From Acidobacteriaceae bacterium (GTDB lineage: Bacteria > Acidobacteriota > Terriglobia > Bryobacterales > Bryobacteraceae), in NCBI GenBank assembly GCA_020247055.1, contig JADCJL010000091.1:1-32036 (forward strand): a stretch of DNA of 32,036 nt. Reading direction: 5' to 3'. The position numbers were made by a program, and so were the translations under genes. Below the pieces are notes generated by a model. It saw nothing but the letters and a program-made list of their open reading frames with translations. It did no database searches and was not told the origin of the DNA. Positions 1 through 32,036 of this stretch are shown in pieces (the first letter of the stretch is position 1; each line of letters starts with the position of its first letter).

Positions 1-2
1 GT

Positions 3-677
3 GACAGCACGGGTCCCATGCAAGTGGTCTCCGGTCCATTGGGCCGCGAGAGGGTGCATTTTGAAGCGCCCGAGGCTCTCCGGCTCAATCACGAGATGAA
101 CATCTTTCTTGAATGGTTCAATCGGCAAGCTCCCATGGATGCCGTACTGAAAGCCGCACTGTCTCACCTTTGGTTTGTCACGTTGCATCCATTCGAGGAC
201 GGCAATGGACGCATCGCCAGGGCAATCGCCGATATGGCCCTTGCCCGCTCGGAAAACAGCGCCCAACGGTTCTACAGCATGTCCGCCCAGATTCGTCTGG
301 AACGCACGGCCTACTACGACATACTGGAGCAAACCCAGAAGGGAACCATGGATGTGACCGCATGGATGGAATGGTTTCTTGACTGCCTAGGACGCGCTAT
401 TGATGGCGCGCAGATGACACTCGCCTCCATCCTTGAAAAAGCGCGGTTCTGGGAGTCGCTTGCCGGCAAACCGATTAACGAACGGCAGCGCCTCGTACTC
501 AATCGCCTTCTGGATGGGTTTGTCGGCAAACTGACCACCTCCAAATGGGCAGCCCTCGCGAGGTGTTCGCAGGATACCGCCCACCGCGACATACTTAATC
601 TTGTCGAAACAGGGCTTCTGGTGCGCGGCCCCGAAGGTGGTCGCAGCACAAGCTACAAGCTCGCGGAGTTGCCGTGA
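3..677 (+). CDS. Fic family protein with C-terminal winged helix (5' end cut by window)
   Basis: Fic proteins usually transfer AMP from ATP to a hydroxyl side chain of a target protein. The reading frame is open to the window edge, so the gene starts upstream; the first in-frame ATG is at 18 but residues before it still look like family sequence. The Fic core motif HPFEDGNGR begins at nt 186 with the catalytic His, followed by the anion-binding Gly-Asn-Gly-Arg. The C-terminal part (about the last 70 residues, starting near PINERQRLVLNRLL) looks like a winged helix-turn-helix, as in the Fic-HTH architecture. The N-terminal region that could hold an inhibitory helix is missing from view. Target unknown. 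It could be accessory or defence-related cargo of the element. Confidence 0.9.
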   Translation, partial: DSTGPMQVVSGPLGRERVHFEAPEALRLNHEMNIFLEWFNRQAPMDAVLKAALSHLWFVTLHPFEDGNGRIARAIADMALARSENSAQRFYSMSAQIRLERTAYYDILEQTQKGTMDVTAWMEWFLDCLGRAIDGAQMTLASILEKARFWESLAGKPINERQRLVLNRLLDGFVGKLTTSKWAALARCSQDTAHRDILNLVETGLLVRGPEGGRSTSYKLAELP

Positions 678-1517
678 CGACATGGCCAGAACCCCCTGGC
701 TGCGAACACGAGCTTATCGAACAGCTGTTTGCTGTCGCGAGGCTTCAACTATCGCCGCAACCCAAAACTTGGCACTCGCTGGAGGTAGATTCGTGCGACC
801 CGAGCTAACTAATCTCACACGCTACATACTGAGTTACGGCAAAGTTCGTTCGAAATCGGCAGCCTGGATCTCAGGCAGCGATGCAATTCAGGTGCGGACT
901 CGACCAGTAGTACCGCCCGTGAATAAATCTGTCACGTCGGTCATTCGCAGATTCGATCTTGTGCGATTTTGTAGCGCCGTTGCGCGCCGTTCAAACACCG
1001 AAGCCGATGGCGGATCGCCTCAACCTGGACCCGTGCGGTTCATCCTGTTCTAACGGTTGGCACCGACGAACCCACTCTGATTTCAATGCGCGCAATCCGT
1101 TGATTGAAGGTCTCTGCTCTGAAGCAATATGGGCGACAGATGCCGACCCGCGTCATTTAATCCAACGCACGGCTAGTCAGCGAATGGCCTGGTCAACGGC
1201 GTTTGCTGTGCGTCTGTGGTGTTCGGGCGCACGGCCCAAGACGTGGCGGAACATCCAACAGTGCGGAAGTAAAACTGCCGCCGGTTAGCAGGTGGTCTCT
1301 CCCTCTCGCAGCAAGAGGTTTTCTCATAACATTGCCGCGATCATAGCCGTCCCGCACGGCCAATCAACACCCGGCCCGCTCCATTCGCTCCGGCCCTCCC
1401 TCCGGTCGGTTGGCTCTCCCGTGTTGGGTGTTTCCCTTCGGTGACTTGCCGCGCCTTTGGTCCGGCTTCTTCATGCTCGCGTCACGAGAAACCTCGGGCG
1501 CAGAAAGAGGAACCAAC
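678..1517. other. Long stretch without a supportable gene
   Basis: About 840 bases between the Fic gene and the ardC remnant. Short open frames exist on both strands (for example 601-1053 and 959-1288), but their translations show no recognisable domain, no convincing ribosome site and a composition like shadow frames. The right end (about 1365-1432) can form a hairpin described separately. It may be a decayed gene or the leader of ardC. Confidence 0.5.
1365..1432 (+). promoter_or_regulatory. Structured leader upstream of ardC (alternative hairpins)
   Basis: The arm CAACACCC (1365-1372) can pair with GTGTTG (1421-1426) or, shifted, with GGGTGTT (1426-1432), enclosing a C-rich loop. Antirestriction genes in conjugative leading regions are sometimes expressed from promoters formed by folded single-stranded DNA, which would suit this position about 85 bases before the start codon. 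The function is inference only. Confidence 0.3.
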
Positions 1518-2269
1518 ATGCAACACACCGAACGGCAAGACGTTTACACCCGCATCACCGGACAGATTATCCACTCACTAGAACAGGCGTGCGCCCCTGG
1601 ATCAAACCCTGGGACGCCGAGCACGCAGCCGGTCGTATCACGCGACCCCTGCGCTACAACGGTCAGCCTTACTCCGGGATTAATATCCTGATGCTCTGGG
1701 CATCCGCAGTCGAACAGGGCTTCGCCGCCCCGATCTGGATGACCTTCAAGCAGGCCCACGAAATCGGCGCGCATGTGAAGAAAGGCGAGAAGGGATCGCT
1801 CGTGGTGTATGCCAACACGATCACCAAGACCGAGGATGACGGCAACGGCAACGACGTGGATCGCGAGATCCCCTTCATGAAGGGCTACACGGTTTTCAAC
1901 GTCGAGCAGATCGAGGGCCTGTCCGAAATCTTCTACGCTTCGAGCGAACCTACGATGACCGCACGCGAGCGCGACCGGCACGCCGAGCAGTTCTTCGCAA
2001 ACACCGGCGCTGATATCCGCATCCGGGGCACGCGGGCCTACTACGCCATCGATGCCGACTACATCGCGATGCCGCCGATTGAAGCCTTCCGCGACGCCGA
2101 AAGCTACTACGCAACGCTCGCGCACGAGACGACGCACTGGACCCGCCACGCCTCCCGCCTGGAGCGAGACTTCGGGCGCAAAACCTGGGGCGACGAAGGC
2201 TACGCCCGCGAAGAACTCGATGACGGATTTTCCCCTGCCTTCAGCATTCCTCGCGAACCAAAATCCTAA
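1518..2269 (+). pseudogene. ardC: ArdC-like antirestriction protein, frameshifted and 3'-truncated
   Basis: ArdC proteins pair an N-terminal ssDNA-binding domain with a zincin-like metallopeptidase domain and protect incoming DNA from restriction. A good ribosome site (AGAGGAAC) precedes ATG 1518, and the first 22 or so residues match the family start (RQDVYTRITGQIIHSLEQ). The family motif RPWIKPW continues in the next frame, so one base, probably a G, is missing near 1586. The second frame carries GQPYSGINILMLW and the metal motif HETTHW. Family members continue after AREEL with a conserved helix; here sequence diverges near 2222 and stops at 2269, a few bases before the inverted repeat of an insertion sequence. 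No continuation is seen on the far side, so the C-terminus was deleted. A functional product is unlikely. Confidence 0.85.
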
Positions 2270-2275
2270 TTCTCT

Positions 2276-2288
2276 AATTGCGGGCACC
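2276..2288. repeat. Subterminal inverted repeat of the IS (transposase 3' side)
   Basis: AATTGCGGGCACC, an exact reverse complement of 3685-3697. The match ends abruptly on both sides, supporting a discrete recognition sequence. Confidence 0.85.
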
Positions 2289-2591
2289 AAGTCAACACTT
2301 TTTGACGTTGCCTTGTCCATTTAATAAGGTGTCACTGCATAGGAAAAAATCCTTTCAACCCATTCAACCCCAAGGTCACGCTCTTGCCGGTTCACTATTC
2401 TCTCCGTGGTCGGGACGAGCCCGCCACACTATCGCGTTAGGAGCTTCGGCTTCCCTATATGACCCGCGCACTCAGATGGTTGAAGAGTCGATTCAACCGG
2501 TGCATAGGATTTTACGGGATCGCCGTCGCTTCGTCCCGGCAAGGGGACTACCGTCGGGTGACGGATTCGGTGTATCTCTCGTTTGTTGGCC
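2289..2591 (-). ncRNA. Candidate seekRNA/bridge-type guide RNA region of the IS
   Basis: About 300 non-coding bases lie between the transposase stop (2592) and the end repeat. IS110-family elements use a structured RNA from their non-coding end to bridge donor and target DNA; in the IS1111 subgroup it lies downstream of the transposase. Local pairing is visible, including a small hairpin with arms AGC/GCU closing a CGAA loop on the minus strand (around 2432-2447) and further G/C-rich complementary tracts between about 2520 and 2570. The exact RNA ends and guide loops cannot be fixed by eye. Confidence 0.5.
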
Positions 2592-3623
2592 TTATGCTGC
2601 TACGGGTGCGTTTGACCAACGGAACACTTCTCCCGTGGTCCACATGGCGTGCATCGCGACAGCAAGCTTACGCGCTACGGCAACGATTGCCTTCTTCATG
2701 CCGGAGCGTTTTGCAAGCCTTAGACCCCACGCTTTCAGAGCCGACCATTTGTTCACGCGCGTGAGCAGCGTCGTCGCAGCCTCGTAGAGGTACTTTCGCA
2801 CCAGGCCATCGCCGCACTTCGAGATTCGGCCATTTCGGTCAACCTCCCCCGATTGATACCGCTTCGGTGTCAGCCCGAAGTAGGCCCCAACGTCTCTGGA
2901 CTTTTTGAACTTCGCCGGATCGTCAATGGCACTCACGAAGGATGCAGCCGTCACCGGTCCTACTCCGGGCACTGTCATAAGATGACGGCATACTTTATCG
3001 TCCTTCACAAGGGCAGCGAGGCGTTCATCAAGGCACGAGATCTGTTCGCTTATATTCCTCAGCAATGTAAGCAGGCATCGTAGGCTTTCGTGCAGGATGC
3101 CATCGCCCAAGGCGATTTCCTGAACGCGATCCGCAAACCGCAAACCCTTGCCTTTGCCGAGTACTACGCCAAAGTTTTTGAGCACACCTCGCAGTTGGTT
3201 CGTCACTTCCGTGCGCATGCCCACAAGCCGTGACCGAACGCCCAGCATCGCTCGAACCTCATGGCTATCCAGGCTCTTCACGCCCACCTCCTTGTACCAG
3301 CCCATTCGGATAATCTGAGCGATGCCAGCAGCATCGTTCTTGTCCGTCTTATTCACCTGCATGCTCAAGGCCGCTTTTGTATGCCTCGCATCGATACAGA
3401 TCACTGGCAGGTTCATCGACTTCAATGCATGCCAGTGCCACGTGGACAAGGGACCACTTTCCAATCCGATGCGCGTGGCCGAGGGTGCGCGGGCTTCGAT
3501 TGTCTTGGACATGGCCGTAGGCGTTGAAGCGCACTGACCATTCCATACAATCGCGCCCTTGGCATCAACGACGCACACATGGGTGACTTCCTGAGACACG
3601 TCGAGACCGACAAAAGTTTCCAT
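2592..3623 (-). CDS. IS110-family transposase (DEDD recombinase)
   Basis: The 343-residue protein has the family length and two-domain plan. The N-terminal RuvC-like domain shows the DEDD set at D8 (GLDVSQ), E55 (GLESGP), D94 and D97 (NKTDKNDAAG). The C-terminal Transposase_20 domain contains the helix-hairpin-helix stretch LMTVPGVGPVTAAS and the segment YQSGEVDRNGRISKCG, where the serine nucleophile of the family is expected. Start: ATG 3623 preceded by AAGGAG. The frame is intact with no sign of decay, so the element may still be mobile, given a functional RNA from the adjacent non-coding end. Confidence 0.95.
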   Translation of the reverse strand: METFVGLDVSQEVTHVCVVDAKGAIVWNGQCASTPTAMSKTIEARAPSATRIGLESGPLSTWHWHALKSMNLPVICIDARHTKAALSMQVNKTDKNDAAGIAQIIRMGWYKEVGVKSLDSHEVRAMLGVRSRLVGMRTEVTNQLRGVLKNFGVVLGKGKGLRFADRVQEIALGDGILHESLRCLLTLLRNISEQISCLDERLAALVKDDKVCRHLMTVPGVGPVTAASFVSAIDDPAKFKKSRDVGAYFGLTPKRYQSGEVDRNGRISKCGDGLVRKYLYEAATTLLTRVNKWSALKAWGLRLAKRSGMKKAIVAVARKLAVAMHAMWTTGEVFRWSNAPVAA

Positions 3624-3684
3624 AAAAGCTTCTCCTTAATTGGGGTTGAAAGGTCTTGCAAGGCAGTGACTAGCATTCCAATCA

Positions 3685-3697
3685 GGTGCCCGCAATT
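3685..3697. repeat. Subterminal inverted repeat of the IS (transposase 5' side)
   Basis: GGTGCCCGCAATT, exact reverse complement of 2276-2288, about 60 bases before the transposase start codon. Confidence 0.85.
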
Positions 3698-3789
3698 ACC
3701 CGATATGACCCACTCCTTTGCCGCCTGCTTTCACGGTGCCATAGAGAGGCTGCATGGTGCGGCCTCCACATCAGAAAAGGAGAAACATC

Positions 3790-4236
3790 ATGGCATCTAC
3801 CGAAGACTTCTACGCCTTGTACGCGCTAGATCGGCAGACCCGATCAACTGCCGCTAGCGCAAACAAAGAAACTGTTTTTGCGGCGCTTCACGCTGCCAAC
3901 ATCGCCCGTGTCACCGTCGCATTTGATGGTGAGGGCGACAGTGGTCAGATCAATGACATCACTGCCTTGACCGGGACCGGCGAATGCCCGATACCCAACA
4001 TCCCGGTACGACTCCTGCGTTCCGACTGGGGACGCGATGTTCCGAGCGAGTTTACGCAAACGCTTCGCGATGCGCTTGAAACCCTGTGCTATGACCTCCT
4101 TGAGCCGGAGCACGGCGGCTGGGAGAACAACGACGGCGCGTATGGAGAGTTCCAGTTCGATGTTGCACAGCGCACTATCGTGCTCGAATTCAATAGCCGG
4201 TACACCGACGTACACACATCCACCCACTCGTTTTGA
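3790..4236 (+). CDS. DUF6878-like conserved protein
   Basis: A 148-residue soluble protein starting at ATG 3790 behind a strong ribosome site (AAAAGGAG); an upstream in-frame start at 3754 has no such site. The central part (VTVAFDGEGDSGQIND) and acidic C-terminal half (EHGGWENNDGAYGEFQFD) match what I recall of DUF6878, a family met on plasmids and conjugative elements, often beside antirestriction genes. No catalytic motif is evident. It is followed 12 bases later by the DUF6915-like gene, so the two probably form one transcript. The role is unknown; a supporting function in establishment after transfer is only a guess from context. Confidence 0.7.
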   Translation: MASTEDFYALYALDRQTRSTAASANKETVFAALHAANIARVTVAFDGEGDSGQINDITALTGTGECPIPNIPVRLLRSDWGRDVPSEFTQTLRDALETLCYDLLEPEHGGWENNDGAYGEFQFDVAQRTIVLEFNSRYTDVHTSTHSF

Positions 4237-4248
4237 ACGGAGATCCCT

Positions 4249-4596
4249 ATGGCACATCCCTATCACCACTCACTTTCCAGCGTCACAAAATGGGGCGGCT
4301 CCGTCGAGGACTACCTCGATATTCATAGCTGGTTCGACGAATCGAAGAAGATCATCGCTGATTTCAGGCACCGCGCACTTCGCCATCACGCCGAAGGTAT
4401 CTTCATGGCTGAATCCATCTTCGGCCCGACCATCACACTTTCCTCTGGGCGCGTCATTCCCACCCGATGGGTCGGCGAGCAGCATGTTCGCGAAGACCTC
4501 GGTTTCATTCCGTCGTTCGCCGATTGGGTTAAGGCCATCCGCCCAGAGCCTTGGATGGGCCGCGCCGAGAAGCTCGAAGAGACGCTCGCGACTTAG
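4249..4596 (+). CDS. DUF6915-like conserved protein
   Basis: A 115-residue protein with start ATG 4249 preceded by GGAG at 8 bases. It carries conserved-looking blocks (DYLDIHSWFDESK, FRHRALRHHAEGIF, RWVGEQHVREDLG) that I associate with DUF6915, which accompanies DUF6878 on plasmids and integrative elements. The run of histidines and acidic residues could bind metal, but no known catalytic motif is present. No signal peptide or membrane segment. Co-transcribed with the preceding gene by spacing. Function unknown. Confidence 0.7.
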   Translation: MAHPYHHSLSSVTKWGGSVEDYLDIHSWFDESKKIIADFRHRALRHHAEGIFMAESIFGPTITLSSGRVIPTRWVGEQHVREDLGFIPSFADWVKAIRPEPWMGRAEKLEETLAT

Positions 4597-4657
4597 CTTC
4601 CTCGGGCCAGATGCCTCATCGCCAGGACGTGGTGGTGGGGCAAGCCTTCGATTCTCA

Positions 4658-4738
4658 TCAGATTCCCTCCCTTGCGCCGGTAGTTTCCACCGGATGCGTT
4701 TGCTGGGTATCGGCTGTCGTTGCAGTCTCTTTAGTCAT
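4658..4738 (-). CDS. Possible small protein (26 aa) with strong ribosome site
   Basis: On the minus strand an ATG at 4738 follows GGAGG at an ideal 5-base spacing and opens a 26-codon frame. Its stop overlaps the ATG of a 21-codon frame (4593-4658) as TGATG, the arrangement used for translational coupling. Neither peptide is recognisable; the second is rich in His and Arg. It could be chance, a leader peptide, or the trimmed start of a lost gene. Confidence 0.25.
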   Translation of the reverse strand: MTKETATTADTQQTHPVETTGAREGI

Positions 4739-4941
4739 GATGTCCTCCGGAAGTTGAATTATCAGCGGTCAACACCATCACTCACGATTCCGAATGACGA
4801 TGACGACGCATGGCTTACCTGGGCTATTGCCTGGAGCAACGATTTCTACTAGGTTCTTCTGACTAGTAACCGTTGGACAAAAACACGAAGCGCTGGAATA
4901 AATTGCGGGTTCGAAACAAGTGTGGCATGATCGCCCAATCC

Positions 4942-5169
4942 TGCACGGACCGACAAAATTTCCTGCACAGCATCTACACAGGTGAAAAGAGTCTCAATTG
5001 TGCTTTATATAACAACAGCCTGCCTATCATTCTTGGTTTCGCTGGGATGACAGTTATCTCATAAACAACTAGAAGTAAACAGTATTTTCAGCTATGATCT
5101 GCTGCACAAAGTATGCACGGATACGGTAGATCAATCGCTTAGCCCTGCTGTCCTGCACAGAAACTGCAC
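4942..5169 (+). repeat. Helically phased TGCAC repeats upstream of integrase
   Basis: TGCAC occurs at 4942, 4964, 5103, 5114, 5154 and 5165, with a one-mismatch copy (TACAC) at 4975. Three tandem pairs (4964/4975, 5103/5114, 5154/5165) have exactly 11-base periods, and 4942 lies 22 bases before 4964. The phasing puts the motifs on one face of the helix, as for arm-type integrase sites, excisionase sites or iterons. Confidence 0.6.
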
Positions 5170-5184
5170 AAACCCGAGGCGAAC

Positions 5185-6627
5185 ATGGTGTTCATCATCG
5201 ACAAGGAGGAACTAAAACCCGGCCTTATCATCTTCCGCAGGGCTGATGTGGAGCACCGCAACTGGTATTGTCGCATCAAGCTCCCAAAGGCCGACCGCTA
5301 CAAGACGTACACCCTCAAGACATCCAACATCGAGGTCGCGAAGGAAAGGGCTTTCGACTATGACGCGGACGTCCGCTTCCGCCTCAAACACGATGTGCCG
5401 ATATTCAACCGCCCTTTCATCGACGTGGCAAGAGAATATGTCGCCACCCAGGTCGCGCGGGCGAAGCGTGGCGAGATCAGCACCGAGCGGCCTAAAAAGC
5501 TGCGCTCCATTGTCGAGGGAGTGCTGGGTGACTATATTGGCTCGACGCAGGTGCATCTGATTGGCGATGAGCTATGGGAAGGTTATCCCGCGTGGCGGCG
5601 CGACAATGGCGCTGGCCGCTTCCGCCGAAACGGCACACGGGAGGTCTCCGCCGCAGTAGCGGCCACTATTGCCGAGAAGGACGCCGCAGCCCGCAGCAAG
5701 GCTTTGCAATCTCGCGGCATCCGTATTGGCAAACCCGCGATGGCTTCACCAGAAGCTTCGCTGGGCAGCAACAAAACCGTTGCCTTCATCAGCGATGCCA
5801 CCATCAAACTCGAAATGTCCGTTTTCGCCGCCGTGATGAACTTCGCCATTAAGAAGCGCTACACTCCCGCCAGCACGCGCTTCGACGACCGCCCAAAGCT
5901 CAAGGTCATGCGGCGGGATGAATTCACGCTCGACGAATACCGCAAGCTGCATACGATCGGTCGCGGGTGGGTCAAGGCGGCAACGACATCAAACAGCACC
6001 TGGTATCGAACCGTTACCTATAACTTCATCCTGATCATGTGCAATACCGGGATGAGGCCGAGCGAGGCCAGAAATCTGCGTTGGCGCGACATCACTCCTG
6101 CGAAGGACCGCGATGGCAGGGAGATCGTCGTGCTGTTCGTACAAGGCAAGGGCAAGTCGCGCAAGCTCGTCGCCCCGAAGAGCGTCGGCGACTATCTGGA
6201 CCGCATCCGCGCCATTTCCAAGACGACGGCACCGGACGCCCCCGTGTTCACGACCATCGACGGCGATTCGACGCAGTCCCTCTATAAAGCCCTGATCGGC
6301 GACCTGCTAGACACCGCGGGACTCCGCGAAGGCGCGCAGGGTGTACCGCGCTCTACCTATTGTTTCCGCCACACCTATGCGACCATGCGGTTGCATGAAG
6401 GGGTAGACGTGTATTTTCTGGCCGAGCAGATGGGCACGTCGGTCAAGATGATCGAGGACCATTACGGCCATGTGGATACCATCAAGCACGCGGATCGCGT
6501 GTTGTCTGGCATGCACGGCTGGGAGCCGACCGAGTCCGAACCCGAAAAGAGCCGCAAGAATAAGGACGCCAAGGCCGCGCATTCCATCAAGGCCAAACAG
6601 CCGAAACGGCCACCTCGAAAACGCTAG
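5185..6627 (+). CDS. Tyrosine recombinase / site-specific integrase
   Basis: A 480-residue phage-integrase-family protein. The C-terminal catalytic domain shows Arg I at R291 (CNTGMRPSEARNLRW), the beta-hairpin Lys in GKGKSRKLV (about 321-329), Arg II at R395 (TYCFRHTYAT) and the tyrosine nucleophile at Y427 (MIEDHYGHV). The usual His of the HxxR box is Tyr392, and the usual LGH histidine position is Thr (MGTSV); both substitutions occur in related recombinases. The N-terminal half would bind arm and core DNA. It is longer than most integrases, with a basic tail. This is the second integrase in the window, so the 4.6-7 kb segment may be a nested element or an older integration module. The repeat array directly upstream may be its binding sites. 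Confidence 0.93.
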   Translation: MVFIIDKEELKPGLIIFRRADVEHRNWYCRIKLPKADRYKTYTLKTSNIEVAKERAFDYDADVRFRLKHDVPIFNRPFIDVAREYVATQVARAKRGEISTERPKKLRSIVEGVLGDYIGSTQVHLIGDELWEGYPAWRRDNGAGRFRRNGTREVSAAVAATIAEKDAAARSKALQSRGIRIGKPAMASPEASLGSNKTVAFISDATIKLEMSVFAAVMNFAIKKRYTPASTRFDDRPKLKVMRRDEFTLDEYRKLHTIGRGWVKAATTSNSTWYRTVTYNFILIMCNTGMRPSEARNLRWRDITPAKDRDGREIVVLFVQGKGKSRKLVAPKSVGDYLDRIRAISKTTAPDAPVFTTIDGDSTQSLYKALIGDLLDTAGLREGAQGVPRSTYCFRHTYATMRLHEGVDVYFLAEQMGTSVKMIEDHYGHVDTIKHADRVLSGMHGWEPTESEPEKSRKNKDAKAAHSIKAKQPKRPPRKR

Positions 6628-6999
6628 GGCCGCATCGAGCCAGCGAATCGGGCCCCGATAGCCGATACCTTGAAGGCCTGCGTTTCTAAACCGGTTCTGC
6701 AACGCGCCGCTGGCGCTTTCCAGTTGTAGAACAGGCCAGGGCGTGCTTGGGAATTTCGCGGCGTCGAGCCTCGACGTTCGCGCCCAATGCGCCCGATCCA
6801 ATCCTGCCCGTGCCGCTGGCCCTTTCCGGCAGGAATACACTTCAGGCTGCTAGCCCCCCTCACTTCCTGACTGCATTGTTTCGTTTCTTGAAGCCGACAA
6901 CGACGCGCTGCGGCATTGCACTTTTGGATCAGACTTTCGTTATTGCGTTTTTTCGTTAATCCAGTATGCTGACAGAACCACCCCCAACAAGAGGCGCGC
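6628..6999. other. Intergenic region, promoter at right end
   Basis: About 370 bases with no supportable gene; frames on either strand look like noise. The last 60 bases become AT-rich and contain the promoter of the ribbon-helix-helix gene. Confidence 0.55.
6943..6970 (+). promoter_or_regulatory. Promoter of the ribbon-helix-helix gene
   Basis: TTGCGT (6943-6948), 16-base spacer, TATGCT (6965-6970), about 30 bases before the start codon. The spacer contains CGTTAAT (6954-6960), a motif that also occurs in the direct repeat before the relaxase gene, so it may be an operator. Confidence 0.5.
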
Positions 7000-7224
7000 A
7001 TGGCAAAGGCCCCGACCAAAGGCAAACCGCTCAAACCAGGTTTAGAGCCATCCGTTCTCACCTTCACCAATCACGACGGAGCGGACGCGTTCACCCCGCT
7101 GAACTTCCGGGTGCCTGCCAAGTTCCACCGCGAGTTCAAGATCTACGCAGTCCAGAACGGCATGAGCATGGTTGAGTTACTCCAGCAATCATTCCAACTG
7201 ATGAAGTCGCAGCGCAAGAGGTAG
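7000..7224 (+). CDS. Ribbon-helix-helix DNA-binding protein (ParG/relaxosome-accessory type)
   Basis: A 74-residue protein, start ATG 7000 after AAGAGG. The N-terminal 30 residues are basic and probably flexible. The C-terminal half (FRVPAKFHREFKIYAVQNGMS, then a helix MVELLQQSFQLMK) has the strand-helix-helix pattern of RHH repressors such as plasmid partition and relaxosome proteins, which bind direct repeats as dimers. No ParA-like ATPase is adjacent, so a role at oriT or as an autorepressor is more likely than partition. Its own promoter and the region upstream of mobF share a CGTTAA motif that could be its target. Confidence 0.7.
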   Translation: MAKAPTKGKPLKPGLEPSVLTFTNHDGADAFTPLNFRVPAKFHREFKIYAVQNGMSMVELLQQSFQLMKSQRKR

Positions 7225-7426
7225 ACGATCGCCCTCTAAGGCACCTAATAGCGTCGGATCGCCGTGTGCACTCCCTGAATGCCTAAACGTCCAAAGAACC
7301 TCATTTGCAAGGCACCGTCTGTTGCACTTTCAAAAACAGTTCCATGTCACGAATTCTTCACTTCACAAGTGCACGGGATGGGTCTAGGGTTAGTCCGTAT
7401 CACACTACACCTTGGTTTCTGCACGT

Positions 7427-7777
7427 ATGAGCAAGCTCACACCCAACGATAAGCAGGCGCGGAAAGCAACCTATCTTCTTGCCTGTGGGGCAAGTGCTTT
7501 TTTTGGAGCCATTGTTATCGGGATGCTTTTCCCTGGAAGCCTTATCCCTTTTGTCTTTTTTGCAGGTGGGATTATTGCAACTGTTGCAGGTGGAATAGCT
7601 TCGACAATTCAGACTGGAGCGGCTGCATGCTCGACTTTTGAACCTAAGACGCCAGCTTCATCTCGACCGCATGCTCCTGACGTCGAGCCACAAGTGGAAA
7701 CTTCCCGAGAACAGCTGCGTCCATCGCAAACGCCATCCGGCCAGAGTCTTCGTCAAGATGCTTCTGTAAACCGATAG
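7427..7777 (+). CDS. Small two-helix membrane protein, unknown
   Basis: A 116-residue protein if it starts at ATG 7427; an in-frame TTG at 7412 is an alternative, and neither has a clear ribosome site. Two hydrophobic segments (about residues 16-36 and 42-65, rich in Gly, Ala, Ile and Phe) precede a Pro/Ser/Gln-rich soluble tail of about 50 residues. The DNA is visibly less GC-rich than the neighbouring relaxase block. It converges on the membrane-protein gene at 7790-8977 with only 12 bases between the stops. No family recognised. Confidence 0.6.
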   Translation: MSKLTPNDKQARKATYLLACGASAFFGAIVIGMLFPGSLIPFVFFAGGIIATVAGGIASTIQTGAAACSTFEPKTPASSRPHAPDVEPQVETSREQLRPSQTPSGQSLRQDASVNR

Positions 7778-7789
7778 ACCTTAATTCTC

Positions 7790-8977
7790 TTATCGCTGAC
7801 CTGGCAACTGCTGCAAATACTGCCGATACTTTATGGCCAGATCTTTGACTACGCTTCCGCGCTGCATGATATACAAAAAACGCTCTCCCGGGCGATCCGC
7901 AGGTTCACGTAACGCTGAGAGTGATGTGTTCCTTAGAGCTTGGTCCTGTTCTCTAAATTCAGGGCGGTGGGATTGCGGCAACTTCTTCACTATGCTCTGG
8001 GAAATCTGATCCAACTCACTAGTCCATCCAGATTCCCATTTCGCGGCACATTGCATTTCGGCGCTGTCGGAAGGAGCGGAAGTTTTAAGACATGAGACAA
8101 ACGTCTTATCCCGGGCGTCGGCTGACCTACCCAGCATCCAAATTAGAGCATGGCGCCCCAAGGCGGTATCGGTTCTGGCGTACATTGATGCACCCAGAAT
8201 TAATAGGCATGTGCTCATAACGAACCCACGACCGGCAATCGTCGGTCGTGGGGAATCGACCCTGATCCACCTCAACATAGAAATGCTGAGCCACGCAAGA
8301 GGAAGCGCTACGAAGGCAGTATAAAATACCAAGTCACCTTGCCGCTCGTAGAGAAAAACGGCTGCCAATTGTCGATCGAGTGATAAGGGCCATGGGTCAC
8401 TCCAAGAAAGGCTAAAGATTTTAGTTGCCGCTCGGAGCGCCTCTCTGCCCCACAACCCACTCAGCAACAGATAGAAACTCGTGAAAAACTGCACCGTACC
8501 TAAAACTTTTATCGTTTTGCTGCTTAGAGTTTCCGCCTGTTTGCCAATCGTGCCCGTAAGCACCGCAATGACTCCAAATATCAACAGGGCTATAAGCTCC
8601 CACTCACCAAACCAGTCGAAAGTTTTCAAGCCATTGACAACACCATTGCGATCTTCACTAGCAAAATGCAAGTTCAGGCTTGTAACCAGCTTTGCGGACA
8701 CGACGATACTTGCTAGCCCTAGTAGCCGCAGCCGTATCATCCATTTGGAAGCTCCTCCAAAATCTCTTACTAATTCCTCATGGGAACGTTTAGAATCACG
8801 ATAGAGCGTCGCAAGGTTCCCAATCACCAAAAGGCCTGCAACGCAAATGGACTTAGCCTCACCGCTCCAAATCACCGCAAAATTCATCAAAAGGAACGGT
8901 ATCAGGGCAAGCCACAAACCTAGCAGCCCCACCGCCAGTTTCTTCTTGGTCGAAGTGCCACGATCACTGGGCGACAT
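7790..8977 (-). CDS. Multi-pass membrane protein with soluble C-terminal domain, unknown
   Basis: A 395-residue protein with about seven hydrophobic segments in the first 280 residues (for example around 14-34, 40-57, 84-103, 128-146, 158-175, 217-240 and 250-268), followed by a charged C-terminal domain of about 115 residues containing two cysteines near 290-306. Start ATG 8977 has no strong ribosome site; a 26-codon hydrophobic frame (8980-9060) ends two bases before it and may be a leader or upstream part. The region looks foreign to the relaxase operon by composition. I recognise no family. Placement between conserved mobilization genes marks it as element cargo. Confidence 0.7.
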   Translation of the reverse strand: MSPSDRGTSTKKKLAVGLLGLWLALIPFLLMNFAVIWSGEAKSICVAGLLVIGNLATLYRDSKRSHEELVRDFGGASKWMIRLRLLGLASIVVSAKLVTSLNLHFASEDRNGVVNGLKTFDWFGEWELIALLIFGVIAVLTGTIGKQAETLSSKTIKVLGTVQFFTSFYLLLSGLWGREALRAATKIFSLSWSDPWPLSLDRQLAAVFLYERQGDLVFYTAFVALPLAWLSISMLRWIRVDSPRPTIAGRGFVMSTCLLILGASMYARTDTALGRHALIWMLGRSADARDKTFVSCLKTSAPSDSAEMQCAAKWESGWTSELDQISQSIVKKLPQSHRPEFREQDQALRNTSLSALREPADRPGERFLYIMQRGSVVKDLAIKYRQYLQQLPGQR

Positions 8978-8979
8978 GG

Positions 8980-9426
8980 CTATTCAACATCCTTTACGGC
9001 CTGTTGGAGCGCTACGTGTTTGATCAGAGAAGCAACCAGAAGGACGGGTAGTGCGACCATGGTGTCAACCACTATACCGCACGCTGCGCGGTGTAGGAGC
9101 GCCAACCTCGGTAATCCCCAGTCGGTCGAGTAACAGCCGGCTGGCCGCGTGCTGGGCCGCCGTTGGAACGGCTGCGGTTGCGGCAGGAAAAGCAGGCTCA
9201 AGAAATGCGGCGGCGATAGGATTATATGCAGATGGCTGCATCGTCGGCTAAAGGGTTCTTCGGTCGGCCATCAATCACAACATCAACATCAACTTGATGG
9301 ACAAGATGGCTCCCCGTGGGAGCAACAATCCACAACTCGTAAGCACCGCGATACCGTGACGCTCAACGGGAGGGATACTCGGAATGTGTCAGGGATCGTT
9401 GACAGTCCAAACCGCTCTCTGAATGC
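8980..9426. other. Region with only short frames between cargo and H-NS-like gene
   Basis: On the minus strand there is a 58-codon frame at 9065-9241 whose composition is protein-like (containing AASRLLLDRLGITEVGAPT), and a 26-codon hydrophobic frame at 8980-9060. Neither has a convincing start site. They could be the remnant of a gene cut when the cargo pair was inserted. The part from 9242 to 9426 shows nothing clear apart from a 13-base palindrome with arms CATCAA/TTGATG. Confidence 0.35.
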
Positions 9427-9777
9427 TCACGGCTTCGCCGACTTGACTGAGTCCAGCGCCACCGGCGCGGGAAGTCTGTTCTTGTCGCGCAGCGCCGCGA
9501 ACCAATACGGCGGCTTGCCCTTGCCCACAATGTGGGACTGACTTGCATCCGCAGGGTTGACGTAACGGTCTCCGGCGCGGAGCACGGCCTTCACGCTTTT
9601 GGCTTTGCGGCCGGCATCGAACGAAACTGCAATTTGTGCAGTAGCAGCGATTTGCCGAATCTGCTCCATCGCGTCGTTTTTGCGCTTTTCGGCGCGGGTC
9701 TGAAGCAGACCTTGCGCCGCCGCGATGACTTGCGAAAGTTCTGGGTCTGTCAGTTTGTTTAGGGTGTCATGGTTCAT
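9427..9777 (-). CDS. H-NS-like nucleoid-associated protein
   Basis: A 116-residue protein: an N-terminal helical part (about 1-50, coiled-coil-like LNKLTDPELSQVIAAAQGLL) and a C-terminal segment DRYVNPADASQSHIVGKGKPP resembling the AT-hook-like DNA-binding loop of H-NS-family proteins, although the family core (usually W-x-G-x-G-R-x-P) is altered to HIVGKGKPP. Start ATG 9777 overlaps the previous stop as ATGA, with GAGGA five bases upstream, so it is the last gene of the relaxase operon. Plasmid-borne H-NS relatives often silence horizontally acquired AT-rich genes; a stealth role here is inference. Confidence 0.65.
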   Translation of the reverse strand: MNHDTLNKLTDPELSQVIAAAQGLLQTRAEKRKNDAMEQIRQIAATAQIAVSFDAGRKAKSVKAVLRAGDRYVNPADASQSHIVGKGKPPYWFAALRDKNRLPAPVALDSVKSAKP

Positions 9778-10193
9778 ACTTCGTCCTCCTCAGGATTCTC
9801 AAAATGAATGTGATCGATATGTGCGGAGTCCTCGGGCTTAAGCCCTTCCTCCGCGAGGGTGCCTTCTTGCACATAGCGCGCTCGGTGACGCCGAAGCAGG
9901 TCGTAAAGCGTGATGAGTCTGCGGCCTTCGATGACCACGATGCCGGATGCAAAGGCGAGTTTAAGCTGGTCTGCCGGGCTGAAGAAAATCTTCATGAGTG
10001 TGCCGTAGGCCAGAGCGCAACGCGTTCCGTCCTTGAAGCGAACATCGAGCATGAGGTCATCTTCTCGGTTGCGGTTTCCGGCGAAGGATTCGCGAACCGA
10101 ATCGTCCTCATCCGCTTTGTCCGAACTGGAACGCCCTCCGAGACGTTCCAATACTGCTCCAGCCCGTTTGGGCGGATCAAATGGTTCTTTCAT
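9774..10193 (-). CDS. Relaxase-operon protein of unknown function
   Basis: A 139-residue soluble protein between mobF and the H-NS-like gene. It overlaps the end of mobF by 17 bases and the next gene by four (ATGA). Start ATG 10193 follows AAAGGA. The first 40 residues are charged and probably disordered; the centre (LMLDVRFKDGTRCALAYG) looks like a compact beta-rich domain, followed by LITLYDLLRRHRARYV. No catalytic motif seen. Tight coupling to the relaxase suggests an accessory role in mobilization, but this is inference. Confidence 0.75.
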   Translation of the reverse strand: MKEPFDPPKRAGAVLERLGGRSSSDKADEDDSVRESFAGNRNREDDLMLDVRFKDGTRCALAYGTLMKIFFSPADQLKLAFASGIVVIEGRRLITLYDLLRRHRARYVQEGTLAEEGLKPEDSAHIDHIHFENPEEDEV

Positions 10194-12963
10194 TTGGGTG
10201 ATCCTTTCCTAGGCGCGTAGCAATCATGTCGCGGCCCTTCTCGCGAAGGATCTGATAGTTCTGCTTGATTGCATCGCGCAGTTTCTGGGTTTGTTTGGGC
10301 CTTGCCTGCGGCGACTGCCCCGCAAGGAGCTCGGTTGCGGACAGCCGCTCGCTGGTCGTCTTCACCGCATCGAGCATTGCCTGCTTGTCGTCCGTGTAGA
10401 GCTTTACGGACTCCCGGCCCCGCGATACCGACACATAGAATTGTTCACGAGAGGCCGCGACCAGGGCGTCCTGCCCCATTGCGACGAATACCTTGTCCAC
10501 TGTCTTGCCCTGCGCCGAATGACTGGTACTCGCATAGCCGTAAGCCATGTGCCCGTAGTGCTTCGGGACCACGAAACCATTGGTGAGGCGGATGTCGCCC
10601 TCGCGGGTAAAACCGTCCACCTGAAACACCGCGCCGTTGTTGAGGCGCGGCTTATCGGCTTTGCCGGTGCGCTCGCTTTGGGTGCCGTAACCATTTTGGG
10701 TAATACGCACCACGTCACCAGCGGCGAGGTCTATTTCGGCTGGGCGGTAAACTTGGAAGCGCTCGGCGTCGGCAAGTTGCAGGGAAGATTTCTTTCCATT
10801 CGCGCACTTTACCGTGACGCCGTCTTTGTCATGGCCCAGAACCTCGACTTTCTCGCCACGCTTGAAGCCCTTTACATTTTGGTGGAACTGCACGACCAAG
10901 CCCGCCTTGTAGAGGGCGGCTTCTTTTCTTTGGGCAGTGGTCCAGTTGGCCATTTCAAGCGACTGGAACGTTCGTTCCTTGTCGCCCAGCCTGCCTTGTT
11001 CGCGAAGGCCCTCGCGGATATAGTCTGTAATCCGGTCGCCCTCGGCATGGGTCGGCGCGACCACTAGCGCCGTCTTTACCGTGCCGTCATACTTTCGCTC
11101 GGTCGTGGCAGTAAGGTAGTCGCTGGCCATCTGCCGGTAACGCTCTTCTCCCTCTATCTCAACAATCGCGCCTATTCGTTCAAGCGCCTCGATACCCTCG
11201 GCGAGTTTAGTACCGTTCTTGCTCGGTGCGTCGCCCTCGCTGATCGCTTGCACCGCCGCGCGGTAGCTGGCGTTTGTTTGCCGTCTCACATCTTTGAGCT
11301 CGGCAAACGGAAGCCCTGCTTCCTCTTCGATAATGCGTAGTGCATCACCCCTGACAACCGCCGTATGCTGCTTCTTGTCGCCTGCGAGTATGACCCGGCA
11401 GCTTTGCTCTTTAGCCAGAGCAAAGAGTCGGTTCGTATCCTTCACCGACAGAAGCCCTGCCTCGTCAATCCAGATGACCTGGCCTTTCACTTGGCTTCGC
11501 AGATTCTCATCCGTAAGGAGCCTCTCAACCGTATCGGCATTTTCGAACCCTTCCGACCGGAGAACGCCGCGCGAGGCTTCCGCCGAAGGCGCGAAGGTGA
11601 ACACCTCGTGCCCGCCTTGGCGGATGGCAGCGACGGTTGCTTGCATCATGCGCGTCTTGCCGGTACCGGCACCGCCGCGCAGTCCTATGACCTGGTCGCG
11701 TGAGGCGAGAATCTTTTCCGCCGCTGCGCGTTGCTCAGGCGTGAGGGAAGCATCAAGGTTCGGGGCGTCGTGACCAGACAATCTTTTGTATGCGCCCCGG
11801 CCCTGACGCGCGAACGCAACCATATCCGTCTCTTCGCGGTACACATGTTTGGTCGTCGCGTAACGCACGCCGCCGACATCCTTAAGGATGATTTCGCCAT
11901 TCCCCGATTCGGCCCTAACCTCATCCACCGATACCGAACCAACCCCGTGCATCAGCGCTTCAGCAAGGAGTTGCTTTTCGCGAACGACGGAAGCGCGCTC
12001 GAAGCAATGCTGCGTCGCATGGCTCAGCGCCTGCTCGGGCGTGATTGCTTTGTCGCTTACGCGCCCACGAGCGTCCCTTAGCGAAGCATTGTCGGCATCG
12101 GTCAGACGCTTGTTCCACTCCGCCCTAAGCTCATCTATCGTCAGCTCCGTGTTCTTGGCATTGCGAGTTATGCGGCCCAGTCCGGCCTTGCGCTTGGCGT
12201 CAGTGATACCGCGCTTGGCAGCCTCAGCTTCGATGAGCTGCGCCCGGCGCGAGAACTTGTCGGTCAGGCTCTCGTCGATTCCGGCCAACCGGAAGCTCTT
12301 GCCATCGCGCTCAATACCGTATCCAAGGTCCGCGAGCTTGCCCGCAAGCCTTGAATGAAACGCCGCCTGATAGTACACGGCGTCGCGTTTGATCGCGCTG
12401 AACTCTCCTGCCTTCCAGCAATCCTCGACGGCGTCATAACTGAGGTTCATCGCTACGGCATGGATATGCAGTTGCGGGTCCGGCACCCCGTCCGCAAGGG
12501 GTCTTGTCGTGCGATGCACGAACTCGCCCCAAACCATATTGCCGGTCTGCCGGTCATGGAACGCACCGCCTTTGCGTACCCGCACCGCCATTGCCTGCTC
12601 AACTTCTGCCATCGTCTCGCGCACGGCGTCCGTAAATGCCGTGCGTACCCGCTCATCCCCGCCCAGTTCATACGCTAGCGTTACGGACTTCGGCGCATCG
12701 AAGGTAAAGTCATACGTGACTCGGCGATTTGCCTTCATGCGCGCCGTCAGTTGCTCACCCGTCTCCGGGTGCTGGTTATCGCATAGACGCTCGAAACTCT
12801 CCTTGTCGATAGCGCCTTCGAGCCCGAGGGCCTTTGCTCCGAGTCCATGCCACTTGCCAGAGATTTGCTGGCCGTCTTTCATGTAGTAATCAGCTTGCGC
12901 CAATTCCTGCTTGAAGTAGTCTTTTGCAGCCTGACTGTTCGATGTATGGTTGATGAATAACAT
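10177..12963 (-). CDS. mobF: MobF-family relaxase-helicase (TrwC/TraI type)
   Basis: A 928-residue protein that would nick oriT, attach covalently to the 5' end and unwind the plasmid-form strand. The N-terminal relaxase domain (1-300) has candidate nucleophiles Y16 and Y26/Y27 (DYF...ADYY), the second pair at the same position as in TrwC, and the metal-binding histidines H150, H166 and H168 (PQLHIHAVAMN). The helicase domain has Walker A at 430-437 (GGAGTGKT) and Walker B at D500/E501 (VIWIDEAGLL), then RecD-like motifs. I prefer ATG 12963 to the upstream ATG 12981 because GAGGTAGG precedes it and the family begins with this segment. First gene of a three-gene operon. A shorter C-terminus than F TraI is normal for this branch. 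Confidence 0.97.
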   Translation of the reverse strand: MLFINHTSNSQAAKDYFKQELAQADYYMKDGQQISGKWHGLGAKALGLEGAIDKESFERLCDNQHPETGEQLTARMKANRRVTYDFTFDAPKSVTLAYELGGDERVRTAFTDAVRETMAEVEQAMAVRVRKGGAFHDRQTGNMVWGEFVHRTTRPLADGVPDPQLHIHAVAMNLSYDAVEDCWKAGEFSAIKRDAVYYQAAFHSRLAGKLADLGYGIERDGKSFRLAGIDESLTDKFSRRAQLIEAEAAKRGITDAKRKAGLGRITRNAKNTELTIDELRAEWNKRLTDADNASLRDARGRVSDKAITPEQALSHATQHCFERASVVREKQLLAEALMHGVGSVSVDEVRAESGNGEIILKDVGGVRYATTKHVYREETDMVAFARQGRGAYKRLSGHDAPNLDASLTPEQRAAAEKILASRDQVIGLRGGAGTGKTRMMQATVAAIRQGGHEVFTFAPSAEASRGVLRSEGFENADTVERLLTDENLRSQVKGQVIWIDEAGLLSVKDTNRLFALAKEQSCRVILAGDKKQHTAVVRGDALRIIEEEAGLPFAELKDVRRQTNASYRAAVQAISEGDAPSKNGTKLAEGIEALERIGAIVEIEGEERYRQMASDYLTATTERKYDGTVKTALVVAPTHAEGDRITDYIREGLREQGRLGDKERTFQSLEMANWTTAQRKEAALYKAGLVVQFHQNVKGFKRGEKVEVLGHDKDGVTVKCANGKKSSLQLADAERFQVYRPAEIDLAAGDVVRITQNGYGTQSERTGKADKPRLNNGAVFQVDGFTREGDIRLTNGFVVPKHYGHMAYGYASTSHSAQGKTVDKVFVAMGQDALVAASREQFYVSVSRGRESVKLYTDDKQAMLDAVKTTSERLSATELLAGQSPQARPKQTQKLRDAIKQNYQILREKGRDMIATRLGKDHPNERTI

Positions 12964-12983
12964 CGACCTACCTCGCCCCATTT

Positions 12984-13012
12984 GCGTTAATTAAAGAAAG
13001 CGTTAAATAAAG
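12984..13012. repeat. Direct repeat upstream of mobF
   Basis: GCGTTAATTAAAG (12984-12996) and GCGTTAAATAAAG (13000-13012), one mismatch, 16-base period, ending just where a TATGCT -10-like hexamer (minus strand, 13011-13016) for mobF begins. Suits a relaxosome accessory protein or repressor such as the RHH protein. Confidence 0.5.
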
Positions 13013-13055
13013 CATAGGCATGTAATGGTTAAAGAACCCCTAAGAATCCATAAAC

Positions 13056-13160
13056 TTGTAGACATCTCTCCTAAGCGGTGCTTAGGGCCGCTTTGCGGCT
13101 GCTTGCAGGCTCGAAGGCATGGCCTAAAGGCTCTTGCCTTAAGGCCAGCGTCGTCTACAA
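13056..13160. other. oriT: Candidate origin of transfer (oriT)
   Basis: Non-coding gap beside the MobF gene. TTGTAGAC (13056-13063) and its exact complement GTCTACAA (13153-13160) enclose three consecutive hairpins: CCTAAGC/GCTTAGG with a GGT loop (13070-13086), GCCGC/GCGGC with a TTT loop (13087-13099), and an 11-base pair of arms with one mismatch and a TCTT loop (13121-13146). On the minus strand the left repeat reads ATGTCTACAAG, close to the TGTCTATAG-type nick region known for R388/TrwC. Position, structure and motif agree; no nick site is proven. Confidence 0.5.
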
Positions 13161-13161
13161 T
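13134..13161 (+). promoter_or_regulatory. Promoter for the 13192 gene
   Basis: TTGCCT (13134-13139), 16-base spacer, TACAAT (13156-13161), about 30 bases before the start codon. It overlaps the right side of the oriT candidate, so relaxosome binding could repress it. Confidence 0.45.
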
Positions 13162-13191
13162 CGGGGTTCCTAACCTTGACCTAAGGCGCTG

Positions 13192-13425
13192 ATGACCGCT
13201 GAGAGTAACGACGAGCCAACCAGCATCTTCCTTCCCGACTTTGAATCGATGACGATCGATGATTTGCGGGCCTACATTGCCCGCTCGCGCCGACAGCTTG
13301 AACGCTTCGAGCAACTCCCAGGCGGCGCGCAAAGTCCCATCGACCCCGAGGAAGCGGCGATCATCCGCAGGCTCTGTGATGAGCTGGAAGCGAGTCTCGA
13401 CGCCAGGGTGGGAAACGGTGAGTAG
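13192..13425 (+). CDS. Small hypothetical protein
   Basis: A 77-residue acidic protein divergent from mobF, with an AAGG ribosome-like site 9 bases before ATG 13192. It is predicted mostly helical (SMTIDDLRAYIARSRRQLERF, then DPEEAAIIRRLCDELEASL), which suggests a helical bundle or coiled-coil dimer. No DNA-binding motif is visible. Its promoter overlaps the oriT candidate, so it may belong to the relaxosome, but there is no direct evidence. Confidence 0.6.
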   Translation: MTAESNDEPTSIFLPDFESMTIDDLRAYIARSRRQLERFEQLPGGAQSPIDPEEAAIIRRLCDELEASLDARVGNGE

Positions 13426-13476
13426 CGCGAGCTTCTTAGACGTCCTGTTTGCTGTCCTTTGCGCCACTTTCTCTGC

Positions 13477-13514
13477 GTGACAATTACTCCGTTTCAGCGT
13501 AGACTGAGCGTAGA
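13477..13514 (+). promoter_or_regulatory. Promoter and direct-repeat operator of the toxin-antitoxin pair
   Basis: GTGACA (13477-13482), 17-base spacer, TAGACT (13500-13505). Two copies of AGCGTAGA (13496-13503 and 13507-13514), exactly 11 bases apart, cover the -10 region, the expected place for autorepression by the antitoxin or toxin-antitoxin complex. Confidence 0.55.
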
Positions 13515-13536
13515 AATCAAAACGTTCAGGAAGCCC

Positions 13537-13791
13537 ATGACGTACCACCTCGACATCCCAGAATCGGTAGCCAGCAGCCTTCGGTTGCCTGAGCCTGAGG
13601 TCGAGCCGCGCCTGCGTAGTGAGCTTGCCGTTGCGCTTTACGCCCAGTGCATCCTGCCCTTCGGTAAGGCGACAGAACTTGCCGGAATGTCTCGCACTAC
13701 CTTCGCAGATCTGGTAACCAGCCGAAACATTCCGCGTCATTATTCCGAGGACGACCTCGCCCAAGACCTCCGCTATGCGCGCGGTCAGTAA
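13537..13791 (+). CDS. UPF0175 family antitoxin-like protein
   Basis: An 84-residue protein, start ATG 13537 with AGGAAG upstream; earlier in-frame starts read through the promoter and are rejected. The body (RLRSELAVALYAQCILPFGKA, ELAGMSRTTFADLV) matches UPF0175, whose helix-turn-helix-like segment probably binds DNA. These proteins are commonly encoded just before a DUF3368 gene, as here with a 17-base overlap, and act as putative antitoxins. Autoregulation is suggested by the repeats on its promoter. Confidence 0.85.
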   Translation: MTYHLDIPESVASSLRLPEPEVEPRLRSELAVALYAQCILPFGKATELAGMSRTTFADLVTSRNIPRHYSEDDLAQDLRYARGQ

Positions 13792-14266
13792 CACGTCACC
13801 CGTCTCGAACCTTGCCTGCATCAGGCAGCTTGAGTTACTCAAGCTCCAATACCAGAAGCTATGGATACCGGCCAGCGTCGCAGAAGAACTGTCACTCCAT
13901 CCTGACGAGTCGGCTCGCGCCGCCATAGAATCGGCGATCCGCGAAGGGTGGATAGAGGTCGCGTCCGTGCCGAGCTCACCACTGCTCAAAACGCTCATGC
14001 TGAATCTGCATCGCGGCGAAGCCGAAGCCATTGCACTCGCCACCGAAATGAAGGCAGAGATCGTGCTTATCGACGAGCAGGAAGGGCGGCAGTTTGCAAC
14101 GCAGGCGGGTCTATCCGTAACCGGCGTGCTAGGCGTTCTTCTGCGCGCAAAGAAGACCGGCCACATCGTCGCACTGAGACCCGTTATAGAAGCGCTACGC
14201 GCCAACGCCCGGTTCTTCATCGCACCCGCACTGGAAGCGCGAGTACTGTCTGAAGCCGGTGAGTAA
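13775..14266 (+). CDS. DUF3368 PIN-like toxin
   Basis: A 163-residue protein of the DUF3368 group of PIN-domain relatives, expected to cleave RNA. The family signature is present: N-terminal VSNTSPVSNL, central HRGEAEAIALA and LIDEQEGR, which supply acidic residues of the PIN site. The first acidic position of classical PIN domains is Asn here (SNTSP), as in many DUF3368 members, so nuclease activity cannot be assumed. The overlap with the UPF0175 gene shows a two-gene operon, likely an addiction module stabilising the element. Confidence 0.85.
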   Translation: MRAVSNTSPVSNLACIRQLELLKLQYQKLWIPASVAEELSLHPDESARAAIESAIREGWIEVASVPSSPLLKTLMLNLHRGEAEAIALATEMKAEIVLIDEQEGRQFATQAGLSVTGVLGVLLRAKKTGHIVALRPVIEALRANARFFIAPALEARVLSEAGE

Positions 14267-14306
14267 GGTTCGGCGGATTGCAACCCTTGCCTGGATCGGT
14301 TCATCG

Positions 14307-14633
14307 CTAGCGTTCCCATCCGCGTGACCTCTTTTGGATTGCCGTCTGCCCAGCAAAGCGGTCTGTTGGACTCATCGCCGCCTGCGTTTTGTTTTGGTTA
14401 TTCTGCTTCTGAAGCAGCGCCGCATTACTGCCACCTTCACCTGCCGAAGGTCCGCTCTTGACGTGCATTGTGGCCTTGTTCAGCCGTTCGCCAATCTCCC
14501 TCGCCTTGGCGAGCTGCAAAGCCGGTACCACCTTGGAAACGTCCTGCTTCACAGGTGCTGTCTTGGCGGCTTCAATGGCAGGCTTAGGTGCAGCCTGCTG
14601 CTGCCGGTTCTTGATGAAATCGAGGATTGCCAT
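14307..14633 (-). CDS. Small hypothetical protein of the coupling-protein operon
   Basis: A 108-residue protein rich in Gln, Asn, Ala and Lys, start ATG 14633 after AAGGAG. The N-terminus (MAILDFIKNRQQQA) could be a short amphipathic helix; the rest looks largely disordered, except a helix around LQLAKAREIGERLNKATM. It is the last gene after the coupling protein and the membrane protein, but an intrinsic terminator stands directly before it, so its expression is probably reduced or separately controlled. No family recognised. Confidence 0.6.
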   Translation of the reverse strand: MAILDFIKNRQQQAAPKPAIEAAKTAPVKQDVSKVVPALQLAKAREIGERLNKATMHVKSGPSAGEGGSNAALLQKQNNQNKTQAAMSPTDRFAGQTAIQKRSRGWER

Positions 14634-14639
14634 GATTGC

Positions 14640-14693
14640 TCCTTAAAGAAAAAGCGGCCCGGCGCTGCGATATGGAAACGCCGCCGGACCGCT
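14640..14693 (-). terminator. Intrinsic terminator within the coupling-protein operon
   Basis: On the minus strand AGCGGTCCGGCG (14693-14682) pairs along 12 bases with CGCCGGGCCGCT (14664-14653), with one G-U pair, and is followed at once by TTTTTCTTT. The ribosome site of the next gene (AAGGAG) lies directly after the T tract, an attenuator-like layout. Confidence 0.75.
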
Positions 14694-14710
14694 GTCGTTT
14701 GCTTAACTGA

Positions 14711-15502
14711 TTAAGCCGCCTTCGGTGGCTCGACTGCGGAGAGGAGTTGCGCTATCTCACTGGGCAACTCCGCTGGCTTGGGTGCCATTTGCAGGATTGC
14801 CGCCGCCCGGATTTCCGGCGGGACGCTGCCTGCGAACCCGGCCAAATGGACCCGAGCCAGTTCCCTCTCGGTAGCCTTGCCCGTGACTGCTTTCGCGACG
14901 AGTGGACCTGCAAACTTGGTGTCCATCATCGTCCTAAGTTGCAGCCATGCCTGATACCAGCACAGGTAGTTTTTGACGGCCAGTGCGATTGCACAAACTA
15001 GCAGGTAAACCATCGCGGGACGGTCAAGGATGGTGACGAGCCTGAGGAGGATTGCCAGCGCCGCAACGAAGGCCGGTTCCCACAAAACCCGCACGGCCCA
15101 AAATGACTTGCCGAGGGGCAGCTGCTCAAAGAATGGCAAAGGTTCGCCCTCGAACTGACTGTGCTGTTCGAGCTCCATATTAAACACCCTTCGCCACAAT
15201 CGTGGGGCATGGATGATGCTCCCCACAAAGAACAGCATGGACACGGTGCCGAGTCCGACATAGCCTCCGCCTGAGTCACTCTCTGCGATGGGCAGCATGT
15301 TCTTAAGGCCCCCTAGCAGCGGCAATAGCGTCATCAGCAGGCAGGTAAACATCATCTGAATCGGGTCGAAATAGCGCGTTCCGAAGAAGGGTCTGAGGGC
15401 GTACTCCACTGGCGTGGTGATGATCCCGCAGACGCCTTGCGCGACATTGAGACCTCCTTGGTAAAGCTCCCGCAGCGTGCCTGGATTCTGGTTGTCTGAC
15501 AT
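14711..15502 (-). CDS. Four-helix membrane protein, probable coupling-protein partner
   Basis: A 263-residue protein, start ATG 15502 behind AAAGGAG. Four hydrophobic segments are visible, in two pairs (about 46-66, 80-98, and 140-158, 163-182), separated by a soluble part, with a cytoplasmic-looking C-terminal tail (GKATERELARVHLAGFAG). The gene follows the coupling-protein gene by 32 bases. The coupling protein lacks an N-terminal membrane anchor, so this protein may supply it; that is inference from gene order. I recognise no named family. Confidence 0.7.
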   Translation of the reverse strand: MSDNQNPGTLRELYQGGLNVAQGVCGIITTPVEYALRPFFGTRYFDPIQMMFTCLLMTLLPLLGGLKNMLPIAESDSGGGYVGLGTVSMLFFVGSIIHAPRLWRRVFNMELEQHSQFEGEPLPFFEQLPLGKSFWAVRVLWEPAFVAALAILLRLVTILDRPAMVYLLVCAIALAVKNYLCWYQAWLQLRTMMDTKFAGPLVAKAVTGKATERELARVHLAGFAGSVPPEIRAAAILQMAPKPAELPSEIAQLLSAVEPPKAA

Positions 15503-15534
15503 GTTTGTGATTCTCCTTTTTGGTTTGGGTTGGG

Positions 15535-16980
15535 TTAGACGCTACGCGTGAAAGCTACCGTAAGGTGATTACGCCCCTGGTGGTTCTCATTCGTAACGGT
15601 TGCGTTGAAAGCTTTGCCGCCCTGGTAAACAATGGCGGTAGAAATCGGACTGACGGAGTCGGGCTTGGTGAGCTGCGAAAACGCAATCGGCTCAACGTTG
15701 TAGACAAGCTGCTGCGCTGCCCCGAAGCTTGCCCCGCCGGTTGCGTCGGCATTGTAGCTATCGAGATAGCGGTAGCGCTTACCGATGAGCTCGGCGGCAT
15801 ATTGGTTGGTGTCGGGATCATTCTGCTGGTGGAAAATCTTCAGCATCAGATTGCCGAGAAACGCCTTGGTCTTCGACCCCGGCTGCTGCTCACCCAATTC
15901 CTCAGAGAGGTTGAGGATGTTCTGCGTTAGGCACACCACCGCCACGCGCGCACTACGGCAGGTTTGCTGAAAAGCGTTATCCCGCTTCGTCACGAAGTAC
16001 TGAAATTCGTCTTGCCACAAAAAGACCGGGTTTGACGACTGCGATAGATCACGCCGGAGCCAGGCACGTTGGAAGACGAGTTTGATGAGGCAGTTGATGA
16101 GCCGTCCCGTCTCGTGCCCATATTCGAGCATCGGAAAGTCGACGATCACGATCTTGCCAGCGTGGGTTGTTAGCTCCGGCAAAAAGGTGCACTTGCCGCC
16201 GCAGAACAGTCGGTTGAGCGGATTGAACAAAAACTTGTCTGCCATGCCCGCCCAGGTCATCTCGATAGAGGAACGAGGGCGTTCGTCGAAGGATGGCCAG
16301 CGCTTGAAGGCGTATTGCGTAGCATTGTCCAAATCGCCCCACTGCGACTCCGTCAATGTGTCCTTGCGCTCCCGAATCGAGTTGATGAGCTTCGCGCAAT
16401 AGGATTCCTCCTGCCAGCCTTCCTCTTCAAACTCGCCCGGCCTCGACGGCAACGACTGGATGACCCGGTGCATATTCGCAATCGACACCGGTTCCCCGGA
16501 GAGTGACAAGAGCACTAGCACGTTGCGTATGAGTTGCTCGGCGGCCAGCTCCCAAAAGCGGTCGCTACTCATGCCGGAATGGGTCTTGCCGATGGCAAGC
16601 AGCGTGGAGAACAGGTCGATGATGCTTTCAAGGTCCCCGGCCCCGCGCCCAGGACGGTTCCAGTCGTACCAGAGCAGGTCGAAGACGTGTCCGCTTTCGG
16701 CGTTGAAGATGATGAGATCTTTCGTCCGACCGCAAGCCTTGGCGTATTCAATCCAGTTGCGCGTTTCCTCGGCCTTTGCGGTGAGGATCAGTCCGCCCAT
16801 CATGGGCGTCCTCAGGAACGAGTAGGCCAGCGCCTTGCCGCTACAACTGCTTTTGCCGGAGCCAGGTGAACCCGTAATCAGAGTGCCCTCAAAGGCGTCT
16901 CCGAGCGTCCAGATGTCCGATTGCGAAAATACCTGGAGCGGCGTATTGAGTTGGTCGTTAGTTGGTATTGTTTGCCCCAT
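15535..16980 (-). CDS. Type IV coupling protein (VirD4/TraD-like ATPase) without membrane domain
   Basis: A 481-residue ATPase that would bring the relaxosome to a type IV secretion channel. Start ATG 16980 follows AAGGAG; the longer frame to 17064 lacks a ribosome site. Walker A is GSPGSGKS (37-44), Walker B is LWQDEFQYF with D324/E325, followed by the sensor-like VVCLTQN (349-354) and a TraM-recognition-like C-terminus. Walker A lies only about 36 residues from the N-terminus, and no transmembrane segment precedes it, unlike classical VirD4 or TraG. The next gene encodes a four-helix membrane protein, possibly a split-off anchor. No secretion-channel genes are nearby. Confidence 0.92.
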   Translation of the reverse strand: MGQTIPTNDQLNTPLQVFSQSDIWTLGDAFEGTLITGSPGSGKSSCSGKALAYSFLRTPMMGGLILTAKAEETRNWIEYAKACGRTKDLIIFNAESGHVFDLLWYDWNRPGRGAGDLESIIDLFSTLLAIGKTHSGMSSDRFWELAAEQLIRNVLVLLSLSGEPVSIANMHRVIQSLPSRPGEFEEEGWQEESYCAKLINSIRERKDTLTESQWGDLDNATQYAFKRWPSFDERPRSSIEMTWAGMADKFLFNPLNRLFCGGKCTFLPELTTHAGKIVIVDFPMLEYGHETGRLINCLIKLVFQRAWLRRDLSQSSNPVFLWQDEFQYFVTKRDNAFQQTCRSARVAVVCLTQNILNLSEELGEQQPGSKTKAFLGNLMLKIFHQQNDPDTNQYAAELIGKRYRYLDSYNADATGGASFGAAQQLVYNVEPIAFSQLTKPDSVSPISTAIVYQGGKAFNATVTNENHQGRNHLTVAFTRSV

Positions 16981-16996
16981 GAGTCTCCTTTCTTTC

Positions 16997-17033
16997 AAGC
17001 GGTCGATTGAATCAACCGCTTCGTGATCGATCA
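16997..17033. promoter_or_regulatory. Two palindromes between coupling-protein operon and divergent regulator
   Basis: A 25-base palindrome (16997-17021) has outer arms AAGCGGT/ACCGCTT and inner arms GATT/AATC around a central G, 11 of 12 pairs matching. A perfect TGATCGATCA follows at 17024-17033. They sit in the divergent gap, close upstream of the coupling-protein start, as operators would. Confidence 0.5.
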
Positions 17034-17136
17034 TGCGGCGAACGGGCGACCCGGCGAAAGACAAGAGGGGTCAAAACCCTAATCCTGGACACACTCCCTA
17101 AGCAGAACAGTGGCTCAAACGACGATAATTGTCTCT

Positions 17137-17781
17137 ATGGACGAGCCACGCCCCTCAAACCAGGAAGTTCAAACAGCTCTCGCCGCGATTTGTGACAGTC
17201 AAGTTTTTGCGAACAAGAAGACGCTCCCGGAACTACTTGCCTGCATCGTGAACCACTGGCTTGCGGGCGAAGACATTAATGAAGATGTACTTCTCAGTGA
17301 GGTGTTCAAACGTGATCTCAAATCGGCGGAGACCAATATCGTTCGTTCCAACGCGATAAACCTGCGCGCGGCTCTGGCCGAATACTACGACGTGGAGGGG
17401 CGGCGCGACGAAGTCCGAATCGCTATCCCGCGAGGAACCTACAACGCGCAAATTTCCTACTCTGCCGCCATCCGCGAGCGGGCAGAACTAGACCGGCGCG
17501 AAGCCGTCCTCACGGAGAAGGAACGCGAGATCGAACGGCGGCACGCTGAGTTTGACAAGAAGGTAGCGGAATTTGAGGCGCTGCACGCCAAGCGCGAAGC
17601 GGCTGAAGCCGTTCGCCAAGCCGAATATGACCGCAAGATCGCCGAACTCGAAACCAAGCTCACGCGCCAGATTCAACGGGAGTCGAAGGCAGCTGAAACA
17701 CGAGCGCAGAGCCGTGAGGAACGTATTGTGTCAAAGTTGAACACTACGATCATGAACTACACGGATGACGGGGGATTCTGA
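17137..17781 (+). CDS. Winged-helix-like N-domain fused to long coiled coil
   Basis: A 214-residue protein from ATG 17137; an in-frame GTG at 17110 is possible, but the codons between look non-coding, and neither start has a clear ribosome site. Residues about 10-110 (from FANKKTLPELLACIV through EVFKRDL and SNAINLRAALAEYY to RIAIPRGTYNAQI) resemble an N-terminal domain often found in Acidobacteriota fused to TPR, WD40 or cyclase modules, thought to be winged-helix-like. Residues about 120-195 form a highly charged continuous coiled coil (EREIERRHAEFDKKVAEF). Divergent from the coupling-protein operon across a palindrome-containing gap, it may regulate it. Function otherwise unknown. Confidence 0.7.
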   Translation: MDEPRPSNQEVQTALAAICDSQVFANKKTLPELLACIVNHWLAGEDINEDVLLSEVFKRDLKSAETNIVRSNAINLRAALAEYYDVEGRRDEVRIAIPRGTYNAQISYSAAIRERAELDRREAVLTEKEREIERRHAEFDKKVAEFEALHAKREAAEAVRQAEYDRKIAELETKLTRQIQRESKAAETRAQSREERIVSKLNTTIMNYTDDGGF

Positions 17782-17786
17782 TCCAC

Positions 17787-18128
17787 TTAACGCCCCCGCA
17801 GCTTCTGATCTTGGTAGGGCCTGCGAAACTGGGCACGTCTTTTCTGTTGTGTTCGGCACTCGTCCATCTTTTGATAAACCTCCCGGTCCGTCATTTCTTC
17901 CGTAGTCTGCACACCCGGAACCGGCGAGTCGTCCCATCTATCGACGTACTCAGACATGTGTGCTTCGGCCTCGGCAGGGCTGAGGCGACCCTGCTCATAT
18001 TCGGTCATAAGATGCGTGGCCTCTTCCACGCGGAGACGGTGAGCGCGCTCCAAGTCTCGAAGCTCTTGTCTTAACCAAGCCTTCACGTCATTCACGGTGA
18101 GATGGTCTTCTTCGGATGACTCTGACAT
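17787..18128 (-). CDS. Hypothetical charged helical protein
   Basis: A 113-residue protein from ATG 18128 (GTGGGG seven bases before it); an in-frame start at 18230 would add 34 residues of different composition and is less likely. Helical, highly charged, with tryptophans in KAWLRQELRDLE and YVDRWDDSP and a very basic C-terminus (QQKRRAQFRRPYQDQKLRGR) that could bind nucleic acid. It converges with the coiled-coil gene, stops 6 bases apart. No family recognised. Confidence 0.5.
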   Translation of the reverse strand: MSESSEEDHLTVNDVKAWLRQELRDLERAHRLRVEEATHLMTEYEQGRLSPAEAEAHMSEYVDRWDDSPVPGVQTTEEMTDREVYQKMDECRTQQKRRAQFRRPYQDQKLRGR

Positions 18129-18416
18129 TCGGCGACCCCACGCTGATTGAAGGAGAAGTTTGGTTTTAACCCCTTTTGACGTCCCTGTAAAGTGCTGATT
18201 CACAAAGGAAACCAGTCGCCCAACGTCCACGCCGATGATGCGGCGCGGGCCGACCAGCAGCCCGTTTAGTCACGCGAACCCAACCGCATCGGTATCCCGC
18301 TTGACGGGTCTTGTCTTTAACTGGGCAGCGTCGCTCCGCATACTCGAATCCAGGATTTGCCAGCGCCAAGGCGCGGGCAGATTCGACAGACTGAAGAACA
18401 TGAAAAGGAGAACCAA

Positions 18417-18578
18417 ATGCAAGAGCAAGACGACAAGAAACAGAATGAGGACACCACGTCCCGATTCGTTGGACGATGCCTGATCCGCTTAGCCCTGTGG
18501 ACCATCGCCGGACCGATAGTTGGCGAGGTCGGCGCGACCGCGCTTGAAGCCCTGACGGACATTGACACTGTCTCGTAA
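18417..18578 (+). CDS. Small membrane-associated protein (53 aa)
   Basis: ATG 18417 stands 6 bases after a strong AAAAGGAG site, which decides the start over an in-frame ATG at 18357. The first 14 residues are charged (MQEQDDKKQNEDTT), the rest contains one hydrophobic helix (CLIRLALWTIAGPIVGEVGA). A hairpin follows its stop before the excisionase-like gene. Function unknown; small membrane peptides near integration modules can act in exclusion, but nothing here shows it. Confidence 0.5.
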   Translation: MQEQDDKKQNEDTTSRFVGRCLIRLALWTIAGPIVGEVGATALEALTDIDTVS

Positions 18579-18584
18579 CCAATC

Positions 18585-18608
18585 GGGCGGGAGGCCGACC
18601 TCCCGCCC
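18585..18608 (+). terminator. Perfect hairpin before the excisionase-like gene
   Basis: GGGCGGGAGG (18585-18594), CCGA loop, CCTCCCGCCC (18599-18608): ten perfect G/C-rich pairs, 7 bases after the 53-aa gene stop. No clean T tract follows, so it could equally block translation or transcription into the next gene, which has no visible ribosome site of its own. Confidence 0.5.
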
Positions 18609-18618
18609 ATCCATTCTC

Positions 18619-18819
18619 ATGCCTTCTATCCTCACTCTCGCCGACGTTGCCAAGGTGCTCCGCTGCTCGAAGGCGCATGTGTCCAACATCATCCGAAACA
18701 AGGTTCAAGGCCTCCCGCCACTTCCTGTCGTGCGGATTGGTAGACGCGTCCTGATACGCGACGAGTCGCTCAGCGAATGGATGAAAGCTCTGGAGCATTC
18801 GCCCAGTGGAGTGAGATAA
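18619..18819 (+). CDS. xis: Excisionase-like helix-turn-helix protein
   Basis: A 66-residue MerR-like/excisionase-type DNA-binding protein. LTLADVAKVLRCSKAHVSNII is the helix-turn-helix and LPVVRIGRRVLIRDESLSEWM the wing, the standard pattern of the HTH_17 family. It would bend DNA at the attachment site and favour excision. Start ATG 18619 lacks a ribosome site and lies 10 bases after a stable hairpin. The stop overlaps the integrase start as TAATG, so translation of the integrase is probably coupled to it. It could instead act as a regulator. Confidence 0.82.
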   Translation: MPSILTLADVAKVLRCSKAHVSNIIRNKVQGLPPLPVVRIGRRVLIRDESLSEWMKALEHSPSGVR

Positions 18820-19967
18820 TGCCTTCAGACCTGAGTTCATCGCTTGGACGCACAAGGAGCATCGTGCGAAGAAAGCGATACCAAGAAGGAAGTTTGCAAG
18901 TCAGATCACACGGCAAACGGAAGATGTGGGTTGTGCTCTACCGCGAGGGAGGCGCAAGGAAATACAACACCCTTGGCCTGTTCTCGAAGATGAGCAAGAG
19001 CGAGGCCCAAAAGAAGCAGGCCGAGTTCATGGGGGAGATCAACGCGAAAGCGGCGACGACTCCCGATCCCGCCATCATGTTCGGCGATTACCTGGACAAT
19101 GTGGCTCTACCGTTCATGCGAACGAAGTGGAAGCGGTCAACCGCAATCACGACGGAGAATCGCATTACGCATCACCTGGAGGAGTTCCGCGAAACCCGGC
19201 TCGCAGCAATCACCCTGAAGGCCCTTCAAGCCTTCCTTGGCCGCAAGGCAGGGGAGTTGTCGCGCAGCATGGTGGCGCATCTTCGCTGGGATTTGCGAGC
19301 CGTGTTCAAGCTGGCTTTAGCCGAAGGCTATATCGAGCGTGATCCGACCGCCGCCCTCTTCACCCCGAGGGAAGCGGAGACGGAACCAACGCGGGTTATG
19401 ACTGGAAAGGAGGTCGAGCAGTACATCGGTGCGCTCGAACTACGCGAGCGCGTTATCGCGCACCTTGCAATTTTCGTGGGCATGCGACCCGGAGAGATTT
19501 TAGGACTCCAGCGCCAGCATGTAATCGAAGACTGCCGGGCGGTAACGATTGCACAGCGGCTCTATCGCGGCGACATCGACACACCCAAGACCAGATCATC
19601 GCGGCGAACAGTTGCCATCCCGACCAAGACAGCATCGCTGATGCTCGAATGGATGGGGTTGGTTGGCGGCGAAGCCGATGCATGGGTGTTCTCTTCGGAG
19701 AATGCAGCAAAGCCCATGTGGCGCGATAACGTCTGGTATCGAGGCATGAAGCCCAAGCTCAAACTGATAGGTTTGGATTGGGCGAACTTTCAGGTGCTAC
19801 GCCGGACACATGCCAGCCTTGGACACGAGGCGGGAATTGATCCGAAGGTAGCAGCCGACCAGCGCGGTCATGGGATTGGGGTAGCGTTGGATGTTTATAC
19901 GAAGGCCAGTCTCAACCGACGGGCCGAAGCAGCAGAAGAACTGGAAAACAGCGTCTTCGCACCTTAA
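18819..19967 (+). CDS. int: Tyrosine integrase adjacent to tRNA-Gly
   Basis: A 382-residue phage-type integrase. N-terminal arm-binding region (about 20-55), core-binding SAM-like domain (85-180), then the catalytic domain with Arg I R223 (GMRPGEILGL), Lys 257 (TPKTRSSRRTV), Arg II R328 (VLRRTHASL), His 351 (DQRGHG) and nucleophile Y360 (ALDVYTKAS). The HxxR histidine is Gln325 (FQVLRR). ATG 18819 overlaps the excisionase stop and is preferred to the longer frame at 18777. The gene ends 54 bases from the tRNA 3' end, the usual position of the recombinase at a tRNA-borne attachment site. Confidence 0.95.
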   Translation: MPSDLSSSLGRTRSIVRRKRYQEGSLQVRSHGKRKMWVVLYREGGARKYNTLGLFSKMSKSEAQKKQAEFMGEINAKAATTPDPAIMFGDYLDNVALPFMRTKWKRSTAITTENRITHHLEEFRETRLAAITLKALQAFLGRKAGELSRSMVAHLRWDLRAVFKLALAEGYIERDPTAALFTPREAETEPTRVMTGKEVEQYIGALELRERVIAHLAIFVGMRPGEILGLQRQHVIEDCRAVTIAQRLYRGDIDTPKTRSSRRTVAIPTKTASLMLEWMGLVGGEADAWVFSSENAAKPMWRDNVWYRGMKPKLKLIGLDWANFQVLRRTHASLGHEAGIDPKVAADQRGHGIGVALDVYTKASLNRRAEAAEELENSVFAP

Positions 19968-20096
<129 letters not shown>

Positions 20097-20119
20097 TCAA
20101 CCAACCTTCCCATCATACC

Positions 20120-20992
20120 TCACCACTCCCGTTTTCGCAGAAACTCAATGAACCGCTTCTGTACGGGTAGTGCATGGTGCCCCCTCACCTGCGCATACCC
20201 AATCCGCCGTACCGCCCGCGGCTCAAGCGGCAGCAGACGGCATTCCCCGGCCGCCCCCCGCGCCCTCTCCGGCACAATGCTCACCCCAAACCCATTCCCC
20301 ACCAGCGAAAAAATACTCGCCAGATGGTCACTCTCGAAAACCCGCTCAAACTGCACCTTCACCCGGCTGCAGATCGTCAACACATCCTCCCGCAGGCAAT
20401 GTCCCTCCCGCAGCAGCAGCATCTTCTCCCCCAATAGCTGCGGCAACGCCAACACCGCCTCCCCGGCCAGCCGATGCTCCGGAGGAATCGCCACCAGCAG
20501 CGGCTCTCGAAACAGCTCGCTACAGACAATCTCCGGCTGCTTGATCGGCAAAGCCAGAATCGCCAGATCCACCTGCCCAACGCGCAGCCCGTCAATCAAC
20601 CGCTCCGTCGTACCCTCCCGCACCTCCAACTCCACCCGCGGATACCGCACCCGAAACTCCGCCAGCGGCGCGGCCATGGAGTACGGCAGAACCGTCGGAA
20701 TTACCCCCACCGTCAGCCGCCCGCTGTCGGCCTCCTGCATGCCATCGAGCAGCTTCTCCGTCTCAATAACCTGCCGTAAAATCTCCTGCGCCCGCGGCTC
20801 CAGCGCCTCGCCAAACCGAGTCAGCTTCACCCCCCGGCCCAATCGGTCAAACAACGGCACCCGCAACGCCGCCTCCAACCGTTTCACCTGCTGCGACAAA
20901 GTCGGCTGCGCGACGTTCTCTTCCTCGGCCGCACGCACAAAACTGCCCGTCCGCGCCACCGAAAGGAAGTACCGCAGTTGCTGCAAATCCAT
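20120..20992 (-). CDS. oxyR: OxyR-type LysR-family peroxide-responsive regulator
   Basis: A 290-residue LysR regulator: N-terminal winged helix (LQQLRYFLSVARTGSF, TLSQQVKRLEAAL), linker helix, and a periplasmic-binding-like sensor domain. Counted from ATG 20992, cysteines fall at C199 and C208 (GHCLREDVLTIC), the same positions and spacing as the redox pair of Escherichia coli OxyR. This supports disulfide-based peroxide sensing more strongly than overall similarity would. An in-frame GTG at 20998 is an alternative start. It follows the efflux ATPase gene by about 37 bases on the same strand. Targets are not visible; no catalase or peroxiredoxin gene is in the window. Confidence 0.9.
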   Translation of the reverse strand: MDLQQLRYFLSVARTGSFVRAAEEENVAQPTLSQQVKRLEAALRVPLFDRLGRGVKLTRFGEALEPRAQEILRQVIETEKLLDGMQEADSGRLTVGVIPTVLPYSMAAPLAEFRVRYPRVELEVREGTTERLIDGLRVGQVDLAILALPIKQPEIVCSELFREPLLVAIPPEHRLAGEAVLALPQLLGEKMLLLREGHCLREDVLTICSRVKVQFERVFESDHLASIFSLVGNGFGVSIVPERARGAAGECRLLPLEPRAVRRIGYAQVRGHHALPVQKRFIEFLRKREW

Positions 20993-21029
20993 CGACACGC
21001 TGCCTTTCGCAACCGAGAGCCGCTGCCCG

Positions 21030-21773
21030 TTAGTGCTTTACCGGCTCGTCCCGCTCAATCTTGCCGTCCCGCAGGAAGATGATCCGGTGCGCGTGCATCG
21101 CAATGTCATGCTCGTGCGTCACCAGCACAATGGTATTGCCCTGCTGGTATAGCCGCTCGAACAACGCCATGATCTCGACGCCGGTGGCCGAGTCGAGCGC
21201 GCCCGTCGGTTCGTCCGCCAGCAGAATCGACGGATTGGTCACCAGAGCTCGCGCAATCGCCACACGCTGCCGTTGACCGCCTGACAACTCATTCGGCTTG
21301 TGATACATGCGCTTTTCAAGATCCACCTGCCGCAGCGCCAGCTTGGCCCGTTCAATCCGCTGGTCGGCCGGCACCCCGGCGTAGATCAACGGCAGCTCCA
21401 CATTGTGCAGCGCCGTCGCACGGGCCAACAGGTTGAATGTCTGGAACACGAAACCCACTTCTTTGTTGCGGATATGCGCCAACTGGTCGTCGTTCATCGA
21501 ACTCACCAGCGACCCGTTGATAAAGTAGTCGCCCGTGCTCGGCGTATCCAGGCACCCGATCAGATTCATCAGCGTCGATTTGCCCGACCCCGAAGGTCCC
21601 ATGATGGCGACATACTCGCCCTTGCGGATCTCCATGTCGACGCCGGAAACGGCATTGATCGTCTGGTCGCCCATCTGGTAGGTCTTCCAGAGTCCGTAAG
21701 TCCGAATAATAACGCCCTCGCGCCGCAACTGTTCGCCGCGCGCCTGAGCCGATGCTTCCGCTGCTTGTGCCAT
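21030..21773 (-). CDS. MacB/LolD-type ABC transporter ATPase
   Basis: A 247-residue ATP-binding subunit of the MacB/LolD group. Walker A GPSGSGKS (59-66), Q-loop in FVFQTFNLL, signature LSGGQRQR (164-171), Walker B LLADEP with E189, and H-loop THEHD. An N-terminal extension of about 20 residues is unusual but low in complexity. It follows the periplasmic adaptor by 17 bases, so the two form one transcription unit powering tripartite export or lipoprotein/peptide extrusion. The permease expected next is absent: the following gene is oxyR. Permease genes may be elsewhere in the genome. Confidence 0.93.
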
Positions 21774-21790
21774 GGGTTAATGAAGTTTCC

Positions 21791-23212
21791 TTATGATTCT
21801 GCCTTGACGGGGGACTTGTTGTCCACCTTGATCTTGGCTTCGTTTCGCAATGTCCGGATCACCTTGTAGCTGCCGGTGATGATCTCTTCGCCCTCGTTCA
21901 AGCCGCTGAGGACCTCAATATCCGTGATGCCGGTAATTCCGGTCTCCACTTTCTTAAAGACCGCCTTCTCGCCTTGCACCACAAAGACGCCCTGGATCTC
22001 TTCCTTCCGCGCCCGCAGCGCGGCCGGATCCGTCGGCAGTTCCGGCTCTTTCTCGCCCTCTTTGCGCGGCTCCAGGTCACCCTTCTGCCTTACGGTCAGC
22101 GCCTGGATCGGAATCGTCACCGACTTCTGCCGGTTGGCGGTAATGATCTTCGCCGTACAGCTCAGGCCCGGACGCATCTCGTCGGGGGGATTATCGAGCG
22201 CAATTACCACCTTGAAATCCTTGGCCTCCTGGCTCGAAATCGCCGACTGCGAAGCGGCCAGCCCCGTCGACCGCAGGATCGCCGTATTGCCGATCTCAAT
22301 CACGTGGCCTTTAAACGACCGGCCCGGCATCGCGTCCACAATCACATCCGCCGCTTGGTCGAGCTTCACGTTCACGATATCGGTCTCGTCCACCTTCACT
22401 TCGGCCGTGATAATCGACATATCCGCAATCGTCATGATCAACGACGCCGACGAGTTCTGTATACCCGGCACCACCGTCTCCCCCACCCGCACCGGCAGGT
22501 TGGTCACCACCCCGTCAATCGGCGACGTCGACTGCGTCCGGTTCAGCACATCGGTCGCCCGCCGCAGATTCGCCTCGCTCACCGTAATCCGCCGCTGCGC
22601 CGCCGAAAGGCTCGCCCGGAACTGTTCGAGCTGCGCCTTCGCCTGCGCCAGCCGCGCCTCGGACTCCCGCACCGTCGCCTCGCCGAGCTGCACGGCCACG
22701 CGGCGCGAATCATAATCCTGCCGCGACAAGAGCCCTTCTTTGAGCAGCTTCTCGGCCCGGTCAAAATCCAGTTTCGAACGCGTCAAATCGGCTTTGGACC
22801 GCTCAATCGAAGCCTCGAGAGTCCGCAGGTTCCCGTCCTGCGCCTTCAGACTCGCCTCGGCAGCCGCCGATTCGGCCTGCGTCGAAGTTACCGTGGCGCG
22901 CTGCGCCGCCACGTCCGCTTCGGGCTGAACACTCTCCAGCTTGGCGAGCGCCTGCCCGCGCCGCACCCGGTCGCCTTCCTTCACCAAAATGTCCGTAATC
23001 CGGGCCGGACCCTGTGCGTTGCTGCCAATGTTGATGTAATTGCGCGGCTTCACCTCGCCCGATGCCGTGACGATCGCCGTCAGGTCCTGACGCACCACCC
23101 GGCCGGTCTGCACAGTGACGATGCCCTTCTTGCTCCACTGCAAACTCGCGTAGACCCCGCCGGCAATCGCCAGCAGCAGGCCAACCCCAGCCGCAATCTT
23201 CCATTTTTTCAC
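21791..23212 (-). CDS. MacA-like periplasmic adaptor (HlyD/RND MFP family)
   Basis: A 473-residue adaptor with one N-terminal membrane helix (residues 7-24), a beta-barrel/lipoyl part (GVVTASGEV-like IVTASGEVKPRNYI near 48-62), a long coiled-coil hairpin (about 95-215, from VAAQRATVTSTQAES), the second lipoyl half (STSPIDGVVTNLPVRVGETV) and a C-terminal membrane-proximal domain. Such proteins bridge an inner-membrane ABC transporter with an outer-membrane channel. A charged insertion with a run of Lys, Glu and Pro (GDLEPRKEGEKEPELPTDP) lies near 385. Paired with the ATPase gene downstream. Confidence 0.93.
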   Translation of the reverse strand: MKKWKIAAGVGLLLAIAGGVYASLQWSKKGIVTVQTGRVVRQDLTAIVTASGEVKPRNYINIGSNAQGPARITDILVKEGDRVRRGQALAKLESVQPEADVAAQRATVTSTQAESAAAEASLKAQDGNLRTLEASIERSKADLTRSKLDFDRAEKLLKEGLLSRQDYDSRRVAVQLGEATVRESEARLAQAKAQLEQFRASLSAAQRRITVSEANLRRATDVLNRTQSTSPIDGVVTNLPVRVGETVVPGIQNSSASLIMTIADMSIITAEVKVDETDIVNVKLDQAADVIVDAMPGRSFKGHVIEIGNTAILRSTGLAASQSAISSQEAKDFKVVIALDNPPDEMRPGLSCTAKIITANRQKSVTIPIQALTVRQKGDLEPRKEGEKEPELPTDPAALRARKEEIQGVFVVQGEKAVFKKVETGITGITDIEVLSGLNEGEEIITGSYKVIRTLRNEAKIKVDNKSPVKAES

Positions 23213-23315
23213 GTGTAAAAAGGCTCCTGAAGAATTCAGACGGAGGAGCGAACCGAAAAGTTCAAGTTTTTCACTGGAACAGACGTTCCGGCAAGCTCCC
23301 AGGTAACTCGGTTTG

Positions 23316-23594
23316 TTAGTTGCCTTTCAGCCACTTAACAGAAACAGGGTTGCCCCCCTGGCAGGCGATCGAGTCCGTCATCCCGGAACTGATCAAAGCA
23401 CAGGCGTTATCGGAGGCCGTGCGTAAAGCCGCTTCGCGATTGGCCCCGGAGGCCGTCCGGCAGGCGGTCCGGCCCTGATACTCCTTGCAAACCTCCACGC
23501 GGTAGCCGGCCAGATCGAGCGAGGAGTACACCATCAGTCCAATTACGGCAATCGCTACGCCCGCAATGATCCATCCGGTGCGGCTCTTCTTCAT
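23316..23594 (-). CDS. Small membrane-anchored protein, cysteine-containing
   Basis: A 92-residue protein with an N-terminal membrane helix ([18 protein letters not shown], residues 8-25) after a positive start (MKKSRTG), leaving about 65 residues outside the cytoplasm. That part has four cysteines (near 36, 45, 64 and 78), which could form two disulfides. ATG 23594 overlaps the accA stop by four bases (ATGA), so the two are translated together. No family recognised; the coupling to fatty-acid synthesis is probably positional only. Confidence 0.7.
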
Positions 23595-24442
23595 GCTTCC
23601 TCAAAGAAGTTCGCCATGTGGCGAAACTTCTCATAACGATGGTCGACCAGTTCCGGTCCGCTCATCTTGCCCAGCTCCGCCAGCGCCGGCCGCAGCGTAT
23701 CGGCCAGTAGTTTCGCCGCCGTATCCCAATCCTCCTGCGCCCCGCCGGGAGGTTCCGGGATCACCCCGTCAATCAGCTTCAACTGCAGCAGGTCCCGCGA
23801 GGTCAGCCGCAGCGCGGCGGCCGCCAACTCCGCCTTGCCCGCATCGCGCCAGATGATCGCCGCGCACGACTCCGGGCTGATCACGCTGTAGATCGAATTC
23901 TCCATCATGTACACGCGGTTGGCCACGCCCAGCGCCAGCGCCCCGCCCGAGCCGCCTTCGCCAATCACAATCGAAATCACCGGCACACCCAGCCGCGTCA
24001 TCTCGCGCAGGTTCACGGCGATCGCCTCGGCTTGGCCGCGCTCCTCGGCATCAATACCCGGATACGCTCCCGGGGTATCGAGCAGACACACAATCGGCCG
24101 CTTGAATTTCGCCGCCAGCTCCATGCAGCGCAGCGCCTTCCGGTAGCCCTCCGGCTTGGGCATGGCGAAGTTCCGCTTCAGCTTCTGCTTGGTGTCCCGG
24201 CCCTTCTGTTGGCCAATCACCATCACCGGGGAACTCTCAAAGCTCCCGTAGCCGCAGACAATCGCCGCATCGTCGCCAAAGGCCCGGTCGCCGTGGATCT
24301 CCTGAAAGCCGCTAATCAGCCGCTCGATGTAGTCGAGCGTATGGGGACGTTTGGGGTGACGCGCCAGCTGCACGCGTTGCCAGGTGAGGGCGTGAGGAGC
24401 GGTTCCTGCCTCGACGCCGATGGGGTCTTCTTCTAGGGGCAC
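23591..24442 (-). CDS. accA: Acetyl-CoA carboxylase carboxyltransferase subunit alpha
   Basis: A 283-residue protein carrying half of the carboxyl transfer from biotin to acetyl-CoA, giving malonyl-CoA for fatty-acid synthesis. Diagnostic segments are [72 protein letters not shown] and [14 protein letters not shown] (oxyanion glycines). The start is a GTG at 24442, and the N-terminal coiled region is shorter than in Escherichia coli AccA (319 residues). accD is not adjacent, as in many bacteria. Confidence 0.96.
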
Positions 24443-24506
24443 CGTTCCCTATTGTAACGCGAGGAACGGCGCCGCCCGGAAACCCTTCCGTCTTGGATCC
24501 CTTCCG

Positions 24507-25922
24507 TTAAGCCTTCTTCGGCGCTTCGCCCGTGCCCATCTTGTCGAGTTCGCTCGCGTACACGCGCCGGTTCTCGTCCATGGCCAGGTTCGAGAGAATC
24601 ACGGCCGAAGAGTCGTTCAACCCGATCTCCAAATCCGCCTTCGGTTTGGCCAGCGTCCGGCAGCATTCAAAGAACTCGATGAACTGCTGGTCGACCGGAT
24701 TGCGATCCTCTTCCGGCACCATCACGCCCTTGGCGTACAGCCAGCGCTTGGCGTACTTCAGTTCGCGCGACATGAAGCTGTCCTGCTCGGTGATCTCGTC
24801 CTTGCTCAACAGGATCGGCAGCGGCCGCGAACCCTTGCCGGTCGAAGCCAGCGAGGCGCTGGCGATGGCCGCTTTGGCCGTGCCCGGATCCGGCACCTTC
24901 TTGGCGGGCTCCCGGTACCACATCCCGAGCGCCGGCTCATCGTCCGTACCCACCGTGATGTGAATGGTACCCTGCGTCCCCATGATGCACTCGCCAAACT
25001 GCGCCCGCTGCCCGCCGAACAACGCACAGTGCTGATTGGTCGAAATGTAGCTCGCCATCAGCCGCTGGCCCTTCGGGTAGCGGAAAATCAGCTGCACGGA
25101 GTCGAACACGTCGCGGCCGTCTTTGAAGTAATCAATGCCGCCCACGCCGGACACAAACTCAAAGTGCGAGCCGAACATCCAGTCGGCGATGTCCATCTGA
25201 TGAGAACCCAACTCGGCCACCAGTCCGCCCGAGTACTTCCGCAGCAGCCGCCAGTTGGCGTCCTCGCCGCGCGGGTCGTTCTTCTTCATCGTCCAGGTCG
25301 CGCTCGGCACGTTGATCAGGTTCCGGTGCCACTGCGCGTAGACGTTGGTCACGTCGCCGATCAGCCCCTTCTCCACCATCTGCTTGGCCGTCTGGTAGAA
25401 GCGGCTGTAACGGCGCTGCAGGCCCACCTGCAATACCTGCTTCGGCCGTTCGTTGACCATCTTCCGCAGCGCGTGCACCTCTTCCGGGGTATGCACCAGC
25501 GACTTTTCGCAGAAGACGTGCTTGCCGGCCAGCAGCGCATCGCGCGTCACCGGAAAGTGCATGTAGAGAGGCGTCGCCACAATGACCGCGTCGACGTTTT
25601 TGTTGCTGAGAACCTCACGGTAATCCTTGTAGCCCTTGGGCTTGTCCTTGGAGCCATTCACGGCCTTGTCGAGGTTCGGCTGGTAGATGTCGCAGGCGGC
25701 CACCAGGCGCGCCCCGTCGAGCTTGTTGAGGTGAGTGACGTGGTAGTAGCCCCGGCCGCCGGTGCCAATGATGCCCAGCTGAATCTGGTCATTGGCGGCT
25801 TTTACCTTTTGAATCCACGGCGCTCCGGAAATCACTCCCGCCGCCACCGCCGCGCCCGCGGCCGCTGTCTTCACCGCGTCCCGGCGCGAAATTTCATTCG
25901 TCTTCTGATTGCTCTCTGCCAT
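24507..25922 (-). CDS. TAT-exported Gfo/Idh/MocA family oxidoreductase
   Basis: A 471-residue NAD(P)-dependent oxidoreductase, probably acting on a sugar or polyol derivative outside the cytoplasm. The twin-arginine signal is SRRDAVKT followed by an Ala-rich segment (residues 13-42). The Rossmann motif GIIGTGGRGYYH lies near 49-60; the family Lys motif appears as CEKSLVHTPEE (usually EKP), and the C-terminal alpha/beta domain contains GGLVAELGSHQMDIADW. Exported members are abundant in Acidobacteriota and Planctomycetes. The substrate cannot be read from sequence. Its neighbours share the strand but are separated by 32-64 bases. Confidence 0.92.
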   Translation of the reverse strand: MAESNQKTNEISRRDAVKTAAAGAAVAAGVISGAPWIQKVKAANDQIQLGIIGTGGRGYYHVTHLNKLDGARLVAACDIYQPNLDKAVNGSKDKPKGYKDYREVLSNKNVDAVIVATPLYMHFPVTRDALLAGKHVFCEKSLVHTPEEVHALRKMVNERPKQVLQVGLQRRYSRFYQTAKQMVEKGLIGDVTNVYAQWHRNLINVPSATWTMKKNDPRGEDANWRLLRKYSGGLVAELGSHQMDIADWMFGSHFEFVSGVGGIDYFKDGRDVFDSVQLIFRYPKGQRLMASYISTNQHCALFGGQRAQFGECIMGTQGTIHITVGTDDEPALGMWYREPAKKVPDPGTAKAAIASASLASTGKGSRPLPILLSKDEITEQDSFMSRELKYAKRWLYAKGVMVPEEDRNPVDQQFIEFFECCRTLAKPKADLEIGLNDSSAVILSNLAMDENRRVYASELDKMGTGEAPKKA

Positions 25923-25954
25923 GGATTACCTCTCTAGCGAATCCACCATTATAT

Positions 25955-26746
25955 TCAACTGGGGTCTTTGCGCGAACGGGCCGACCACTCGGCGCCCGCC
26001 AACACAATCATGCTGGCCAGAAAACTCACCAGTACGATAATCACCGCCCAGTAGAACGGCCCGTACTCCACCTGCAGCTTCCGCAGAAACCACGGCCAGA
26101 TTGCTTTCAGCACATATTTCAAGCCCTCCAGCACCAGGCCGATAGTGATGGCCGTCGGCACCACGCTAGCAACCGGAATCTTGCGGTTCGGCAGCACCCA
26201 ATACACCAGCAACAGGCTCGCCATGGTCACCGGCACCGCCGCCAGCTTCCCGTAAACCGGCGCCAGAAACCCCGCCACCGGCCCCGCCGCGGCGTAGTAC
26301 TCCCGGTTGATCGCCGAAAGCGCAATCGACAAAATCGCCAGCGACCCGCAGCCGAAGATCAGCCCCATCGAGATCAACTGGTTCTTAAAGTAGCTCCGGT
26401 TCTCCGTAATGCCCCACGCCCGGTTCAACGCCACTTCGAGCGGCTCAAAAATGCCATTCGCCGTAAACAGCAGCAGCAGAATCGACGTGTAGCTGAAGCT
26501 GGCAAACCGGTTCGGAATCCAGCCAATGCCCGCCCGCATCTGCCGCTCCACCTCCGGACCGAACAGGTCGCTCATGGCCAGAAAAACCGACTCCTCGGCC
26601 GCCGCCCAACCCACCAGCCGCGCGCACCAGATCAACACCAGCAGAAACGGAAACAGCGACAGCAGCACGTTCGCCGCGATCGAAAAAGCGTAAACGTGAA
26701 CCTCCACCTCAAGCAGGTATTTGACCGTCGGGAGCAGCTTTCGCAC
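25955..26746 (-). CDS. YihY/virulence factor BrkB family membrane protein
   Basis: A 263-residue inner-membrane protein with six hydrophobic segments and the family pattern (AFSIAANVLLSLFPFLLVLI near the start, SILLLLFTANGIFEPLEVALNRAWG in the middle). Often misnamed ribonuclease BN; the true role is unknown, perhaps transport. I choose GTG 26746, preceded by GGGAGG and overlapping the GMC stop as TAGTG; the much longer open frame (to 26980) runs antisense-like through that gene and is rejected. Translationally coupled to the GMC oxidoreductase. Confidence 0.88.
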   Translation of the reverse strand: MRKLLPTVKYLLEVEVHVYAFSIAANVLLSLFPFLLVLIWCARLVGWAAAEESVFLAMSDLFGPEVERQMRAGIGWIPNRFASFSYTSILLLLFTANGIFEPLEVALNRAWGITENRSYFKNQLISMGLIFGCGSLAILSIALSAINREYYAAAGPVAGFLAPVYGKLAAVPVTMASLLLVYWVLPNRKIPVASVVPTAITIGLVLEGLKYVLKAIWPWFLRKLQVEYGPFYWAVIIVLVSFLASMIVLAGAEWSARSRKDPS

Positions 26747-28365
26747 TACACCTCCCGCCGCTTCCACCGCTCCACAATCCGCTCGCTGCCCCGCATGGCC
26801 AGCGCCAGAATGGTCAGCGTCGGATTCTGATTGCCCGCCGTCACAAAGATCCCCGCATCGTGGACAAACAGATTCGGCACATCGTGCGACTGTCCATACG
26901 GGTCCGTCACTGAGCTCTTCGGATCCTTGCCCATCCGCGCCGTCCCCACGTAGTGAATCGAGTGGCCGTAGGGCATCCACTTCGGGTTCTTGGGCGGAAA
27001 ATACTCAGCGCCGGCCGCCTTCAGCAGCTCTTGGCCCGTCTCCATCATATCGGCGAACATCGCCTGCTCGTTTTCGCGGTAGCGGAAATGGAAGCGGATG
27101 CCCGGAATGCCGGCGTCGTCCCGCAGCGTCTCGTCCACCTCAATCCGGTTATCGCGGTACGGCAGCACCTCGCCCTGAAACAGCACCGACGCGCCCGCCG
27201 TGTAGTAGTCCCGAATGCTCTTCTTCCACTGCTGCCCGAAGCCCGGCAGCGACTTGCCGACGAAGGTCGTCTCGCCCGTCCCGCCGCCCGGGAAGATCTG
27301 GTAGCCGCGCAGAAACTTCTTGCCCCGCCAGTTCTTCGTCAGGTCCGGAATAAAGCTGTGCGCGCCGTTGCCGTCTTCGTTGGTCACGGGCCGCCCCATC
27401 AGCTGCGGCAGGTGCCCGCTGAGGGCCGCGTACATGTGCTCGGACAGATACCGGCCCACCAGTCCCGACGAGTTCGCAATCTTCGAATTCAGCAGAATAT
27501 GGGCCGATTCCACACACCCGGCCGCCATCACAAACTGCTTGGCCTGAATCTCCTTCCACGACTTCGCCGCGACGTCATAATAATGCGCCTTGCTCGCGCG
27601 GCCTTCTTTGTCGAGTTCAATCGACCGCACCCGCGCCCCGGCCAGCAGCGTCAGCTTGCCCGTCTTCTCCGCGCCGTTCAGAAACACCCGCAGCGAGTCA
27701 AACTTCGATCCGCTATCGCAACCCACCCAGCACGGGCCGCAGTAGTGGCACGCCGGCCGCCCGTTGTGATCCTTCGTCAGAATCGCCTTCGGGATCGGAA
27801 TCATCTCGAGACCCTTGCCCAGCTTGCCCGCCACTTTGGCGAACTCAAGTTCGGCCGCCTTCGGCTTGAGCGACGGCAGCCCGTTGTTGAGTGGAAACGC
27901 GCCCAGCGGCTTGCCGGAGGAGGAGACGCCAATCAGGGCTTCCACCTTGTCGTACCACGGCGCGATCTCTTCGTAAGTGATTGGCCACCGCGTATCGTGG
28001 TCATCGAGCGGCTGAAACTCCTCGACGCCCAGCCGCGGCGTCACCCCGGCCCAAAACAGGCTCTTGCCGCCCACGGCCCGCACCCGGACAAACTGAAAGT
28101 AGTCGTCCCCGGCCCAGCCGTACGGCTCTTTTTTGTCATCAATCAGGAATTTGGTCTCTTCGAGATACTCCTGAAAGTAATCGCCCCGCAGCCCGCGCTT
28201 GGGCAGGTTCCACCGGCGCACGCGGTGCACCGGCAACTCGGCCGGATCGCGCCGCGGCCCGGCTTCGAGCATGGCCACGTCGAGGCCCGCCTGCGTCAAC
28301 ACATGCGCCGTCATTCCGCCCGCCGCGCCGGACCCGATAATGCACACGTCGTAGATCTTCGCCAT
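26746..28365 (-). CDS. GMC family FAD-dependent oxidoreductase (sugar/alcohol dehydrogenase type)
   Basis: A 539-residue flavoprotein. The FAD-binding Rossmann motif is DVCIIGSGAAGG (6-17), closing with AMLEAGP; the C-terminal GMC signature has HYVGTARMG, FVHDAGIFVTAGNQNPTLT with the catalytic His/Asn region. Four cysteines at 206, 209, 212 and 216 (CHYCGPCWVGC) are where iron-sulfur-bearing gluconate/glucose dehydrogenase subunits have their cluster ligands, so it may carry a [3Fe-4S] cluster. Start ATG 28365 has GGAG upstream; the longer frame runs into the preceding gene. It forms an operon with the subunit-3-like gene 5 bases upstream, which probably gives it export by the twin-arginine route. 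A cytochrome subunit is not in view. Confidence 0.93.
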   Translation of the reverse strand: MAKIYDVCIIGSGAAGGMTAHVLTQAGLDVAMLEAGPRRDPAELPVHRVRRWNLPKRGLRGDYFQEYLEETKFLIDDKKEPYGWAGDDYFQFVRVRAVGGKSLFWAGVTPRLGVEEFQPLDDHDTRWPITYEEIAPWYDKVEALIGVSSSGKPLGAFPLNNGLPSLKPKAAELEFAKVAGKLGKGLEMIPIPKAILTKDHNGRPACHYCGPCWVGCDSGSKFDSLRVFLNGAEKTGKLTLLAGARVRSIELDKEGRASKAHYYDVAAKSWKEIQAKQFVMAAGCVESAHILLNSKIANSSGLVGRYLSEHMYAALSGHLPQLMGRPVTNEDGNGAHSFIPDLTKNWRGKKFLRGYQIFPGGGTGETTFVGKSLPGFGQQWKKSIRDYYTAGASVLFQGEVLPYRDNRIEVDETLRDDAGIPGIRFHFRYRENEQAMFADMMETGQELLKAAGAEYFPPKNPKWMPYGHSIHYVGTARMGKDPKSSVTDPYGQSHDVPNLFVHDAGIFVTAGNQNPTLTILALAMRGSERIVERWKRREV

Positions 28366-28370
28366 CGCCC

Positions 28371-28922
28371 TTAGCTCCTCTGCCGCAGCAGCGGCTGGTA
28401 ACCGGCCGGAGGCCGTAGCTCGGCGGGCTCGGCCCCGGGGAACTCGCGCAGAAACGTGTAGCCCGTATAGCCCAGCTCTTTCACAATGCCTTCCCGCGAC
28501 GTGTAAAAGCCTTCGACGCAAGCGTCTTTGAGCAGCACAAAAAACCGCTCGGCCACAGTGCGCGGCCGGAACTCGTTCCGGGCCGCCTCCGTCAGCATCG
28601 CCAGCGGGTCGGCCGCCCCCAAGTAGGGCCGCAGGCCGTTGCGCCAGGCCGTCTGCAGCGGCTTCTGCGCGTGGAACACCACCGTTTCAATGTATTGCGT
28701 CACGTTGGCCGCCGCCGCCCCGCCGCTGCGCTCGTCGGCGGGCACGATCAGAGCCGTTAATCGGTCGAGCGCCGCGCGCTCGGCCGCCGTGAAGAAGACG
28801 GGCGCCGCCGCGGCGGCCACCTGCGGAGCCAACTCGGCGTGTGGGTGCTGATGCTGCGCCGAGGCGACCGCCTCAGCCCACAGCGCCGCCGCTACGGTCG
28901 CAAAATCCCGGCGTGAAAGCAT
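28371..28922 (-). CDS. Gluconate 2-dehydrogenase subunit 3-like protein
   Basis: A 183-residue protein with a twin-arginine-type start (MLSRRDFATVAAALWAEAVASA). The mature part (FFTAAERAALDRLTALIVPADE, then TQYIETVVFHAQKPLQ and FYTSREGIVKELGYTGY) matches the gluconate-2-dehydrogenase subunit-3 family, which accompanies FAD subunits of membrane sugar dehydrogenases and carries their export signal. It lies 5 bases before the GMC gene. A histidine-rich patch (QHQHPHAE) follows the signal. Confidence 0.92.
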   Translation of the reverse strand: MLSRRDFATVAAALWAEAVASAQHQHPHAELAPQVAAAAAPVFFTAAERAALDRLTALIVPADERSGGAAAANVTQYIETVVFHAQKPLQTAWRNGLRPYLGAADPLAMLTEAARNEFRPRTVAERFFVLLKDACVEGFYTSREGIVKELGYTGYTFLREFPGAEPAELRPPAGYQPLLRQRS

Positions 28923-28929
28923 AATACGC

Positions 28930-30270
28930 CTAGGGTAGCTTGCGCGGCACGATGCGGTAAACCGACACCGGGCTCTCGTTCCCTTCCCGGTCCACGGCCT
29001 TCACGCCCAGCACGATGTCGTCCACCGAAACATCCACGAGCCGGAACTCCTTGCCGATGCCCACAAACTGCTCCTTCTCCCAGTACGGCGCCGTCGAATC
29101 GCGGCGCACGATCGAGAAGCCGGCGAGGTCGCTCACATCGCCCACCTCTTTCCACTTGAGAAACGCGTCGTAGCCGCTCTTGCCGCGGCTCAGGTTCGGC
29201 CCGTCGACCTCATCGCCGCTGGTCACCGAACGGGTTTTCGTCAGCACGTCCGGCGCCGGCGGCGCCCAGGCCAGCACGGCCGCCACGGCGCCGTTCACCT
29301 GCGTCACGCGGGCCGCGTAGGCCGGCGAGGCGTTGGCGAAGGTATCTGAACCCGTATGCTGATTGGCGTAGAACTCGCTCGGCGTCGTGAACCGCACCGC
29401 CGGGTAGCCGGCCCGGTCGAAGGGCGTATGGTCGCCCCCCCGGCCGAAACGGTCGGCGCGAAAGACCGTGTTGACGGTCATCGAAGGCACGTAGCGCTCG
29501 CCGATCTCTTTCACATAACGGGCCAGCGTCCGCGAAGACGAGTCGATCGGGTCTTCGGAAAACACGCGCACGGCCGAATTGGCGCTCCGTCCGTTGCCGG
29601 CCATGTCGTTGCCGATGATGTCGTTGTTCAGCACGGCGTCGATGATCATCTTCTGCTCCCGGGCCCGTTTGGCGTACTCGTTGGCTCCCAGCAGGCCGTA
29701 CTCCTCGCCGGCGAAGGCCACAAAGACGATGGTTTTTTCAAACTCGAACTGACTCATCACCCGGGCCAGCTCCATCACGGCCGCCGTTCCCGAGCCGTCA
29801 TCGGAGACGCCCGGCGCATCGGCCGCCACCGTCGCCTCCTGATCCATCTGCTCGAGCTCCCCCACTTTTTTGCGGACAATGTGGAGCGAATCGTAGTGGC
29901 CGCTGATCACCACGTGCCGGTCCTTCTGCGTCGTACCCGGCAGCACCGCCACCACGTTGACGATCTTCACCGGCCGGAACACCCGGCCGCTCTGCGGCAA
30001 CTCGTGCGGATCGAGCGAGACCTGCAGCCGCGGGCTGTAGCTCTTCATCTCCGCGGCAATCCACCGGTAGGCCGCGCCGACGCCGCGCGTTGGATGCTCC
30101 TGCGAAGAGAAGATGTTCCGCGTGCCAAAGCCTTCGAGCCGGCGCAGCGTAGCCGCAATCCGATCGGTAGAAACCGCCGCGACGATCTTCTCCACCCTGG
30201 GATTCAGAGACTTGAGCGGGGCTTGAGCATGCAGGGTCAGGGTAAGAAAAAGAGCGAGAGCAAGACGCAT
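28930..30270 (-). CDS. Secreted M28-family zinc aminopeptidase
   Basis: A 446-residue exported peptidase with a Sec signal (MRLALALFLTLTLHAQA). The two-zinc site of family M28 is complete: H125 (SGHYDS), D158 (SDDGSG), the Glu pair E189/E190 (FAGEEYG), D217 (LNNDIIG) and H305 (ANQHTGSD). The last 100 residues (from about 345) form an extra beta-rich, fibronectin-III-like domain (FLKWKEV...GFSIVRRD). It heads a minus-strand run, 7 bases before the subunit-3-like gene, and is divergent from psd across 33 bases, which must hold promoters for both sides. Confidence 0.94.
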   Translation of the reverse strand: MRLALALFLTLTLHAQAPLKSLNPRVEKIVAAVSTDRIAATLRRLEGFGTRNIFSSQEHPTRGVGAAYRWIAAEMKSYSPRLQVSLDPHELPQSGRVFRPVKIVNVVAVLPGTTQKDRHVVISGHYDSLHIVRKKVGELEQMDQEATVAADAPGVSDDGSGTAAVMELARVMSQFEFEKTIVFVAFAGEEYGLLGANEYAKRAREQKMIIDAVLNNDIIGNDMAGNGRSANSAVRVFSEDPIDSSSRTLARYVKEIGERYVPSMTVNTVFRADRFGRGGDHTPFDRAGYPAVRFTTPSEFYANQHTGSDTFANASPAYAARVTQVNGAVAAVLAWAPPAPDVLTKTRSVTSGDEVDGPNLSRGKSGYDAFLKWKEVGDVSDLAGFSIVRRDSTAPYWEKEQFVGIGKEFRLVDVSVDDIVLGVKAVDREGNESPVSVYRIVPRKLP

Positions 30271-30303
30271 GACGATATCTGCGAAAATAACAGATTAGAC
30301 ACC

Positions 30304-30903
30304 ATGGTCATCGACGGAATCTACTACGCGCTCGGACTGCTCGCCGGCGGAGCGCTGACCGGCTACCTCACCCGCCCCTGGCTGGCGATCCCCTTCGTCA
30401 TTCTGGCGATGTTCTGCCTGTGGTTCTTCCGCGATCCGGAGCGGGAGGTGCCCCCGGGGCCCGTGGCCGTCTCTCCCGCCGACGGCAAGGTGACGCTGAT
30501 CAAGCAGATCGACGGCAAAACCCGCCTCAGCATTTTTCTCAATGTCTTCGACGTCCACGTCAACCGCACCCCCATCGCCGGCCGGGTCGTCGATGTCAAG
30601 TATCAGACCGGTAAGTTCCTCGTGGCCAGCAAGGACGAAGCCTCCACCGACAACGAGATGAACACTATGGTCGTCGAGGCGCCGGACGGCGTCCGCGTCG
30701 CCTTCAGCCAGATCGCCGGCCTCATCGCCCGCCGCATCATCTGCTACAAAAAGCCCGGCGATGTGCTCGCCGCCGGCGAACGCATGGGCTACATCAAATT
30801 CGGCTCCCGCGTCGACGTGTGGTTCGGACCCGAATGGGAACTGACCGTCCAGGTGGGAGACCGCGTCTCGGCCGCCTCCTCGGTCATTGCGAAGAGGAAA
30901 TGA
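30304..30903 (+). CDS. psd: Phosphatidylserine decarboxylase (short, pyruvoyl-dependent)
   Basis: A 199-residue proenzyme converting phosphatidylserine to phosphatidylethanolamine. N-terminal membrane helices (about 8-42), then FRDPER, VSPADGKV, LNVFDVHVNRTP and the cleavage motif FGS (IKFGSRVDVW, S168), where self-cleavage yields the pyruvoyl group. This is the short form, roughly 200 residues, common in Acidobacteriota and others, versus about 320 in Escherichia coli. ATG 30304 is chosen; a far longer in-frame opening to 29356 is a shadow of the peptidase gene. The stop overlaps the pssA start, so the two enzymes are made together. Confidence 0.94.
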   Translation: MVIDGIYYALGLLAGGALTGYLTRPWLAIPFVILAMFCLWFFRDPEREVPPGPVAVSPADGKVTLIKQIDGKTRLSIFLNVFDVHVNRTPIAGRVVDVKYQTGKFLVASKDEASTDNEMNTMVVEAPDGVRVAFSQIAGLIARRIICYKKPGDVLAAGERMGYIKFGSRVDVWFGPEWELTVQVGDRVSAASSVIAKRK

Positions 30904-31805
30904 TGCCGCGGCTGAATCTCTCCGAGCGCTTGCTTGACCCGAACTCCCCGGACCGCCGGCCCCGCCGCGCGGCCTACGCCCTGCCCACGATGTTCACCGC
31001 GGGCAACCTGCTGCTGGGCTTTCTCGCCATCGTCGAGTCCTTCCGCGGCGCCATGGACCACGCCCTCGGCGCGGGCGAAGCGGCGCGCGACCACTTTGAG
31101 CTGGCGGCCATCATGCTCGGTATCTCCGTCTTCGTCGATGGCCTCGACGGCCGCATCGCCCGCATGACGAACACCGTCAGCGACTTCGGCCGCGAACTCG
31201 ATTCCCTCGCCGACGTCATCTCGTTCGGCCTGGCGCCGGGCATCCTGGCCTTCACCTGGGGCCTGCAGTTCGTCGACTGGTCACTGCTGCCCGACCCCAG
31301 CCTCCGCGTGCCGCTCGAACGCACCGGCTACTTCGTCATCTTCGTCTACCTCCTGTGCGGCGCCTCCCGCCTGGCCCGCTTCAACGTGCAGGTGAATCCC
31401 GTGCCCAAGAATCCCGGCCGGCCCGACCGCAAGTACTTCGTCGGCCTGCCCATCCCGGCCGCCGCCGGCATGCTCGCCGCCGTCGTCTACGCCGCCAACT
31501 CCTATCCGCTGCGCCACTGGGCTGCCGCCGTCGCCTGGATCGCGCTCATCGGCCTGCTCGCGTTCCTCATGGTCAGCACCTGGCGCTATCGCAGCTTCAA
31601 AGACTTCAACCTGCTCAGCCCCCGCTCGTTCCGCAGCGTCATCACGCTCGGAGCCATGATCTTCCTGATCGTCAACTTCTCGCAACAGGTCCTGCTCGCC
31701 ATGGGCGTTGCCTACACCGGCAGCGGCATCGCTGTCCGCATCGGCGGCCTGCTGCAGCGCAAACCGCAAGCGGCGGCCCCCGCCCCGGAGCATCAGATTG
31801 GCTAA
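30903..31805 (+). CDS. pssA: CDP-diacylglycerol-serine O-phosphatidyltransferase
   Basis: A 300-residue integral membrane enzyme making phosphatidylserine from CDP-diacylglycerol and serine. The CDP-alcohol phosphotransferase motif is perfect: D82-G83 with A86-R87, then G96, D100 and D104 (DGRIAR...G...D...D). About seven hydrophobic segments. Start ATG 30903, with GAGG upstream; ATG 30900 directly before it is in the same frame. It overlaps psd by one base, and its product is the substrate for Psd, a complete phosphatidylethanolamine branch. The C-terminal tail is Pro/Ala-rich. Confidence 0.96.
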   Translation: MPRLNLSERLLDPNSPDRRPRRAAYALPTMFTAGNLLLGFLAIVESFRGAMDHALGAGEAARDHFELAAIMLGISVFVDGLDGRIARMTNTVSDFGRELDSLADVISFGLAPGILAFTWGLQFVDWSLLPDPSLRVPLERTGYFVIFVYLLCGASRLARFNVQVNPVPKNPGRPDRKYFVGLPIPAAAGMLAAVVYAANSYPLRHWAAAVAWIALIGLLAFLMVSTWRYRSFKDFNLLSPRSFRSVITLGAMIFLIVNFSQQVLLAMGVAYTGSGIAVRIGGLLQRKPQAAAPAPEHQIG

Positions 31806-32036
31806 GCCCATTGTCCTTCTGCTTGGCGGCGAATCCCTGGTCGGCAAAGACTTCCAGGCCCGCTTTGAAGACGCCGGATTGAAGGCGCACCTCACCCCGG
31901 CCGCGGCCGGCGAAGGCGTCAGCGCCATGATCGCCCCGTCCTCCTCCGACGACGACGAACCCGCCGTCATTCCCGCCCTCGACGGCGAGCAGATCGCCGC
32001 GGCCCGCGTCATCGTCTTGAGCGGTGGCGCCGAAGA
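31798..32036 (+). CDS. Rossmann-like protein, possibly semialdehyde-dehydrogenase-like (3' end cut)
   Basis: An open frame runs off the window edge from TTG 31798, which overlaps the pssA stop region by 8 bases and has GGAG 7 bases upstream. The visible 79 residues start with a dinucleotide-fold-like strand and glycine loop (KPIVLLLGGESLVGKDF), followed by EDAGLKAHLTP and an acidic loop (SSSDDDEPAVIPALDGEQI). This is similar in layout to the NAD-binding part of aspartate-semialdehyde dehydrogenases, but too little is visible to name it. Third gene of the psd-pssA operon. Confidence 0.6.
   Translation, partial: MAKPIVLLLGGESLVGKDFQARFEDAGLKAHLTPAAAGEGVSAMIAPSSSDDDEPAVIPALDGEQIAAARVIVLSGGAE

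Follow-up and report, generated by a model that had tools for sequence, protein, structure and literature searches.

The locus described here raises the question of whether the intergenic gap beside a MobF relaxase gene contains an origin of transfer (oriT) and, if so, which part of the gap constitutes it. Within the window (the whole stretch of 32,036 nt that was analyzed, from a soil bacterium), a gap of 210 nt (12982-13191) lies between the relaxase gene on the minus strand (10177-12981) and a small gene on the plus strand (13192-13425). The relaxase gene was intact and encodes a relaxase-helicase of 934 aa (Pfam TrwC, 1e-70) that scored above the curated cutoffs of NF041492 (199 bits; cutoff, 100), TIGR02686 (174 bits; cutoff, 145.5), and Pfam TrwC (239 bits; cutoff, 25) and had sequence matches to chains in the solved structures of TrwC and TraI. 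Alignment with R388 TrwC demonstrated the retention of Y18, Y26, D85, H150, H161, and H163 (R388 TrwC numbering). The HUH histidines together with two tyrosines are characteristic of a MOBF relaxase (PMC4176350). The four best plasmid relatives of the protein came from Runella and three planctomycetes and were 35 to 44% identical.

The preliminary description of this gap had proposed an oriT on the basis of three hairpins situated within an exact 8-base inverted repeat, the left arm of which, read on the minus strand, resembled the nick region of R388-type systems. All of these elements were found in the gap. The arms TTGTAGAC (13056-13063) and GTCTACAA (13153-13160) are exact complements, and the left arm on the minus strand lies within TGTCTACAAG (13064-13055), which has GTCT^A in common with R388. 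Hairpin 1 (CCTAAGC-ACC-GCTTAGG; 13070-13086, minus strand) has a perfect 7-bp stem and is the putative relaxase-recognition hairpin, similar to IR2. Hairpin 2 (GCCGC-TTT-GCGGC in the plus-strand reading; 13087-13099, minus strand) is located directly 5′ of this hairpin on the strand predicted to be nicked, while hairpin 3 (13120-13147, minus strand) consists of 12-nt arms with 92% complementarity and a 4-nt loop.

The extent of the conserved portion was indicated by relaxase locus L002, which encodes an 81% identical relaxase. The gap of this locus was mostly dissimilar to that of the window except for two segments, a core and a leader block. The core is a 29-nt block, CCCTAAGCACCGCTTAGGAGAGATGTCTA, comprising the hairpin (hairpin 1), AGAGA, and TGTCTA; it was identical in the two loci, with divergent DNA on both sides, and on the 3′ side the identity broke at one base beyond the predicted nick. 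On the minus strand from 13086 to 13055, the order is hairpin 1, a 10-nt spacer, AGAGATGTCT (13060-13069), which ends in GTCT and sets the same distance to the hairpin in relatives, and then the predicted nick. The nick was placed at GTCT^ACAA, between 13060 and 13059 of the minus strand (5′-...GTCT^ACAAG-3′), because of the R388 numbering, the position being in register with R388 nt 25^26. The base 3′ of this position is a purine, as R388 TrwC requires. In the R388 nic as described in PMC4176350, nt 12 to 16 (the proximal arm) and 17 to 25 are essential, nt 26 must be a purine, the GAAA loop at nt 8 to 11 is free to vary, and only nt 12 to 26 are strictly required.

Relaxase genes were sought across the host's order (257 genomes), with at most three candidates scored per genome. 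At least nine near-complete genes with identities of at least 48% were present, the window's own included and one of them (L106) having an in-frame stop; two further fragments (70% and 49% identity) lacked the N terminus. A hairpin followed by 10 nt ending in GTCT or GTGT was found 83 to 140 nt before the mobF ATG in eight of the nine near-complete loci. The ninth, L096, is a weak case in which the hairpin was present and the core had diverged (E of 1.9 with covariance model R1, described below). The stem of L103 contains a one-base bulge, and in L105 and L106 one stem pair had changed on both sides from A-T to T-A; covariation in this close set was modest, being attained by 25 of 500 shuffles. 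The bases after the nick were ATAC in L104 and ATAG in L106 and L108, similar to the ATAG of R388. A generic scan (a perfectly paired stem of ≥6 bp, 9 to 11 nt, and then GTCT, GTGT, or GCCT) detected seven of the nine close loci, missing L096 and the bulged stem of L103, against a background of 23 matches in 389,942 strand-nt, or ∼0.012 per 200 nt. More distantly, the design was matched by pattern in Runella (L033), a Bacteroidetes MAG (L003), Planctomycetes bacterium K2D (L034), and Paludisphaera (L035). The L033 and L003 sites have the stem CCTTAG/CTAAGG, that of L003 lying ∼2 kb upstream of mobF, and the L034 site is on the opposite strand; as R1 scores were poor for L003 (E of 2.2) and L033 (E of 5.5), these two rest on a pattern chosen post hoc. 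No site was detected in L004 (Calditrichaeota; relaxase, 45%) on the 6.8-kb contig examined, in Singulisphaera L036 (relaxase, 35%), or at a 202-aa relaxase fragment (G394:C70; 52%). For L119, the relaxase begins at residue 371, and the region upstream lies outside the sequence compared. The preliminary description had suggested looking for the hairpins and TGTCTA in relatives; hairpin 1 and a TGTCT-type core near mobF were kept at a fixed distance in relatives from the Acidobacteriota, Bacteroidota, and Planctomycetota, with some compensatory changes in the stem. Neither the other two hairpins nor the 8-bp repeat was shared with the relatives compared.

Covariance model R1 was built from the seven close sites of an equal-length set (A3); further equal-length sets contained 6 (A4) and 13 (A5) sites. 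L103, L096, and the outgroup sites were left out of the sets because of unequal length, and A5 for this reason also excluded sites whose stem or loop differed in length. A MAFFT alignment of mixed sites (A2) was rejected for modeling, since hairpins were misaligned. A search of the 257 whole genomes with R1, run with strict filters, gave 12 matches at an E of ≤0.1. Nine of these were below 1e-4, and all nine were just upstream of a mobF start, seven being training sites and two (L103 and G520:C460) being new; for the remaining three (E of 0.03 to 0.09), there was no mobF within the stretch examined. At the new site on G520:C460 (394-425; L127), the reading frame after the nic core has mobF similarity over only ∼60 codons, and the locus is apparently an element remnant. 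Over 73 stretches, the only full-length window match was 13055-13086 on the minus strand, the whole nic core, which scored 48.5 bits as a member of the training set. This was also the only site reported from its own genome at an E of ≤0.1, and a 27-nt pattern of the core occurred once in that genome at up to three mismatches. The comparisons showed that the core is conserved at a fixed spacing and with some covariation, that in the close clade it accompanies mobF, and that the relaxase retains its catalytic residues. On these comparisons, and by analogy with R388, minus-strand positions 13055-13086 are very probably the nic core of the element's oriT, which would be cut by the adjacent MobF relaxase. 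The proposal of an oriT beside mobF was thus upheld by conservation of the core, with the conserved part being smaller than the three hairpins plus the 8-bp repeat.

The fold of the region as a whole was analyzed in three ways. In each test, the 105-nt stretch folded more strongly than all 200 dinucleotide shuffles, with z scores of −4.5 for minus-strand DNA, −4.2 for plus-strand RNA, and −4.9 for minus-strand RNA. Values between −4 and −5 for both strands are consistent with a function of the entire array of 8-bp repeat and three hairpins, whether attC-like, MITE-like, or as an RNA, with the nic likeness being secondary. This explanation is extremely unlikely, as the gap matched no Rfam family at an E of 5, no further copy of the whole gap was present in its own genome, and the relatives compared, L002 among them, lacked the repeat as well as hairpins 2 and 3 while hairpin 1 and GTCT were kept. 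Furthermore, the repeat is ordinary, since 268 of 1,000 shuffles of the gap contained one of at least 8 bp. Being unshared, the repeat and the two additional hairpins do not define the oriT. The sole Rfam match in 12000-14500 was at 14351-14384, far under its gathering score. A direct DNA search of plasmid records with the gap gave no match, and neither the exact 17-nt core nor the relaxase was found in the viral contigs searched. Strong additional folding on the 5′ side of the nic hairpin (z below −3) was seen in 3 of 22 sites (the window, L002, and L096) and was rejected as a general feature.

The right arm of the repeat, GTCTACAA (13153-13160, plus strand), resembles a mirrored nic site, with hairpin 3 ending 9 to 10 nt before GTCT^ACAA on the plus strand. 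A two-sided oriT would result if this mirrored site (13156|13157) were also cut or if it paired with the first nic and closed it; the 8-bp repeat would then switch the origin on and off or allow transfer to start either way. A copy of a nick-spanning octamer arose in 20 of 5,000 shuffles of the right half and a hairpin of at least 7 bp at 9 to 11 nt in 904 of 20,000 shuffles, both tests having been chosen post hoc, and these frequencies argue to some degree against chance. The mirrored site was missing from R1 matches even at an E of 10, and the window was the only one of 22 sites in which the nick had an inverted copy of 8 nt, two of the other 21 having a 6-nt copy. The arm also overlaps a −10-like TACAAT. 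A promoter for the divergent gene had been suggested to overlap this side of the structure; one consensus match was indeed detected (TTGCCT-16-TACAAT, 13134-13161), although it is weak (9 of 12 positions) and shuffles contained a mean of 0.4 promoter-like matches against the one in the gap. Due to the overlap with this weak −10 element and the lack of an R1 match, the arm is likelier to be a chance or promoter sequence than a second nick. Hence, the arm is likely to be only the −10 box of 13192-13425 or a chance occurrence, either of which is compatible with the nic core, and a second, mirrored oriT, disfavored by its absence from R1 matches and its occurrence in 1 of 22 sites, is improbable.

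Between the predicted nick and mobF, there is a conserved leader (GATTCTTAGGGGTTC, TTAACCATT; 13016-13048, minus strand) that was kept in L002 and is possibly a mobF promoter or operator. The leader heptamer TTAACCA recurred in L103 and L127; a consensus promoter scan returned nothing promoter-like for the minus strand. The location of the conserved block 83 to 140 nt before the mobF ATG in close relatives, with the conserved TTAACC element coming after it, would also fit a site that controls the mobF promoter, as an operator or by autoregulation, and is bound at the hairpin by the relaxase or another protein without any nick. The point at which window-L002 identity stops, one base past the predicted nick, speaks against such a site, R388 strictly needing only nt 12 to 26, and further evidence on this explanation came from a sister clade of relaxases.

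Fourteen sister-clade loci were examined, with relaxases mostly 34 to 39% identical. A second model, R2, was trained on six sites of the form CCTAAGCC-NNNN-GGCTTAGG-GATGGTGTCT, and the same layout with GATGGTGTCT was detected by R2 in 12 of the 14 loci, 6 of the 12 being the training sites; L069 had a variant site, found by script only, and no site was found in L114. In 10 of the 12 R2 loci, the site followed mobF at a distance of 422 to 655 nt from its 3′ end, with 6 sites on the strand opposite to the gene and 4 on the same strand; in the other 2 loci, it was upstream of mobF. For 13 equal-length sister-clade sites, 97.1% of cells were paired, five of the eight stem pairs exhibited both-sided changes, 12 both-sided cells were observed against 2.4 in shuffles, and the covariation score was attained by none of 500 shuffles; as scripts or models in which a hairpin is a requirement were the source of many sites, pairing and, to some extent, covariation are inflated. 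Outside its own clade, R2 matched the window site best, and the match was in register, with 15.3 bits and an E of 0.054. In a tree of 39 relaxase domains (midpoint root), the site types clustered, with the two types in neighboring clades and R388 outside; L117 and L118 are labeled “none found” on this tree, although R2 later gave sites. Short near-repeats of ∼10 to 12 bp (CCGAACAA, GGGACAAAA, and CAGTCAAAA) were seen by eye directly 5′ of sister-clade nic sites, in rows in L109, L110, L111, L116, L163, L166, and L170 and with units that differed between elements; these are possible accessory-protein sites.

Across the host's order, R2 gave 39 matches at an E of ≤0.01. Nine were in mobF loci already covered; among the other 30, MobF was matched in the sequence read around 14 sites and not around the remaining 16. 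The latter 16 sites are candidate oriT-only mobilizable elements, although several of the contigs are short and mobF may simply have been cut off. Among them are L159, L162, L166, L167, and L170 (G497:C9), the last of which is on a 51-kb contig, adjoins an AbiEi/AbiEii pair, and is identical to mobF-adjacent sites of the same genome. The occurrence of sites past the 3′ end of mobF, on either strand, or without mobF in the stretch read indicated that the hairpin-spacer-GTCT arrangement is not tied to a mobF promoter, and a role solely as an operator is accordingly very unlikely. A nic site with a double role, as nick and operator, is possible.

Several features of the window bear on the element that carries the putative nic core. 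A TraG/VirD4-type coupling protein gene (15535-17064, minus strand; Pfam TraG-D_C, 7e-8) probably belongs to the same transfer module, and homologues were encoded upstream of mobF both in L002 (36%) and in Runella pSP2_3 (38%). A tyrosine integrase gene (18777-19967, plus strand; Pfam Phage_integrase, 6e-11) adjoins a tRNA-Gly gene (20022-20096, minus strand; ARAGORN), and the GC content rose from 0.58 to 0.62 between the 19- to 20-kb and 20- to 21-kb steps; the integrase and tRNA-Gly are the probable right end of an integrated element. A search of the window for att repeats at the tRNA-Gly end detected 12-bp matches only, which were taken as chance. VirB4 (PF03135), the one Pfam family through which the ATPase expected of a self-transmissible ICE was sought, had 0 matches in the 97.7%-complete draft of the own genome and was detected in 1 of 14 control genomes; the element is therefore probably mobilizable with help. 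From these gene contents, the carrier is most likely an integrative and mobilizable element with its own coupling protein. Other genes in the window include a UPF0175 gene followed by a DUF3368 gene (13459-14266, plus strand), a toxin-antitoxin-like pair between the coupling-protein genes and the oriT for which no match was found in L002 at an E of 0.1. A membrane-protein-like gene (14711-15502) between the coupling protein and the oriT has a weak homologue at the same place in L002 (26%), and an IS110-type transposase gene and a second tyrosine recombinase gene are present in the left part of the window (2592-3623 and 5185-6627).

Relaxase binding, the cut and its exact position, polarity, and rejoining can be proposed from what R388 TrwC does. 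The MobF relaxase would bind the proximal hairpin arm GCTTAGG and direct the 10-nt spacer to its active site, where cleavage between GTCT and ACAA (13060|13059) would link the enzyme to the 5′ end. As the cut is predicted on the minus strand, the transferred strand would depart with 5′-ACAAG in the lead, carrying mobF into the recipient ahead of the remainder. The hairpin would re-form at the end of the transferred strand, where the second tyrosine would rejoin the circle, and the element would probably borrow the secretion channel of a helper.

No published oriT or nic was found for these two MobF clades in a literature search conducted mainly at the level of titles and abstracts. For two MobF relaxase clades that are sisters, a testable nic sequence is now available; their members in this analysis are mostly Acidobacteriota because most searches were centered there, the others being Bacteroidota and Planctomycetota. 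The nic model permits a search for elements carrying the transfer site alone. Hairpin and spacer vary between clades in step with the relaxase, providing natural pairs for tests of DNA recognition.

Comparisons with known systems place the locus as follows. Integrative and mobilizable elements, the subject of the review PMC5704250, share with it a tyrosine integrase beside a tRNA gene, a relaxase, a coupling protein, and a genome in which VirB4 was not found, and they differ in that a left end and att repeat were not found in the window. The nearest locus, L002 (Bryobacteraceae MAG JAIEMJ010000013.1), has the identical 29-nt core, the 81% identical relaxase, and a coupling protein upstream; unlike the window, it has another flanking hairpin and is without an inverted nick copy. 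Plasmid pSP2_3 of Runella sp. SP2 (L033) has CCTTAG-CCAT-CTAAGG followed by GGAGATGTCT^G at 93 nt before mobF, a site that we read from its sequence as a candidate oriT of this plasmid, and a homologous coupling protein adjoins its mobF region; it differs in being an 11-kb mobilizable plasmid with a 44% identical relaxase. The R388 oriT and TrwC share with the window a 5′ hairpin, a short spacer ending in GTCT (9 nt in R388 and 10 nt in the window), GTCT^A, a purine past the nick, and a MobF relaxase with two tyrosine positions and HUH histidines. The sequences themselves are unlike, with the R388 hairpin being GCACC-GAAA-GGTGC as opposed to CCTAAGC-ACC-GCTTAGG and the R388 proximal arm and spacer being GGTGC and GTATTGTCT as opposed to GCTTAGG and AGAGATGTCT; the two relaxases belong to different clades, and the transferred strand leaves away from trwABC in R388, whereas in the window it would enter mobF first. 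As reported in PMC4853378, TrwC acts on the Ptw oriT of Burkholderia, where nothing similar to the R388 nic was found, and so resemblance to this nic is neither needed for function nor proof of it. The window site is, therefore, the R388 design for another relaxase clade rather than an R388 nic, and the comparisons provide good support for regarding it as a new example of a known site type rather than as a new system.
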